Origin: an uncultured Gammaproteobacteria bacterium
GTDB lineage: Bacteria; Pseudomonadota; Gammaproteobacteria; PS1; Pseudothioglobaceae
Direction of reading: 5' to 3'
Assembly (NCBI GenBank): GCA_902512305.1
Contig: CABXIU010000003.1
Span: 1-60,363 of the forward strand
Length of the DNA stretch: 60,363 nt
Shown: positions 1-60,363 of the stretch, piece after piece
Position numbering within the stretch: the first letter of the stretch is position 1
How the letters are laid out: each line of letters begins with the position of its first letter
Made by a program: the position numbers and the translations under genes
Notes under the pieces: generated by a model
What the model was told of the DNA's origin: nothing
The model's input: the letters and a program-made list of their open reading frames with translations, nothing else
Databases searched by the model: none

Positions 1-120
1 TTGAATGATTACCATTGATAAATTATTGAGTCCATGGACATGTGCGTTAGCAAGTCTTGTCTCTTCGGCGTTTACAAAAGAAGAAATGAATAACAATGAA
101 ATAAAGCTAATTTTTAACAT
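1..120 (-). CDS. ZrgA/DUF2796-like periplasmic metal-binding protein, N-terminal part only
   Basis: The ATG at 120 reads leftward and runs off the window edge, so only 40 residues are visible. Residues 1-18 form a Sec signal peptide (hydrophobic core ISLLFISSF, then VNA-EE). The mature start contains AHVHG followed by L..MVI, which resembles the His-rich start of DUF2796/ZrgA proteins, zinc-uptake accessory proteins of gammaproteobacteria. The family call rests on this short motif and on a Zur-like site upstream. The rest of the gene is outside the window, so function remains an inference. Confidence 0.55.
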   Translation of the reverse strand, partial: MLKISFISLLFISSFVNAEETRLANAHVHGLNNLSMVIIQ

Positions 121-149
121 ACGAGTTTCCTGATTAGTAAAAAAGTGAT

Positions 150-179
150 AATATATCGTAAATGCAATAATATTGCAAT
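150..179 (-). promoter_or_regulatory. Promoter with Zur-like operator upstream of the ZrgA-like gene
   Basis: On the minus strand TTGCAA (173-178) and TATATT (150-155) are separated by 17 nt, a good sigma-70 arrangement for the gene starting at 120. Across the -35 and spacer lies AATGCAATAATATTGCAAT (161-179), centred on a perfect 7+1+7 palindrome at 163-177. It keeps the AATG..ATA.TAT..CA skeleton of the gammaproteobacterial Zur box. A second inverted repeat (GCAATA-GTAA-TATTGC, 175-190) overlaps it. Zur control is inferred from similarity and from the downstream gene. Confidence 0.45.
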
Positions 180-205
180 AGTAATATTGCTCATTCTAGA
201 ATTAT

Positions 206-244
206 ATTTAAACTACAAGCAATGAGTTAAAAAGGGATAATTAC
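206..244 (+). pseudogene. Remnant of the 3' end of the small gene at 12998 (direct repeat copy 1)
   Basis: This stretch nearly matches 13234-13274: the last codons (F-K-L-Q-A-M-S-stop versus F-K-L-Q-A-M-G-stop) and about 14 nt beyond the stop, with two substitutions and one 2-nt gap. Upstream codons do not continue the match apart from one arginine. It is therefore a fragment of the 12998 gene's 3' end, in the same orientation, lying just beyond the 3' end of the GST gene. It forms the left member of a direct-repeat pair around about 13 kb. Confidence 0.6.
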
Positions 245-264
245 ATCCTTTTCAACAAAGCTGC

Positions 265-963
265 CTAGTAGGTACTTTTTGTTGGTCTCTTGCCGTATTC
301 TTTCTCACTTAAAAATTGCGATATATATCCCTGTCTTGTCCACAAGAGTTTATAGTATATGGCCTGTATATCATCTACAGCTGAATCTTTAACTGCTTTT
401 AGCAACATTAAGTTATGCTTCCACTTTGATAGTTTTGGATATCTCTCTGGGGTAATGATAGGTTTATAAATTTGCTCTAAAAAATTCAGCCTTTGGAATA
501 CAGGCGCATAACTCGAGTCCACTAATGAAAATTGCTTTCCATTAAAAAATGGCGGATCTTCTAAACAATTTTCAACCAAGTCGAAATCATTCAGCATCAA
601 TTCAAGTGTGTCCTTAAATTCATTCTCACTCTCTTTGATGGAAAGCTGAAAAGTATATAGGCTTATATTGTTACAGAATTCAATCCAACTTCTATTGATC
701 GCTTTCTTAAGTAAATCTTCTGGATGAAGCTTTGGAGGATATGCCTCATCAATATACTCATTAATAACTGCTGATTCAAAAATTACCGTGTCATCAACAA
801 TTAAAAGAGGCACTTTTTTTAGTGGTGATATAGCTAAAAACCATTCAGGCGGATTTCCTAAATCTACATACTCTATGTCATAATCAATGCCTTTATATTG
901 AAGTGCAATGGCTACCCTTTGTACAAAGGGGCACGCCTTAAAACTAACTAGTTTAGGTGCCAT
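265..963 (-). CDS. Glutathione S-transferase family protein
   Basis: A 232-aa two-domain GST. Residues 4-75 form the thioredoxin-like N-domain: K-A-C-P-F at 9-13 puts a cysteine in the active-site position typical of omega/beta-like and lignin-type GSTs, VPLL (51-54) carries the cis-proline, and ES (63-64) binds the glutathione gamma-glutamyl group. The rest is the helical C-domain. ATG at 963 is chosen over a TTG six bases upstream; it lies 2 nt past the stop of the BKACE gene, so the two are translationally linked. In aromatic catabolic operons such proteins isomerise ring-cleavage products (maleylpyruvate isomerase type) or remove thiol adducts; which applies here cannot be read from the sequence. 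Confidence 0.85.
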   Translation of the reverse strand: MAPKLVSFKACPFVQRVAIALQYKGIDYDIEYVDLGNPPEWFLAISPLKKVPLLIVDDTVIFESAVINEYIDEAYPPKLHPEDLLKKAINRSWIEFCNNISLYTFQLSIKESENEFKDTLELMLNDFDLVENCLEDPPFFNGKQFSLVDSSYAPVFQRLNFLEQIYKPIITPERYPKLSKWKHNLMLLKAVKDSAVDDIQAIYYKLLWTRQGYISQFLSEKEYGKRPTKSTY

Positions 964-965
964 TG

Positions 966-1745
966 TCAATTAAAAAGCATACTTACTGCTTTTACTTTTG
1001 TTTCATTATTTGGGGAAATTTTTCCATCAGGCATAAAAATTGAGTTTTCAAACCCCACTCTAATCTTTCCACCAAGTTTTATAGCGCTTTTAATACAGCC
1101 CACTTCTTCTTTACCAAATGCACAAATAGCCCAATCAGCTTTTATATTATTTACTTTAGCTCTATCTAGAAAGGGCTGGATCTTACTTGGTGAGCTTATT
1201 TCGCCGGTGTAGTGACCAATTACAAACAAGCACCAAACCTTCTGTTTTGAGAGTCCAGATTGATCAAGCGCTAGAGCCAGCAAGTCAACATCTTCAGGAT
1301 CATAGAGGATGTGTTGAATCTTCACTCCTTTTTCGCTGAGGTATTGATAAATTTTTATGTCCTCTTGTATTGGTCGAAATGATGGAATCATTTCACGAAT
1401 GCCAATTGAGATACCAGGAGTATTAACATCATAGGCAAGTTTTCGCATATCTTCTGGTGTGTATCTTCCAACAGCCTCTGTTGTAATTTGAAGGTGCATC
1501 TCAGGGACAGCCACTTCTAACTCAGCCAACGCCTCTTTATAAAGCCCTGAGTCTAGTACATGAAGGCCGTTTTTATCCCGCACGTGAAAATGCATCGCTT
1601 CAGCACCAGCAGTGTAGCAATTTTTAGCTGTGCTTACAATCTCAGAAATTGAAAGTGGCACTGCAGGATGGTCTTTTTGCATTTTTCTTGAGCCGTTCGG
1701 CGAGACCATGAGTTTTGGTAATTCTATTGGCTGGTAAAACGACAC
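966..1745 (-). CDS. BKACE (DUF849) family beta-keto acid cleavage enzyme
   Basis: A 259-aa TIM-barrel enzyme. NGSRKMQKDHPAVP near the N-terminus and HFHVRD (52-57, zinc-binding His52/His54) are family hallmarks, as is RVGFENS near residue 230. The family condenses a beta-keto acid with acetyl-CoA, releasing acetoacetate and a CoA ester. Substrates vary widely (3-keto-5-aminohexanoate, dehydrocarnitine, beta-ketoadipate and others), so the specific reaction here is unknown. It sits between the aromatic hydroxylase and the GST in one leftward unit, suggesting it handles a late intermediate of the same pathway. Slightly short of the usual 270-310 aa. Confidence 0.88.
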   Translation of the reverse strand: MSFYQPIELPKLMVSPNGSRKMQKDHPAVPLSISEIVSTAKNCYTAGAEAMHFHVRDKNGLHVLDSGLYKEALAELEVAVPEMHLQITTEAVGRYTPEDMRKLAYDVNTPGISIGIREMIPSFRPIQEDIKIYQYLSEKGVKIQHILYDPEDVDLLALALDQSGLSKQKVWCLFVIGHYTGEISSPSKIQPFLDRAKVNNIKADWAICAFGKEEVGCIKSAIKLGGKIRVGFENSIFMPDGKISPNNETKVKAVSMLFN

Positions 1746-1790
1746 TTTCCTCTCCTTTATTTACGTTAAATTATCAATAACAGGTTCGCA

Positions 1791-3260
1791 TTAAACAATG
1801 TTTAATTCGTTTAGCTTATTTTTTATAAACTCATTTAAATTAAAGCTTGGGGGACAAGTTTCAAGAATAAATCTATCAGGTCTTACAATAATTGCCTTGG
1901 CATTATAATAATTTAATAGGTCTGCCAAACCTACAACTTGATGGCTATAAAAAGACTTAATTTTACTCTTTAGTTCATTATCTTTTAGCTCTGCAGCCAA
2001 AAGTAAAACTGGCTGCTTTGCGAACTTCAAGTCTAGTCTTGTGCCATTATTCATTGTTAGTTGAGGGAAAGGTTTTCCTCTATTCTTATCTGATTTTTTG
2101 CCAAGACCAGGCCCAAGTTCTGGCTGAATTGATTTCATACTCATAGTTCCATCAGAATTTTCGGAAATATTATTTGTAATTTTTGAAGTGCCAATATCGT
2201 TAATAAACTCACCCATTCTCATTGTTGTTTGAATATATTCCTTAACATTTGAGAACCTTTCTGATTGATACGTATCGAGCAGTTTTTCATTATGACCATT
2301 TGTTAAACAAAGACTAATTTTCCAGGCCAGGTTTGAAGCATCTCTAATTCCAGCACACATACCTTGTCCCATAAATGGAGGCATTAAGTGTGCAGCATCA
2401 CCTGCTAAAAAAATACGTCCCGATCTCCATTTCATAGCTATAGCAGATTGAAAAGTGTAAATTGTTTTTCTTTCTAACTCTGCCTCGAAAGGCTGTAGCC
2501 AAGGTTTTAAAAAATTCCAAATATATTTGTCAGATAAAATTTCTTTTTCATCCTCATGGTCATGAATAGCAAACTCCCAGCGCCTTCTTCTTCCAACATT
2601 TCGACAGTAGGTTGCTGGTCTTTTTGAATTTGAGTACTGAATAGTTCTATCAGCCAATTTATTATTATCATGTTTTAAAATTAAATCAACTACTGACCAC
2701 TTCTGAGTAAACCCAAGGTTTACAAGCTTATTTCCCATTTGCTCCCTAGTCGTTGATCCGGCACCATCACAGCCTATAACGTAGCTTGATTCTACTGAAT
2801 GAAGTTGATTAGTCTGAGTGTCTTTAAACACTATGTCTACATGATGATCGATATTTTTTATTTTTAAAACTTTTGCATTCTGTCTTATGGAAACTTTTTT
2901 AAAGTCTTTTAAGCTTCTTCGAAGCTGCCTTTCTAAGTCAGGTTGATGAAACCTATAGCTTGGATACCAACCATTAATCGTTCGAGATCGAGGACGTGGC
3001 CAGTCCAGTACTACTTCATCGTCTGCATTTACAAACTTAGTTCCTTTGTTAATAATTGTATATCTTGCAAACCTTTCTGAAATTCCAATAGACTGAAAAA
3101 TACGCATCACTTCATCATCAAAATGAACCGCTCTAGGAAGATTAAAAATACTTTTTTCACGCTCTAGAATTAATATAGACAGTCCATTCAGCGCCAATAG
3201 ATTAGCTATAGTTCCACCTACTGGACCAAGTCCCACTATAACAACATCATATGATTTCAT
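1791..3260 (-). CDS. FAD-dependent aromatic hydroxylase (MhpA/PheA-type group A flavin monooxygenase)
   Basis: A 489-aa flavoprotein with the three group A signatures: the dinucleotide fold GLGPVG (10-15) ending in an acidic residue (LERE, 32-35), the DG motif GCDGAGSTTR, and the GD motif in GRIFLAGDAAHLMPPFMGQG that binds the FAD ribityl. MhpA-like enzymes use NAD(P)H and O2 to ortho-hydroxylate phenolic rings, giving catechols for extradiol cleavage; the next gene upstream is exactly such a dioxygenase, 28 nt away. It is shorter than E. coli MhpA (554 aa), mostly in the C-terminal thioredoxin-like domain. The substrate is not determinable from the sequence. Confidence 0.85.
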   Translation of the reverse strand: MKSYDVVIVGLGPVGGTIANLLALNGLSILILEREKSIFNLPRAVHFDDEVMRIFQSIGISERFARYTIINKGTKFVNADDEVVLDWPRPRSRTINGWYPSYRFHQPDLERQLRRSLKDFKKVSIRQNAKVLKIKNIDHHVDIVFKDTQTNQLHSVESSYVIGCDGAGSTTREQMGNKLVNLGFTQKWSVVDLILKHDNNKLADRTIQYSNSKRPATYCRNVGRRRRWEFAIHDHEDEKEILSDKYIWNFLKPWLQPFEAELERKTIYTFQSAIAMKWRSGRIFLAGDAAHLMPPFMGQGMCAGIRDASNLAWKISLCLTNGHNEKLLDTYQSERFSNVKEYIQTTMRMGEFINDIGTSKITNNISENSDGTMSMKSIQPELGPGLGKKSDKNRGKPFPQLTMNNGTRLDLKFAKQPVLLLAAELKDNELKSKIKSFYSHQVVGLADLLNYYNAKAIIVRPDRFILETCPPSFNLNEFIKNKLNELNIV

Positions 3261-3288
3261 GTTTTTAACTTAAACGAGCTTTAGTTTG

Positions 3289-4263
3289 TCATTGTTTTTT
3301 AACCGCCTGAGAGTATAGCCAAGGACAGTCCACCAATAATGGTGCTTGCTTGCCTTCTAGTGCTGTTTCTAATCTTTTTGAACGAAACATAAGTCTCTCT
3401 TCATCAGAAAGATAGAGTCGCTCATGCCCCCAAAAACTAGGACCTTCAAAGGTTTCAATAGGTTCCCATGAGGACGGATCAATGATTCGACCTCCCCATC
3501 CATTCTCAACAAAAAAACCAGAAGGTGTGTGTGAATAGAAAGACGTCATATAATCGTTGCTGTGTCTTCCTAATGTATAAGCAATTGCATTATCTTGATA
3601 TTGTAATAAATCATATCCTTGGCCAACGTCATCAAGACTGTTGTATTCAATCATGAAGTGATGAAAGCCTGTCTTCCCTGAACCAAAAAATGCAAAACTA
3701 TGGTGACGGCCATTAACATGAAAGAAGCATAACGAAATTGGCGTATTACTGTAATCACTAATTTTAAAATCTAAAATATCGCGATAGAATGGTATCAATG
3801 ACTCTACATCTTGCACATGAATAACTGCGTGTCCCATGCCAAATGCTCCAGTTTTAAAGCCTGAAATAGGTCGAGCTGGTACAAATGGGTCAGTCTCCTT
3901 CATTGGCTTATAAACAAGCTCAATTCGATTTCCTTGTGGATCATTAAAATAAATTAAATCCTCTACAAAGCGTTTGTCAGAAAAATCTGATTTACCGTAG
4001 AATACTGGTATGTCAATTGCCTCAAGTCTTTCTGCATAGACCTGTAAGTCTTCCTTAAACTCAACCTCCCAGCCCATAAAAGCCAAACCTTCATCTTCAT
4101 TTTTTGTGACTGCTAGGCGTTGTTTTTGATCATCCATTCTAAAACTCAGTGCGCCATTTCCTCTATCTACCAGTTGCATGCCGAGATATTTTTGAGAATA
4201 TTCAGACCAATCACTGAGTTTGCTTGAGTTAACTCCAATATAACTGAGGGCGTTTATAGCCAT
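3289..4263 (-). CDS. Two-domain extradiol (VOC) ring-cleavage dioxygenase
   Basis: A 324-aa type I extradiol dioxygenase built from two vicinal-oxygen-chelate modules (about 4-120 and 142-262). Only the C-terminal module has the iron ligands: His145 in MGHAVIHV, His201/202 in GFHHFMIEY and Glu253 in FFVENGWGG; active-site candidates His187/188 and Tyr243 are also present. It should open a catechol meta to the hydroxyls. The start is set at ATG 4263, with GGAGG 8 nt upstream; a TTG at 4278 would place the ribosome site inside the gene. The C-terminal tail after residue 262 is longer than in most relatives. It follows the TRAP binding protein gene by 68 nt. Confidence 0.88.
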   Translation of the reverse strand: MAINALSYIGVNSSKLSDWSEYSQKYLGMQLVDRGNGALSFRMDDQKQRLAVTKNEDEGLAFMGWEVEFKEDLQVYAERLEAIDIPVFYGKSDFSDKRFVEDLIYFNDPQGNRIELVYKPMKETDPFVPARPISGFKTGAFGMGHAVIHVQDVESLIPFYRDILDFKISDYSNTPISLCFFHVNGRHHSFAFFGSGKTGFHHFMIEYNSLDDVGQGYDLLQYQDNAIAYTLGRHSNDYMTSFYSHTPSGFFVENGWGGRIIDPSSWEPIETFEGPSFWGHERLYLSDEERLMFRSKRLETALEGKQAPLLVDCPWLYSQAVKKQ

Positions 4264-4331
4264 TCCAATAGCCTCCAATAAAAAGAGCTCGCAATGTCAA
4301 CCAAAGAGAGCTCTTAATATTTTATTATTTA

Positions 4332-5354
4332 TCAGCCATCGATGCTAGTTATGATTTCTCTTGCTCTTTTAAGAACTGCATCACCATCTAGACCTTTGCC
4401 TTTCATTTCATCTAACCAGTCAGCTTCGATTGGCGCTAATATAGACTTAAATCTATCAAGACTAGCTCCTGAAACTTCAGACATTACATGTCCATCAAGT
4501 CCTGCAATTTCGGCTTTAAGTTTCGCATTTTGAGCATCAATCAGCGATGCTGCCCAGTCGCCAAAAGCGTGGCCACTGTTGTTGTCAATCACTTCTTTAA
4601 GATTATCAGGAAGACTGTTATATTTATCTTCATTCATAATCAAACCAAAAGTTGCATTCGTAATGTTGACTTCAGTATGATATTTGGTCACTTCATACAG
4701 TTTAAATGAGCCAACTGCAGTGTAAGGAAAAGGAGTTCCATCTACTACACCTTTTTGAAGGGCTTCGTAAGTTCCTGGAGCAGGCACTGACACTCCAGTT
4801 GCACCCAGCTTAGCAAGAATAGTTCCGGCTATTTTACTAGGTACTCTCATTTTCATTCCTTCCAAGTCACTAGGCTCAAGTACATTTTTATCCTTCATAT
4901 GAAACTGATATGCAGGGTTAGAGTGAAGTCCTACAAGCTTAATTCCATCCATTTCTTTATCAAGATACCCTTCTTCATATAGCGTATTAAGCGCCTTTGA
5001 TCCGGCTTTTGATGTTCTAGTTAAAAATGGTAACTCAACAACTGAACTTAGAGGGAATTGACCGCCAATATATCCTAGAACGGTCCATGACATATCAGCA
5101 ATTCCGCCTTTTACAATGTCATATTGCTTTGGTGGTCCACCTAAAACACCTCCAGCATATACCTTAACCTCAAGCCCTCCATTTGACTCTGCATTGACTT
5201 TATCTGCCCAGGCACTCAAAATTTTACTTGCAATAAATGCACCACCTGGCTCAAAAGTTGCTAATTTAATTTTTATAGCTTCAGCTGAAGCTGAACCTGC
5301 AAATGCTAGAGAAAACACACCCAGCATCAACAACTTTACTGTTTTTTTAAACAT
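4332..5354 (-). CDS. TRAP transporter solute-binding protein (DctP family)
   Basis: A 340-aa periplasmic receptor with a clear signal peptide (1-24, cleavage after SASAEA). The mature part has the DctP fold, including the conserved arginine in MRVPSKIAGTILAKLGA, the region that binds the ligand carboxylate in characterised members. TRAP receptors mostly bind organic acids. It is transcribed leftward while its membrane partners (6322-8132) are transcribed rightward from the shared promoter region, with the hydrolase gene between. Together they make one complete tripartite importer whose ligand is probably the acid metabolised by the neighbours. Confidence 0.92.
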   Translation of the reverse strand: MFKKTVKLLMLGVFSLAFAGSASAEAIKIKLATFEPGGAFIASKILSAWADKVNAESNGGLEVKVYAGGVLGGPPKQYDIVKGGIADMSWTVLGYIGGQFPLSSVVELPFLTRTSKAGSKALNTLYEEGYLDKEMDGIKLVGLHSNPAYQFHMKDKNVLEPSDLEGMKMRVPSKIAGTILAKLGATGVSVPAPGTYEALQKGVVDGTPFPYTAVGSFKLYEVTKYHTEVNITNATFGLIMNEDKYNSLPDNLKEVIDNNSGHAFGDWAASLIDAQNAKLKAEIAGLDGHVMSEVSGASLDRFKSILAPIEADWLDEMKGKGLDGDAVLKRAREIITSIDG

Positions 5355-5384
5355 AATATTCTCCTATATATTATTTTTCTAATA

Positions 5385-6242
5385 TTAATCATGAATAATT
5401 TCATCATTAATTTCATTTGATAGTATCCCAATATCTGAGATCTCTATCTCTACTTTATCTCCCTGTTTCATAAAAACAGGTGGATTTCTTTTTGCGCCAA
5501 CACCTCCAGGCGTTCCAGTGACTAAAACATCTCCAGCACGCCATGGTAGGGCTTTAGAGACGTAAGAAATCAACAAAGGAATGTCAAAAATAAGCTGGCT
5601 TAGATTTGCGCTTTGCATTATCTTACCATTCAATCTAGTTTGAAGTGAAAGTGCCTTGTAATCGGGCACGTTTTCAGCTAGAACCATATGCGGGCCAAAA
5701 CCCCCAGTTTTTTGGAAGTTCTTGCCCATACCAAATTGTCTTGTATGTTGTTGCCAATCACGAATAGTGCCGTCGTTATAACAAGAGTATCCAACAATGT
5801 GCTTTAAGGCATCCTCTTCCTTAATATGAGTCCCTGCATCTCCCATGATTACAGCAAGTTCGCCTTCAAAATCTAGATGTGTAGAAACTAGCGGTCTTTG
5901 AATGTGTTGTAAATGTGCTGTTTGACTATCTGGGAATCGATGAAAGATAACTGGATTTTCTTCAATTGTTCTATTTGTCTCTACAACGTGTTTATGATAG
6001 TTAAGCCCTACACAAATAATTTTTCCTGGATTTGGTATAACCGGAAGTAGCTCTGTTTCGTTATAATTAATTTTTCCAGGGTTTTCTAAAGCGTATTTTT
6101 TTGCTTGTGGAATTGCGTTCTTTGAAATTAAATCCTTTAATGTCCTGGCACCAAGCACTTTGTCTGTAAGATCAGTGATAGTATTTTCATCGGTGACACC
6201 GAAACGAGGACTGCCTTGTAAGTTGAAAGAAATGAATTTCAT
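5385..6242 (-). CDS. Fumarylacetoacetate hydrolase-family protein
   Basis: A 285-aa FAH-superfamily enzyme: an N-terminal cap to about residue 70, then GLNYHKH, the acidic metal site DFEGELAVIMG and the downstream Asp in NDGTIRDWQ that completes the divalent-metal site. Family members hydrolyse C-C bonds of acylpyruvates, decarboxylate or hydrate meta-cleavage products such as 2-hydroxyhexadienedioate. It is the first gene of the leftward unit, beginning 79 nt from the divergent dctQ. With an extradiol dioxygenase downstream, processing the ring-fission product is the most economical role. Confidence 0.88.
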   Translation of the reverse strand: MKFISFNLQGSPRFGVTDENTITDLTDKVLGARTLKDLISKNAIPQAKKYALENPGKINYNETELLPVIPNPGKIICVGLNYHKHVVETNRTIEENPVIFHRFPDSQTAHLQHIQRPLVSTHLDFEGELAVIMGDAGTHIKEEDALKHIVGYSCYNDGTIRDWQQHTRQFGMGKNFQKTGGFGPHMVLAENVPDYKALSLQTRLNGKIMQSANLSQLIFDIPLLISYVSKALPWRAGDVLVTGTPGGVGAKRNPPVFMKQGDKVEIEISDIGILSNEINDEIIHD

Positions 6243-6265
6243 AATCGTTTAATTTTTCATGTAAA

Positions 6266-6294
6266 TTGAATGGTAAACCATTCTAAAATAAAAA
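6266..6294 (+). promoter_or_regulatory. Divergent promoter with a TGGT-AA-ACCA operator
   Basis: The perfect 16-bp palindrome GAATGGTAAACCATTC occupies 6268-6283. Its TGGT-N2-ACCA core matches the operator type of FCD-subfamily GntR repressors (FadR-like). TTGAAT (6266-6271) and TAAAAT (6289-6294), 17 nt apart, form a plausible rightward promoter for dctQ with the palindrome covering the -35 and spacer. On the other strand TTGATT and TACCAT, also 17 nt apart, could drive the leftward unit, with the -10 inside the palindrome. One regulator could thus close both units. No GntR gene is in the window. Confidence 0.6.
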
Positions 6295-6321
6295 TCAATA
6301 TTATTAAAGCAATGTAATTTC

Positions 6322-6813
6322 ATGCAAAACATAATAAAAAAAATAGTCGACATTTCTGCAATATTGGCATGCATAGTATTGTTCTTATTGGCATTATTAA
6401 CTTTTTTTGATGTTGTAGGAAGGCGATTTTTTAATTCGCCAGTTACTGGCACCATTGAAATTGTCCAAATTGGAATGGCTATAGTAGCATTTTTTGCAAT
6501 GCCAAGAACTTTTTATTTAAATGCACACGTCTCTGCAGACTTTATTAACAATATATCAATAAGAAAATTTGAAGTTTTCATTTTAGTTTTTAGATTCTTA
6601 TTGATGCTTATTATGATGTCTCTCATGGCCTATGCAGCCTTACTGAGTGCAAACTCATTTTTCCAAGACGGAAGATCAACCATTGAACTTGAATTATATT
6701 TTTATCCATTTTTCTATCTTATTGCTTTTGGCCTTTTCATTAGTGTTACAGCTATTATCTTCTGGTTTTTGAGATCTATTTCTGAAAAAAAATCTGAATG
6801 GAGAGCTCTTTAA
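6322..6813 (+). CDS. TRAP transporter small permease (DctQ family)
   Basis: A 163-aa membrane protein with four predicted helices (about 10-30, 48-66, 88-110, 130-152), the DctQ topology. The conserved region between helices 1 and 2 reads DVVGRRFFNSPVTGTIEIVQ, typical of the family. It pairs with DctM in the inner membrane to form the Na+-driven importer fed by the DctP protein at 4332. The start lies 79 nt from the divergent hydrolase gene and just downstream of the palindromic operator; its stop overlaps the dctM start in TAATG. Confidence 0.9.
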   Translation: MQNIIKKIVDISAILACIVLFLLALLTFFDVVGRRFFNSPVTGTIEIVQIGMAIVAFFAMPRTFYLNAHVSADFINNISIRKFEVFILVFRFLLMLIMMSLMAYAALLSANSFFQDGRSTIELELYFYPFFYLIAFGLFISVTAIIFWFLRSISEKKSEWRAL

Positions 6814-8132
6814 TGGATTTAGATATAGACTCATTAATTAATGGCGGTTTAGCTTTTGCCACGGTATTGGCATTAATGGCTCTGAATGTTCCAGTCGGTA
6901 TTTCAATGTTGTTTGTTGGTTTTGTGGGTTTTGCATTAATTTCAGGTTTTGATCCTGCAATTGTTGTCCTAGGGTTTGCTCCTTATGAAGCTGTCTCAAA
7001 ATACTCACTATCTGTAATGCCGCTTTTTGTATTAATGGGAAATCTTGCAAACAGTGCTAACTTATCAAAAAACTTATATGATGCTGCGTATGCTGTTGTT
7101 GGTCATTATAAGGGTGGACTTGCAATGTCTACTATTGGCGCTTGTGCTGGTTTTGGAATGATCTGTGGGTCTTCCATTGCAACAGCAGCTACGATGGCTC
7201 AAATGGCGGGGCCTGAAATGAAAAGACATGGCTATAGTGATGCTTTAGCTAGTGGTTCAATTGCCTCTGGTGGAACGCTAGGCATTATCATTCCTCCTAG
7301 CGTTATGTTGGTGATTTATGCCTACTTAACTGAGCAATCGATTCAGGCGCTTTTCTTTGCGGCATTGATTCCTGGATTGATTGCAGTCGTTTTATATATG
7401 ATTGCAATTCGTGTTTACCTATATATATACCCAGATGAAGGTGGTAATGGAATAAAAATGCCTCTTGATGAAAGGATTTCTGCTATTAAAAAGGTGCTTC
7501 CAGTCTTTGTTATATTTGCAATCATAATGTCTGGTTTATACCTAGGATTTTTTACAGCAACTGAAAGTGCGGCTGTTGGTGTCATGTTGGTAATCCTGCT
7601 ACTAATGTTTAGAGGCGACCTAACAATAAAACTTTTAAAAGATGCAACCTGGGCTACAATTAGAACGGCTGGCTCTTTATATCTTATTGTTGCTGGAGCC
7701 GCTGTATTTAATTTTTTGATAACTGTTACAGGTCTTCCCTTTACAGTAGTTGAGTATATAAATTTTTTAGATCTTAGTCCTTTAGGGATAATGCTTGTTA
7801 TATGTATTATTTATCTAATTCTCGGAGCACTTATGGACTCTCTAGCTATGTTGTTTCTAACTATACCTGTCTTCTACCCTGTAATAGTTGCTGCCGGTAT
7901 TGACCCCATTTGGTTTGGAATATTTGCTATTATTGTTGTTGAATTTGGCTTGGTGTCACCCCCAGTTGGAATGAACTTGTTTGTAATAAAAGGTGTTATG
8001 AAAGACACACCACTTAAAACAGTATGGTTTGGAACCATTCCTTTTTTAATGACTGATGTGATTCGAATTGCTTTACTTATTGCTTTTCCTGCGTTATGTT
8101 TATATCTTCCGAGCTTAATGTATAGCCAATAA
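6813..8132 (+). CDS. TRAP transporter large permease (DctM family)
   Basis: A 439-aa polytopic transporter with about 11-12 hydrophobic segments and the DctM signatures GxxxGxxxPPS-like (SGGTLGIIIPPSVMLVIYA) and, near the C-terminus, VVEFGLVSPPVGMNLFVIKG; the two PP motifs mark the pseudo-symmetric substrate and sodium sites. ATG 6813 overlaps the dctQ stop (TAATG) with GGAG 9 nt upstream and is preferred to an in-frame ATG at 6798. It completes the tripartite importer. The sulfatase follows after 24 nt, probably on the same transcript. Confidence 0.92.
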   Translation: MDLDIDSLINGGLAFATVLALMALNVPVGISMLFVGFVGFALISGFDPAIVVLGFAPYEAVSKYSLSVMPLFVLMGNLANSANLSKNLYDAAYAVVGHYKGGLAMSTIGACAGFGMICGSSIATAATMAQMAGPEMKRHGYSDALASGSIASGGTLGIIIPPSVMLVIYAYLTEQSIQALFFAALIPGLIAVVLYMIAIRVYLYIYPDEGGNGIKMPLDERISAIKKVLPVFVIFAIIMSGLYLGFFTATESAAVGVMLVILLLMFRGDLTIKLLKDATWATIRTAGSLYLIVAGAAVFNFLITVTGLPFTVVEYINFLDLSPLGIMLVICIIYLILGALMDSLAMLFLTIPVFYPVIVAAGIDPIWFGIFAIIVVEFGLVSPPVGMNLFVIKGVMKDTPLKTVWFGTIPFLMTDVIRIALLIAFPALCLYLPSLMYSQ

Positions 8133-8156
8133 AATTAATTTTATTAAGGAGTATTT

Positions 8157-9737
8157 GTGGCCAAAATTAAAAACATACTTTTCATCATGGCAGATCAATT
8201 GAGATGGGATTATTTGTCATGCTATGGTCATCCAAATCTTAAAACTCCAAATATTGATAGGCTGGCAAGTAAAGGTGTTCTTTTTGAATCTTCCTTTGTG
8301 CAATCTCCGGTATGCGGTCCGTCTCGAGCAAGCACCTATACTGGCAGAACTGTTTTTAGTCATGGTTCTACTTCAAATCAAGTCCCATTGCCAATTGGCG
8401 AGCTCACTATTGGTGACTACTTAAGGGGGCATGGAATGAGAGTAGGGGTGGTTGGTAAAACCCACATGAAGCCAGACATTGATGGAATGGAGCGACTTGG
8501 TATTACCAAAGAAACAGAAATAGGCCTCATTATAAGTGAGTTAGGTTTTGAACCTTATGAGCGAGATGACGGTCTTCACCCAGACAATCAAGCACAACAT
8601 AATAAGACGCTTTCATATAATCAGTGGCTGAACAAGCTTGGCTATGAAGGAGAGAATCCTTGGGACTTGTGGGCTAATTCTGCTGAAGGAGAGAATGGGG
8701 AAATATTGAGTGGATGGAAACTAAGAAACTCGAACAAACCATCAAGGGTTGCTGAAGAGCACTCGGAAACTGCCTACATGACCAATAAGGCGATTGAATA
8801 TATTGAAGATTCTGGAGACGGGCCATGGTTTCTTCATTTATCATATATTAAGCCACATTGGCCATATATAGCGCCAGCGCCATATCACAATATGTATTCA
8901 GAAAGTCAATTCTTACCTCTGCATAGAAATGACTCTGAAAAAAAAGATGCTCACCCTATTTATGAGGCATTTATGAATGCCGAGGTTTCTAAAACTTTTT
9001 CTAGAAAGGAGGTTCGAGAAACCGTAATTACTGGATACATGGGGCTAATTAAACAAATTGATGATAATTTAGGAAGGCTCTTTAAGTTTCTCGAAAAAAA
9101 TGGACAAATGGATGACACAATGATTGTGTTTACATCTGACCATGGTGATTATCTTGGTGACCACTGGCTTGGTGAAAAAGAATTTTTTCATGAAGAGTGC
9201 GTTAAAGTTCCTTTGATCATCTATGACCCCAGTGAAACTGCAGATATATCAAGAGGCAGCAGAAATAAAAAATTAGTTGAAGCAATCGACCTACTGCCAA
9301 CCTTTTTAGATGCTACTGAAAATACTTCTAGTCAGCATCGTCTAGAGGGACAATCATTACTGCCAATACTAAGAGGGGATGACGAAAAAGAATGGCGGGA
9401 CGCCGTCTTTAGTGAAATAGATTATGCCTTTTATCATCAAAGAAAATTTCTTAACCTTGGGGCAACTGATGCAAGAGCCTATATGATCAGAACTAACGAT
9501 TGGAAGTATATATATTTCAAAGGATTTCCCCCACAGCTTTTTGACCTAATAAATGATCCGGATGAGTTTCATGACCTGGGACAAAAAGCTAAATATTCAG
9601 AAGTAAGAAGCGAATTAAAAGACTTGCTTCTGCAAAGACTTATCAACAGAAAGAATTTGGTAACAGTTACAGAGGAACATGTTCTTAAAGACAGAGATGA
9701 TACGAGCGATGATGGCATCAGGATTGGAGTGTGGTAA
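8157..9737 (+). CDS. Type I sulfatase (formylglycine-dependent)
   Basis: A 526-aa alkaline-phosphatase-superfamily sulfatase. Asp13-Gln14 in MADQLRWD are metal ligands and C-G-P-S-R at 53-57 is the exact C-x-P-S-R maturation motif, so Cys53 should become formylglycine. The C-terminal metal site is in SDHGDYLGDHWLGEKEFFHE. It starts with GTG, supported by AAGGAG 5 nt upstream. There is no signal peptide, so it acts in the cytoplasm on an imported sulfate ester or related phosphonate ester, fitting its place directly after the TRAP permeases. No formylglycine-generating or anaerobic maturase gene is in the window. Confidence 0.9.
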   Translation: MAKIKNILFIMADQLRWDYLSCYGHPNLKTPNIDRLASKGVLFESSFVQSPVCGPSRASTYTGRTVFSHGSTSNQVPLPIGELTIGDYLRGHGMRVGVVGKTHMKPDIDGMERLGITKETEIGLIISELGFEPYERDDGLHPDNQAQHNKTLSYNQWLNKLGYEGENPWDLWANSAEGENGEILSGWKLRNSNKPSRVAEEHSETAYMTNKAIEYIEDSGDGPWFLHLSYIKPHWPYIAPAPYHNMYSESQFLPLHRNDSEKKDAHPIYEAFMNAEVSKTFSRKEVRETVITGYMGLIKQIDDNLGRLFKFLEKNGQMDDTMIVFTSDHGDYLGDHWLGEKEFFHEECVKVPLIIYDPSETADISRGSRNKKLVEAIDLLPTFLDATENTSSQHRLEGQSLLPILRGDDEKEWRDAVFSEIDYAFYHQRKFLNLGATDARAYMIRTNDWKYIYFKGFPPQLFDLINDPDEFHDLGQKAKYSEVRSELKDLLLQRLINRKNLVTVTEEHVLKDRDDTSDDGIRIGVW

Positions 9738-9838
9738 ACTTTCATAAGAGTGAAAGAATTCTGAATTTCGCTATTGGATTGACTCTAGTTTTTTGAAGTG
9801 GATGAAGAATGATAATTAATTTAATAAAGGAGTAAATA

Positions 9839-10411
9839 ATGTCAGATAAAACGGTAAACGGAATACTTTATATAATTGCTGGTCTCGGTTCAATCGCTGT
9901 TTATATTCTTCTGGGTGACACAGGCCTCCTAAGTAAGGGCCACACTGAAAAAATTGCAGCTTATGCATTGATTACTATCCCAATAGCTTTTATGGTGACA
10001 AGGAATGTTGAAAAAAATGCTTTTATAAAAGTTCAGACATACATTGACGCCGGGTTACTAATGATGGTTGTTGGTCTCAGTATGGGTCTTGTTTCGGATG
10101 CTATCAATAGTGCAGAACTAAGTGCTGAATCTAATTTAATTGGTGAGGCGATTGCCTGGACAGGCTGGTCTATTATGTATCTTGGAATATTTTTTACTGG
10201 ATTAGGATATTTATGTACCAACCTTTTCCCTACTTGGCTATCGGGCTTATTATCACTTGCCTCCTTTGTAATGTTTGCTTATCTTGCTATCTTGAGTCCT
10301 GAGCAGTTATCAAACAGTGGAGACAGCATTGTGGCACCTTTATGGATGCTGAATAGCTTAGTTTTGGTTATCTTAGGTATATTCACTATAAGAAGAAAAG
10401 AGCTGGATTAA
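9839..10411 (+). CDS. Six-helix membrane protein of unknown function
   Basis: A 190-aa very hydrophobic protein with about six transmembrane segments (roughly 7-25, 38-55, 68-88, 104-124, 130-150, 164-182), short loops and a basic C-terminal tail (RRKELD). I recognise no family. AAAGGAG precedes the ATG. Its stop directly abuts the GTG of the cupin gene (TAAGTG), a tight translational coupling that suggests the pair work together. It follows the sulfatase by 101 nt, and no terminator is visible in between, so it may belong to the same rightward unit. Confidence 0.7.
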   Translation: MSDKTVNGILYIIAGLGSIAVYILLGDTGLLSKGHTEKIAAYALITIPIAFMVTRNVEKNAFIKVQTYIDAGLLMMVVGLSMGLVSDAINSAELSAESNLIGEAIAWTGWSIMYLGIFFTGLGYLCTNLFPTWLSGLLSLASFVMFAYLAILSPEQLSNSGDSIVAPLWMLNSLVLVILGIFTIRRKELD

Positions 10412-10774
10412 GTGTCAGAAACAAAGATATTCCGTAAAAAAGACCTCGACCTTGACCCTGTGAACGGTATGAAAACTATCGGTTTAGTCAATGTTTCATT
10501 TTCCGATAAACTGGGAGCAGGGATTGGCGTTTTTGAAGATTGTTCTATACCTTGGCATATAACTTATGACGAGGTTATCAACATACTCGAGGGACAGTTC
10601 ACGTTACAAGTCGGTGACAAAATATACGAAGCTGGTCCTGGAGACGTACTATGGGTGCCACGTAATACAGATATTGTTTATATAGCTCAAGAGCGAGTGA
10701 CATTTTTCTACTCTGTACTTCCTGCTAGTAACGCGCCATCAACATCTAAACAGATTGATTACGCCTCAACTTAA
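10412..10774 (+). CDS. Small cupin protein (EutQ-like)
   Basis: A 120-aa single-domain cupin. The first cupin motif is degenerate (PWHITYDEVINILEGQFTL has one His and one Glu); the second is G-P-G-D-V-L-W-V-P. The pattern resembles EutQ/ethanolamine-utilisation cupins and other small-molecule-binding or epimerase cupins. Translation starts at GTG immediately after the stop of the membrane protein gene. A metal-dependent enzyme or ligand-binding role for the substrate of this cluster is possible; nothing in the sequence fixes it. A 23-bp dispersed repeat begins 4 nt after the stop. Confidence 0.75.
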   Translation: MSETKIFRKKDLDLDPVNGMKTIGLVNVSFSDKLGAGIGVFEDCSIPWHITYDEVINILEGQFTLQVGDKIYEAGPGDVLWVPRNTDIVYIAQERVTFFYSVLPASNAPSTSKQIDYAST

Positions 10775-10777
10775 ACT

Positions 10778-10800
10778 AAAGTCCAAATTTCGTTTGATGT
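10778..10800 (+). repeat. Dispersed 23-bp repeat, copy 1
   Basis: Identical over 23 nt to 11350-11372; both copies are followed by a GGGAGA-like tail. It lies between the convergent cupin and RidA genes. The core AAATTTCGTTTGATGT resembles one half of the long palindrome at 14444-14497 (AAATTTCTTTTGATGTTTCAGGGAG), so the three are taken as members of one degenerate family. Confidence 0.7.
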
Positions 10801-10827
10801 TTATGGGAGAGCTTATTACGTGACTTG

Positions 10828-11310
10828 TTACGTAGAAATTTCAACCTCAGCTTCAATTTCTACAGGTGCTCCAAAAGGAAGTTCAGCCATACCAACTGCA
10901 GAACGAGAATGATTGCCTATTTCTTTTCCAAAAACGTCAATTATCAAATCTGAAAAACCATTAATGACAGGAGGGGTTTTTACAAATCCTGGCTCAACAT
11001 TAACCATACCAAAAACCCTAAGCCAAGCAGTTATGTTATTAAGTGTGCCAAGTTCTTGCTTTAGACTGCTTAATATAGCTAAGCCAGTTTGACGTGCTGC
11101 TTCATAACCTTGTTCAACAGTAACCGCTCCTCCAACCTTGCCAGTAACTTCAGAAATTGAGCCGTCTGAGTTAAGAGCTACATGGCCAGATATAAATACT
11201 CTATTTCCACTTACCCGAACCCAAGAAAATTGCATTTCTAAATTTGGAGGAAGTTTAATCGGTTCAGGTAATATTAAATTAAGTTCTTGAATTTTTTCAT
11301 CTGGTGTCAT
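10828..11310 (-). CDS. RidA family (YjgF/YER057c) protein
   Basis: A 160-aa protein of the longer RidA/UK114 subfamily (canonical RidA is about 128 aa). Visible family features are ISGHVALNSDGSI, GYEAARQTGLAILSSLKQELG and the C-terminal RSAVGMAELPFGAPVEIEAEVEI, which contains the conserved Arg and the Pro-x-Gly-APVEIE segment. Canonical RidA hydrolyses reactive enamine/imine intermediates; the longer relatives often sit in catabolic clusters and act on ring-cleavage products or carbamates. It is monocistronic here, convergent with the cupin gene. Whether it serves the neighbouring aromatic pathway is inference from position. Confidence 0.85.
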   Translation of the reverse strand: MTPDEKIQELNLILPEPIKLPPNLEMQFSWVRVSGNRVFISGHVALNSDGSISEVTGKVGGAVTVEQGYEAARQTGLAILSSLKQELGTLNNITAWLRVFGMVNVEPGFVKTPPVINGFSDLIIDVFGKEIGNHSRSAVGMAELPFGAPVEIEAEVEIST

Positions 11311-11349
11311 GAATCACTCGCTATAAGTTAGTTAAAGCTAGTATACATA

Positions 11350-11372
11350 AAAGTCCAAATTTCGTTTGATGT
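11350..11372 (+). repeat. Dispersed 23-bp repeat, copy 2
   Basis: An exact copy of 10778-10800, lying between the RidA start and the stop of the propeller gene (both leftward). It is followed by GTGAGGGAGA, against TTATGGGAGA at copy 1, so similarity extends about 10 nt past the exact match. Confidence 0.7.
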
Positions 11373-11386
11373 GTGAGGGAGATTAA

Positions 11387-12886
11387 TTACTGACCAAGTT
11401 CTGTTTCCAGTTCGGCTTCAAACGCCGCGATTTCATCTAACACTGCTTGCTCTTCTGCCTTTTGCTCTTTAGTGACAGGTGCGGGAGCCTTGTAGTCAAT
11501 TGTTACATACTTTTTAGCATCGTTAGGGAGTAATAACTCAAAAGCAAAATCACCTTGATTTAGCAAAACCATACCATCAGTCTTACGTGACATAGAACTC
11601 GATAAATATAAATCGATATCTTCATCTTTATCTAAGTCTCTAAATCGAATGTCTTCAATAAAATCATTCCATTCATTTCCTTCGTGGGTAGGTATGTAGT
11701 CATCTGGTGCTTCAACCAGAGGGAATATGCCGTGATCTTTAAACTTTTTATGACCTAAGTTTTCTATGAATTGTATTGCTGTACCTACATATAAAACACC
11801 TGCTCTGCTGTAGACAATATCTAGGTCGCCATCATTGTCCAAATCAGCCGCTGAAACTTCGGGCACAGTGCCCCATTTCTTTTTATGTTGAGGTAAGCGG
11901 GTATTGTTATGTTTGTTAAAATTACCTCTGCCATCATTCCAAACAATACCAGTGAAGTCTATACTCTGTTCATGTTCATGTGCCCCCAGCAATACATCTA
12001 AATATCCATCACCATCGATATCAGCAAGCTCTAGGGCAAAAGAAAAAATACCGCCGCACTTGCGTTTATTTAGAAAGCCAATTCCATCATTTATTAAACA
12101 CCATAATGCTGTTCCAGTTTTCCAATTGGTTTCGGTGATAACAATATCCATATCGCCATCATTGTCGATATCGCCCGTTGCACCGCCATGGTCAAATACT
12201 ACAAAATTAGAGTGGCTTAGGTGTGTTTTTGATGATTCTAACCAAGTGCCATCGAGCTGGCTTAAATAATAGCTATCCCTAAAACCGTTGTGAGTTCCAA
12301 CTGCAGTGTCAGCGATATAAAAATCAAGAATGCCATCATTATTATAATCAGCAAAAAGAAGCTGTCTTCCTAGTGACATTCCACTATCTTCACGATTATC
12401 AATGAGTAGTTCAGGTGCGTAAGTAAGTTTGCCTTTTGCATCACCCAAGTAAAGTGATGGTAATGGTTTATTTCCTTTACAAGCTCCACCACCGCAAGCT
12501 CCTCCAGTGTCCTCTCCAATCGAATCAACATTATTTGGGTTCATAGTGCCTATGTAAAGGACATCGCTATATCCATCCTTATTAAAATCAGCCATCTGCC
12601 ACATCCGTCCAAACCAGTATAATTTACTTGTTGGATATGGCTTTTGTGGTGGTTTGAAAAAGATAATATTAGGATCATTCTCAATATCAATTCCAGCTAC
12701 TGCTTTTATATTTGAATTGGCAGAAGATGAAGATGATTGTTCATTATTAGTATTGCCACAGTGATATAGGTAATAACTACCATCAGCAGAAACACTTTTA
12801 ATTGGCTCACTACCATCAGGACACGACCCCGTAAAACTTTGGGTTGAGAAGAATGACAATACTAAAAGTATAAGAAGTTTTTTCAT
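11387..12886 (-). CDS. Secreted VCBS/FG-GAP beta-propeller protein with CPDGS N-terminal module
   Basis: A 499-aa exported protein. Residues 1-20 are a signal peptide; residues 22-43 form a Cys-bounded module (CPDGSEPIKSVSADGSYYLY, then Cys43) also found in the zincin at 46445. After a Ser/Asn-rich linker come at least six calcium-loop repeats of FG-GAP/VCBS type: DFNKDGYSD, DYNNDGILD, DIDNDGDMD, DIDGDGYLD, DLDNDGDLD and DLDKDEDID, predicting an integrin-like seven-bladed propeller. The C-terminus is an acidic Ala/Glu-rich helix. A surface or periplasmic binding role is likely; no catalytic motif is seen. Transcribed alone from before 12886. Confidence 0.85.
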   Translation of the reverse strand: MKKLLILLVLSFFSTQSFTGSCPDGSEPIKSVSADGSYYLYHCGNTNNEQSSSSSANSNIKAVAGIDIENDPNIIFFKPPQKPYPTSKLYWFGRMWQMADFNKDGYSDVLYIGTMNPNNVDSIGEDTGGACGGGACKGNKPLPSLYLGDAKGKLTYAPELLIDNREDSGMSLGRQLLFADYNNDGILDFYIADTAVGTHNGFRDSYYLSQLDGTWLESSKTHLSHSNFVVFDHGGATGDIDNDGDMDIVITETNWKTGTALWCLINDGIGFLNKRKCGGIFSFALELADIDGDGYLDVLLGAHEHEQSIDFTGIVWNDGRGNFNKHNNTRLPQHKKKWGTVPEVSAADLDNDGDLDIVYSRAGVLYVGTAIQFIENLGHKKFKDHGIFPLVEAPDDYIPTHEGNEWNDFIEDIRFRDLDKDEDIDLYLSSSMSRKTDGMVLLNQGDFAFELLLPNDAKKYVTIDYKAPAPVTKEQKAEEQAVLDEIAAFEAELETELGQ

Positions 12887-12913
12887 GTTAGCATTAAATC
12901 TACATACTATTGT

Positions 12914-12943
12914 TTGACCTAAATTGGTAACTAGGTATATACT
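12914..12943 (+). promoter_or_regulatory. Sigma-70 promoter of the small gene at 12998
   Basis: TTGACC (12914-12919) and TATACT (12938-12943) are separated by 18 nt, a near-consensus promoter. Transcription would start near 12950, giving a leader of about 48 nt with TTAGGAG before the ATG at 12998. It fires rightward, divergently from the propeller gene. Confidence 0.6.
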
Positions 12944-12997
12944 AAGTTTACACAGTTATAAAAAAAAACTATTCTTAAACAACTTAGGAGAAAAATA

Positions 12998-13258
12998 ATG
13001 AACACAATGGTAATGATTGAAATAAGTAATGGAACGTTTGATGAATGGAAGAAAGGTTTTGATGACTTGGCTGATCAAAGAGCGCAATTCTCAAGAGATG
13101 CTAAGGTTGGTAAAGTAGATGATCATACCGCTATTGTTGTCGTAGACGTGTTTGATCCGGCAGGTATGATGGCTATGTTTAACTCGGACGCAGCTAAAAA
13201 AATGGCCGAAGAGATGGGCGTAGTAAGGACGCCATTTAAACTACAAGCAATGGGTTAA
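12998..13258 (+). CDS. Small 86-aa protein, DUF3764/ABM-like alpha-beta fold (tentative)
   Basis: An 86-aa soluble protein with no signal or membrane segment. The order beta (TMVMIEIS), helix (FDEWKKGFDDL), beta (DHTAIVVVDVF), helix (AGMMAMFNSDAAKKMAEEMG), beta resembles ferredoxin-like dimeric alpha-beta barrels; the FDEWKKGFD segment recalls DUF3764 of marine bacteria. The function is unknown. It has its own strong promoter and a good ribosome site (TTAGGAG), suggesting high expression. Its 3' end and following 14 nt recur as a fragment at 206-244, so the gene marks the right border of the accessory segment. Confidence 0.7.
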   Translation: MNTMVMIEISNGTFDEWKKGFDDLADQRAQFSRDAKVGKVDDHTAIVVVDVFDPAGMMAMFNSDAAKKMAEEMGVVRTPFKLQAMG

Positions 13259-13274
13259 AGAGGGTACTAATTAC
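13234..13274 (+). repeat. Direct repeat copy 2 bounding the catabolic segment
   Basis: Covers the last codons and 3' flank of the 12998 gene; matches 206-244 with two substitutions and one 2-nt gap. Same orientation as copy 1, about 13 kb away. Confidence 0.6.
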
Positions 13275-13290
13275 CTAGTATTATCATTCA

Positions 13291-14391
13291 TTAATTATTC
13301 TCATATACCCTGTTATGTGTGTCATAGCAGCGAATGAATGTTGTACATCTCATTAAGTGTTTAAGTCGTTGAGCGCCTGCGTAGGTGCATGAACTTCTAA
13401 TGCCACCTAATATGTCTTGGATTGTATTTGAAACTGCACCACGATATGGAACTAATACTTCACGACCTTCTGAACTTCGATAATCTTTAAGTCCGCCAAA
13501 GTGTTTTACATTTGCCGCATCTGAACTCATACCATAAAACTGTATAAATGATTTTTCTTCGGTTACACCAACTTCTTTTGTAATATATTCTTTAGTAATA
13601 ATCTTGCCACCACCTTCGTCATGTCCTGCTAACATTCCACCTAGCATTACAAAGTCGGCTCCTCCAGCAAATGCTTTAACGACATCGCCTGGTGAGGCAC
13701 AACCACCGTCAGCAATAATATGTCCACCCAATCCGTGAGCCGCATCGGCACATTCAATGACTGCTGATAATTGCGGATATCCAACACCAGTTTGAATACG
13801 AGTTGTGCAAACGCTGCCTGGTCCGATACCAACTTTAACGATATCTGCACCATTTAGAATTAATTCTTCTGTCATTTCACCAGTGACCACATTGCCTGCA
13901 ATGATTACTACATTAGGATATTGTTTTCTAAACTTTCTAACGAAGTTACTAAATCGTTCACTGTATCCATTTGCTACATCAATACAAACATACTTTAGAT
14001 TACCTTTATCAACTTGTTTGTATACTTCTTTGAACTTTGTTGAATCATTGTCAGTAATACCAATACTCATTGCTACATGTTCTCGTCTGAAATCTTTCTT
14101 AGTATTAAAGTAATCAACTAGCTCGTCTACTGCTAACGTCTTAACAAGGCATGTAAACATTTGTTGTTTAGCAAGTATGTCTGCCATGTCAAATGTGCCA
14201 ACCCCATCCATATTAGATGCCATAATAGGCACACCTCGATAATGTCGATAATCATCTATTGTGTCACCTTTATAATTGCGAAATTTAAATCCTCGTTCTA
14301 AGTCAACTTCTTTGCGTGAACCTAGTGTGCTTCGTTTGGGTCTAATTAGAACATTGTTATAATCCAGCTTTATATCTTCTTCAATTCTCAT
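13291..14391 (-). CDS. guaC: GMP reductase
   Basis: A 366-aa IMPDH/GMPR-family TIM barrel, closer to GuaC than to GuaB: it begins [23 protein letters not shown] as E. coli GuaC does, lacks the CBS pair, and keeps GNVVTGEM, the catalytic-Cys loop [24 protein letters not shown] and [14 protein letters not shown]. It converts GMP to IMP with NADPH, returning guanine nucleotides to the purine pool. About 19 residues longer than the E. coli enzyme, mostly in insertions within the first 100 residues. It sits alone downstream of the MFS gene, with the 54-nt palindrome between them. Confidence 0.93.
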
Positions 14392-14443
14392 TTCTCAATT
14401 CCTAATGATTTATTAAATTTTTGGATGCTCTGTTGCTAATGTT

Positions 14444-14497
14444 ATACCCTCCCTGAAACATCAAATGAAATTTCTTTTGATGTTTCAGGGAGGGTAT
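14444..14497. repeat. Long perfect palindrome (22-bp arms, 10-nt loop)
   Basis: Arms 14444-14465 and 14476-14497 are exact reverse complements; the loop TGAAATTTCT can add three more pairs. The outer arm is TACCCTCCCTGAAACATCAA on the left and its complement on the right. No T-run follows on either strand, so it is not a standard intrinsic terminator, though it lies 9 nt past the MFS stop. Its right half resembles the 23-bp repeats at 10778 and 11350. Confidence 0.8.
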
Positions 14498-14505
14498 GTA
14501 AAAAC

Positions 14506-15678
14506 TTAGGAAAACTTACCTAATAAAACTTCATTTCCAGCAGCAGGATTTGAAGGCATATTGAGCGCTAGTATTATTGAAACAAAGGCCATCATTGCGC
14601 CAGCATAGAAAACCATTGAAGGCGAATAGAGCCAGATAAATCCAAAGATAACCGGAATAAAGATTGCAGCAATGTGGTTGATGGAGAATGAAACGCCTGC
14701 ACTAGAAGCTATATCAGAAGGGTCGGCAATTTTTTGAAAATAAGTGTTGAGTGCAATAGCTATCGAGAAGAAGAGGTGGTCTAATATATATAAAGATACT
14801 GCAATAGTTCCACTCTCTACAAGTGCATAACCAACAAAAATAAAAGTAAGTCCGATGTACTCGAATAAGAGTGATCGACGCTCTCCAAATCTTTGAATGA
14901 GCCTTCCAATCTTGGGCGCAAATATGACATTAATAAAAGCATTGGCAATCAGCAATAAAGAGATTTGAGCGACACTAAATCCAAACTTTTCAACCATTAA
15001 GAATGCTGCAAAAACCATAAATATTTGTCTTCTAGCGCCGCTCATGAACTGCATCACGTAATAAAGCCAGTAACGCTTCCTGAGGATAATTTTTTTAGTT
15101 TGGTTGGCTTTTTGAGGAAGTAAAGAGAAGTATTGCCAACAAAAAATAGCGATAACAACTGCTAAACCTCCACCAACCATATAGACCAATAAAAAGTCAA
15201 TATTGAATTGCTCAAAGAGAAGCCAAACTAAGCTAAAAGCAAAAATTGATGCTGCAGAGCGAGTCGATATAATTCTTCCTAAAAATTCAGCGGTTTTATC
15301 TTTATCAATCCACTGTAGTGTCAAAGAGCTGGCAATGGTCTCGTAATAGTGAAATCCAACCGACATCAAAATTGTTGTCAGATAGAAGGCTGTGTTGGTT
15401 GGTATGACTCCTGTAATCATGACTCCGATACCGAGAAGGGCAAGTGAAATATAGGCTAATCTTTGCTCCCTAACAAAAGCCAAAACGAAAATTATAGTAA
15501 ACGCGAGGAACCCTGGGACCTCTCTTAAGCTTTGAAGGATTCCGATTTCTGCACCAGTAAAGTTGACCCTTTCGATGGCGAAGTTATTCAGTAAATTTAA
15601 CCAAACAGCCCAACTAATTCCCGAACCAACGGTCATTAACAGAATCAGTAATTCTGGGGATTTGCGAGACATTTTCAT
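14506..15678 (-). CDS. Major facilitator superfamily transporter
   Basis: A 390-aa inner-membrane protein with 12 predicted helices in two halves, separated by a basic cytoplasmic loop (PQKANQTKKIILRKRYWLY). The pseudo-repeat of the motif-A loop is visible as APKIGRLIQRFGERRSLL in the second half. No substrate can be assigned; the overall pattern is of a small-solute or drug-type MFS. Start ATG 15678 or 15672 (MKMSRK) are both possible, as no strong ribosome site is visible. It is transcribed leftward, divergently from thrS. Confidence 0.8.
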   Translation of the reverse strand: MKMSRKSPELLILLMTVGSGISWAVWLNLLNNFAIERVNFTGAEIGILQSLREVPGFLAFTIIFVLAFVREQRLAYISLALLGIGVMITGVIPTNTAFYLTTILMSVGFHYYETIASSLTLQWIDKDKTAEFLGRIISTRSAASIFAFSLVWLLFEQFNIDFLLVYMVGGGLAVVIAIFCWQYFSLLPQKANQTKKIILRKRYWLYYVMQFMSGARRQIFMVFAAFLMVEKFGFSVAQISLLLIANAFINVIFAPKIGRLIQRFGERRSLLFEYIGLTFIFVGYALVESGTIAVSLYILDHLFFSIAIALNTYFQKIADPSDIASSAGVSFSINHIAAIFIPVIFGFIWLYSPSMVFYAGAMMAFVSIILALNMPSNPAAGNEVLLGKFS

Positions 15679-15794
15679 AGGGAGTAACTATACCTATTAA
15701 ATATTAATCGGAAAGTATATTAAAGTCTGAATTTTGGCTAAGTAGGGAGTACTATCAAGGTAAAATTAATTTTTTTAAATTTAATCGCGTTTTT

Positions 15795-17687
15795 ATGCCA
15801 AATGTAACACTGCCTGACGGTACAGTTAAGTCATATGAACAGTCACTCACTGTGGCTGAGGTGGCATCCTCAATCGGTTCAGGTCTTGCTAAAGCTGCAA
15901 TTGCAGGTGAGGTTGATGGTCAGTTAGTGGATACTTCGCACATGATTGATGGCAATGTTGCTCTTGCTATTATCACCAATAAAGATGAAAAAGCGCTCGA
16001 GGTGATTCGTCATTCAACTGCACACCTCTTGGCTCAAGCGACTCAGCAAATCTACCCTAAAGCGCAGGTGACTATTGGTCCTGTCATTGATAACGGGTTT
16101 TATTATGACTTTGCCTATGAGGATGGTTTTTCAGAGCAAGATTTGGCGAAGATTGAGAAAAAGATGAACGCCATTGTTAAGCAGAACCTACCGATTGAGA
16201 GAATGGAGATGACTCGAGAAGAGGCGATCAAATTCTTCAAGTCGATGGGTGAGCACTACAAGGCTGAAATTATCGAATCTATTCCTACTAATGAAGTGCT
16301 ATCGCTTTACAAACAAGGAGACTTTGTGGACCTTTGTAGAGGTCCTCATGTGCCTTCAACGAGCAAGCTAAAAGCTTTCAAGCTGATGAAGCTGGCTGGA
16401 GCCTATTGGCGTGGTGACTCGAATAACGAGATGCTACAAAGGGTATACGGTACTGCTTGGGAGAACAAAGAAGATTTAGCAGCGCACCTTCACAGACTCG
16501 AAGAGGCTGAGAAGAGAGATCACAGAAAGATTGGTAAAGTCCAAAACCTTTTTCATACTCAAGAAGAAGCGCCTGGGATGGTTTTTTGGCATCCTAAAGG
16601 ATGGACCCTCTATCAAACAATTGTTCAGTATATGAGTCAGATTTTTAAAGACAATGGTTATCAAGAGGTGCGCACGCCTGAGGTGATTGACAGGTCTCTT
16701 TGGGAGAAGTCTGGTCACTGGGACAAGTTTGGTGATGCGATGTTTACGACGCACTCAGAAAACAGAGATTATGCGGTTAAACCGATGAACTGTCCGGCAC
16801 ATGTCCAGATCTATAAGCACGGCCTCAAGTCCTATAGAGACCTCCCACTTCGAATTGCAGAGTTTGGCTCATGTCACAGAAATGAGCCTTCTGGAACACT
16901 CCACGGGATTATGAGGGTTAGAAATTTTGTCCAGGATGATGCGCATATTTTTTGCACAGCAGATCAGATACAAAGTGAGGTTTCAGATTTTATTGACTTA
17001 ACCTTTAAAGTCTATAAGCACTTTGGGTTTGAAAATATTGATATTAAGCTCTCAACTAGACCCGAAAAGAGAGTCGGCTCCGATGAAATGTGGGACAAAG
17101 CCGAAGCCTCTTTGGCGCAGGCACTTGATGCCAAAGGAATTAATTGGGAACTGCAAGAAGGTGAAGGCGCCTTCTATGGTCCAAAGGTCGAGTTCGTTCT
17201 CAAGGATTGTTTAGAGCGTGAATGGCAATGCGGAACGATACAGGCCGACTTTTCAATGCCAGAGAGGCTTGAGGCGCAGTTCATTGCTGAAGATGGCTCC
17301 AAGCAGACGCCGGTGATGCTGCATCGAGTCATTGTCGGATCAATTGAGCGTTTTACAGGGATTTTGATAGAGCATTACGAGGGGGCATTCCCTTCCTGGT
17401 TAGCGCCCGTTCAGGCGGTCATTCTTAATATTTCTCAAAAACAAGAAGAATATTGTACAAATGTTGAGACTAATCTAAAAAAACAAGGACTTAGAGTCAT
17501 TTCGGACTTGCGAAATGAGAAGATAGGCTTTAAAATACGCGAGCACTCGATGCAACGCTACCCATACATTGTAGTGGTTGGCGACAGAGAGCAAGAAAAT
17601 AATCAAGTATCTGTTCGTCAAAGGGGCGGAGAGGACTTGGGTTCAATGTCTTTAGAAGCGTTGACAGAATTAATTAATCAGGAGTAA
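15795..17687 (+). CDS. thrS: Threonyl-tRNA synthetase
   Basis: A 630-aa class II synthetase (E. coli 642). Order: TGS domain (1-62, starting [21 protein letters not shown]), editing domain with [10 protein letters not shown] (His73-His77 region), catalytic core with zinc ligands in MNCPAH, DDAHIF and [14 protein letters not shown], motif 2 in [10 protein letters not shown], and the anticodon-binding domain from about residue 530. It charges tRNA-Thr. First gene of thrS-infC-rpmI-rplT-pheS-pheT-ihfA; its stop TAA runs directly into the ATT start of infC. No thrS operator-like leader is obvious in the 116-nt upstream gap. Confidence 0.97.
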
Positions 17688-17689
17688 TT

Positions 17690-18289
17690 ATTAAAAGCCC
17701 AGCAAAGGTAAAGACTAGGATCAATCAATACATTAGCTCACCAGAAGTCAGAGTCATTAATGGCAAGGGTGATCAGTTGGGAATCCTAAGTAATGATGAA
17801 GCTCTTGAATTAGCAATTAACGCAGGTTTAGACTTAGTAGAAATCTCTCCAAATGCAGATCCACCAGTATGTCGTGTGATGGATTTTGGAAAGTTTCAAT
17901 ACGAACAGAAGAAGCAAAAGAGCGACGCTAAGAAGAAACAGAAAAAGACTCACGTCAAGATGATTAAGTATCGTCCTGGAACTGAGGAAGCAGATTACCA
18001 AATCAAGTTTAAAAACTTGGTTAAGTTTATTGAGAACGGCGACAAGGTCAAAGTAGTGATTTGGTTTCGTGGTCGAGAGGTTCAGCATCGCGAGCTAGGG
18101 ATGGAGATGCTGGATAGAATTGAAAGTGAAACAGAAGAATTTGCCACTGTAGAGCAGAAGGCAAAAATGGAGGGTCGCCAGCTTGGCATGATGCTAGCAC
18201 CCAAGTCGAAGAAAAGTAAGGCGAAAGCCCGAACAGTTGAACCCGAAGAGGGTCAAGGAGTAAATGATGCCGAAATTGAAGACCAATAG
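17690..18289 (+). CDS. infC: Translation initiation factor IF-3 with ATT start codon
   Basis: A 199-aa IF-3. Homology extends upstream of any ATG, GTG or TTG: the conserved N-domain part [16 protein letters not shown] lies before the first TTG (17777), so the start must be an ATT, at 17690 (or 17687, overlapping the thrS stop in TAATTATT). GGAG at 17681-17684 is 5 nt from 17690. The rest is standard: [17 protein letters not shown]-like N-domain, linker, [14 protein letters not shown] and IEGRQ-like C-domain ([14 protein letters not shown]). IF-3 discriminates against non-canonical starts, and ATT/ATA starts of infC are the known basis of autoregulation. The C-terminal extension ([14 protein letters not shown]) is acidic. 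The rpmI start lies inside its end. Confidence 0.95.
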
Positions 18290-18464
18290 AGGCGCTGCAA
18301 AGCGTTTCAAAAAGACTGCCAGTGGCGGTTACAAAAGTAAACACTCACACTTGAGACATATCTTGACCAAGAAGAGTACATCAAGGAAGCGCTCGCTGCG
18401 CGCACCTGACTCAATAGAGAAGGTTGATGTACCAATGGTTAAAAGAATGTTACCTTACAGTTAA
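18267..18464 (+). CDS. rpmI: Ribosomal protein L35 (bL35)
   Basis: A 65-aa basic protein beginning [20 protein letters not shown], the bL35 signature, and ending VKRMLPYS. Two ATGs stand in tandem at 18264 and 18267; the second is chosen because AAGGAG (18255-18260) is then 6 nt away and the protein starts with the conserved MPK. It overlaps the end of infC by 23 nt, an unusually long overlap that places its ribosome site inside infC and couples the two. bL35 is a late-assembling protein of the large subunit. Confidence 0.96.
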
Positions 18465-18476
18465 AGGAGTATTACT

Positions 18477-18836
18477 ATGGCAAGAGTTTCAAGAGGTGTG
18501 CAGGCGCACGCCAAACACAAAAAAATTTTAAAGAAGGCCAAAGGTTACTATGGCGCTCGTTCTAAGGTCTATCGCGTTGCTAAGCAGGCGGTAATCAAAG
18601 CGGGACAATACGCCTATCGTGATCGTCGTCAGCGTCGTCGTCAGTTCCGTAGATTATGGATTGTGCGTATCAACGCTGAGGCAAGAAATAATGGCTTAAG
18701 CTACTCGCAATTTATCAACGGCTTAAATAAAGCTGGCGTTGAGATTGATCGTAAGGTTCTTTCAGATATTGCCATCTTTGATAAAGATGCGTTTGCTAAA
18801 ATTGCTGATCAAGCAAAAGCTGGGTTAGCACAGTAG
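18477..18836 (+). CDS. rplT: Ribosomal protein L20 (bL20)
   Basis: A 119-aa protein with the bL20 features [43 protein letters not shown] and [12 protein letters not shown]. It is a primary 23S rRNA binder in 50S assembly and, in E. coli, represses the rpmI-rplT message. AAAGGAG lies just before the ATG, 12 nt after rpmI. Normal length (E. coli 118). Confidence 0.97.
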
Positions 18837-18848
18837 TAAAATCTTACG

Positions 18849-18878
18849 AAAAGACTGTAACATAGGTTGCAGTCTTTT
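18849..18878 (+). terminator. Stem-loop between rplT and pheS (possible attenuator)
   Basis: AAAAGACTGTAAC (18849-18861) pairs with GTTGCAGTCTTTT (18866-18878) around the loop ATAG: 13 pairs including one G-T. The 3' arm ends in CTTTT, followed by AAATAAAAGG. It fills half of the 60-nt gap, begins 12 nt past the rplT stop and ends 18 nt before the pheS start. It could be a weak terminator or attenuator setting pheST levels; there is no pheM-like Phe-rich leader peptide. Confidence 0.5.
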
Positions 18879-18884
18879 AAATAA

Positions 18885-19907
<1,023 letters not shown>

Positions 19908-19922
19908 GCCAAGGTATTAACT

Positions 19923-22289
19923 ATGAATATTTCTACTAGATGGTTAAGAGAATGGGTTAATCCTGATGTGAGCGATTTAGCGCTCTCAGAAAAATTAACC
20001 ATGGCTGGTCTAGAGGTTGATCAAATTGCTCCTGTCGCTCCGCCATTTGAAGGTCTTGTGGTGGGCCACGTTGTTAACTGCGGTAAGCATCCGAATGCAG
20101 ATAAATTAAGCTTATGTGAAGTGGATATCGGCGGAAATGAAAATCTCCAAATTATTTGTGGTGCACCCAACGTCAGAAAGGATTTAAAGGTTGCTGTTGC
20201 GACAGTTGGCTCGGTTCTACCTAACAAGCTAAAAATTAAACGTGCAAAACTCAGAGGTGTCGAGTCAAACGGAATGATCTGCTCAGAATCTGAAATGGGC
20301 ATATCGGATAATCACGAAGGGATCATTGAGCTTGAGGCAAACGCCAAAATAGGCGATAACGTTCGAACAGTTCTTGATCTTGACGACCAAATTATTGAGT
20401 TTGATATAACCCCTAACAGAGGCGACTGTTTCAGTGCACTAGGTGTTGCAAGAGAGGTTTGCGTCAACTATGACCTTGACTTGCCAGAGCTAAATTTTAA
20501 GGCTGAGCAGAGGGGCAATAAATCCTTCAAGTCTAAAGTCAGTAATCCTAAAGAGTGCCCAAGGTATTTAACGAGAGTTATTGAGGGTGTTGATAACAAC
20601 GCAACGACTCCTGAATGGATGGCACAAAAATTATTGCGCTCCTCTCAACAACTCCACTCGCCGATTGTTGATATTACGAATTATGTTCTGTTGGAGCTCG
20701 GCCAGCCGATGCATGCCTTTGATTTGTCGAAAATTAATGGTGGCATTAATGTCAGGTCGGCTAAAAAGAATGAGCCCCTTGAACTTTTAAATGGGCAAAG
20801 TGTCAATCTCTCAGAGCAAACACTCGTCATTGCAGATGAGAAGTCAGCCATAGCGATCGCAGGAGTGATTGGTGGAATGGGGACTTCAACGCTTGAGAAT
20901 TCAACTGAAATTTTACTCGAGAGTGCATTTTTTGAGCCAGTCGCAATTGCAGGAATTGCAAGATCTTACGGGCTCCATACTGACGCCTCTTTGCGATTTG
21001 AGAGGGGTGTCGACTTCAACATGACTCGTCAGGCTATGGAGAGAGCGACAGAGCTCGTCCTTGAGATTTGTGGAGGTGTTGCATCTGCAATCAATGAGAC
21101 GCTTGACTCAAAGTCACTACCAAAGTTAGAGCCAATTCAAATATCTATTGAAAAAATTGCCAAGGTTCTCGGTTTTGATCTTGATCCTGCTTGGGTGGAG
21201 TCAAAATTTAAGTTCCTTGATTTTGAATTTAAAGCCAATAAAAATAACTCTTGGACGATTACGCCGCCAAGCTTTCGATTTGATATTCGTATACCCGCGG
21301 ACATTATTGAAGAGCTCGCTAGGCTTTATGGCTACGACAAGATTCCAGTTCAAAGACTTGCCATTGATGCCAATATATCGAACGCCTCACAAACTAAGAT
21401 TACTTCTAATGATCTCTCAAGCGCTCTCGTGAATAGAGGCTATAAGGAGGTTATCACTTACAGCTTTATTTCTAACGAGATGCATGATTTGATTGACCCA
21501 AAGGCAAAGAAAATTTTGCTAAAAAATCCAATCTCTGACGATATGGCAGTGATGCGCTCAAGTTTATGGTCAGGTTTAATTGTCTCGGCCCAATCAAATA
21601 TTAGGAGAGGGCACCATAACTCTCGATTCTTTGAGACAGGTCTTTGCTTTTCGGGAACTAAAGTAGAGGACCAGGTACAAAAAATAGCCGGTATTATCTC
21701 TGGAAATCGTTATGACCCTCAGTGGGCAGGAGCGGATCGAGCGGTTGACTTTTTTGATGCTAAATCAGATGTTCAGGCGCTTTTAACTCAAAGTAAACAA
21801 GACTACTCATTTGAAGTGGCTGAGCATCCTGCTCTGCAGATGGGGCAGACGGCAAAAATAATGAAAGGTAAAGTACAAGTGGGCTGGATAGGCGCTCTGT
21901 CGCCGAAACTCCAAGGGAAGTTATCGATGCCCGCCGCTTTCCTTTTTGAGCTCACTCAGTCAGAAATTGAGCAGGGCGAAACGCCAAGCTATGAGTCGTT
22001 CTCATCTTTCCAAGCCTCTCAACGAGATATTGCGATTGTGGTATCTAAGGAGGTTTCTGCAGATGAACTGATCCATTCAATTCGATCATTAAAACAGGCT
22101 GACCTGATTGATGTGAACTTGTTTGATATCTATGAAGGAGAGCATATCGAACAGGGCAGTAAAAGTGTGGCCTTAAATTTAACTTATCAGTCGAGCGAAT
22201 TGACTCTAACTGATGAACAGTTAGCTAAAAAAGTTAGTAAAATAGTAGCTCATTTAGAAACAAAATTTTCCGCTAAACTCAGAGTATAA
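19923..22289 (+). CDS. pheT: Phenylalanyl-tRNA synthetase beta subunit
   Basis: A 788-aa beta subunit of normal length (E. coli 795). Order: tRNA-binding EMAP/OB-like domain (about 40-150, with GKHPNADKLSLCEVDIGG), B3/B4 editing domain (SPIVDITNYVLLELGQPMHAFD), B5 DNA-binding-like fold, the catalytic-like core (SSLWSGLIVSAQSNIRRG), and a C-terminal ferredoxin-fold anticodon-binding domain (QRDIAIVVSKEVSADELIHSI). It edits mischarged Tyr and binds tRNA-Phe. Its stop is one base from the ihfA start. Confidence 0.97.
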   Translation: MNISTRWLREWVNPDVSDLALSEKLTMAGLEVDQIAPVAPPFEGLVVGHVVNCGKHPNADKLSLCEVDIGGNENLQIICGAPNVRKDLKVAVATVGSVLPNKLKIKRAKLRGVESNGMICSESEMGISDNHEGIIELEANAKIGDNVRTVLDLDDQIIEFDITPNRGDCFSALGVAREVCVNYDLDLPELNFKAEQRGNKSFKSKVSNPKECPRYLTRVIEGVDNNATTPEWMAQKLLRSSQQLHSPIVDITNYVLLELGQPMHAFDLSKINGGINVRSAKKNEPLELLNGQSVNLSEQTLVIADEKSAIAIAGVIGGMGTSTLENSTEILLESAFFEPVAIAGIARSYGLHTDASLRFERGVDFNMTRQAMERATELVLEICGGVASAINETLDSKSLPKLEPIQISIEKIAKVLGFDLDPAWVESKFKFLDFEFKANKNNSWTITPPSFRFDIRIPADIIEELARLYGYDKIPVQRLAIDANISNASQTKITSNDLSSALVNRGYKEVITYSFISNEMHDLIDPKAKKILLKNPISDDMAVMRSSLWSGLIVSAQSNIRRGHHNSRFFETGLCFSGTKVEDQVQKIAGIISGNRYDPQWAGADRAVDFFDAKSDVQALLTQSKQDYSFEVAEHPALQMGQTAKIMKGKVQVGWIGALSPKLQGKLSMPAAFLFELTQSEIEQGETPSYESFSSFQASQRDIAIVVSKEVSADELIHSIRSLKQADLIDVNLFDIYEGEHIEQGSKSVALNLTYQSSELTLTDEQLAKKVSKIVAHLETKFSAKLRV

Positions 22290-22290
22290 A

Positions 22291-22581
22291 ATGTCCCTTA
22301 CCAAACAAGATATCGCAAACACCCTCGTTAAAAAAACAGAGCTCACGCAAACTCAAGCATTAGCAATTACTAATCAATTTTTTGATCAAATAATAGAAGC
22401 TCTCAAGAATGGAGAGGATATCAAGCTATCGAGTTTTGGAAACTTTGTTGTCAGAGAAAAATCGCCGCGACCCGGAAGAAACCCGAAGACCGGTGAAGAG
22501 GTCATGATTAGTGCGAGAAAGGTGGTCACTTTTAAGGCTGGCCCTAAGCTTAAATTGGCTACACTAAAAGGTAAGAAGTAA
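22291..22581 (+). CDS. ihfA: Integration host factor alpha subunit
   Basis: A 96-aa HU/IHF-family protein. MSLTKQDIANTL, the dimer-core SSFGNFVVREKSPRPGRNPKTG with the minor-groove-inserting Pro in the RPGRNPKTGE arm, and ISARKVVTFKAG identify the IhfA branch. It bends DNA with IhfB. Placement directly after pheT is the conserved gammaproteobacterial arrangement. It ends 2 nt from the convergent gene at 22584, leaving no room for a dedicated terminator. Confidence 0.96.
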   Translation: MSLTKQDIANTLVKKTELTQTQALAITNQFFDQIIEALKNGEDIKLSSFGNFVVREKSPRPGRNPKTGEEVMISARKVVTFKAGPKLKLATLKGKK

Positions 22582-22583
22582 GT

Positions 22584-23030
22584 CTAATCGGTTATCGCAA
22601 CCATAAACCCTTTTAAGATTGGAATCACAGAGAGCATCGCAAGTTGTTGCTGATTCTCGTCTTCAGTCTTGCCGCTAGAGACTCTCTTTTTGAGAGATGG
22701 GGTGTAATCATCATCGATCGAAAATGAGGCAAATAATAGTTCTACTGAGTCCTCCGACTCGCCTTCATTTTGAACCATCTCAATGTCGTAGACTGCGCTA
22801 GAGTTTTGTGTCTGCTTGTTGACAAAAAGGATCGTCTCATTGAAGTGAAGAAAGAAGCGCTGAGCAGGGCACTTCGATGAATTTTTTAGCCCTAGTTCAC
22901 CCTCAGACATAGCGCTAGCAATCTGGTCATAGTGCTGGTCAGTTAGTCTGACATAGCGCGTATCTAGGTAGTCTCCAAGCTCGTTGTCGCCTTCATATTC
23001 CTTGATGTATTCAATGAGTTCTTTAAGCAT
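22584..23030 (-). CDS. Hypothetical cytoplasmic protein, 148 aa
   Basis: I recognise no family. It is a soluble, acidic protein (starts MLKELIEYIKEYEGDNELGD; acidic stretch VQNEGESEDSVEL) without signal or membrane segment. Two strand-rich stretches (CPAQRFFLHFNETILFVN and VELLFASFSIDDDY) suggest an alpha-beta fold. Normal codon use for the window and a position convergent with ihfA indicate a real, conserved-type gene. Transcribed downstream of the AI-2E gene with a 44-nt gap, probably together. Confidence 0.7.
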   Translation of the reverse strand: MLKELIEYIKEYEGDNELGDYLDTRYVRLTDQHYDQIASAMSEGELGLKNSSKCPAQRFFLHFNETILFVNKQTQNSSAVYDIEMVQNEGESEDSVELLFASFSIDDDYTPSLKKRVSSGKTEDENQQQLAMLSVIPILKGFMVAITD

Positions 23031-23074
23031 GAGTATTGGGGTTAAAAAATTTAGTTGAGAATTTTATCAAAGAT

Positions 23075-24148
23075 TCAATTGGATTTAGCAAATTGAATTT
23101 GATATATGTCGAAAATAGTAATCGACATAGCAGCAATAATGGGTCCGATAAATAAACCCAAGATGCCAAACTTAATGATTCCTGCAAGCGTTGAAAGGAC
23201 GGTAATGAGGGTGTGGTTTAATGGGCTCTGATGATTCATCGAGCTCGAGAGTTTGGTAATAATAATGGGTCTGAGTAAATTATCAATCACAGTGCCCGCA
23301 ATAATTGCACCAAAAAATATAATAATAAATGCGCTGGTCGGCTCGCCAATTGCAAACAGATAGACTGAAAGTGGAAGCCAAACTAAGACACCTCCAAGGA
23401 TCGGGATAAAGCTAGCGAGTGCCATCGCTACGCCAAAGAATAGAACAGGTAAGCCCACCATCATGACCCCAATTGCAAAGGCAATTCCTTGCGTTATAGC
23501 GACCAAAAATACACTACCAACGAGCGTTAATGAGAGTCCCGAGAATTGATTTAGCAGCAAGTCATTAATGTTATTGTCGAGCGGTGAGACTTTTCTTACC
23601 TTTTCAATAAAGGATGGTCCGTCAATATAAAAGTAGTAGAGAGAGAAGATGGTAATAATGACAAAAAAGACAAACTGGCTTGAGAGGGTGGTAATGCTCT
23701 TTAAGATGACAATAGAAAAATCCTTGACGGCTATAGCAATGCTCTCAAGATTGTTCCTTAGTGAACTATCAAGGAACTCACGAATCGAGTCAGTTAGAGG
23801 GAGACCCATAATAATCTCGTCGGTAATTCTGCTTATTTCGCTGAGCTGAAAGTCACTCTGAAGTCGATTAATGAGTGCTGTTGTCTCAATACCGCTAACA
23901 AGCAATATATATCCGAGCGGCAAGATTAAAAGAATAGTCACTGAGAGCGTCATAATCAGTGCAGCTAAATTTTTCGATCGTCTCTCAGAAATTTTTTTAA
24001 AACTTCCGAAAGTTGAGATGCAAATTAATAGTGATAGGAAGAGGTAAGCAATGAATGGAGTGAAAAGCCAGACTATAGCTAGAATGGATAAAGCCAGAAG
24101 TATTAATACTAGACCATTACCATGACGGCTGTTAACACTTTCAGTCAC
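23075..24148 (-). CDS. AI-2E/PerM family membrane protein
   Basis: A 357-aa permease-like protein with about eight helices: paired N-terminal helices (13-60), a long periplasmic-type helical segment (about 85-150), and the conserved C-terminal half with GVMMVGLPVLFFGVAMALASFIPILGGVLVWLP, containing the family PxxGG-like motif, and NNLLRPIIITK-type DNLLRP. Members include TqsA (autoinducer-2 export) and Na+/H+ antiporters; the substrate here cannot be assigned. It reads away from msrA across a 74-nt gap. Confidence 0.88.
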   Translation of the reverse strand: MTESVNSRHGNGLVLILLALSILAIVWLFTPFIAYLFLSLLICISTFGSFKKISERRSKNLAALIMTLSVTILLILPLGYILLVSGIETTALINRLQSDFQLSEISRITDEIIMGLPLTDSIREFLDSSLRNNLESIAIAVKDFSIVILKSITTLSSQFVFFVIITIFSLYYFYIDGPSFIEKVRKVSPLDNNINDLLLNQFSGLSLTLVGSVFLVAITQGIAFAIGVMMVGLPVLFFGVAMALASFIPILGGVLVWLPLSVYLFAIGEPTSAFIIIFFGAIIAGTVIDNLLRPIIITKLSSSMNHQSPLNHTLITVLSTLAGIIKFGILGLFIGPIIAAMSITIFDIYQIQFAKSN

Positions 24149-24222
24149 ATTGACTCCTTGAAGTTATCTCTTCTTTAAGAGATAAAGTATACTATATTGT
24201 TTTAAATATTAAACAAAAATAC

Positions 24223-24708
24223 ATGGAAACAGCTTATCTTGCCGGCGGGTGTTTTTGGTGCGTTGAAGCAATATTTCAGCGCGTTAAAGGGGTTAAGGAA
24301 ATAGAAAGTGGCTATTGTAATGGCTCCAATCAAAACCCCTCGTATGAGTCCGTATGTAGCGGTCAGACTGGTCATGCTGAAGTTATAAAAATTGATTTTG
24401 ATGAAAGCGAAGTCTCGTTCCATAATTTACTTGAGGTCTTTGTCGCGACTCATGACCCAACGAGCCTTAATCAGCAGGGCGCTGATAGGGGAACGCAGTA
24501 TCGGTCTTCTATCTTCTATGTCAATGATTCTCAGAAACAGATCGCAACCACCATGATAGAAAATATTAAAGGTGCAGTCACTGAAATCACTGAGCTGGAC
24601 GTTTTCTATCCAGCAGAGAGTTACCACCAAAACTACTTTAATGACAATGCAAATCAGCCCTATTGTCAAATGGTAATTTTGCCCAAAATCAACAAGTTCT
24701 TTAATTAG
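24223..24708 (+). CDS. msrA: Peptide-methionine (S)-S-oxide reductase
   Basis: A 161-aa MsrA. The catalytic motif GGCFWCVEA places the nucleophile Cys10 and Cys13; GCNQ-type GYCNGSNQNPSYESVCSGQTGHAEV, HDPTSLNQQGADRGTQYRS and YHQNYF are family signatures. It repairs methionine-S-sulfoxide in proteins using thioredoxin. The additional Cys residues (24330-24360 region) may act in resolving. It starts the short rightward unit msrA-moeB-like, which has a 5-nt gap. Cytoplasmic form, no signal. Confidence 0.95.
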   Translation: METAYLAGGCFWCVEAIFQRVKGVKEIESGYCNGSNQNPSYESVCSGQTGHAEVIKIDFDESEVSFHNLLEVFVATHDPTSLNQQGADRGTQYRSSIFYVNDSQKQIATTMIENIKGAVTEITELDVFYPAESYHQNYFNDNANQPYCQMVILPKINKFFN

Positions 24709-24713
24709 ATAGT

Positions 24714-25454
24714 ATGGAAGATCAAGAATTACTTAGATACTCTAAACACATAATGCTGCCCCAGGTCGACGTCGAGGGCCAGCAGAAAATCATGGACTCG
24801 ACAGTTCTCATTATTGGGATGGGAGGTCTTGGCTCCCCGAGCGCACTTTACTTAGCTGCAGCAGGGGTAGGACATATTGTTATTGCAGACTTTGATCAGG
24901 TAGAGTTATCGAACCTGCAGCGTCAGATCATTCATCAAACTAAAGACATTGGTGATGACAAGGTTAATTCTGCTATGAATAAATTGAATGAGCTCAATCC
25001 TAATATTAAAGTGACTATTGCGAATGAACTGATTCATACCGACAATCTATCAGAATTGATAAAAGATGTTGATATTGTATTAGACGGTACCGATAACTTT
25101 GAGAGTCGTTTTGAAATCAATCAAGTCTGTGTCGAGAATCAAAAACCGCTGATTTCAGCGGCTGTTGTCAGGTTTGAAGGCCAGGTTTCAGTCTTTAAGG
25201 GTTATGAAAAAGATCAGCCTTGCTATCAGTGCTTGTACTCAGTAGAGGGTGAAGAAAATGAAAGGTGTATTGATAACGGTGTTTTAGCTCCCGTTGCAGG
25301 GCTCATTGGAACAATACAGGCCTTGCAAGCGATCAAAGTTATACTTGATTTGGGTGACCAGCTTTGCGGTACCTTGTTGTTGGTTGATGGATTAGACTTA
25401 AGCTTTAGAAAGGTTAAAATTGGAAAAGACTCAAGCTGTCCTGTTTGTAATTAA
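24714..25454 (+). CDS. moeB: MoeB/ThiF-type ubiquitin-like-protein adenylyltransferase
   Basis: A 246-aa E1-like enzyme: RYSKHIMLPQVDVEGQQKI, nucleotide loop IIGMGGLGSPSALYLAAAG, DFDQVELSNLQRQIIH, GTDNFESRFEIN, and two zinc Cys pairs (CYQC and the C-terminal CPVC). It adenylates the C-terminal Gly of a sulfur-carrier protein (MoaD for molybdopterin, ThiS for thiazole). The length and motifs fit MoeB best, but ThiF cannot be excluded without the partner gene, which is not in the window. Confidence 0.85.
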   Translation: MEDQELLRYSKHIMLPQVDVEGQQKIMDSTVLIIGMGGLGSPSALYLAAAGVGHIVIADFDQVELSNLQRQIIHQTKDIGDDKVNSAMNKLNELNPNIKVTIANELIHTDNLSELIKDVDIVLDGTDNFESRFEINQVCVENQKPLISAAVVRFEGQVSVFKGYEKDQPCYQCLYSVEGEENERCIDNGVLAPVAGLIGTIQALQAIKVILDLGDQLCGTLLLVDGLDLSFRKVKIGKDSSCPVCN

Positions 25455-25472
25455 TTAATATGGAGTGAAGGA

Positions 25473-25739
25473 ATGATCAATTTTTTTAGTATTCTAATTG
25501 CGGTAGGATTCGGCTATCTTTTTTTTAGAATTATCAAACCGAAGTATGAATTAAGTTCAAAATCAATGTACTTTGGAAGGACATTTTTAGCTTGGAGTCT
25601 TTTTGCTTCAACTTCATTTTATATTCGCCCATTTGTTGTAGATCAAAATCTTAATAACATCATTTATTGGTTGATGATGTCAGCTCCATTTGCTATTTTT
25701 GCTTTTATTTTTGGCTTTCTTTACGGCAAATTCAGATAG
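25473..25739 (+). CDS. Small membrane protein, 88 aa
   Basis: An 88-aa protein with three hydrophobic segments (about 3-19, 35-49, 62-82), unknown family. It starts 18 nt after moeB with GAAGGA before the ATG and ends 18 nt before tRNA-Pro. Its last 28 codons are homologous to a fragment at 33285-33374 beside the second tRNA-Pro; the proteins differ at few residues but third codon positions differ often. That pattern shows the gene is under protein-level selection in some relatives, so it is real. Confidence 0.75.
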
Positions 25740-25757
25740 ATTAGTGAACAAGTATAG

Positions 25758-25834
25758 CGGGGCGTAGCGCAGTCTGGTAGCGCACTTGACTGGGGGTCAA
25801 GTGGTCGCAAGTTCAAATCTTGCCGTCCCGACCA
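25758..25834 (+). tRNA. tRNA-Pro(GGG), left copy
   Basis: 77 nt with encoded CCA. Acceptor CGGGGCG/CGTCCCG (one G-T), anticodon stem CTTGA/TCAAG, loop CTGGGGG giving anticodon GGG, T-stem GCAAG/CTTGC. It forms the left junction of the integrated element. Compared with the right copy it differs at base 16 and in the T-stem, where changes are compensatory. Confidence 0.95.
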
Positions 25835-25872
25835 TTAACTTTTCTAAATAAACCTTATAGCAATAGCGTTTC

Positions 25873-25969
25873 ACTTCAAATTTGTACATATCCTCTTTAA
25901 CTGTTTTTTAGTCAAAGACAGTCCAATTCTATACCTTTTTATGACAAAGGTGTACATAAACTGTACATA
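25873..25969. repeat. Left-end TGTACA array (probable integrase arm sites)
   Basis: TGTACA occurs at 25883, 25951 and 25962. TGTACATAAACTGTACATA (25951-25969) is identical to 33234-33252 at the right end, and ACTTCAAATTTGTACA (25873-25888) matches the reverse complement of 33245-33260 at 15 of 16 positions. Sites repeated in both orientations at both ends of an integrase-bearing element are expected of arm-type binding sites. The 249 nt between the tRNA and the first gene hold nothing else I recognise. Confidence 0.6.
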
Positions 25970-26083
25970 AAGTACAAACATAATTGCTAATTGAGAAGGG
26001 GGTAGGGCACCCCTTTTGAATGACTAATTAATCGGGGAAACTGGGGTAGATGTGAAATTTAGAAAAATGAAATCTAACTGATT

Positions 26084-27172
26084 TTAGAAATCAATAATAT
26101 ATTCATTATCTGAGATTTTAATTAAATCTAATGTATCTCTGCCATATTCATGAAGGGTATCAGAAGTAATTCTTTCTCTGAAGGACAATACTTTTGCTCT
26201 TTCTAGCTTTCCTTTAATAAGTTCTCCGAGTGTTGCCCTTCCTCCTGACTCTTTTGCAGAAGATATATTCTTTCCATTGTCAGCATGAACTTTCATTTTC
26301 ATTCGATAAAATTTACCATTATCTTTTGCATAAGCAATAAAATTTCCTTCCCTGCTTTTACTTAAATTTCCACTACTAGTTAATTGACCAGGATGCAGTA
26401 GATTGCTTTGAGGGTAATGTTCATGCTTTAATTCATTACTATCAGATGTAAGCTCAACTTCATGCCATGGTCTTGGAGAATATAAGCCATTAGGATTCTT
26501 TCGTCCTTTGTCGAAAAACAAATTTAGAGAAGATTGAGGCTGGCTATCTACCCTTAGTTTAATTTTGCATAGACCAATAGCTCTAGATTCATCCGGAAAT
26601 TCTGAAATATCAATTTCACAATTTTTTAAGCCTCTTGTAATTTGAGTTCTTTTTCTGTCTTTTAAAAATAATTCTACATCGGAAAATTTTTCAGTAGCTG
26701 AGTCAGTAAATAAAAAGTCTAGAAATGAGTCTATATCTTTTTTAGTCTTGTCATTTTCAATTTCTACATTGCACTCAGTTCTCGATTTAAACCCACTATT
26801 TGAAAAATTGGATGAACCTATATATATTTTGAAATCACTATTTGAATTGAGTTTATAAATTTTTCCATGATATTGCTTTCTTCTTATGAAAATACCATTA
26901 TCAGGATTATCATTCCGCAACTTTGTATCAATTGACTTTAGGGTTTCTAGTTGTTTTTTTCCAACTCCACTGTGATAAACCATGCCTAAAAGTAGCTTAC
27001 AAGTTCCCCCTTTGCCCAGCTTTACTAGTTTTTCTTCAAAGTCAGATACTAAATCAGCACCAAAGTATCCTGATGCAACAAGCAAACCGTTTGAAGAGGC
27101 AAGGTCTGCTGAAAATCGCTTGTAAAGCTTCCCTCCAAAATCTTTTTCGTTAGTTATAAGTTCATCACTCAT
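26084..27172 (-). CDS. PLD-superfamily restriction endonuclease (NgoFVII-like)
   Basis: A 362-aa protein. The first half has a phospholipase D-type fold: VASGYFG near 33-38, the H-x-K motif YHGKIY (His102, Lys104) and GSSNFSNSGFKSRTE (119-133), the Ser/Asn and Glu that complete the metal-free active site. This arrangement is that of the RE_NgoFVII family, type II enzymes with one HxK motif per subunit. The C-terminal half (about 190-340) would carry DNA specificity. It lies 18 nt downstream of a C5 methyltransferase, the expected protective partner. Recognition site unknown. Confidence 0.8.
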   Translation of the reverse strand: MSDELITNEKDFGGKLYKRFSADLASSNGLLVASGYFGADLVSDFEEKLVKLGKGGTCKLLLGMVYHSGVGKKQLETLKSIDTKLRNDNPDNGIFIRRKQYHGKIYKLNSNSDFKIYIGSSNFSNSGFKSRTECNVEIENDKTKKDIDSFLDFLFTDSATEKFSDVELFLKDRKRTQITRGLKNCEIDISEFPDESRAIGLCKIKLRVDSQPQSSLNLFFDKGRKNPNGLYSPRPWHEVELTSDSNELKHEHYPQSNLLHPGQLTSSGNLSKSREGNFIAYAKDNGKFYRMKMKVHADNGKNISSAKESGGRATLGELIKGKLERAKVLSFRERITSDTLHEYGRDTLDLIKISDNEYIIDF

Positions 27173-27190
27173 AGTAACTATTCTAAGACA

Positions 27191-28252
27191 TTATTTGATA
27201 TTTGACTCAATAGATTCATAGTCATTTCCTGCAAAGCTCATTAACAAAGCCTGAAATATAACCTTCATACCCATTGGAGGCACAGCCATACCTATTTGTT
27301 TTCTTACACTCTCTTTACTTCCAATAAATAGAAAATCATCTGGAAAGGTTTGCAATCTAGCTCTTTCTCTATTGGTTAAAGCCCTGTTTTCTTTCCAGTG
27401 GTACATGTGAGTTCCGCCTCCGCCACTTCCTGTAACAGTATAGGAGGGTTTTTCAGGGTCTAATCTCTTGTAGATATTGCTTAGTTTTGCCCCTTTTACG
27501 TTGAGTCTTAAGTCTTCTGGAATGTCTTCAGACCAGGCGTTATCTCCTGGCTTAATCCACTTCAATCTTTCAGCTACTCTTTTCGACTGCTTAGTAAGAA
27601 CGTGATTGTCAGCATCTTCTTTAATTGGTGGTTTTGTAAGACAATTCCTTGAAGAATTGAAGTTTTTGAGATGTGTTTGTTTTGGTACCCGATATTTAAT
27701 ACTTAAATCATCTCTTATACCAACAATAATAATTCTATGTCTTGCTTGAGGAACTCCATATTCTTCGAATTTATATAAATGTGGTGTAACTTTATAACCA
27801 ACCTCTTTCATTGATTTTAATATTACATTAAGAGCTGTTCCATTATCAGAGCTTGAGAGTCCTCCAACATTCTCAGCAACAAACCACATGGGCTGATGAG
27901 TTTTTAGGTATTTAATGCCATACGAATATAGAGGACCAAATTCCCCTTTTAACCCTTTGGACTCTCCAACAATACTAAAGTCATTGCAGGGAAATCCAAA
28001 TGCAAATCCATCACAATCTGATAATGAATCAATATCTAACTTTCTAACATCATGATGAATTACATCTGAAGAGTTAATATCTTTATGAACATTTAATGCG
28101 AAAGTTTGACAGGTGTCCAAGTCGTAGTCAGAAGCCCAACTGGGTTTAATACTAAATTTAACACCCTTATTATTTGAAATAATGCCAGTATCAATTGCAC
28201 CAAGAGCTATACCTCCAGGACCACAAAAAAACTCACCTAATTTAAATTGCAT
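27191..28252 (-). CDS. DNA (cytosine-5-)-methyltransferase
   Basis: A 353-aa C5 methyltransferase with motifs in order: I FFCGPGGIALGA (8-19), IV FPCNDFS with catalytic Cys89, VI ENV (127-129), VIII QARHR (169-173), a target-recognition stretch (about 180-290), IX RERARLQTFP (295-304), X QIGMAVPP (319-326). Motif X normally reads QIGNAVPP; the Asn-to-Met change is unusual but the rest is intact. It should protect the site cut by the downstream nuclease. Order methyltransferase then nuclease, same strand, with no controller (C) protein gene seen. Confidence 0.92.
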   Translation of the reverse strand: MQFKLGEFFCGPGGIALGAIDTGIISNNKGVKFSIKPSWASDYDLDTCQTFALNVHKDINSSDVIHHDVRKLDIDSLSDCDGFAFGFPCNDFSIVGESKGLKGEFGPLYSYGIKYLKTHQPMWFVAENVGGLSSSDNGTALNVILKSMKEVGYKVTPHLYKFEEYGVPQARHRIIIVGIRDDLSIKYRVPKQTHLKNFNSSRNCLTKPPIKEDADNHVLTKQSKRVAERLKWIKPGDNAWSEDIPEDLRLNVKGAKLSNIYKRLDPEKPSYTVTGSGGGGTHMYHWKENRALTNRERARLQTFPDDFLFIGSKESVRKQIGMAVPPMGMKVIFQALLMSFAGNDYESIESNIK

Positions 28253-28316
28253 AATTTAATAATTACTGGTTGGCCAAGAGAATAGAAAACTAAAACATGA
28301 TTATAAAATCTATTTA

Positions 28317-28847
28317 TTAGCTCATTTCTTTTTTTACAACTTTTCTTTTACTTTCATATGCATAAGAAATAGAAATATGAACCCAGGCAACTTTAAACAG
28401 AAGTAGCAAAAGACTTTGAAGAATATCCCTATTTAGCTCATTAAATAGTCTTATATTTATTGTTTTCCCTTTTGAATCTAGTATGTTCCTAGAATGAAAG
28501 ATGATTGCTGGTGCAAGGTAAGGGTCTCTATCTGAAGCATCTTTTACTTTTGCAAGCAGTTGTCCATTACTTGAAAAAGTTTGAACATAGTGCGTGAAAA
28601 AATACTCTGAGACTCTTACATCTTGACCTAGAATATCAGTAAATATTTCTGAGAAGTAACTTAGTCCTGATTCATCAGGCTCAATAAACTTGTCTGCTTG
28701 TGATTTTATGTAAAGTGTCCAAGCATCATCTAATGAGATGTTGTACATAGCAGCAAAGTTATGAACGGAATTGATTAAATTCTCTGGTCCTGGTGGACCG
28801 ATAATAATGGCTAAATGGTCTGAATCAGATTGATTTTGGTATGACAT
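28317..28847 (-). CDS. Unknown island protein, 176 aa
   Basis: No family recognised. It is soluble for most of its length, with IIIGPPGPENLINSVHNFAAMYNIS near the N-terminus (not a true Walker A, as the GKS/T is missing) and one hydrophobic helix near residues 144-160 (SLLLLLFKVAWVHISISYAY), followed by a basic tail (SKRKVVKKEMS). A very strong ribosome site (AAAAAGGAGG) precedes the ATG. It is the first gene upstream of the restriction-modification pair, 64 nt away, so it may be part of that unit. Confidence 0.65.
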   Translation of the reverse strand: MSYQNQSDSDHLAIIIGPPGPENLINSVHNFAAMYNISLDDAWTLYIKSQADKFIEPDESGLSYFSEIFTDILGQDVRVSEYFFTHYVQTFSSNGQLLAKVKDASDRDPYLAPAIIFHSRNILDSKGKTINIRLFNELNRDILQSLLLLLFKVAWVHISISYAYESKRKVVKKEMS

Positions 28848-28970
28848 ACCTACCTCCTTTTTAGTGTTTTAAGGGAAATCCTAAGGTACACAATATGGAA
28901 CAAATACCTGGTTCTTATAGGGAACTAACCTGACTTAAACAAAGTATATCATTAATCAAATAATAAATAA

Positions 28971-29573
28971 CTAATTGTATTCAATTATTGAAATACTCTT
29001 GTCTCTTTCTTTTTTTCGTTCAGTTCTTTCTCTCATTCTTTTTTCTTTAGCTTTTGCCTCAAATTGTTTTTTAACAGCTGCCAGCTCTTTACTTGCTAAA
29101 TGAATTTGACGCATTCTTGATGAGCGTTTAGCATCCTCAATTTCAGTTTCAGACTTTACCTTTAAATATTCTTCATAACTCCAATAACCAGAACTAAGCC
29201 CACTATCTTCAGAAACATATGGATTATCAATTTTATTAGCAAAACCAAATTCATAGATTTCCTTACGCTCATCATAATTCTCAGAATATTCTGGTCTTTC
29301 TATAAGATTACGAAAAATCCAATTAGTGTTAGTTAAACTTCCTACTTGCCAATTAAATTCTTTTTCACAAAGAACAACTCCTTTAAATAATGACCTAAGT
29401 TCTTCATAGGAGTAATTAATAAAGTCCTCTGATTTAGGGTAGCGTCTTCTTTGCCACCAACCATCATTGAGAATGCTATATTTTGGATTATCAGGAATAG
29501 TTTCTGAACGACCAACCTCAATGAGTTGTTTTATTAAATCATTGAATAGTTTTTTCATAATACAACTATACAT
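28971..29573 (-). CDS. Unknown island protein with charged C-terminal helix, 200 aa
   Basis: No family recognised. Residues 1-125 are Tyr/Trp-rich and probably folded (DGWWQRRRYPKSEDFINYSY, SGYWSYEEYLKV). Residues 135-190 are a long highly charged helix (KQFEAKAKEKRMRERTERKK), likely coiled-coil or nucleic-acid binding. Start is ATG 29573; an internal ATG (residue 6) is an alternative, and neither has a clear ribosome site. It stands alone, 123 nt before the next gene and after a 533-nt non-coding stretch. Confidence 0.6.
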   Translation of the reverse strand: MYSCIMKKLFNDLIKQLIEVGRSETIPDNPKYSILNDGWWQRRRYPKSEDFINYSYEELRSLFKGVVLCEKEFNWQVGSLTNTNWIFRNLIERPEYSENYDERKEIYEFGFANKIDNPYVSEDSGLSSGYWSYEEYLKVKSETEIEDAKRSSRMRQIHLASKELAAVKKQFEAKAKEKRMRERTERKKERDKSISIIEYN

Positions 29574-30106
29574 GAATATGACTTAATTTGACCTACTATT
29601 AGTACTAAATAAGGCATTACTTTCTAGGTAATTTAAGTACTCTAGGATGGCGAATTTGGAGCTTAGAGAGGTTATAAATATGGTTTATACTAGTCATACC
29701 ATAACTCATTGATTTTAATACTAATATTAAAACTATTTAAGTAGTATTTATTAGAAAAAAACACCAATTCTCCATAGACAAAAGTGCCAATATATGGTAT
29801 AATATGAATATCTTTGAAACACTCCTAGAAGCACGCTAAAGCTGAACACTTTACCACTACCACACTAACAAAATTTCTTTAGAATATTCTAGGTATTCAT
29901 ATTTAGAAATCTTATATTTTTTTTCTGTTGGTTGTTGAAAAAAAAATACACTCATAGTTAAACATAGTCAGTCTTAGTTAAACAATCGTATGGTCATCGA
30001 CCATAAGTGTCTCTTTTATTTGCGGCCTAAGAATATATTACTTAGTATGGGTATTTCTAAGTGGTTTCGGTATTAAACAATAGAATGTGGAATATTTTTT
30101 TCATAT
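29574..30106. other. 533-nt non-coding region inside the island
   Basis: No convincing gene. Structure seen: the direct repeat TAGTTAAACA at 29955-29964 and 29975-29984 (20-nt spacing, about two helical turns), and the hairpin TATGGTC-ATC-GACCATA at 29989-30005 immediately after. A TATAAT-like -10 lies near 29799 followed by an 11-codon reading frame (29804) that I do not consider a gene. This is the longest gap of the element and a candidate for its regulatory or replication region. Confidence 0.5.
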
Positions 30107-30454
30107 TTAAGCCCTTCTAAAAATTATTTCATCAACCTGATAATGCACAAAATACTCGTGGAGGTCATTTGTGATGACGTTGTTCTTCAACAAGACATCC
30201 AATGTTGCATCATCGACATCGTTGCGAACAGTAACAGAGTCAAGTTCTTTTATATCAAGTAGTTTATGGAAGCCTAAATGCTTTAGAGTCCCTATTTTTT
30301 TATTAGGCACAGGCACAGAAGCCCTAGTCCATTTTGCCTTGACCCAAGTAGACCAAATCTCGACCTCCTCTTCAGGAAGATACTTAACTGAATCAGCATC
30401 TTCCTTCAGGGAGACTCCGAACTCACCATCCTTTAATTGCTTAATGGTATCCAT
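30107..30454 (-). CDS. Unknown small island protein, 115 aa
   Basis: No family recognised. An acidic-to-neutral soluble protein with an internal segment VKAKWTRASVPVPNKKIGTL and a C-terminal strand-rich part ending DEIIFRRA; no signal or membrane helix. It follows the annealing-protein-like gene by 15 nt on the same strand, so it is probably its operon partner and may act in the same DNA-processing step. Confidence 0.6.
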   Translation of the reverse strand: MDTIKQLKDGEFGVSLKEDADSVKYLPEEEVEIWSTWVKAKWTRASVPVPNKKIGTLKHLGFHKLLDIKELDSVTVRNDVDDATLDVLLKNNVITNDLHEYFVHYQVDEIIFRRA

Positions 30455-30469
30455 TTTTTATAGTTAAGC

Positions 30470-31120
30470 CTATCCATTTAAATTTTTCTTAAGACTTTCA
30501 TTTGCAGCCTTTCTAATGCGAGCTTCTCTTATCTCTTTCTTAATTTTTATTTCATCAAATGCCTTCTCATTTAAGCTATAAATATAATCGAGTTGTTTTT
30601 TACTAAGTGAATCACGGACTCCATCCCAAAGCTTTGATTTACCGGCCATCTCTGTTCTACACTCATCAATCGCTTCTTCATTTTTATCATCAATCGCTTT
30701 TTTGTATTTGATGGAAAGTCTTGCAATATCAGCTTCAAGTTTTTTTTCTTTCTTTAAAAGTTCTTTTCTTTGGAGTTTTGCATTTTCAAGCTCTTCTTTA
30801 CTTTCAAGCTGATTATTTGAAAGATAGCCCATCATTCCCAAAACTCTGCATATAGCATTTGTCTCTGCATATTCTAGATGAGAGGTTTGGCTAATATTGC
30901 TGATACCTTTTGTTTCCATAGCATGAGATGTTGCTTTAGTTAGACCATCAACAACTGCATGGGCTTTAAAGATGACTTCTCCATTAGATTCATTGTCTTT
31001 CACTATCTCTGTTATGATTTGACCACTCGGATGGTCTAATCTAAATGCTTTGACTCTTGATTCGATAGTTGAGTAATCAAAATTTAGATTTGTCACTGTA
31101 TTCATTATTAAATTTTCCAT
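30470..31120 (-). CDS. Probable phage-type single-strand annealing protein (ERF/Rad52-like)
   Basis: A 216-aa protein. Residues 18-98 fit a phage family with the pattern [V.AF..DHP.G.I.TEIV...V.F.A.A..DG..ATSHA...........TSHLEYAETNAICRVLGMMGY]-like: here DHPSGQIITEIV (29-40) and the HLEYAETNAICRVLGMMGY block before residue 98. These proteins are usually thought to be ERF/Rad52-type recombinases or their accessory factors. Residues 105-160 are a coiled coil (KEELENAKLQRKELLKKEKK), and the C-terminus is basic. AAGGAG 6 nt before ATG 31120 fixes the start. Assignment by pattern memory only. Confidence 0.5.
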   Translation of the reverse strand: MENLIMNTVTNLNFDYSTIESRVKAFRLDHPSGQIITEIVKDNESNGEVIFKAHAVVDGLTKATSHAMETKGISNISQTSHLEYAETNAICRVLGMMGYLSNNQLESKEELENAKLQRKELLKKEKKLEADIARLSIKYKKAIDDKNEEAIDECRTEMAGKSKLWDGVRDSLSKKQLDYIYSLNEKAFDEIKIKKEIREARIRKAANESLKKNLNG

Positions 31121-31365
31121 ATAGCTCTCCTTAAATAACTAGTGGTGTAGTTAAGTGATAAATTGGTTATAGAAACCAAAGCTTTTTGTGTGACAACAGA
31201 AACTGATTTAGTGGCTTAGCGTGCCGATTCCCAATTCACGCAGTGAAGGGATTAGTTGTGTGTTTCTGTGGGATGATATTATACAACATTATGACTTAAA
31301 AGTCAATAGTAAAGGCTCTAAAACAGCTATAGAATAGGGATTAATAGAATACTAACTCTTTAGGT

Positions 31366-31770
31366 TTACTCACAAATCCCTGTAGTTATTCCGGTAACAG
31401 CAAATGCAATAAATGGTTTAATTTTGCCTTCTGTAAACTCCTCAATAGAAAGTACTTGCCACTCATCATCAGAAAAATTCTCAAAGACAGCTATTGTTTG
31501 GAAGTTGTGTTTAGAAGAGCCTCGATTGATAACTCTTACCTCCTTAGCTATATCCGTTGGAAGAGTAATACCTGTAATTTGGCCATTTCGACGATTTACA
31601 TAAAATTTATTTCCTTGGAAAAAGTCTTGCTCAATCTGTGATTTTTTTTCCAGTTCTCCATTGTTTTTTAATTGATAGAGATTTTCAATAGTGCATTCAT
31701 AAGAATATTCACCAGCATTAGATTGACCTATAAAAGAAAGAGAAAATAATAATAATAGTAGTTTTTTCAT
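31366..31770 (-). CDS. Small secreted protein of the island (135-residue precursor)
   Basis: The ATG at 31770 is chosen because it begins a standard signal peptide (MKKLLLLLFSLSFIGQSNAG); an upstream in-frame ATG at 31803 would bury it behind 11 residues and overlap the next gene. The mature part is about 115 aa with two cysteines (SYECTIENL and the final GICE) and a strand-rich pattern. No family recognised. It begins 2 nt after the stop of the similar-sized secreted gene upstream, so the two form a pair. Confidence 0.65.
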   Translation of the reverse strand: MKKLLLLLFSLSFIGQSNAGEYSYECTIENLYQLKNNGELEKKSQIEQDFFQGNKFYVNRRNGQITGITLPTDIAKEVRVINRGSSKHNFQTIAVFENFSDDEWQVLSIEEFTEGKIKPFIAFAVTGITTGICE

Positions 31771-31772
31771 AT

Positions 31773-32177
31773 CTAAAAGAGTTTTTGTTCTGAAACCCTG
31801 CACTTACCAGTTTGCATCATTCGAAAAATATTCTCCCCATCAAACCATATTTGCCAGTCGTATGAATATGAGCCAGTTCTTCTAGAGATATCAATTGCTC
31901 CAGAGTACACAGTATCAACCCCATCATTAGTTTCAGTTTCTTTACAGCTCGATAAAAGTTGATTTTCAAGATATCCAGCCCAACTTTTAATGCCTCTACA
32001 CCAATAAATATCATCAATGATAAACTCAAGACCATTGGTTACTTCAATCTCAAAATCATCACCAGGTTCGCTATCAGCAAGTATCCCAAGTTTTTGAGTA
32101 CCTCCATCACAAGTTAAATATAAAGCATATGAATTATAGGAGATGAATAGTAATAAGATTATCAGTATTTTTTTCAT
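31773..32177 (-). CDS. Small secreted protein of the island, 134 aa
   Basis: A 134-aa precursor with a clear signal peptide (MKKILIILLLFISYNSYALY). The mature part has four cysteines (LTCDGG, YWCRG, SSCKE, GKCRV), likely two disulfides, and Trp-rich strands (SYSYDWQIWFDG). No family recognised. It is the gene next to the integrase (26 nt) and upstream of the other secreted gene. Secreted cargo beside an integrase is typical of fitness genes on islands; the role is unknown. Confidence 0.65.
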   Translation of the reverse strand: MKKILIILLLFISYNSYALYLTCDGGTQKLGILADSEPGDDFEIEVTNGLEFIIDDIYWCRGIKSWAGYLENQLLSSCKETETNDGVDTVYSGAIDISRRTGSYSYDWQIWFDGENIFRMMQTGKCRVSEQKLF

Positions 32178-32203
32178 ATTAACAATTGTAGTTTATTCTG
32201 ATA

Positions 32204-33217
32204 TTAAATACCACCCATCACTTTATTAATAAGGCTCGACTTATGCTCAATACATAGATGAGCATAACGTTTAGTAACACTAATCTGTTTATGTCCTAGA
32301 ACATCTGCTATCTCCAAGAGAGATGCCCCAGATTGAGCCAAATAAGAGGCACAGGAATGACGAAGGTCGTGGAATCTAAAGTCCTTAATTTCAGCATCCT
32401 CGAGAGCTTTTTTCCAAGGCTTAGTAAAGCAATAAGCAACACTCTCTTTAACCTTGGAAGCAAAGATTAAGCTGCTATCATTTTTATTAAATATTTGTAA
32501 CTCTTTAATGACAGATTCAGTCAGAGGCAGAACTTTAGGCTGACCATTTTTAGTAGTAGCGACATAAGCCGTTCTTCTATCAAAATCAATATCATTCCAC
32601 CTCAGTTTAGTCAGTTCTCCCTTACGTGCACCTGTTGTAATTGCAAGTAGTACTATGAGGTATAACTTATCCCAATGAGAGGCTCTACAAGAGCTAAATA
32701 GACGCGTTCGTTCAGCTTCTGATAAGAACCTTGTTCGCTCATTATTCTCTGGCAGAGAAGGGATTATCCTGGCTGGATTTATTTTGATATAACCTTTACG
32801 AAGGGCATATGTTAGAGCGCCTGAAATGGCAGCTTTATGTCTATTAATAGATGCATTAGATAGGTGAGAGGGAAGGGCGCTTAATGAATGTGAAATACTA
32901 CTGGCTTTAATTTCTTTTATTCTTATATCGCCCAAATATTTCAGCCATATTCTTAACTTTCTGGATTGCTCAACTTTGTCCTTACCTTTATATTCATACT
33001 TAAGATAATTACTAATCAATAAGGATAATTTAATCTCCTTATTATTTTCATAACCATAGGCTTCAAAAAACTCTCTATTACTATCCATACTTTGAGCAAA
33101 CTGAATAGCCAGCTTTTTGTTAGAGAAGGTTTTTGATATAGGTTTTGCTCCAACTTTACGAATTAGGACACGATAAACATCACCCTTTGCACGAGTGAAT
33201 TTTTGTATTGTTGACAT
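32204..33217 (-). CDS. int: Tyrosine recombinase (integrase)
   Basis: A 337-aa phage-type integrase. An arm-binding N-terminal region (1-60) and core-binding SAM-like domain (about 65-150) precede the catalytic domain with the full set Arg198 (TTGARKGEL), Lys223 (ATTKNG), His283 and Arg286 (HDLRHS), His309 (LGHKQ) and Tyr318 (KRYAHL). TGGAG precedes the ATG. It is 172 nt from the right tRNA-Pro and reads into the element, the usual place for an enzyme integrating at a tRNA. Intact, so the element may still be mobile. Confidence 0.95.
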   Translation of the reverse strand: MSTIQKFTRAKGDVYRVLIRKVGAKPISKTFSNKKLAIQFAQSMDSNREFFEAYGYENNKEIKLSLLISNYLKYEYKGKDKVEQSRKLRIWLKYLGDIRIKEIKASSISHSLSALPSHLSNASINRHKAAISGALTYALRKGYIKINPARIIPSLPENNERTRFLSEAERTRLFSSCRASHWDKLYLIVLLAITTGARKGELTKLRWNDIDFDRRTAYVATTKNGQPKVLPLTESVIKELQIFNKNDSSLIFASKVKESVAYCFTKPWKKALEDAEIKDFRFHDLRHSCASYLAQSGASLLEIADVLGHKQISVTKRYAHLCIEHKSSLINKVMGGI

Positions 33218-33233
33218 AATGACTCCAAATAAC

Positions 33234-33260
33234 TGTACATAAACTGTACATATTTGAAGT
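33234..33260. repeat. Right-end TGTACA array (probable integrase arm sites)
   Basis: TGTACATAAACTGTACATA (33234-33252) repeats 25951-25969 exactly; the overlapping 33245-33260 is the inverted partner of 25873-25888. It lies directly upstream of the integrase start, so integrase binding here could also control its own expression. Confidence 0.6.
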
Positions 33261-33284
33261 TTTTGCTCTATTTTTTGACATATA

Positions 33285-33374
33285 AATAATATTATTTATT
33301 GGCTAATGATGTCAGCACCATTTGGAATATTTGCCTTTGTATTTGGCTTCCTTTATGGCAAATTTAAAAATTAA
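33285..33374 (+). pseudogene. Diverged 3' fragment of the 25473 membrane-protein gene
   Basis: 29 codons plus stop reading [20 protein letters not shown] and on to GFLYGKFKN, against the C-terminal 28 codons of the gene at 25473. Homology stops abruptly before the NN. Many third-position differences with a nearly unchanged protein mean the copy diverged while part of an intact gene in another lineage. With the adjacent tRNA it makes a 182-nt segment duplicated at both ends of the element. Confidence 0.85.
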
Positions 33375-33388
33375 GAATTATAGTTCTA

Positions 33389-33466
<78 letters not shown>

Positions 33467-33556
33467 TTTATTTTGAATAGTCTATGAATCTGTAAAAATT
33501 ATTAAGCGTACAATAAAATTCTACTAATTTATACTTACGTAAAACGGAGTTCAATT

Positions 33557-33904
33557 ATGAAATACATTTCTATATTTTTAATATTTGTATCCTCAATACT
33601 AACACTCAATGTTCACGCTGAAATTAATAGTAGAGCTCTATTAGATGACTTTTTTGTGGGTTGCGCTTCAGAAGATGATGAAAACTTTACCATTGGTGAG
33701 AGTTATGAATATTGTGGATGCATGACAAATGTTCTATCAAAAGAATTAGATCCAAAGGAATTATTACGACTCAGCTTAAATCTTTTAAACGAAACAGAAG
33801 GAATGACAGAAGATGAGGCAGAGCAAATTGCATTATCAATGATTCTAGAAAATGATGCTATTACTGATGGATTGCTGTCTTGCTTAGTCAAGCTATATGA
33901 ATAA
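33557..33904 (+). CDS. Small exported protein with four cysteines, 115 aa
   Basis: A signal peptide (MKYISIFLIFVSSILTLNVHA, cut before EI) precedes a 94-aa acidic helical protein. Cysteines occur in VGCASED, EYCGCM and LSCLVK. The pattern of a CxC and helices between suggests a small periplasmic disulfide-stabilised helical protein. I know no name for it. It lies in host DNA just outside the element, is monocistronic and convergent with the EamA gene. Confidence 0.65.
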   Translation: MKYISIFLIFVSSILTLNVHAEINSRALLDDFFVGCASEDDENFTIGESYEYCGCMTNVLSKELDPKELLRLSLNLLNETEGMTEDEAEQIALSMILENDAITDGLLSCLVKLYE

Positions 33905-33954
33905 TTTTTTCTAGAGATTTAAGTTTCTAGTCTAGATAGCTAAACGCTCGACTA

Positions 33955-34899
33955 TTAAAGTTTTGACTCTTGAATACCCTCATTTGGCTTAAGTGAGTTT
34001 GAAGCTTTTGCTTCTCGTTGACTGATGTAAATTGTTGATATGAATATTATTAGCCCTCCAACCCAGGTCCAGGTGCCAGGAATTTCTTCAAAAATCATCC
34101 ATCCTAAAAGTGCAATAATAGGGAGCTTTATGAATCCAATTGGCTCTAAGCTAGTAATTTCAGCCATTGTGTAGGATTTAGTAAATGAGAAATGTGCAAG
34201 CGTTCCTAAAATTGCAATCCCCCATAGATATAACCAAGTTTCAAAGCTTGGCCATTGCCAAACTGAAATAGCGGGTATAAAAGTAATTGGAATCAGCATA
34301 ATTACCATCCAAATAATAATTGTTTGAGGCGTGTCAGTGATGGTTAATTTTTTAACAATTAAGGCGTTAACTGAGAGCGCTAAAGATGCAATAATTGCGA
34401 GCATTATTCCAAACGAGAAACTAATAAAATCAGGTTGAACAATTATGAGCATTCCAATAATACCAACAATGATTGCAGCAATTCTTCGAGCTTTAATTAT
34501 TTCACCTAAGAATATAGTAGCCCCTATAGTTATAAATAATGGCTGAGAGAAGCTAATTGCAGTGGCCTGTGCAAGAGGTATGAGAGTTAAGCAGGTGAAC
34601 CCTGCAATCATTCCAATGGCGCCAACAAAACCCCTCATAAAAAATAATCTTGTGTTATTCATTTTGATTGCAGCCAAGCCAGTAGATTTTAACAATGGCA
34701 GCATTACAATAAAAGCTAGAAGGTTTCGAAAAAAAACGACTTCAAGAACGTGTATGTTTTCGGATGCTTTTCTAATAAAAATAACCATGATTGAAAATAA
34801 AACTATAGACAATATATTTAGAATTATTGCTTTAGTTTGAGAGCTTTGCAATAAAAAAAATTGAATGATTTGAAGGTTGTTGAGTTGTTTTTTTATCAA
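33955..34899 (-). CDS. EamA/DMT-family transporter
   Basis: A 314-aa membrane protein with ten predicted helices in two EamA repeats (about 27-157 and 165-292), e.g. ATAISFSQPLFITIGATIFLGE in the first and ITSLEPIGFIKLPIIALLGWMIFEE in the second, each ending in the conserved acidic E. DMT members export or import amino acids, nucleotides and other metabolites; this one resembles the RhaT/YdcZ-type 10-helix exporters, but the substrate is unknown. Transcribed leftward, divergent from the DUF393 gene. Confidence 0.88.
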   Translation of the reverse strand: MIKKQLNNLQIIQFFLLQSSQTKAIILNILSIVLFSIMVIFIRKASENIHVLEVVFFRNLLAFIVMLPLLKSTGLAAIKMNNTRLFFMRGFVGAIGMIAGFTCLTLIPLAQATAISFSQPLFITIGATIFLGEIIKARRIAAIIVGIIGMLIIVQPDFISFSFGIMLAIIASLALSVNALIVKKLTITDTPQTIIIWMVIMLIPITFIPAISVWQWPSFETWLYLWGIAILGTLAHFSFTKSYTMAEITSLEPIGFIKLPIIALLGWMIFEEIPGTWTWVGGLIIFISTIYISQREAKASNSLKPNEGIQESKL

Positions 34900-35000
34900 T
34901 TGAAAGTCTCTAGTTTTTCAAACTCAAACTATACCTTAATAAGACTCAAAGTTAGTCAATCTAATTTGATTAAATCATTAGTCATATATAATATAAAACT

Positions 35001-35348
35001 ATGAAAAATCAGTCTAACGGCAAGGTCTTATTTAACGAAGAGTGCAGTATTTGTAACTTCGAAATAAAGCACTACAAAAAAAGATCTCAGCTTCAATATG
35101 TGAACTGCAGTCAAAAGGGTGACAAGTACCTAAAGGCACTTTATGTTGAGTTTCCAGATGGAGGTGAAATAAAGGGTGTGGATGCTTTTATTTACGTTTG
35201 GAGTAATACTAAAGGCTATGGCTGGCTGGTTAAACTTGTGAGTTTGCCAGTAGTATTCACTTTTGCAAAGTTCTTATATGCTATTCTTGCATTTATCCTT
35301 TATTGGCGATTCAAATTATTCAATCGTATACTCTCTAGTAAAGTCTAG
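35001..35348 (+). CDS. DCC-family (DUF393) thiol-disulfide-type protein
   Basis: A 115-aa protein with the C-x-x-C of the DCC family (Cys15, Cys18 in EECSICNFE), a predicted thioredoxin-like redox fold, followed by the family's conserved middle (GVDAFIYVWSNTKGYGWLVKL). A hydrophobic helix near residues 80-100 (VFTFAKFLYAILAFILYW) is typical for the family. The function is unknown; a redox role is inferred from CxxC. It precedes the MATE gene by 11 nt, probably one transcript. Confidence 0.8.
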   Translation: MKNQSNGKVLFNEECSICNFEIKHYKKRSQLQYVNCSQKGDKYLKALYVEFPDGGEIKGVDAFIYVWSNTKGYGWLVKLVSLPVVFTFAKFLYAILAFILYWRFKLFNRILSSKV

Positions 35349-35359
35349 ATTTATTCATT

Positions 35360-36688
35360 ATGAACCTCAGTTCAACAACACTTTCTCATAAAAGAGTGCT
35401 TGGCGTAGCAATTCCAATTGTATTGGCCAATGCTACAATTCCTATTTTAGGAGCTGTTGATACAGCAGTTGTTGGACAGATGGGATTGGCTGCTCCCATT
35501 GGTGCTGTTGGAATAGGCGCTATTATTATTTCAGCCATTTATTGGCTCTTTGGTTTTCTTAGGATGGGAACCACTGGAATGACTGCTCAAGCCATTGGCT
35601 CAGATAATCATTCAGAAACGTCAGCCCTCCTAGTAAGAGGAATCCTTATTGGACTAGTGGCAGGATTAATCTTAATTATTACTCAAATTCCTTTGTTTAG
35701 TGCTGCTCTTGCTCTAGCGCCAGCTTCAATAGAGGTTGAGTCTTTAGCGCAAGAGTATTTAAAGATAAGAGTCTATAGTGCGCCAGCAGCGATTGCTATC
35801 TTTGGTATTACAGGTTGGCTAATTGCTAAAGAGATGACACGAGCTGTCTTGGTTCTTATGTTGCTTATTAATAGCATCAACATAACTTTAGATTTTGTCT
35901 TTGTTCTGAAACTAGGCTGGGGAGTTGAAGGGGTCGCATTTGCAACACTTGTTGCAGAGTGGATTGGGCTATTTTTTGGATTATGGCTTGCTAGAGAGGG
36001 CTTCAAAGATGGTTATTGGAGAAACTGGAGTCAAATATTTGATAGAGCTAGGCTAATTAAAATGGCCAAAGTTAATAGTGATATTTTGATTCGATCGGTT
36101 CTGTTAGAGATTGCCTTTGTGAGTTTTCTATTTCTTGGTTCGAGCTTTGATGATGCGACCTTGGCTGCGAACCAAGTACTCATTCAGTTTTTAAATATAA
36201 CTGCTTATGCTATGGATGGTTTTGCTTTTGCAGCAGAAGCGCTCGTGGGTCAGGCGCTTGGTGCTCGAAACAGATTAATGTTTCGAAAGTCAGCCATTAT
36301 GACCAGTCAATGGGGCTTTGGGTCCGTTGTTTTTATGGTAATTATTTTTGCATTTTTTGGAAGTAATATTATTGATGTCATGACTACTGCTGAGAATGTA
36401 AGAGAGGTGAGCCGTGAATACTTACCTTGGATGGTTCTAGCGCCTCTCGTTGGCGCTGCTGCCTGGATGCTGGACGGTATTTTTATTGGCGCAACGAGGA
36501 CAGCCGATATGCGCAATATGATGTTTATATCATTTTTTATCTATATGATGGCGCTGGCAATTCTGTTGCCTCGATATGAGAACCATGGGCTTTGGGCTTC
36601 GCTCATTATATTTTCAATAGCAAGGGGCGTTACATTGGGTTTAAAGTATCCAAAGCTGGAGGCTTCGGTGGAGAATCAGTCAACCTAA
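35360..36688 (+). CDS. MATE family efflux transporter (DinF-like)
   Basis: A 442-aa protein with 12 predicted helices in two MATE repeats. The N-terminal LGVAIPIVLANATIPILGAVDTAVVG is the classical repeat start with the conserved Asp (cation site), and the second half has NQVLIQFLNITAYAMDGFAFAAEALVGQ, characteristic of the DinF branch. MATE proteins export cationic drugs or metabolites using Na+ or H+. It ends 11 nt from the convergent T1SS substrate gene. Confidence 0.92.
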   Translation: MNLSSTTLSHKRVLGVAIPIVLANATIPILGAVDTAVVGQMGLAAPIGAVGIGAIIISAIYWLFGFLRMGTTGMTAQAIGSDNHSETSALLVRGILIGLVAGLILIITQIPLFSAALALAPASIEVESLAQEYLKIRVYSAPAAIAIFGITGWLIAKEMTRAVLVLMLLINSINITLDFVFVLKLGWGVEGVAFATLVAEWIGLFFGLWLAREGFKDGYWRNWSQIFDRARLIKMAKVNSDILIRSVLLEIAFVSFLFLGSSFDDATLAANQVLIQFLNITAYAMDGFAFAAEALVGQALGARNRLMFRKSAIMTSQWGFGSVVFMVIIFAFFGSNIIDVMTTAENVREVSREYLPWMVLAPLVGAAAWMLDGIFIGATRTADMRNMMFISFFIYMMALAILLPRYENHGLWASLIIFSIARGVTLGLKYPKLEASVENQST

Positions 36689-36699
36689 AAGTCAGTAAT

Positions 36700-39600
36700 T
36701 TAAATATCGTAAACCAGATTATTCTCAATCGTATTCAGTACACTATTCAAAATATGCACGACCGATGAGTTGTCAAGGCTTGTTGACTCGTTGTTATGAA
36801 TCTCTGAAGTGTGATACCCTTGTGGGCTTTCGGGTAGTTCCGAGAAGAGGGCTTCGTTGCTTTCTAAGTCCTCAAGATCAGCCAATACTTCAAGACTAAT
36901 CTTGTCATTTTCTATGCTTGATAAAGAGCTCTGCTGATCACTTTGCGAGTTCTGTGTTTGAGTCACCAAGCTCTCAGTATCAATTAATTCAAAGTCGCTC
37001 TGTTTCATGTCGCTGTACTCAATTAACATGTCCTTGACGTGCTCCATTGCCTCGGCCCTTTCAACGTAAACACCGCCAACCTGTTCGATGACTTGTTTTA
37101 CCTCGCTCGAACTTGCCTGCCTTAGGTCGAGCTCAATATCGGCGAGATTTGTGCGCATCTGTTCGGTAATGGTAATGCCGTCGCCCGGATTGTAGTTTGC
37201 GTCTAGGGATTGCAGGAAGATCGCCATATTTTCCAGGTAGCCATCACTAAGATTGGAGCGCTCAACGTCAGCAATGTCCTGCAAGAAGGTTCTCCCAGAG
37301 ATAACGTCCTCGGCGGTCGCTGTACCCAATACCACTCCACCCACCTTGAAGGTGATGTCGTCACCGTCTTGGTAGTTAAATAGACCCTCTTGATTTGTTA
37401 GGCCGCTCATGCCGGAAGAGGTAACATACTCAATCCCCCTGACAACTCCATCAATCAAAACAGAGGCAGTCGTTGTAGTCGTTGCGCTACCATTCGATTC
37501 GGTAACCGTGACCGAGCCATTAGCCGTGAAATTAAACGGTCCGGTGTTCGTCAGGGTGAAGATTTGCGCCTCACCGGATACAACACTACCAATAGTAAAG
37601 GCATTACTCGAGACCGTAACAGCATCGCCATCACTATCGGTAACCGAGGTACTATCTGGTAGGGATGAGATAGTGATATCTCCCAGACTTTCGCTGCCAT
37701 CGGTATCAGCAAGCGTGGCGGTCGCTGAAAACTTCCTTTCGAAGTCTGTTGAATCTGAAACGACAACGGAACTAAAATTATTGTAAGTGATGTTGCCGCT
37801 ACCTCCTGTTCCATTGAAGTAAATTTTGTTTCCACCGCTAGTACTGCTATAAATAGCAGAATTAATCACCAACGTATCTGTTCCGCCGTCACCGGTTACC
37901 GATGTATTTGTTGCGCCGCCCCAGCCCTTGATATAGACAATGTCATTACCGCTACCACCACTGATTGAGCCAGCGTTCGAACTTGCTGAGTCTCTTACCT
38001 CGATATAGTCAGCTGAACTGGTTCCTTGTGTTGTCGTATTCGCAGGTGCAGTACTCACAATGGCGTTCAATCCACTCGCTCCTGATGGTACAGAGACGCT
38101 CGTAGCCCCTGAAAAACCACTTATTGAGAGCGCCAAGGTTGCCGCAGAGGCTTTGGTATCGCCAGCGCCGTTGTTCTCATACCAGGCAATGGTGTCGTCA
38201 TTGATGGAGGCCGAGACGATGTCGAGGTCGCCATCGCCGTCCAGATCAGCCACGTGGACGTCTAAGGCACCATCGGCGCTGGTGGCGATGTCAGCCGCCG
38301 TCCAAGTAGGATCAGCAGCGCCATCGTTCTCGTACCAGGCAATGGTGTCGTCATTACCCGAGGCTGAAACGATGTCGAGATCGCCATCGCCATCCATATC
38401 GGCCACATAAACTTTGCGGGCATAGTCGGCGTTGGTGTCAATGTTGGCTGCGCTCCAGCTTGGATTGGCGGCGCCATCGTTCTCGTACCAGGCGATGGTG
38501 TCATCGTTAGCCGAGGCTGAAACGATATCAAGATCGCCATCGCCGTCCAGGTCGACCACATGAACGTCGTGAGCGCCATTAGCACTAGTCGCGATGTCAG
38601 CCGCGGTGAAGCTTGGATTGGCCGCGCCTTCGTTCTCGTACCAGGCAATGGTGTCGTCGACATAGGAGGCCGAAACCATGTCGAGATCCCCGTCCCCGTC
38701 CATATCGGCGACGTGAACATCGGTCGCGCCGTCGGCACTGGTCGCAATGTCAGCCGCGGTGAAGCTTGGATTGGCGGCGCCGTCGTTCTCGTACCAGGCA
38801 ATGGTGTCATCGTTAGTCGAGGCTGAAACGATGTCGAGATCGCCGTCCCCGTCCATATCGGCCACATGGACACCCTTTGCACCAGCAGCGCTGGTGGCGA
38901 TGTCGGCTGCAGTAAAGGACAACGAATCATTGGAACTCGCGTAATCGACCGTAACATCCGAGTCTGAAGTTGCAGACAATGTCACCGTAAAAGTTGCATT
39001 AGCTGCACTCTCATCAGAGCTGGTGACATCGTTAATTGAGAGCCTTGGGGTGTCAGCAGTCGTAAAAGAAAGACTCGTTTTATCGGTTATCCCTGCATAG
39101 GAATTACCCGATGAATCATCAAAGCCAGTGGCGGCTATTTGGACGTAGTATTCAGTGGATGAGTCAAGATCACTGGAGGGATTGATGGTGATCTGCGTGG
39201 TGCCGGTGCCGGTCACTTGACTACTGGTAACGGCAATCGTCTCCACGGTTGAATCATCGGATGACTTATAAATGACAATATTGCCGCTCTCAACATCCAC
39301 CGCCTCGGAGAAGTTAAGGACGATATTGCCGCCAACAGCAACCGCTGTGGCGTCATCGGCAGGCGAGGCGCTACTTAGGCTTGGTGCGGTGGTGTCAGTC
39401 GTCGTTGTATCATCAGTCGTCGAGGTAGTCGTTGTAGTCTTTGTTGTATTGCTAACAGCTAGTAATACTGTCTCATCGACTTGGTCGATGGCATCGGAGA
39501 TTGTTTCGAAAGAGGTTGTAGGGATCAGCTCTTCGGCGCTTCGTTCGATGGTTGAGATTCCTTCAATTACCTCATCATCGATAAATAATTCTGCAGTGTC

Positions 39601-39894
39601 ACGCTCTTGGTTGTACTCAATTCTAAATTCAGCTAGGGTGAGTTCAACTAAATCAGAATTGTCTACATTAATTGTCGTTGTTAATGGTACTTCAGGGGTA
39701 ATTGGAAGAGACACCTTTTTAGTTGTTTCACCAGGCAAAAAGAGCAGACTCTGGGAAAAAGTATTGGGGTGATCCGAGATCGCAACCTCGACTGAGAAGG
39801 CCTCTTCTGATGGCTCTGAGATCACAAAAGACAGGCTGGTGTTGCCGTCTTTGACGGCAACTTCATTTATATTCAGTTTTATTTTTTCAGCCAT
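36700..39894 (-). CDS. Large type I-secreted repeat protein (adhesin-like)
   Basis: A 1064-aa acidic protein without a Sec signal. Order: N-terminal beta domain (1-110); Thr/Asp-rich linker (150-170); SbsA-type Ig-like domain (170-280); five near-identical 51-aa VCBS/FG-GAP repeats (326-580, each with DMDGDGDLD and DDTIAWYEN); a GGSGNDI calcium-binding turn (about 635); a cadherin-like beta domain (about 695-800); and a helical domain with GGVVLGTATAEDV and NMAIFLQSLDANYNPGDGI (about 800-930). The last 60 residues are Ser/Glu-rich, as in T1SS C-terminal signals. It starts the leftward T1SS locus end. Its DNA is visibly GC-richer than its neighbours, suggesting transfer or codon selection. No LapG-type dialanine cleavage site is seen. 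Confidence 0.85.
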   Translation of the reverse strand: MAEKIKLNINEVAVKDGNTSLSFVISEPSEEAFSVEVAISDHPNTFSQSLLFLPGETTKKVSLPITPEVPLTTTINVDNSDLVELTLAEFRIEYNQERDTAELFIDDEVIEGISTIERSAEELIPTTSFETISDAIDQVDETVLLAVSNTTKTTTTTSTTDDTTTTDTTAPSLSSASPADDATAVAVGGNIVLNFSEAVDVESGNIVIYKSSDDSTVETIAVTSSQVTGTGTTQITINPSSDLDSSTEYYVQIAATGFDDSSGNSYAGITDKTSLSFTTADTPRLSINDVTSSDESAANATFTVTLSATSDSDVTVDYASSNDSLSFTAADIATSAAGAKGVHVADMDGDGDLDIVSASTNDDTIAWYENDGAANPSFTAADIATSADGATDVHVADMDGDGDLDMVSASYVDDTIAWYENEGAANPSFTAADIATSANGAHDVHVVDLDGDGDLDIVSASANDDTIAWYENDGAANPSWSAANIDTNADYARKVYVADMDGDGDLDIVSASGNDDTIAWYENDGAADPTWTAADIATSADGALDVHVADLDGDGDLDIVSASINDDTIAWYENNGAGDTKASAATLALSISGFSGATSVSVPSGASGLNAIVSTAPANTTTQGTSSADYIEVRDSASSNAGSISGGSGNDIVYIKGWGGATNTSVTGDGGTDTLVINSAIYSSTSGGNKIYFNGTGGSGNITYNNFSSVVVSDSTDFERKFSATATLADTDGSESLGDITISSLPDSTSVTDSDGDAVTVSSNAFTIGSVVSGEAQIFTLTNTGPFNFTANGSVTVTESNGSATTTTTASVLIDGVVRGIEYVTSSGMSGLTNQEGLFNYQDGDDITFKVGGVVLGTATAEDVISGRTFLQDIADVERSNLSDGYLENMAIFLQSLDANYNPGDGITITEQMRTNLADIELDLRQASSSEVKQVIEQVGGVYVERAEAMEHVKDMLIEYSDMKQSDFELIDTESLVTQTQNSQSDQQSSLSSIENDKISLEVLADLEDLESNEALFSELPESPQGYHTSEIHNNESTSLDNSSVVHILNSVLNTIENNLVYDI
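38155..38919 (-). repeat. Five tandem 153-nt repeats in the secreted protein gene
   Basis: Five in-register copies of 51 codons (residues 326, 377, 428, 479, 530). The calcium loop and the DDTIAWYENDGAANP end are almost invariant at DNA level; variation concentrates around the ATSADGA position and the residue before DDTI. Such repeats can change number by recombination. Confidence 0.9.
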
Positions 39895-39912
39895 TGTAGT
39901 TTTGCATTATAG

Positions 39913-41211
39913 TTATCTTTGGGAAGCGTGTTGGTTCATATCAAAGTGTTTAAGTAATAGCCCCATACCGTGAAGCACTCTGTATTTTGAATACACTAAG
40001 TCGTATCGGTTTTCGATTTCTAATATTTCTGTTTCAAGCTTTTGATTGCTGCGTTGAATTAACTTTTCAAACGATATGGTTTCAACCTCTGATCGTTCTA
40101 CATAAGAGTTAGTGATAGCCGTACTACTTTTTTTTGCTTCTGAAAGATATCTTTGAGATAGGCTCATAGTTTCGAAGGCGGCGTAAGAAAGCTTCAGACT
40201 AGAATTTACCTCGCGCTCTTTGATTTCACAAAGAGTTTTAGCCTGAGATACTTGGTTTTTGTATTTTTCATTGTAGTGAGTATTGTTATTTTTGCCCAGT
40301 AAGTTATAGTTAATATTGAACATTGCTGAGACTACACGTTCGCGTTTTTGGGTATTTTTCATGTTCTTTTGCCAGTCAGCTGAGAGCACAAATTCAAGCT
40401 CGGGATAGTCCCTTGAAAAAGAGCCGTCATATTGAGCTTTGGTTTCTTTAATGTGCTCTTTGCAGGCAGCAATGACGGGGTGGTTTTGTTTGGCTAATTT
40501 CAAAGCGCTTTGTAAGCTTTGAGGTAGCTTGTTTTTATCAATATCCTCATACTTCATCATCGATAAAGGAGGAAAACTCCCTATAGATTGTTCGTATAGA
40601 CTGATTGTGTCTTTTAAGTTGTTGATAGCATTAATGTTATTATTTCTAGCTATCTGATAAGACATTTGGACCACGGAGTGTTCAGTAGCATTTAAGACAC
40701 CTGAATCTAGCTTGTCGGAAGACATCTCAATATAAAGTATTAGGTCACCCAAAAATTTATTTGATAAGGCGGCAATTTCATCCAGCTTTAGTATTTCTAG
40801 GAATAGCTCGATTGTTTCAAGGGCGACGTTTTGTTGTGTTGATGTGAGCATAAACTTCTTGGCGCCATATGAGGCCCTATATCGATCAGTTTCAGATTCA
40901 GCGTAGTAACCATCAAAGAGTTTGTGTGTGAGCTTTATACCGGCATTGTATTTATCAAAATCCTTGTCGCTAATCAATGTGTAGTCAAAATTCCTTTGCC
41001 CTCCAGCACCTCCGTACAGGTCTAAGGATGTATTGGGGAACTTTTGTGAGGAGAGTAAATCTTCATACTCAGAATTTAATTCATATTGAATCTTTTTTAT
41101 TTCAGGGTTAGTTTCAACCACCTGATGAACCAAGTTCTTGAGCTCTAGCGCCTGGATAAAACTGACCTGGAGCGTTACAAAAATAAATAATACCGTTTTA
41201 ATTTTTGTCAT
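39913..41211 (-). CDS. TolC-family outer membrane efflux protein (T1SS)
   Basis: A 432-aa outer-membrane factor with signal peptide (MTKIKTVLFIFVTLQVSFIQA). The mature protein has the TolC layout: long paired helices with AEYDLLSSQ-like YEDLLSSQKFPNTSLDL, and repeated HPVIAACKEHIKETKAQYDGS-type motifs in each half. ATG 41211 is chosen because the signal then starts normally and GAGAG lies upstream; an ATG at 41226 overlaps the adaptor gene by 11 nt and is possible. It is the exit duct for the substrate encoded just downstream (18-nt gap). Confidence 0.85.
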   Translation of the reverse strand: MTKIKTVLFIFVTLQVSFIQALELKNLVHQVVETNPEIKKIQYELNSEYEDLLSSQKFPNTSLDLYGGAGGQRNFDYTLISDKDFDKYNAGIKLTHKLFDGYYAESETDRYRASYGAKKFMLTSTQQNVALETIELFLEILKLDEIAALSNKFLGDLILYIEMSSDKLDSGVLNATEHSVVQMSYQIARNNNINAINNLKDTISLYEQSIGSFPPLSMMKYEDIDKNKLPQSLQSALKLAKQNHPVIAACKEHIKETKAQYDGSFSRDYPELEFVLSADWQKNMKNTQKRERVVSAMFNINYNLLGKNNNTHYNEKYKNQVSQAKTLCEIKEREVNSSLKLSYAAFETMSLSQRYLSEAKKSSTAITNSYVERSEVETISFEKLIQRSNQKLETEILEIENRYDLVYSKYRVLHGMGLLLKHFDMNQHASQR

Positions 41212-41215
41212 TTTT

Positions 41216-43024
41216 CTATCTCTCATGGAGTGAATTATGTTTTGCCCGTAAAACAGGTTTCAGTAGGTAATCGAGTATACTCTTTTTGCCGGTTACTATA
41301 TTCACACTTGCCGTCATTCCAGGAATAATTTCTAAGCGCTCATTTTCAGAATCGAGATAGTTTAGCTCGGTTCTGACTTTAATTAGATAGTAACTTTCAT
41401 TTTCATTAACTATCGTGTCCGCACTGATGTATTCTAGGTTCCCATTGAGTCCTCCGTAAATCGCGAAATCGTAGGCACTAAACTTAACAATGACGTCCTG
41501 ACCAGGGCTTAGAAATCCAATATCTATCGGCCTTATCTTTGCCTCAATCAAGAGCGCATCATCGATAGGAACAATCTCGATTAAGTCTTCACCGGGGCTA
41601 ATAACTGAAGATATAGTGCTCGTCAAAACGCGCTGAACAATGCCGTTAACAGGGGAACGAATCAAGGTTCTGTTGAGCCTATCTAGGGCGACCACTTCAG
41701 ACTGCTTCAGTATTTCAATTTCAGCCAAAGTGCTCTTTAGTTTTTCCTGTGCTTTATTTCTCATCGAGAGGTTAGAATTGTCGCGCTCATTGAGCGCTTC
41801 AGTCTTAAGGGTTTCGATTTGTTTTGCTTTGATTTCTGATTGAAACAATTCACCTTTGATACTGTTCATCTCTTTCTCTAGGGTGATCAGTTCGACTTTG
41901 GAGACTAGGTCCTTGTTTTGCAAGTATTTATATATCTCATTTTTGATTACCAGGTTTGAATTGTCGCGCTCATTGAGCGCTTCAGTCTTAAGGGTTTCGA
42001 TTTGTTTTGTTTTGATTTCTGATTGAAATAATTCACCTTTGATCGTGTTTAACTCTTTCTCTAGGGCGATCAGTTCGACTTTGGAGACTAGATTATTGTC
42101 TTGCAGTGATCTATATATTTCGATCTCTTCTTCAGCCAGCTCTATATTTTTTCTCAGGTTCTCAGCCTTGCCCGAATATTCAGTAAAGCTGTTATCAAGC
42201 TTCTTGATTTGGTTCTTGTAGGTTAGCTCGATGGACTCTTTTTCTTTTTGCCTGGTTGCAAAAAAGTCCATCTCTTGCTTTGTTATGACGGGCAATTCAT
42301 TACTCAGATCCTCAGAAAATACTAATGGTTCATCGCTCAGTTCACTGGAAAAGCTCTCCTTTTGAGCCTCTAAGATGAGTAATTTTTTTCTAATTTCCTC
42401 AAGCTCTTTTTCGGCCAGTTCTAATTTTTTCCTGAGGTTGTCGGCTTTTCCGGTGAATTCAGCAAAATTATTATCAAGTTTCTCGATGCGGTTTTCGTAA
42501 ATCAGCTCTATCGAGTCTTTTCCCTCTTGTCTAGTGGCGAAAAAATCCATTTCTTGTTGTGCAATAACTGGAATCTCATTGATCAGATCAGCCGAAAATA
42601 CCAATGGCTCGTCTTTGAGTTCACTTGAAAAGCTTTCTTTTTGGGCTTCCAGTATCAACAATTTTTTTCTAATTTCCTCTAAATTCGATTTAAATTTCGT
42701 ATCGTCAATAACCAACAGGATGTCATCTTTTGATATCCTGTCTCCAGAACTTATCAAAACATCAGAAATGATTCCTCCCTCAAGGCTTTGCAATTTCTGT
42801 AGCTGTTTTGATGAAATGACCTTCCCATCACCCTTGGTGATTTCGTCAACCTGTGCATTCGCAGCCCAGTAAATAGCAAAAGCAAAAAATACAAAGATGA
42901 TGAATATTAATTTTCTGGCTCCCTTGGGGGATGACAACAAAAGTGCAGTGCTTTTTTGCGAAATAAAGTCAAAGTCTTGCTGATCGACAAGCTCTAAATT
43001 ATCCTTCTTCATTTGTTTAGGCAT
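41216..43024 (-). CDS. HlyD-family T1SS membrane fusion protein with duplicated coiled coil
   Basis: A 602-aa adaptor, long for the family (about 390-480). Residues 38-56 are the single inner-membrane helix; a split lipoyl/barrel region begins at KVISSKQLQKLQSLEGG and closes with LIRSPVNGIVQRV and the C-terminal beta domain (VKFSAYDFAIYGGLNG). The hairpin between them is lengthened by two internal tandem duplications: 93 residues (115-207, 208-300) and 61 residues (302-362, 363-423). ATG 43024 is chosen: it overlaps the ABC gene's stop by 8 nt, has GAGGGG upstream and begins MPKQMKKDN; a longer start at 43081 lies deep in the ABC gene. It bridges the ABC transporter and the TolC-like duct. 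Confidence 0.88.
   Translation of the reverse strand: MPKQMKKDNLELVDQQDFDFISQKSTALLLSSPKGARKLIFIIFVFFAFAIYWAANAQVDEITKGDGKVISSKQLQKLQSLEGGIISDVLISSGDRISKDDILLVIDDTKFKSNLEEIRKKLLILEAQKESFSSELKDEPLVFSADLINEIPVIAQQEMDFFATRQEGKDSIELIYENRIEKLDNNFAEFTGKADNLRKKLELAEKELEEIRKKLLILEAQKESFSSELSDEPLVFSEDLSNELPVITKQEMDFFATRQKEKESIELTYKNQIKKLDNSFTEYSGKAENLRKNIELAEEEIEIYRSLQDNNLVSKVELIALEKELNTIKGELFQSEIKTKQIETLKTEALNERDNSNLVIKNEIYKYLQNKDLVSKVELITLEKEMNSIKGELFQSEIKAKQIETLKTEALNERDNSNLSMRNKAQEKLKSTLAEIEILKQSEVVALDRLNRTLIRSPVNGIVQRVLTSTISSVISPGEDLIEIVPIDDALLIEAKIRPIDIGFLSPGQDVIVKFSAYDFAIYGGLNGNLEYISADTIVNENESYYLIKVRTELNYLDSENERLEIIPGMTASVNIVTGKKSILDYLLKPVLRAKHNSLHER
41756..42682 (-). repeat. Two internal tandem duplications in the adaptor gene
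   Basis: Unit A: 42404-42682 and 42125-42403, period 279 nt. Unit B: 41939-42121 and 41756-41938, period 183 nt. Copies within each pair are close in DNA and protein (shared KKLLILEAQKESFSSEL in A, GELFQSEIK.KQIETLKTEA in B). Confidence 0.85.
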
Positions 43025-45194
43025 CGTCACCCCTCTTTTGGCTCGATTTAAGAATTTTCTCTTTTGAGCCAAAGTTAACAAGATTGCCGTTACTCACAAT
43101 CAGAATGTTTTGAACTAAGTCCAGTAGCGACTTTCGATGCGTCACAAGTATCAAGGTTTTGCCTTTGGAGAATGCAGCAAGGCTCTCCTTTAGTATTCCC
43201 TCGATAGCGCTATCGATCGCGCTTGTGGGTTCATCTAGCAAAACGAACTGCGAGTCGGATAGCAGAGCTCTCGCAATAGCAACGCTCTGGCGCTGACCGT
43301 GGGATAGCCTTTCTCCACCCTCGCCGACGTTTATATCAAAGCCCTGGGGGTGATTGTTTATGAATGTTGACAAGCCTGACATTTTTGCCACCGAGAGTAT
43401 TTCCTCGTCAGTTGCTAAAGGTTTTGAGCAGATGATGTTGTCTCTCAGGGTTCCGTAAAATAGGGTCGGTGACTGGTTCACATAGCTGATATTTTTTCTT
43501 AAATCAAGCGGGTCAATCTGGTTGATATCAAGGTCGTCAATTCTGATCTCTCCAGAGTCTACATCGTAGAGCTTGAGTAGCAACTTCAGGATGCTTGTTT
43601 TGCCTGAACCGACGGGTCCCAATATCGCTAGGTGTTCTCCTGCATTGATCTCAAAGGACAAGTCTGAGAGTACTTTTTTTTGCTCTCCAGGGTAAGTAAA
43701 ATTGACCTTATTAAAGGACACCTTGCCAGCGAATTGCTTAGGATGAATGTATTTTTTACTGGCCTTTCTTTCGTCGTCTTGCTGCATAATTTTGTCGAGC
43801 GTTCTGAGTGCAGCTTTGGCATGATAGTACTTAGTTACAATGGCCGAGGCCTGGGTCATCGGGCCTGAGATTCTATTTGCAATCATAACCGCCGCGATGA
43901 GTCCGCCCAAACTAAGGACGCCCTCTGATATCGCGTAGACACCTGCAACAACGATGGCAATCGTTGTGCCCTGTTGAATCAATTGTGAAAAGATTGTGCT
44001 AGAGTTGGCGATTAGTCTTGACTTGATATTCCATTCAGCGACATAGCCAGTAATGCTTTCCCATTTCAGTTGCATTCTTCCCTGAAGGCCTAATGTTTTA
44101 ATAGTCTCCAGGGCGCTTAATCCCTCAACCAGGTCAGCGTGTTTTTGCGAAGAGGCTCTCATTGTTTTATCCACTGAGCTCTTCAATAAGGGCTGAATGA
44201 TGAGTGAATAGAGGATTACAAGGGCAACACTGATTAGTGGAATATAGACAAGGTTTCCTGCAAAATAATAGATCACAAAAATAAAGAGAATTACGAAAGG
44301 AATATCAATGAGAGCCGTGATTGTGGCCGAGGCAATAAAATCTCTAATCGTCTCAAAGTCCCTCAGATTGTTGGCGAAACTACCTATCGAGCGAGGTCGG
44401 TCAGCCATACGCATTCCCATAACCTTCTCGAAGAGGGTAGACGAGAGCAGGAGGTCTGACTTTTTGCCTGCAATATCAATGAAATAAGCCCTCAACATTT
44501 TAATAACAAAATCAAAAAGGTAGACAACGATGAGGCCTGCTGATAGAACCCATAAGGTCTCTATCGCCTTGTTGGGGACGACGCGGTCATATACATTCAT
44601 GATGAAGAGTGGCGCGGCTAGGGCAAACATGTTCACCATAAATGAGGCCAAAAGGACATCTCGATAGATCCTCCAGGAGCGTATCAGGGTTCCCCAAAAC
44701 CAATGCCTCGAACGAATATTTAAGAGTTCAGGGCTGCGCTCATCAAAGTCATGCTCTTTAGAAATTAAAAACAAGTTTCCTGTGTATCGATCCCTAAGCT
44801 CTGCAATTGGGGTTTCCACCTTGCCTCCGCTCTCTTCGAGATAGAGTGTTGCATTTTTTTCATTGATTGAGAGTAGGACTGCGCTTTGGTTGTTCTTTAA
44901 ATTAATGACAACAGGCAGAACCAGCGGAGAGACTTTGTCTAGGCTGCGCTTTACGAGCTTGACAACAAGCCCCGCTCTTTGACCAGCCCTTACAAATAGT
45001 TCAGGAGTCAGCTTGCCCTCTACCAACGGCAGGCTGGCAGTGAGTGTTGCAGCACTTGTATTAATGTCAAAGTGCTTTGACATTAACAGCAAAGAGCTGA
45101 GCAACGAGTCAGAATTCGAATTTTCTATTTCATCATCAAGCAAAATAACCAACCCTAAATTAAAATATAAAACTGAGCACAACAAAATCTTCAT
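43017..45194 (-). CDS. T1SS ABC transporter/permease (LapB-like, C39-like domain)
   Basis: About 725 aa. The N-terminal 35-145 region is a C39-peptidase-like domain without the catalytic Cys (SDSLLSSLLLMSKHFDINTSA), i.e. a CLD that docks substrate. Six membrane helices follow (about 165-440), then the nucleotide-binding domain with Walker A GPVGSGKTS, signature LSHGQRQ, Walker B FVLLDEPTSA and H-loop VTHRKS. This LapB architecture exports adhesins and RTX-type proteins. Start is uncertain: ATG 45194 is the only ATG before the conserved part, but its first 20 residues are hydrophobic and unlike LapB, so a TTG further in may be used. First gene of the leftward ABC-adaptor-TolC-substrate operon. 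Confidence 0.9.
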   Translation of the reverse strand: MKILLCSVLYFNLGLVILLDDEIENSNSDSLLSSLLLMSKHFDINTSAATLTASLPLVEGKLTPELFVRAGQRAGLVVKLVKRSLDKVSPLVLPVVINLKNNQSAVLLSINEKNATLYLEESGGKVETPIAELRDRYTGNLFLISKEHDFDERSPELLNIRSRHWFWGTLIRSWRIYRDVLLASFMVNMFALAAPLFIMNVYDRVVPNKAIETLWVLSAGLIVVYLFDFVIKMLRAYFIDIAGKKSDLLLSSTLFEKVMGMRMADRPRSIGSFANNLRDFETIRDFIASATITALIDIPFVILFIFVIYYFAGNLVYIPLISVALVILYSLIIQPLLKSSVDKTMRASSQKHADLVEGLSALETIKTLGLQGRMQLKWESITGYVAEWNIKSRLIANSSTIFSQLIQQGTTIAIVVAGVYAISEGVLSLGGLIAAVMIANRISGPMTQASAIVTKYYHAKAALRTLDKIMQQDDERKASKKYIHPKQFAGKVSFNKVNFTYPGEQKKVLSDLSFEINAGEHLAILGPVGSGKTSILKLLLKLYDVDSGEIRIDDLDINQIDPLDLRKNISYVNQSPTLFYGTLRDNIICSKPLATDEEILSVAKMSGLSTFINNHPQGFDINVGEGGERLSHGQRQSVAIARALLSDSQFVLLDEPTSAIDSAIEGILKESLAAFSKGKTLILVTHRKSLLDLVQNILIVSNGNLVNFGSKEKILKSSQKRGDDA

Positions 45195-45420
45195 CAATAA
45201 TTGCTGATGAGAATCTTTGGCCTTTTTTTTTAATAGGGCTATTGACCGACCTATGTTTAATTTATAGGGACACCCTAAAAAATTAAATTAACTCTATTAT
45301 AGGTAGGTGAATTACTCAATGAGAGGTTTATTCTTTTCTATTGAAGTATATTCATGCATATTAAAACCTAGATAGTAAGATATCAGAAATAACAGGCGAG
45401 AGATTTATGGAGTAATTTGA

Positions 45421-46299
45421 CTAGTCCAGGTGACCAAACATTCCGCTATTGAAGTCGTCGATGGTTTGCCTAATCTCATCATTTGTATTCATAACAAATG
45501 GACCGTAAGAGGCGATTGGCTCATTGATTGGTTCACCGCTCAGAATAAGTATTTCTGCTTCGTCTTCGGCTTTTATTGTAAATTCAGAACCCTTGTTGTT
45601 GAAGAGTACAAAGTGATTCGTTGGCGCATTCTCTGAGTTGTTTATGGTGACATTGCCTTTGATGACTAAAAGACCAGTATTGTGACTTTCATTGAAGCTT
45701 AAGCTAGTTCCTTTGCCTTTGTTGAGTTTAACGTTGAAGAGGCTTAATGGAGTGAACGATGAAGCTGGCCCTTTATTGTTTTCGAATTCACCAGCAATAA
45801 TATCAACAGATCCAATGCCATTCCCGAGATCCACTTTTGATAAATCCTTGTTTTCAATGTTTTGGTACTTTGGCTCCGTCATTTTATCTTTTGCAGGCAG
45901 GTTAACCCAGAGCTGTACCATCTGCATTTCTCCACCTTTTTTACTGAAATTTTTCTCGTGATACTCCTTGTGAAGTATTCCTTTGCCAGAGGTCATCCAC
46001 TGAACACCGCCTTCTTCAATAATGCCTCCAGCGCCAGTGCTGTCATTGTGCTCCACTTTTCCTTTGTAGGCAATCGTGACTGTTTCTATTCCTCTATGAG
46101 GGTGAGGGCCAACACCAAGGAGAGCGCCATTATTAGGTGGAAAATAGTGGACTGGAGCATAGTCCAATAAAAGAAAAGGACTCATGCGTTTCATGGTGAG
46201 AGGCTCCTTTCTTCCTAAAATTCCATAAACCCTGAAACCGTCCCCAACAAAATGAAGATTGTCTGGAGGAAGAATAGCCTCAATTGCTCTTAATGCCAT
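45421..46299 (-). CDS. Pirin-family cupin protein
   Basis: A 292-aa bicupin. The N-terminal cupin has GPHPHRGIETVTIAYKG (His66, His68) and GKGILHKEYHE (His110), the pirin metal site; the C-terminal cupin is degenerate. Bacterial pirins include quercetin 2,3-dioxygenases and regulators of pyruvate metabolism; the role here is open. Single gene, leftward, between the T1SS operon and the zincin gene, from which it diverges across 145 nt. Confidence 0.9.
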   Translation of the reverse strand: MALRAIEAILPPDNLHFVGDGFRVYGILGRKEPLTMKRMSPFLLLDYAPVHYFPPNNGALLGVGPHPHRGIETVTIAYKGKVEHNDSTGAGGIIEEGGVQWMTSGKGILHKEYHEKNFSKKGGEMQMVQLWVNLPAKDKMTEPKYQNIENKDLSKVDLGNGIGSVDIIAGEFENNKGPASSFTPLSLFNVKLNKGKGTSLSFNESHNTGLLVIKGNVTINNSENAPTNHFVLFNNKGSEFTIKAEDEAEILILSGEPINEPIASYGPFVMNTNDEIRQTIDDFNSGMFGHLD

Positions 46300-46444
46300 G
46301 TCATTTATTTATAAAAAGTATTAATTAAATTATAGATAGAGTGATGAGTTTTTAAAATATCATTTATTGAAATTATGCAATTTATTTTTCAAGTTAATTA
46401 AACATATATACTGTTTTTAAATATTCGATTTACAGCTTAATTTA

Positions 46445-47785
46445 ATGAAAAAAATATTCCTTCTTCTGGCATTAGCTTTCATATCAGCCCAAAGCATTGC
46501 AAACTCATGCCCTGATGGTAGCGACCCAGTAAAGAGTCTTTCTGCGGATGGCAGTTATTATGAATATAACTGTGATGAAAGTTCAAATACTTCAATTACT
46601 TCTAGACCTGCTAGTTATGTTGATAATGATTTGGACCCTACAAAAGAACAATGCAATGATCTTTTTAAAGGTCAGAGAGTTGTCAATAATGTTCAAAAAT
46701 ATATTAATCTGCATGCAGACGCAAACTACAAAGTTTACAATAATAATCTCTACTCGTATGTCGCAAAATCAGGTAGGGTTACAAGAAACGGACCCTTCTC
46801 ACTATGGCTTTATGACGAGCTATTAGACATAGCCAAGAAGTATCGACCTATAAAGTTCGAGAAAGAGAGTCTTCAGGGAATAAGACACAAAATATCTTGG
46901 GAGCATACAACGACTTGGAATCATTACGAGGACTTTGAGGATGCGATCTGTAGGGCTCATTACGGCTCTGGAACAATTAGAGATGTCATCATTGCTTCTC
47001 ATGTTTTATGGGGGAGGGGTGCCCATTGGAGTGGATTTGCAGCTAACTGGGAGAGTTTTCCTTATATTGAAACTGGCAGAAAGGTAATCAAGTCTCCAAG
47101 TCCTAAAGGTCTTGAGCATTACACTAAGTATATAAGTGCAGGAGGCGTTATTATTGTTGGAGGTAAAAAAGTACCAGATGAGGCACTTTATGCATCCTAT
47201 GATGCTGTCATGTATATGACTTCAGAGTGGCCTGGTGTAAGAGATATACTGAGGCAAAATGAAGCTCGCATTTCTCTTTTTAATGGACGGTTAAGAAATA
47301 CATCTGTCTTGCCAGAGTATCGAGGTGAATACGAACCAGGCGGTTTTGCACAGGGGATAACTGACACCTCTATGCCTGCTAATGCGACTTGGTTTTGTTA
47401 TCCAGGGAATTGGGATACCGGAGGAAATCCAGTAATACATGAGCTAGTTCATTCCATAAACCATATTGTATTTGAGTTAACGAATGAGACTTATTTTTAT
47501 GAAAGGATTTTTGATTTAGCGGTCTCTGCAATTGAGAGAGATATCTATGGAGACTTTGAGCAATACCTTGCAGATGGAGAGGAGCAGGACATGTCTCATC
47601 TAGTTGGAGAGTACTGGGCAATATCCGTTGAGGGTTACATCATGAATCGAGGTCCAAGGTTTAAAAGTTCACACTACTCGAGAGAGTGGATACAGAAAAA
47701 CGACCCAGGGGTTTATGAACTTATTCAAAGATATTTTCCAAAGAAGGAGTGGACCTATTGTCCAGGAGTTGAAAACCATATGTAG
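46445..47785 (+). CDS. Secreted zincin metallopeptidase with CPDGS N-terminal module
   Basis: A 446-aa exported protein. Signal peptide 1-20; residues 22-43 repeat the Cys-bounded module of the propeller protein at 11387 (CPDGS-D-P-V-K-S-L-S-ADGSYY, Cys22 and Cys43 at the same positions). A linker leads to a body with HELVH (332-336), the zincin HExxH motif, followed about 55 residues later by Glu389 or Glu396 (VGEYWAISVEGY), the likely third ligand as in gluzincin and lethal-factor-like peptidases. I cannot name the family. It is followed by a surface subtilase after 28 nt. Confidence 0.75.
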   Translation: MKKIFLLLALAFISAQSIANSCPDGSDPVKSLSADGSYYEYNCDESSNTSITSRPASYVDNDLDPTKEQCNDLFKGQRVVNNVQKYINLHADANYKVYNNNLYSYVAKSGRVTRNGPFSLWLYDELLDIAKKYRPIKFEKESLQGIRHKISWEHTTTWNHYEDFEDAICRAHYGSGTIRDVIIASHVLWGRGAHWSGFAANWESFPYIETGRKVIKSPSPKGLEHYTKYISAGGVIIVGGKKVPDEALYASYDAVMYMTSEWPGVRDILRQNEARISLFNGRLRNTSVLPEYRGEYEPGGFAQGITDTSMPANATWFCYPGNWDTGGNPVIHELVHSINHIVFELTNETYFYERIFDLAVSAIERDIYGDFEQYLADGEEQDMSHLVGEYWAISVEGYIMNRGPRFKSSHYSREWIQKNDPGVYELIQRYFPKKEWTYCPGVENHM

Positions 47786-47813
47786 TAAATTTTGTAATTT
47801 AAAATGAATATTT

Positions 47814-50246
47814 ATGTCCTATAAAAAAATATATTTTCTTGTTTTATTATCATTAATCCTATCTGGCTGTTTGGGCGGAAGTGGTGGAAGTTCTTCTGCA
47901 GTTGTCGCATCAACTCCAAGCTTTCTAGATTCCGGAACAAGTCTAACTTACAACTCATCAAGCGCAACAACTCAAGCTACTACAACTGAATTTCAAAATT
48001 TTAACTACTCAAGCGCTGACAGCACTCAAAACCCACTAGAGGTTATTAATGCCCATAAGGCTTATGGATATGGCCTTACAGGCTCTGGGGAGACAATTGC
48101 AATTCTAGATGCTGGTTTTAGTACAAGCCACGACGAGCTTGATAGTAAAACAATTACTCAGTATGGTACTCAGACTGCAGCAACTGGCGTCAATGCGACA
48201 GCTGACCATGGTTTAATAGTCTCCAGTGTAGCAGCTGGTGAGGATGACGGTACGGGTATGCAAGGTGTTGCGCCAGGAGTAAGTCTACATTGGGCAAGCT
48301 ACAATCAAAGAAATGGAAACACTTACTACCCAACGCATTGGGCTAATGCCACAGATAATGCTAGCTCTGCTGTAGTTCAAAATAATAGTTGGGGTATTGA
48401 TTATCAAATAGATACGCTTCAATCTGATATAAGTTCTAATAGTTGGACTAATGCGTACGGAATAGCTCAAAAATTTCATTCCAGTGGCTATACTGCAAAC
48501 GAAGCTTCAGCTAATGCTTATATCACGGCGCTTAACAACTTCCAAGAGAGTGGGGTAATTGTTTATGCACTCTCAAATAATACTTCTTTTACTGAAGCCG
48601 ATTTTCAGGCCGCACTACCCGTTTTATTTCCACAACTAGAAGAGGCCTGGATAACAGCGGTTAATGTCGAAATTACTGGTTCATCTGGCAACGAAACCTA
48701 TACAAGGAAGTCAGGGCCTTGTGGTTCTACTGGTGCATACTGCCTAGGTGCAGACGGTTACCAAGTTGTTGGTGCTGCATTTGATTCGGACGGTGCTACT
48801 AATTTATATTGGCAGGGAGTCTCAGGAACATCCTTTGTTGCTCCTCAAATTTCTGGAGCGGTTGCGCTACTTTCAGAAGCTTTTCCAAGTCATACACCTG
48901 CACAATTAACTGATAGGCTGTTGGCATCTGCCGATAACTCTTTCTTTAATCATGATGCCGCGGTAACTTTTGGTAATGGTCTTGAGCATGGTTACGACGA
49001 TGAATTTGGCCATGGAATATTAGACATTTATGCTGCCTTAAATCCGATAACTTCTTCAGCCTATACAAGGATTTATACGGGAGATTCTTCAGATGGTAGT
49101 GAATCTTATCAACTTGGAAATTCTAGACTCTTAACTTCAAGCTCTTTAGGAGACTCCCTTCAAAAGGGTTTAATTGGTCAGGTAGGATACACATACGATG
49201 ACTTGGGCGGTGGTTTCAAGTATGACATGAGTTATCACGTTAATTTAATATCAAATAATGAACCTAAATTTAATCTCTCAGAGGAGCTTAAGAGTCTTAC
49301 AAATCCTAATGATAATTCATTGAAAACTAGAGACTCTTTTAATTTAAATCAAGGAATTTCAATCGGATTAAGTGCATTACCAGTTCAGAGCTTCTTTGAT
49401 TCAAATAGTTACTCATCGACTAACTTGCAAAGTTACCATACGCCATATCTAGACTCTAATGAAGGTGGACTGGGTATAGGGGGTACTTTTAATGTATCTA
49501 ATGCCCGTTTATTAGTTGGTGCAACAATGCCTATTGAGTTTAATAATGGTCAAAAAATTGGATCTAAAAAAAGTCTTGTGAGTTCACTGGAATATGGAAA
49601 CCCTCAGAGCCAATCTGTCACTTTAATGGCTGGTCTTAGTCAAGAAAATGATAGTCTACTTGGCTCTATAGGATCTAATGCATTTTCTCTTAACGGCGCT
49701 AAATCAACTACAACCTTTACTGCACTCAAAGCAAAAAAACATCTTTTTGATAATCTCTCATTGACAGGCATAGCAACCCATGCAAATACAAACATGACGA
49801 GTCCAACTAATAGTTTTGTGGATTCGGCAAGTGATGTTAGGTCATCTAGTGTTGCTTTGATTGCTGATATGAAAAATATAACTAAAGATGATAATTTTTC
49901 TTTTTCTATTCACCAACCTAACCGAGTAGAAAATGGTTCAATTGCAATCAAAACAGCAAGCTTAGCAGATGCCAATAGAAACATCTCACAAACAATTAAG
50001 AATATAAATCTTGAATCATCTTCGAGGCAAGTTAATTTTGGAATGTCTTACAGAAAAGATTTATCTGAAAATTTGAGCTTATCGATAAAACATATGGTGA
50101 CCAATAACTTGAATCACAGTCTTAACTCTAAGAAATTAAACTCTAGCTACTTAGGGATGGACTATAACAACATTAAGTTTGGACTTACAACCAACCCGAG
50201 CAACTCTTCGCTCGAAACAAAACTATCCTATGACATTATTCTATAG
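47814..50246 (+). CDS. Surface subtilase (S8 serine protease) lipoprotein with C-terminal beta domain
   Basis: An 810-aa protein. Lipoprotein signal with lipobox LSGC (Cys19) and a Gly/Ser-rich tether. The S8 catalytic domain (about 70-410) shows Asp99 (IAILDAGFS), His132 (DHGLIVSSVAAG) and Ser340 (GVSGTSFVAPQ). Residues 410-810 are a strand-rich Ser/Asn-rich domain resembling autotransporter barrels (alternating SSVALIADMKNITKDDNF-like strands), so it may present the protease at the surface; a true barrel plus a lipid anchor would be an unusual mix. The next gene starts inside its last codons. Confidence 0.85.
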   Translation: MSYKKIYFLVLLSLILSGCLGGSGGSSSAVVASTPSFLDSGTSLTYNSSSATTQATTTEFQNFNYSSADSTQNPLEVINAHKAYGYGLTGSGETIAILDAGFSTSHDELDSKTITQYGTQTAATGVNATADHGLIVSSVAAGEDDGTGMQGVAPGVSLHWASYNQRNGNTYYPTHWANATDNASSAVVQNNSWGIDYQIDTLQSDISSNSWTNAYGIAQKFHSSGYTANEASANAYITALNNFQESGVIVYALSNNTSFTEADFQAALPVLFPQLEEAWITAVNVEITGSSGNETYTRKSGPCGSTGAYCLGADGYQVVGAAFDSDGATNLYWQGVSGTSFVAPQISGAVALLSEAFPSHTPAQLTDRLLASADNSFFNHDAAVTFGNGLEHGYDDEFGHGILDIYAALNPITSSAYTRIYTGDSSDGSESYQLGNSRLLTSSSLGDSLQKGLIGQVGYTYDDLGGGFKYDMSYHVNLISNNEPKFNLSEELKSLTNPNDNSLKTRDSFNLNQGISIGLSALPVQSFFDSNSYSSTNLQSYHTPYLDSNEGGLGIGGTFNVSNARLLVGATMPIEFNNGQKIGSKKSLVSSLEYGNPQSQSVTLMAGLSQENDSLLGSIGSNAFSLNGAKSTTTFTALKAKKHLFDNLSLTGIATHANTNMTSPTNSFVDSASDVRSSSVALIADMKNITKDDNFSFSIHQPNRVENGSIAIKTASLADANRNISQTIKNINLESSSRQVNFGMSYRKDLSENLSLSIKHMVTNNLNHSLNSKKLNSSYLGMDYNNIKFGLTTNPSNSSLETKLSYDIIL

Positions 50247-50625
50247 TTTAAAAATTAATATTTTTATTACTTTAACGTTAATGATGCTTTGTTCGTGTTC
50301 AGCTATTACAGATCAGCTATCCTGTAAATTCTCTGAGATCGATTGTTACCGCCTTGACTACTCATCTATCTACAACTTTACTGATTCAGTTGAAGCTCAC
50401 GCTTTGAGTCATAATTTGCAAAACCCTAGTACTGTTTTGAGTCAATTAACAATCAATAAGGAATTTTCTATTGATTCTTTGGACGAGGCTGAGAAAGCAA
50501 TATTGACTAATCCTGAAGACATCTATGTTTTAGGCAAAAGCCTTATTAAGGATAATAAGCCTAGAGAATGGCTCTTTGTTGCCGAGCAGGCCTTTTTGAG
50601 GAGTTGGAACAATTTAAGTAGATAG
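50230..50625 (+). CDS. Small lipoprotein, 131 aa
   Basis: ATG 50230 lies 17 nt inside the end of the subtilase gene and begins a lipoprotein signal (hydrophobic residues 9-20, then L-C-S-C at 20-23, so Cys23 is lipidated); an earlier in-frame ATG at 50179 would hide the signal. The mature part (about 109 aa) is helical, with DEAEKAILTNPEDIYVLGK and KPREWLFVAEQAFLRSW. No family recognised. The overlap indicates coupling to the protease, as for an anchor, chaperone or inhibitor; this is inference. Confidence 0.6.
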   Translation: MTLFYSLKINIFITLTLMMLCSCSAITDQLSCKFSEIDCYRLDYSSIYNFTDSVEAHALSHNLQNPSTVLSQLTINKEFSIDSLDEAEKAILTNPEDIYVLGKSLIKDNKPREWLFVAEQAFLRSWNNLSR

Positions 50626-50711
50626 GAGCTTCTTAGTAATTGAATATTTCTCAATTGCGTTCAAATATTAAAACAAACATTTAAATATTCTTATTATTAA
50701 AATATCTTGAT

Positions 50712-51449
50712 ATGACTAGTCCGATGAAAAATATTCTTGTTTTTAAACATATGGCTTCTCAAAATCCAGGCATTTTTAGAGATTTTGCAGAAAGTCAGAG
50801 TGTTATGTTTTGTGAAGTAGACCTTCATGCAGGTGAGAAGATTCCAGACCTAGAAGACTATGACGGACTTTGGGTGATGGGTGGCTCGATGAACGTCTGG
50901 GAGGAAGATCAATACCCATGGCTTGTTGATGAAAAGTTGGCTATTCATCACGCCATTAAGAATTTAAAAATCCCATTTCTTGGGATCTGCTTGGGACATC
51001 AACTTGTCGCTGAAGCACTCGGAGGCAAGGTTGAGAAGACAGACAATTATGAGGTCGGTTTGTTCGAAATAAAGCCCACTCTTGAGGGATTAAACCACCC
51101 ATTATTAAAGAATTTTGATACCTCAGATAAATGGGTTAACGTTCATTTAGCTGAAGTCACTGAGGCGCCTGAGGGTTCAACAATTTTAGCATCGTCCAGT
51201 GTTTGTCATAATCACATCATGCAGCTCTCAAAGAATGCCTATTCGTGTCAATTTCATCCTGAAGTTTGTAGCCACACATTGGAAGGTTGGATGTGTATTC
51301 CAGGAATACCTGCAGCCATAGAAGAGCTTTTAGGTAAAGAAGGCCTTAAAAGTTTTGAAGATGATTTTAAAATGAATCTGGCAGCCAACAATAGAGCATC
51401 ACAGACTCTATTTGAGAATTGGTGCAGTCTAGTTTTTTCAGATGATTAG
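50712..51449 (+). CDS. Class I glutamine amidotransferase
   Basis: A 245-aa GATase1 domain protein. The nucleophile elbow GICLGHQ and the HPEVC near residue 195 (His, Glu) complete the triad. The family is the GMP synthase-like stand-alone GATases, including gamma-glutamyl-peptide and glutathione-degrading enzymes; the partner synthase domain is missing, so it is not GuaA. It overlaps def by 8 nt, forming the operon GATase-def-SET. Substrate unknown. Confidence 0.85.
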   Translation: MTSPMKNILVFKHMASQNPGIFRDFAESQSVMFCEVDLHAGEKIPDLEDYDGLWVMGGSMNVWEEDQYPWLVDEKLAIHHAIKNLKIPFLGICLGHQLVAEALGGKVEKTDNYEVGLFEIKPTLEGLNHPLLKNFDTSDKWVNVHLAEVTEAPEGSTILASSSVCHNHIMQLSKNAYSCQFHPEVCSHTLEGWMCIPGIPAAIEELLGKEGLKSFEDDFKMNLAANNRASQTLFENWCSLVFSDD

Positions 51450-52014
51450 AACGATTGTCCAAATCGGCAACCCTGCCCTTCGTCAGGTCGCAAAGCCTGT
51501 CGATGTTAATCAGATTCAATCCGACGAGATTCAAAGTCTGATTGATGATTTGATTGAAACGATGAGGCATGCTAACGGAGCTGGACTGGCTGCAACTCAA
51601 ATTGCTGTTCCGTTAAGAATATGCATTATTGAGGTCAGTAAAAATCCTCGCTACCCCTATAAGCCAGAAATTCCATTAACCGTTTTAATTAATCCAAAAG
51701 TCACGTTTTTAACTGAAGAAAGAATTAACGTTTACGAGGGCTGCTTATCGGTTCCCAACATGAGAGGGAAGGTCGACAGGTGTCCTGAAATTCTAATTGA
51801 GGGTTGTGATAGAGAAGGGCAAGCTCTCAGCTTTATTTCTAAAGGCATTAGCGCTGGCACTTTTCAGCACGAGTTAGATCATCTTGACGGATTGATTTAT
51901 ACAGACAGGATGTCAGATGCCAGCTCATTGACTACTCTTGATGAGTTTGCTGACAATTATGAGGAAGCTTTCAAGAGACAAGTCATCAGCATTGTGGAGG
52001 CGTATGGATCCTAG
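51442..52014 (+). CDS. def: Peptide deformylase
   Basis: A 190-aa deformylase with the three motifs: GAGLAATQI (46-54), EGCLSVP (99-105, metal ligand Cys101) and QHELDHLDG (142-150, His143, Glu144, His147). It removes the formyl group from nascent chains. Usual def genes sit beside fmt; here the neighbours are an amidotransferase and a SET gene, so this may be a second deformylase. About 20 residues longer than E. coli Def, with the extra at the C-terminus and around NPRYPYKPEIP. Start ATG 51442 overlaps the GATase gene. Confidence 0.93.
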   Translation: MIRTIVQIGNPALRQVAKPVDVNQIQSDEIQSLIDDLIETMRHANGAGLAATQIAVPLRICIIEVSKNPRYPYKPEIPLTVLINPKVTFLTEERINVYEGCLSVPNMRGKVDRCPEILIEGCDREGQALSFISKGISAGTFQHELDHLDGLIYTDRMSDASSLTTLDEFADNYEEAFKRQVISIVEAYGS

Positions 52015-52480
52015 TGACCAAGACAATAATTTTGAGTTAAAGGATTCGAGTGATCGAGGTGTAGGAATCTTCACTAAGCTCTCCTATAGTAAAGACGAGG
52101 TCGTCATGAGAGGTATTGTTCACGAGGTCGTAAGAGTCAATCATGTTGGCGTATCTCAGATGGGTGAGAATGAATACTTCGAGCCCATTGGCTTTATGGC
52201 ACTCGTTAATCATTCGTGTAATCCTAATTGCGGCATAAGGCTCAATGAGACTGGAGCCCAAGACTATGTTGCTATAAGGGATATTAAGAAAGGAGAGGAG
52301 ATAACCTTTGACTATGCAATGCAAAATTACAAAATAGGCTACTTTCCGAGTCGCTGTCTTTGTGGCGCATCAGATTGCAGAAGGACTATCGGAGGTTGGG
52401 TCGATTTGCCCACTCAAAAAAGACAACAATACGAAGGTTATGTGGCTCCATATTTACTTGAGCTGGATTTAAGAAAATAA
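52004..52480 (+). CDS. Small SET-domain methyltransferase
   Basis: A 158-aa compact SET protein: GVGIFTK (20-25 region), NHSCNPN (69-75), GEEITFDY (97-104) and a post-SET cluster CLCGASDCR (Cys118, Cys120, Cys125), the catalytic and SAM elements of lysine methyltransferases. ATG 52004 is chosen with GGAGG at 51996-52000; it overlaps the end of def by 11 nt. A longer start within def would add only shadow sequence. Bacterial SET proteins of this kind methylate lysines on proteins of unknown identity; coupling to def suggests a nascent or ribosomal substrate, which is inference. Confidence 0.85.
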   Translation: MDPSDQDNNFELKDSSDRGVGIFTKLSYSKDEVVMRGIVHEVVRVNHVGVSQMGENEYFEPIGFMALVNHSCNPNCGIRLNETGAQDYVAIRDIKKGEEITFDYAMQNYKIGYFPSRCLCGASDCRRTIGGWVDLPTQKRQQYEGYVAPYLLELDLRK

Positions 52481-52536
52481 ATTTATTTGATTGAAAGGTT
52501 CATTTTGATACCAAAAAAATGTGCATTTCTTTTTGT

Positions 52537-52580
52537 AGAAGGCTTTGATGAATTCGATGAATTAATAAGCTTCTTTTTTT
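52537..52580 (+). terminator. Possible terminator after the GATase-def-SET operon
   Basis: AGAAGGCTT (52537-52545) can pair with AAGCTTCT (52567-52574) with one bulged G, followed by a run of T (to 52580). The loop is 21 nt and holds further short AATT pairings. The 232-nt gap before amt otherwise shows no gene. Confidence 0.35.
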
Positions 52581-52712
52581 GGGTCAAATTAAAGATAATT
52601 CTTGTAGATTTAATTCATCATTTTCTATATACTCACACTTCGTAGGGAAATATATTTCTCTGCTAGTAAAAAACGGAGAGAGATACTTTAAACTAAAAAA
52701 GGAGATAATGTT

Positions 52713-54116
52713 TTGGAAGATCAAATATTAGCTTTAACGGCAGATTTAGCTGCTGTCAAAAGTGCTGCTCAGGTCACAAACACGATGTTTGCTGAGATGT
52801 ACTATTATGTAACGATTCCGTTGATGGTTCTTATTCATGCTGGCTTCCTTCTCTATGAGATGGGTGCTACTCGTGTGAAGAACGTACTTTCATCGGGCGT
52901 TAAAAACTTACTCGCGTTCGCGTTTACAATTGCTGCGTGGTATCTATTTGGTTGGTGGTTCTATTGGGCCCTCCCAACTTGGCCGTTAGACCTCGCCGCA
53001 GGCGCTGGTTATATGGAGATATCAGGTATAGGCTATGCAAATGCTATTGCACTTCCATGGGGCGATTCTGCTCAATACATGGGTCCAAATATGGCTGACA
53101 ACGCGTCAGGTGTATTCTGGGGTGCTTTCGCTCTATTCGCCGCAACCACTGCATCGATTGCCTCTGGTGCTTTAATCGAGAGAATACAAACCGTAGGTTT
53201 TGTAATCTGTGCGATTGTACTAGGTACTGCTGCTTGGGGTATTGCTGCGGCATGGGGATGGCACGCTGACGGATGGTTAGTAACAGAGTTTGGTTATCAC
53301 GACTTTGGTGCTGCTGGTCTTGTGCACGCTGTCGCTGGATTCTTTGCACTCGGTGTTCTATTGAACTTAGGGCCACGTGTTGGAAAATTCAATGCTGACG
53401 GTTCTGCGAATCATCTTGCGGGACACAATATGCCACTTACAGTAACCGGCTTAATGCTGATTATTGTTGGATTCTTCGGATTCCTAATGGCTTGTATCAT
53501 TTTGCCTGGTGAAGGTTGGAGTTGGTATGCTGACAAAGGAACTACTATTTACGGTACTCCAATGACACTTTCAGCGCTAGCATTTAACGTTCCTCTTGCT
53601 GCTGCAGGCGGTATTATCGGTGCTTGGGTTGTTACTAGAGACCCATTCTGGATGATGTCTGGCTGTCTAGCGGGAATCATTTCTGTTGCCTCTGGTCTTG
53701 ACATTTACTTTGGTTCTACAGTCATCGCTGTTTCTATGCTTGCAGGTATGATCTTGAAGCCATGTGCAGACTGGTTAGAGGGCCTCGGTATCGACGATGC
53801 TGTTGGCTGTGTAACGGTTCACGGAACGATTGGTCTATTTGGTGTTATGATGCTTGGTATCTTGGGTTCTGGTATTCCAGGACTGGGTGCTTTTGCTCCA
53901 GACGATACAGTAGCAATTAGCATTTGGGGTCAATTCGTTGGTTCGATAGTAATGTTCTTACTTGGTTTTGTTCCGGGATATGTTGTATCTTGGATAGTAG
54001 GCAAGGCTGGAATGTTGCGTATCCCTGACTCAGTTCAAGAAAGAGGACTTGATGCAGTGAAAGTTCCTGCACGCGCTTACCCTGAGGGTATGGCGAGTCC
54101 TGAATCTGAATCTTAA
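52713..54116 (+). CDS. amt: Ammonium transporter
   Basis: A 467-aa Amt with 11 predicted helices. Motifs: LMVLIHAGFLLYEMGATR (helix 1, Glu), DFGAAGLVHAVAGFFALGVL with the first pore His, HNMPLTVTGLMLIIVGFFGF, and the second pore His in VTVHGTIGLFGVMMLGILG. The start is TTG 52713 with GGAG 8 nt upstream; an ATG at 52708 is out of frame and opens only seven codons. It moves ammonium as NH3/NH4+. A 59-aa membrane protein follows in the same unit. No glnK is adjacent. Confidence 0.95.
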   Translation: MEDQILALTADLAAVKSAAQVTNTMFAEMYYYVTIPLMVLIHAGFLLYEMGATRVKNVLSSGVKNLLAFAFTIAAWYLFGWWFYWALPTWPLDLAAGAGYMEISGIGYANAIALPWGDSAQYMGPNMADNASGVFWGAFALFAATTASIASGALIERIQTVGFVICAIVLGTAAWGIAAAWGWHADGWLVTEFGYHDFGAAGLVHAVAGFFALGVLLNLGPRVGKFNADGSANHLAGHNMPLTVTGLMLIIVGFFGFLMACIILPGEGWSWYADKGTTIYGTPMTLSALAFNVPLAAAGGIIGAWVVTRDPFWMMSGCLAGIISVASGLDIYFGSTVIAVSMLAGMILKPCADWLEGLGIDDAVGCVTVHGTIGLFGVMMLGILGSGIPGLGAFAPDDTVAISIWGQFVGSIVMFLLGFVPGYVVSWIVGKAGMLRIPDSVQERGLDAVKVPARAYPEGMASPESES

Positions 54117-54134
54117 TTATTAAGGAGAATTAAT

Positions 54135-54314
54135 ATGGGATATTTTGCCGAATCTTTTGCAGAACTTTATAATGCCGATGGTTGGATTGACATGGGTATG
54201 TTTATCGGTGGTGCTGGCTCATCAGCCGCTGGCTGGTGGACAGTGATTGCTACGGTTATGTTGCTTGGAGTTTTAGTTAAAGGCAACTCTGACGAGCAAG
54301 ATCACTATAAGTAA
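54135..54314 (+). CDS. Small single-helix membrane protein downstream of amt, 59 aa
   Basis: ATG 54135 has AAGGAG 6 nt upstream; the frame is 59 codons. It reads MGYFAESFAELYNADGWIDM..., a short soluble start, then a glycine/alanine-rich turn (FIGGAGSSAAGWW) and one hydrophobic helix (TVIATVMLLGVLVK), ending charged (GNSDEQDHYK). It is 18 nt from amt and precedes the operon terminator, so it is certainly co-transcribed. No known family; a small partner or regulator of Amt is inferred. Confidence 0.7.
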   Translation: MGYFAESFAELYNADGWIDMGMFIGGAGSSAAGWWTVIATVMLLGVLVKGNSDEQDHYK

Positions 54315-54337
54315 CCAACTGTAAAAGTAATAAAACG

Positions 54338-54369
54338 AAAAGGGCGGTATGAAAATACCGCCCTTTTTT
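54338..54369. terminator. Bidirectional terminator between amt operon and sucB
   Basis: AAAAGGGCGGTAT (54338-54350) and ATACCGCCCTTTT (54355-54367) form a 13-bp stem with a GAAA tetraloop, followed by more T; the A-run on the left gives a T-run for the opposite strand. It separates the convergent units. Confidence 0.92.
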
Positions 54370-54387
54370 ATGGATAAAATTTTGCGA

Positions 54388-55506
54388 TTAAACTTTTAGC
54401 AGGAGTCTTGTTGGATCTTCAAGCGCCTCTTTAATAGAAATTAAGAACTGAACCGCCTCTTTGCCGTCAATAATTCTATGATCATAGGATAGTGCAAGAT
54501 ACATCATTGGTCGAATGACAACCTCGCCATTAACCGCAACAGGCCGATCTTGAGTTTTATGCATTCCAAGAATGGCACTTTGGGGTGAATTTAAGATTGG
54601 AGTAGATAAGAGTGATCCAAAGACTCCGCCATTTGATATGGTAAAGGTTCCGCCACTCATCTCTTCAATGCCTAGCGTTCCATCTTTAGCTCTGACTGCA
54701 AAATCAACGATGCCTTTTTCAATGTCGTGCATACCCATTTTGTGAGCATCACGAAGAACAGGAACCACTAAACCGCGATCGGAAGATACCGCTATGGAAA
54801 CGTCACAGTATGCATGGTAAACAATATCATCTCCATCAATATAGGCGTTGACTGTTGGAAATTTTTTGAGTGACTCTACAGCCGCCTTCACAAAGAAAGA
54901 CATTAGGCCTAACTTGACCGAGTATTTGTTTTCAAAGGCCTCTTTGTAACTTTCCCTCATTGAGAGTATTTCGCTCATATCCACTTCATTAAAGGTCGTG
55001 AGCATGGCGCTATTCTGGGTTGCAGAGTGGAGTCGATTGGCAATGGTTTTGCGAATACGAGTCATCGGTACTCTTTCTTCCATTCGGTTGCTCGATGGTT
55101 GAGCTTGAGATGAAGTAGGTTCTGGCGAAGGTTCGACTTCTTCTTGAGCTTTCTCTGGTTGTTTTTCTATCTTAGTAGATTGATCGGTCTCTGCTGTTTC
55201 TGTTTCAACTTGAGAGGCTGTTTCGCTAGTTTCATTAGTTGTTTCTTCAGAGGCTTCTTCGGGTATATCAGCCTCATCATCAATGAGTCCAAGGACTTGT
55301 TGCTCTTTAACAGTTGCACCTTCTTTTGCTGAAATTTTACTTAAAATGCCAGACTCTTCTGCGGGAACCTCCAAAACAACTTTATCTGTTTCTATCTCAA
55401 CAATAACGTCATCAAGCTCGACATAGTCACCTGGCTTTTTATGCCACGCGGCAACAGTTGCCTCATTTATTGATTCTGGCAGAATAGGTACTTTTATTTC
55501 TTTCAT
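54388..55506 (-). CDS. sucB: 2-oxoglutarate dehydrogenase E2, dihydrolipoyl succinyltransferase
   Basis: A 372-aa E2. One lipoyl domain (1-78, lipoyl Lys42 in [12 protein letters not shown]), a long acidic Ser/Thr/Glu/Pro linker (about 80-145), and the catalytic domain from [16 protein letters not shown] to the C-terminus (ending with [12 protein letters not shown], catalytic His and Asp). The peripheral-subunit-binding domain that holds E3 is not recognisable in the linker; the protein is 33 residues shorter than E. coli SucB (405). The start overlaps the sucA stop (ATGA). It forms the OGDH core with SucA. Confidence 0.93.
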
Positions 55507-58199
55507 TTTTTAATGCTCCTAGCTTTGTCTATAGGCTGAATGCCTAGTGCCTTTTCAATAATATGATTTTGATTTATATTGTGCATTCTAACACTACCCT
55601 CTGCAGGTGCGGCATAGAGATCACGAGCAACAACGTGTAGGGTTTGCCCTTTAGAAATGTTTTGCATAAAATTATGTCTTGATGTGTACCATGCGCCTTG
55701 ATTAATAGGTTCCTCTTGGCACCAAATAATATCCTTAGCGTTCGGGAATTTAGCGAGCTCAGCTTTCAGTTCCTCTTGAGGAAATGGATAAAGCTGCTCG
55801 AGTCTTAGAATAGCCACATTGTTAATTTGATCATCCTGGCGCCGAGTTAATAACTCATAAAAAACTTTACCACTACACATGATAATCCGATTAACCTTTT
55901 TAGGTTTAATATTATCATACTGCTCTTCATAGACATTCTTAAATTTACCTTCAGTAAATTTAAATAAAGGGGATGCTGCAAGAGGGTTTCTAAGTAAACT
56001 TTTTGGTGACATAATGATGAGTGGCGCTCGGAATTTTCTGAGTACTTGTCGACGTAACAAATGAAAAATCTGTGAGGCTGTAGATGGCACACAAACTTGC
56101 ATATTATGGCTTGCACATAACTGAAGAAAACGCTCTAATCTTCCAGATGAGTGCTCTGGCCCTTGTCCTTCTAGACCGTGTGGTAAAAGCATAACTAAGT
56201 TTGAGAGGCGACCCCATTTTGCCTCTGCGGAGGCAACAAATTGATCAATAATAGCCTGAGCACCATTAGCAAAGTCTCCAAACTGAGCTTCCCAAATTAC
56301 GAGAGAGTCAGGGTTTGCAGTCGCATAACCATATTCAAATCCAAGTGCTGCTTCTTCAGACAAGATTGAGTCATAAATTTGAACTCGACCTTGCTTTTCG
56401 CTGATATGAGTCAGTGGGGTGTAATCCTCATTCGCGAGCTGGTTATGAAGAACTGCATTTCGATGGAAAAATGTACCTCTACCAGAGTCTTGACCGGTCA
56501 GCCTTATAGAGACTCCATTTTCGGTCAGACTTGCATAGGCCAAAGTTTCAGCAAATCCCCAGTCCGCGTGAATTTTGTCATTCGCCATTTTTTGTCTTTC
56601 TGACATCATTTTTTTGACCCGAGGATGAACCTCAAACCCTTTTGGTATTTTTTGAAGTTTTTTATCTAAATCTTTGATATGTTTTTTGCTAATCGCAGAT
56701 TCATAAGGGTCAAGCCAGGAAGCGTCAAAGTGATCCTCCCAAAGCATTTCCCAGGCTCTCTTGTTCTTTGGTTTGATGATGTTATAGGCAACTCTTTTAC
56801 CGTTTTTTAGTTCTTCTCGATAGTCAGAAACCAATACATCAACTTCAGTTTGATCAAGGACGCCTTGTTTCATCAAAGTATCCGCGTAGTTTACGCGAGT
56901 GGTCGGAGTCTTCCTGATGGCTTCATACATCAAAGGCTGAGTCACAGCAGGCTCATCCGCCTCGTTATGACCGTGTCTTCTGTAGCACATCAGATCGATG
57001 ACAACATCCTTCTTGTAGCGCATCCTATAGTCGAGCGCAAGCTTGGTGATATAGCTGACCATTTCAGGGTCTTCAGCGTTGACATGAAATACAGGAGCGT
57101 TGATCATTTTAACAACGTCCGTACAGTAGTCTGTTGATCTAGCATCATCCTGCTTAGACGTTGTAAAGCCAATTTGATTGTTAATAATAATATGTACTGT
57201 TCCTTGAGTCCTGTAGCCTCTAGATTGAGACATGTTGAGTGTCTCCATGACAATACCCTGTCCTGAAAAGGCCGCATCCCCATGAATCAGAACCGGCAGT
57301 ATTTTCTGTCGATCTTCCTTATCAATCTTGTCTTGGTGATAGCGAGCATATCCCTCAATAACGGGATTGACTAGTTCGAGGTGAGAAGGGTTAAACATCA
57401 AAGCAAGATGAACGTGATTTTTTTCTGTCTGAATATCTGAAGAAAATCCTTGGTGATATTTAACGTCACCCGTTTGATTTTTAGCAAGCCCAAGGTCGCC
57501 GTCAAACTCTTGGAATAACTTTTCAGCTTTTTTACCCATAATATTAATTAGAACATTGAGCCGACCTCGATGAGCCATTCCAAGACAAACTCTTTTCATC
57601 GAATGCTCACCCGAGTGCTGAATCAAAACATTTAGGAGTGGGATTAATGTATCACTCCCCTCAAGTGAAAAGCGTTTTTGTCCAACATACTTGTTATGAA
57701 GAAATTTTTCAAACACCTCTGCTGCGGTCAATCTTTGAAGCAGCCACTTCTTATATTCCGGAGTACTTTCTTGCTCAAGAGTCATGGTTTCAATCTTAGT
57801 TTGAATCCACTTCCTTTCTTCAAGGTTAGGAATATGCATGTATTCAACACCAAGACTGCTACAGTATGTTTTTTTAAGTGACTCAAAGAGCTCTCTTAGC
57901 GTGTGACAGTTTGGACCTTGATAGGAACCCATGTCAAAAGTTGTATCGAGGTCTGCCTCACTCAGGCCAAACTCTTCTAAGGTAAAGGGAGGGGTTGAGT
58001 GGTGTCTTGGTCTTTTTAAAGGGTCAAGCGTCGCCCTTAAGTGACCTGAAAATCGAAAGGCATAAATCAGCCTCAGAACGCCGAGCTGTGCGGCACTTTG
58101 AGTTGGTCTTTTGATAGCAGTATTAGAGTCAAAATTAGATTCGCCATAATGAATAAAGCGACTGATCACATCCTCATGTGAGTTAGAATTTTTGTTCAT
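55503..58199 (-). CDS. sucA: 2-oxoglutarate dehydrogenase E1 component
   Basis: An 898-aa thiamine-diphosphate enzyme (E. coli 933). Visible: [36 protein letters not shown] (ThDP/Mg site), [35 protein letters not shown] in the C-terminal half, and [19 protein letters not shown]. It decarboxylates 2-oxoglutarate in the TCA cycle. ATG 58199 has no strong ribosome site. No lpd (E3) or other TCA genes are adjacent in the window; SUP05-type autotrophs lack OGDH, so its presence points to the heterotrophic Arctic96BD-19 side of the group, an inference. Confidence 0.95.
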
Positions 58200-58566
58200 T
58201 ATTCTTGTGGTTTATGGGGAAGTATGTGAATTTAGGAAACAGGTTAATTTTGCCATTCATTAGCATGCATTTTTGCATTCGCTGTTTATTTAAACTATTC
58301 ACAATCTGTGAGTTTATTTTTATAGCTTAAATTATATAGATAGTTCAACTCTCTCAATGATTAAATATTTGAAAATTTATACGACAATCTGTGAGATATT
58401 TTTATTAATATTTTTTTCTAATTTATTAAGCATATAGAGGAAAAAATTATCTAATTCAAGTAAATAATAGATAGTTAATTTAAAAATTGAATTCATAGGG
58501 GGTACTTGTAAAATTACCAGTAAAATTTTTTTGCGCAAACTTCTCAATCAGTTTCAAAAAATATTT
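58200..58566. other. 367-nt divergent intergenic region upstream of sucA and the homocysteine methyltransferase
   Basis: No gene. It holds the palindrome TCACA-ATC-TGTGA (58299-58311) and a near-copy 83 nt further on (58384-58395, sharing ACAATCTGTGAG), plus ATGCA-TTTT-TGCAT-like inverted bases near 58265-58280. These are candidate regulator sites for sucAB or the downstream gene; the half-sites are the inverse of CRP half-sites, so they are not CRP sites. Confidence 0.4.
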
Positions 58567-59583
58567 ATGAATAATTTTTTAAAAATCTTAGAGGAAAAAA
58601 GCCATATTTTGGCTGACGGTGCGACTGGAACAAATTTATTTGCAATGGGTCTAGAGACAGGAGACCCTCCTGAGCCATGGAATATAGAGTATCAAGATCG
58701 TATACGTTCACTGCATCAAGGTTTTGTTGATGCTGGGTCTGACTTATTTCTAACGAATAGTTTTGGTGGTACATCCTACAGGCTCAAATTACATAACCTT
58801 GAAGATAGAGTCTTTGAATTAAACAAAGCAGCAGCAACGATTGCAAGAGAGGTTGCTGATCATGCCGATCGATTGGTTGTTGTTGCTGGTTCGATGGGGC
58901 CAACTGGTGAAATGATTGAGCCTCATGGACTGATGACATCTAGGGAGGCAACGGATGCTTTTAAAGCCCAAGCTGAGGGTCTTGCAGAGGGTGGGGCTGA
59001 TGTTTTGTGGCTGGAAACGATGTATGCAATGGAAGAATTAGAGGCGGCATTGGAGGCAGTCAAGGGTGTTGGGCTTCCGGTCTGCGCAACCATGAGTTTT
59101 GATACCGCTGGAAAAACAATGATGGGGGTGACTCCATCGAACCTGGCTAAACGATCAAAAGATTTAAATTTAGCAGGATTTGGCGCTAACTGCGGTATTG
59201 GAGCACCAGATTTACTTGCCACCATTAATGATATTTTTAAAAATGTTGAACCTAACACGGTTGTTATTTCAAAAGCAAACTGCGGTATCCCGGAGTTTGT
59301 TGATGGTGATATAGTGTATTCAGGGACTGAAGAGTTAATGTCAGAGTATGTTCAGATCGCGATGAACTCAGGCGCTAAGATTATTGGAGGTTGTTGCGGA
59401 ACAACCTTTGATCATGTCAGAGCAATGCGCAGGGCAATGGATGCGCATGTTGTTAGTTTTTCGCCAACCCTAGAAGAAATTGAACAGAAGATTGGCGTGA
59501 TGTCAGAAGGTTCAAAATCAATTTTTAATGGAGACGATTCAAAGCCCACTAAGGCAAGAAGAAGTAGACGTATTCGCGCTTAA
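58567..59583 (+). CDS. Homocysteine S-methyltransferase (BHMT-like)
   Basis: A 338-aa TIM-barrel methyltransferase. Zinc ligands are Cys209 (GANCG) and Cys276-Cys277 (GGCCGTT). DGATGTNLFAMGL is the conserved start and TNSFGG the substrate loop. It methylates homocysteine to methionine using betaine or a related methyl donor, common in marine bacteria. ATG 58567 is preferred to TTG 58531. The last 12 residues (SKPTKARRSRRIRA) are strongly basic, which is unusual for the family. The XRE-cupin gene 94 nt downstream may control it. Confidence 0.9.
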   Translation: MNNFLKILEEKSHILADGATGTNLFAMGLETGDPPEPWNIEYQDRIRSLHQGFVDAGSDLFLTNSFGGTSYRLKLHNLEDRVFELNKAAATIAREVADHADRLVVVAGSMGPTGEMIEPHGLMTSREATDAFKAQAEGLAEGGADVLWLETMYAMEELEAALEAVKGVGLPVCATMSFDTAGKTMMGVTPSNLAKRSKDLNLAGFGANCGIGAPDLLATINDIFKNVEPNTVVISKANCGIPEFVDGDIVYSGTEELMSEYVQIAMNSGAKIIGGCCGTTFDHVRAMRRAMDAHVVSFSPTLEEIEQKIGVMSEGSKSIFNGDDSKPTKARRSRRIRA

Positions 59584-59642
59584 CAATAGTTATTTAGAAA
59601 AATTTCAGATTGAATTTCATTAAAAGATAATTTTCCTTATAG

Positions 59643-59648
59643 TATAAT
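59643..59648 (+). promoter_or_regulatory. -10 element before the XRE-cupin gene
   Basis: TATAAT with no convincing -35 at the normal distance. It lies 30 nt before the start codon of the regulator gene. Confidence 0.3.
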
Positions 59649-59677
59649 TTTTTTTATTCTTAGTAAATTATTGTTTC

Positions 59678-60328
59678 ATGGCTTCGACAAAAAAAATAGC
59701 GCCTAAAGAGCAGGGCGTATCCATCATCAATAAAAATCTCCCAAGCTTTGGGAGTGATAAGCAGCTTGAAGCCTCAATCGGTAAACAGGTCCGTATGGCA
59801 AGGAAAAGTGCTGGTGTGACTCTGCAGCAACTTTCGAAACAGTCTCTTCTCTCTGCAAGTATGCTTTCAAAAATTGAGAATGGTCAAATTAGTGCCTCCT
59901 TAAAAACAATTCAACTTATTTGTCATGCACTCAATATCTCTATTACCTCACTATTTAAGCAGCACGACAAAGATGTTGAACCTACTTTTATCAAATCAGG
60001 CAATGGTTTAACAATCGAGAGAGCTGGGTCCGATGAGAGTCGCCATTATCAATTACTCGGACATACTGTTGGAGGATCCCTAAAGGTTGAGCCTTGTTTG
60101 ATTACTATTACCTCAAGAGATTATGAGTTTCCAGAGTTTCAGCATAAAGGTGTTGAGTTCATTTATATGCTAAAGGGACAGATGGATTATTTTTATGGCA
60201 ATAAGGTTTATCATTTCAAAAAAGGAGACTCCCTATATTTTGATTCTGATACCCCTCATGGTCCTAAAAAAATAATCAGCGAAGAGTGTCAATTTCTCAC
60301 CATTATTAGTACAAATCATTCAGATTAA
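59678..60328 (+). CDS. XRE-family regulator with C-terminal cupin domain
   Basis: A 216-aa regulator. Residues 30-86 are an XRE helix-turn-helix (RMARKSAGVTLQQLSKQSLLSASMLSKIENGQISASLKTIQLI), and residues 130-210 a cupin (EFPEFQHKGVEFIYMLKGQMDYFYGNKVY, then KKGDSLYFDSDTPHGP). This MarR-independent type senses a small ligand by the cupin; family members govern amine, betaine and methionine-related catabolism. It sits after the homocysteine methyltransferase and close to its promoter, so local control is plausible but unproven. The window ends 35 nt after the stop. Confidence 0.88.
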   Translation: MASTKKIAPKEQGVSIINKNLPSFGSDKQLEASIGKQVRMARKSAGVTLQQLSKQSLLSASMLSKIENGQISASLKTIQLICHALNISITSLFKQHDKDVEPTFIKSGNGLTIERAGSDESRHYQLLGHTVGGSLKVEPCLITITSRDYEFPEFQHKGVEFIYMLKGQMDYFYGNKVYHFKKGDSLYFDSDTPHGPKKIISEECQFLTIISTNHSD

Positions 60329-60363
60329 ATAAAAAATCTATTAAATTTTTTTTCTGTAGTTAC

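Follow-up and report, generated by a model that had tools for sequence, protein, structure and literature searches.

The left end of the window (the whole stretch of DNA analyzed, 60,363 nucleotides) carries a set of genes for transport, sulfatase and aromatic ring chemistry, which raises the question whether they serve a single catabolic route and, if so, for what kind of compound. The host is a small marine bacterium of the Pseudothioglobus genus (genome ∼90% complete). Eleven ORFs at positions 265–10774 form two divergent units, six on the minus and five on the plus strand:

265–969, minus strand: GST-family protein, 234 aa (GST_N/GST_C matches); outside the conserved core
966–1745, minus strand: BKACE-family beta-keto acid cleavage enzyme, 259 aa (PF05853, 148 bits); core
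1791–3260, minus strand: MhpA-like FAD aromatic hydroxylase, 489 aa (NF004829, PF01494); core
3289–4278, minus strand: type I extradiol ring-cleavage dioxygenase (VOC), up to 329 aa (PF00903, BphC_D1); core
4332–5354, minus strand: TRAP solute-binding protein DctP, 340 aa (PF03480); core
5385–6242, minus strand: FAH-family hydrolase, 285 aa, proposed acylpyruvate hydrolase (PF01557, 203 bits); core
6322–6813, plus strand: TRAP small permease DctQ, 163 aa (PF04290, 49 bits); core
6798–8132, plus strand: TRAP large permease DctM, 444 aa (PF06808, 314 bits; TIGR00786 above cut-off); core
8157–9737, plus strand: SpAS-type arylsulfatase-family enzyme, 526 aa (matches to SpAS1/SpAS2); core
9839–10411, plus strand: hydrophobic protein, 190 aa, probably a membrane protein as judged by eye (matching 0 Pfam families); not core
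10412–10774, plus strand: cupin (EutQ-like), 120 aa (PF06249, 57 bits); not core

All ORFs and family matches named in an earlier, sequence-only reading of this DNA were recovered, with Pfam E-values of 3.6e-54 (Sulfatase), 5e-59 (FAD_binding_3), 6.2e-60 (FAA_hydrolase), 3.6e-43 (BKACE), 4.4e-49 (DctP), and 1.6e-93 (DctM). The GST and BKACE genes share 4 bases. The window begins at the contig end, just left of the GST gene, and nothing is therefore visible to the left. Promoter and terminator scans of the locus yielded signal near the shuffle level.

Shared presence of the genes in relatives had been expected to support a single pathway. The loci compared were the best 80 of at least 545, ranked by the dioxygenase. 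All eight core genes were found in 64 of these 80, and the other 16 loci stop, on every side where genes are missing, no more than 102 bases from the edge of a contig; no core gene was absent from the 80 closest loci except at contig ends. The same eight genes are kept together in many SAR11 bacteria, where the dioxygenase is 75–78% identical; DctM is 75–91% identical among those of the 80 loci holding it. Across 13 SAR11 loci, the outer flanking genes vary and the cassette is constant. That SAR11 keeps eight of the eleven genes together puts the arrangement beyond chance. None of the 80 loci gave a tblastn match (E 1e-8) to the GST, the 190-aa protein, or the cupin. A visible flank of 2 kb or more was available on the BKACE side in 65 of these loci and on the sulfatase side in 68. 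The conserved unit therefore spans ∼966–9737 and is made up of eight genes (BKACE, MhpA-like hydroxylase, dioxygenase, DctP, and FAH on one side; DctQ, DctM, and sulfatase on the other), which leaves the GST and the cupin outside, a correction to the earlier reading. The sole other Pseudothioglobus contig, that of P. aerophilus, is too short to judge the three outer genes; 188 bases are left beyond BKACE, with stops in the frame equivalent to GST. That the eight genes belong together is supported by this comparison of sequences.

What the eight genes would do together can be put as follows, and we consider it probable, if only just, that they form a cassette for the catabolism of a sulfated aromatic acid, common to Pseudothioglobus and SAR11. 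DctPQM would take up an aromatic anion, probably a phenylpropanoid-like acid, from which the SpAS-type arylsulfatase, predicted to be cytoplasmic, would strip the O-sulfate to give the free phenol. The MhpA-like flavoprotein would then hydroxylate the ring and the extradiol dioxygenase would open it, in the case of a meta oxygen pair (resorcinol type) to a 2,4,6-trioxo acid. FAH, acting as an acylpyruvate hydrolase, would release pyruvate and a beta-keto acid, R-CO-CH2-COOH, and BKACE would use the latter together with acetyl-CoA, giving acetoacetate and R-CO-CoA. If the side chain were propionate, as it is in the hcd pathway (see below), FAH would release 3-oxoadipate, from which BKACE would make succinyl-CoA. 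Acetoacetate would finally be activated by an acetoacetyl-CoA synthetase encoded elsewhere. We only infer the sulfate ester, the resorcinol pattern of the ring, which bond FAH cuts, and what BKACE acts on; named substrates such as zosteric acid were considered and set aside, as no evidence favored one.

For the import step, the claim of a complete TRAP importer held, with PF03480, PF04290, and PF06808 all matched above cut-off in one locus; the position of DctQ is kept in relatives. When the predicted model of DctP (pLDDT 71) was compared using Foldseek, the titles of 18 of the 20 top chains named TarP or an aromatic-acid-specific TRAP receptor, the top matches being TarP_Sse with coumarate/cinnamate and TarP_Csal with caffeate/coumarate/ferulate. 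A sequence search placed the same TarP entries first, and the receptors nearest DctP were solved with coumarate, cinnamate, caffeate, ferulate, or 4-hydroxyphenylacetate. By both sequence and fold, the closest solved relatives (7nr2, 7nrr, 7nsw, 7ntd, 7nqg) belong to TarPQM, described for lignin-derived aromatics (PMC3610893), at 27–37% identity in the fold alignments. R170 of DctP is invariant in 76/76 aligned sequences. A binding protein of the predicted aromatic-acid type is supported by this comparison, and the kinship speaks against one that binds only non-aromatics, the outcome named beforehand as contradicting an aromatic pathway. The titles and passages on the TRAP receptors matched by DctP contained no sulfated aromatic ligand.

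The assignments of the ring-acting enzymes were likewise borne out. The MhpA-like hydroxylase scores above the cut-off of the subfamily model NF004829 (514 versus 390 bits), and nine residues that we take to form the flavin site are invariant (72/72). The dioxygenase, whose nearest solved structure is BphC (1han), possesses all of the iron ligands credited to it (H150, H206/H207, E258); H150, H206, H207, H239, Y248, and E258 as well as H192/H193 are invariant in 81/81 sequences and, judging by BphC, presumably comprise the 2-His-1-Glu iron ligands and the catalytic His and Tyr. Membership of the hydrolase in the FAH family is backed by the PF01557 match together with H85xxE88, E126, and E128 (invariant, 73/73) and an acidic residue at position 157 (E in 71, D in 2). 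The HxxE pair is typical of FAH hydrolases, and we take E126/E128 and position 157 to be acidic metal ligands. All six NCBIfam matches of FAH fall below their respective cut-offs, including the best one, which scores 160 bits against the model of a 2,4-diketo acid hydrolase (cut-off 500). The aromatic meta-cleavage set of the earlier reading is not of the classical kind; the classical (mhp-type) meta-pathway was rejected, as genes of the MhpC, MhpE, or MhpF type are missing from the eleven of the locus.

By description, the cassette resembles hcdABC of Pseudomonas mandelii 7HK4, which serves the degradation of 7-hydroxycoumarin/3-(2,4-dihydroxyphenyl)propionate: an FAD hydroxylase, a type I extradiol enzyme, and an FAA-family hydrolase act in turn on a resorcinol-type phenylpropanoate, with 2,4-dihydroxy-6-oxonona-2,4-dienedioate as the ring product (PMC6222606). 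Unlike the cassette, hcd consists of three genes, in an operon that the available passages of that paper describe without a sulfatase, TRAP, or BKACE. The cut proposed by its authors gives succinate and 2-hydroxy-4-oxopent-2-enoate (PMC6222606). That cut would leave BKACE without a task; an acylpyruvate hydrolase role of FAH accounts better for it. Catabolism of flavonoids (fde), isoflavones (ifc), and riboflavin/lumichrome (lum) has, by description, single enzyme kinds in common with the locus (PMC8552027, PMC11069340, PMC12746152) and may be analogous to it.

The BKACE assignment itself was upheld by a PF05853 score far above the cut-off of 24.8 bits and by H52, H54, and E233, presumably the Zn ligands, which are invariant (71/71). 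Its model (pLDDT 89) has Kce as the best Foldseek match. Aligned with Kce (2y7d; residue numbering of Kce as we take it to be), the enzyme shares with this member of the Kce/BKACE family (DUF849) the fold, the Zn ligands, and the equivalent of Arg226, and differs from it in its length of 259 aa, its ring-cleavage and sulfatase context, and the replacement of E14 (R20), E143 (I146), and D231 (N234). Among 71 sequences, the first of these positions is R in 69 and K in 2, the second I in 63 and L in 8, and the third N in all 71. An Arg or Lys at the E14 position fits a negatively charged substrate better than an amino one; the changed equivalents of E143 and D231 mean that cleavage activity is not certain. 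All four NCBIfam matches are below cut-off (the 3-oxoadipate model reaches 73 of 350 bits), which, together with the replaced Kce residues, suggests another BKACE subgroup. As to the fate of acetoacetate, an acetoacetyl-CoA synthetase above cut-off was found in 16/18 carriers of the cassette versus 19/48 non-carriers, and within SAR11 in 15/16 versus 19/48 (Fisher p 1.3e-4, which ignores relatedness), the carriers being hand-picked and the genomes incomplete. A CoA transferase for acetoacetate (PF01144) was absent from 18/18 carriers. The BKACE of carnitine islands would also make acetoacetate. As SAR11 carnitine islands also contain a BKACE (PMC12421898) and the host genome has a second one, the link with the synthetase is confounded by these other acetoacetate sources, and carnitine degradation could be another reason for its presence in carriers.

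The same cassette, likewise importing an aromatic, might instead serve a conventional phenolic acid, with FAH as a hydratase, decarboxylase, or isomerase and BKACE acting on a side-chain beta-keto acid. We hold this to be possible, if doubtful. FAH does resemble HpaG-type decarboxylase/isomerases (145 bits) and 6j57, a named hydratase, and the coumarate, ferulate, caffeate, and cinnamate bound by TarP-type receptors are not resorcinols. However, neither an aldehyde dehydrogenase nor an aldolase nor a CoA ligase is encoded among the eleven genes, the HxxE pair of FAH is invariant, and its best NCBIfam model, though matched far below cut-off, is that of the diketo acid hydrolase.

For the desulfation step of the preferred reading, the best matches of the sulfatase among solved structures, nearly full length, are SpAS1 (4upi, 600 bits) and SpAS2 (4upl, 580 bits). 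The motif C53GPSR57 is invariant in 70/70 sequences, C-x-P-x-R being kept throughout, and so are D13, Q14, K101, H103, K232, H234, D328, H329, and K341 (70/70), to which we ascribe metal-binding and active-site roles. The enzyme had been called a cytoplasmic FGly sulfatase: the family and the CGPSR motif agree with this, the cytoplasmic location is predicted by eye from an N-terminus devoid of a signal peptide, and an enzyme that would generate the formylglycine was not found. A profile search revealed no FGE in the host genome (G000, ∼90% complete); PF03781 was absent from 44/47 carriers, and the remaining three matches are EgtB-like with a DinB_2 domain, whereas the control genomes G088, G324, and G334 were positive. 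For anSME, nothing above cut-off was found in 18 carriers, eight of which gave weak radical-SAM matches. With no recognizable FGE or anSME, formylglycine may be absent from the sulfatase and its chemistry a different one; the enzyme is therefore filed here as sulfatase-family, with formylglycine unproven.

One such chemistry would be that of a Cys-dependent or promiscuous phosphodiester/phosphonate monoester hydrolase, the imported compound then being an aryl phosphate or phosphonate ester, which we regard as unlikely. An invariant C-x-P-x-R would be odd if no formylglycine were made, and FGE-independent sulfatase maturation exists in E. coli, which also speaks against this alternative. In its favor are the failed searches for FGE and anSME and the catalytic promiscuity of AS/PMH enzymes (PMC12421950, PMC5870055). 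Yet the nearest relatives, SpAS1 and SpAS2 of Silicibacter pomeroyi, are arylsulfatases (PMC5870055, PMC12421950), and SpAS2 favors aryl sulfate over phosphonate (2.1e5 versus 4e2 M−1 s−1; PMC12421950, Table 3).

Separate occurrence of the genes in relatives, which the sequence-only reading had held to count against one pathway, was not seen in the 80 closest loci and was seen farther out. In four alphaproteobacterial plasmid regions inspected, out of eight plasmid matches above 54% (Martelella sp. AD-3, Rhizobium sp. ACO-34A, Pannonibacter phragmitetus, and Roseinatronobacter sp. S2), the dioxygenase (54–59%) and FAH (43–50%) lie side by side, with TRAP genes in three and an adjacent MhpA-like gene in two. 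None of the four contains an ortholog of the window sulfatase; the Martelella plasmid has one 27% sulfatase-like gene next to genes for sugar transport. A 25% BKACE lies in a neighboring unit on the Roseinatronobacter plasmid, the other three regions being without BKACE. The sulfatase and BKACE steps are thus not needed everywhere. Two genomes encode a 53–55% sulfatase with no ring-cleavage set within the 18 kb inspected, and one genome (G254) carries the cassette without MhpA and BKACE. The proposal of one pathway is thus supported in part: linkage in relatives favors it, and it needs correcting as to the GST and the cupin, the classical meta-pathway, and this partial separation at greater distance. 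That two or more pathways are merely co-located, with the sulfatase and BKACE as hitch-hikers acting on substrates of their own, is highly improbable: both are end genes, in SAR11 too (there inverted relative to the window), and the plasmid ring-cleavage sets do without either, but both are present in 64/64 loci that no contig end interrupts, and the linkage is kept in genomes of ∼1 Mb and in the unrelated Pseudothioglobus despite differing outer flanks.

The two Pseudothioglobus sequences branch as sister to the whole SAR11 set in trees of the dioxygenase, DctM, the sulfatase, and FAH; in the MhpA tree, they are nested within that set. The insertion site in Pseudothioglobus is not resolvable because the P. 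aerophilus contig stops at both cassette edges and that of the window just left of GST. Phage carriage was considered and rejected, as one scan of viral contigs gave a single 45% relative in whose 11.5 kb the other window genes had no tblastn match.

The cassette is a new combination of known enzyme kinds. A literature search on SAR11 and marine sulfatase–TRAP–extradiol loci, covering the titles and abstract openings of the papers listed, with most subscription papers outside its reach, found no described locus of this kind. To our knowledge, accounts of SAR11 metabolism do not usually include aryl sulfates or ring cleavage. The available passages of PMC4006046 and PMC5770400 describe no linkage between arylsulfatase and extradiol genes. 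In its fullest form, which we put forward tentatively, the proposal is that of a laterally exchanged, self-contained SAR11/Pseudothioglobus route that would convert a sulfated resorcinol-type phenylpropanoid-like acid to pyruvate, acetoacetate, and an acyl-CoA, which for a propionate side chain would be succinyl-CoA, with an acylpyruvase and BKACE replacing the lower meta-pathway and an arylsulfatase matured by an enzyme other than FGE or anSME. Each enzyme carries a concrete and cheap prediction, and the missing maturation enzyme poses a separate, testable question. If the proposal is true, a sulfated aromatic would be a common source of carbon, and perhaps of sulfate, for some of the most abundant heterotrophs of the ocean.

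Eight genes of the locus form a real catabolic unit, which was found in two unrelated planktonic groups. All eleven ORFs that the sequence-only reading had placed there were real and belonged to the families named (ORF calling and profile searches).

Family matches of the eleven ORFs, by strand
Minus strand: GST, BKACE, MhpA-like hydroxylase, type I extradiol dioxygenase, DctP, FAH
Plus strand: DctQ, DctM, sulfatase, 190-aa protein without a Pfam family, EutQ-like cupin

The assembly of the organism (1.48 Mb, 34 contigs, 89.6% complete) has the window at the start of contig C3, with 264 bases to the left of the GST gene before the contig ends. The window also has two tRNA-Pro genes ∼7.6 kb apart (25758-25834 and 33390-33466) that share the anticodon GGG, a pair that seems odd in a small genome.

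When 115 genomes, including its own, were searched for the dioxygenase, a close copy was found in this genome and in the same-genus Candidatus Pseudothioglobus aerophilus (89%), and two homologs of 34-36% in a further genome (G088). NCBI places Pseudothioglobus in the Gammaproteobacteria. A scan of genomes of 84,980 species with the dioxygenase confirmed at least 545 relatives, the best 80 of which were examined: one contig from P. aerophilus and 79 from SAR11 (Pelagibacteraceae/Pelagibacterales), the latter at 75-78% identity. The same eight core genes (BKACE, hydroxylase, dioxygenase, DctP, FAH, DctQ, DctM, and sulfatase) were found across these loci by tblastn with the window genes. All eight were present in 64 of these best 80; in the remaining 16, the contig broke off 0-102 bases past the last core gene on each side where genes were missing. 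The complete SAR11 loci (n = 63) share a single order and orientation, with sulfatase and BKACE inverted compared to the window. P. aerophilus has the arrangement of the window plus a GntR regulator (PF00392 and FCD) between FAH and DctQ. This regulator (L008, 5604-6326) is absent from the corresponding gap of the window (6243-6321) and had no tblastn match in the SAR11 loci among the 80; regulation of the cassette therefore differs. In 33 of the 80 loci, a ∼114-aa protein without a Pfam family (F11; e.g., L072:1454-1804) is encoded between sulfatase and DctM.

A shared gene neighborhood in relatives, the check suggested by the sequence-only reading, thus held for the core genes but not for the GST, the 190-aa protein, and the cupin, which had no tblastn match in the 80 loci; GST and cupin have to be removed from the conserved unit. 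At least 2 kb were visible past BKACE in 65 and past the sulfatase in 68 of these loci; the P. aerophilus contig has too little flank to judge the three genes. Outside the eight genes, flanks vary between groups (13 SAR11 loci inspected).

Co-occurrence was also assessed by searching 200 relatives of a SAR11 carrier separately for sulfatase, dioxygenase, and BKACE. A sulfatase of 72-74% identity was present in 23 (two more had one of 53-55%), the dioxygenase in 19, and the cassette BKACE in 18; sulfatase and dioxygenase occurred jointly in 18. Where the sulfatase lacked the dioxygenase (G199, G202, G223, G245, and G255) or the reverse (G165), a contig end fell inside the cassette; likewise, the contig of G189 stops just past the dioxygenase, and that of G166 starts at BKACE. 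The only true exception was G254 (L108, G254:C1:28000-46000). Because its dioxygenase match ends at residue 235 within a longer open frame, and MhpA and BKACE are absent though the contig continues, this cassette is apparently truncated, either deleted or misassembled. No ring-cleavage set was present within the 18 kb read in either genome with the 53-55% sulfatase; one of them had a 30% FAH there.

Eight plasmid matches had a dioxygenase above 54% identity. In the four regions opened (Martelella, Rhizobium, Pannonibacter, and Roseinatronobacter), FAH was always beside the dioxygenase, TRAP genes were present in three, and an MhpA-like gene was adjacent in Martelella and Rhizobium. No sulfatase ortholog was found in any of the four; Martelella has a 27% sulfatase homolog beside sugar-transport genes, and Roseinatronobacter a nearby BKACE of 25% identity. 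The core chemistry thus extends more widely than the eight-gene cassette. A viral-collection contig (L116, IMGVR_UViG_2920101358_000003) encodes a 45% dioxygenase relative (630-1631) among neighbors that by eye are ParB/DNA-methylase-like, and no other cassette gene. In trees rooted with plasmid sequences or the 53-55% sulfatases, the Pseudothioglobus pair branched as sister to the whole SAR11 set for dioxygenase, DctM, sulfatase, and FAH; for MhpA, it fell within that set. That such distant classes share the cassette at this sequence identity implies lateral transfer.

An aromatic acid is the likely import substrate. Among solved structures, the best matches of the predicted DctP structure (mean pLDDT 71, weak at 191-221) were TarP_Sse with coumarate and cinnamate, TarP_Csal with caffeate, coumarate, and ferulate, TarP_Rhp with 4-hydroxyphenylacetate, and an aromatic-acid-specific receptor, so described, from a marine metagenome. 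Sequence search ranked the same solved entries first. For such acids, the Kd of Rhodopseudomonas palustris TarP is nanomolar (excerpt of PMC3610893).

The imported substrate probably carries a sulfate ester. Along nearly all of its length, the sulfatase is homologous to 4upi and 4upl, the Silicibacter pomeroyi enzymes SpAS1 and SpAS2 (excerpts of PMC5870055 and PMC12421950); SpAS2 prefers p-nitrophenyl sulfate ∼500-fold over phosphonate (Table 3, PMC12421950). All 70 aligned sequences, that of the window included, have Cys53 of the C-G-P-S-R motif (rows below 90% length dropped). Profile searches for maturation enzymes found no FGE family member (PF03781) in the own genome or in 44 of 47 carriers; the matches in the other three have an N-terminal DinB_2 domain attached, as in EgtB. 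All three control genomes, two with the 53-55% sulfatase, gave an FGE-family match. For anSME (TIGR03942), 0 of 18 genomes exceeded the cut-off of 349, weak matches in eight reaching 18-34 bits. As the absence was seen in so many carriers, it seems unlikely to be a mere assembly gap, though many genomes are incomplete. The EgtB-like proteins of SAR11 carriers G154, G155, and G160 (L095, L096, and L097) are encoded in two of three cases beside a gene that by eye resembles EgtD; ergothioneine synthesis in some SAR11 is possible.

Hydroxylase, dioxygenase, and FAH reproduce the make-up of hcdABC, by which 3-(2,4-dihydroxyphenyl)propionate is converted via a trihydroxy compound to 2,4-dihydroxy-6-oxonona-2,4-dienedioate (PMC6222606). 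The latter is tautomeric with a 2,4,6-trioxo acid. In the excerpted account, the hcd authors suggest succinate and 2-hydroxy-4-oxopent-2-enoate, products not identified by them (PMC6222606). By our own arithmetic, in contrast, FAH would cut the trioxo acid as an acylpyruvate to pyruvate and 3-oxoadipate, and any resorcinol-type ring would yield pyruvate and a β-keto acid, which would explain the place of BKACE in the cassette. We infer this acylpyruvase-BKACE exit, which best accounts for the genes present. Membership of BKACE in the 3-oxoadipate:acetyl-CoA acetyltransferase group is not claimed, as it scored 73 bits against the NCBIfam cut-off of 350. Alignment to Kce (2y7d) showed the metal ligands and Arg226 to be kept, with R20 for E14, I146 for E143, and N234 for D231; R20 suggests a substrate with an anionic far end, and with the other two replacements activity may or may not be retained.

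Acetoacetate from BKACE would need activation. No CoA-transferase family member was found in 18 carriers; acetoacetyl-CoA synthetase exceeded the cut-off in 16 of them, compared with none of 14 controls and 19 of the 48 small-genome relatives that lack the cassette. For SAR11 carriers (15/16) versus these non-carriers, Fisher's p was 1.3e-4, and with assemblies restricted to ≥1.0 Mb (14/15 versus 10/28; counted by hand from tables) 3.1e-4, both without phylogenetic correction. The link is confounded because SAR11 carnitine islands also hold BKACE (excerpt of PMC12421898), and another acetoacetate source may explain the enrichment. A second BKACE (319 bits) lies at a contig start of the own genome (L007, G000:C2:71-4001), followed by genes that by eye are carnitine dehydrogenase/thioesterase-like and trimethylamine/betaine-type methyltransferase-like; the locus reads like carnitine degradation.

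The eight genes very likely form one pathway, and the system combines known enzyme families in a new way. Its carriage by SAR11 and the missing maturation enzyme add to the interest of the cassette.
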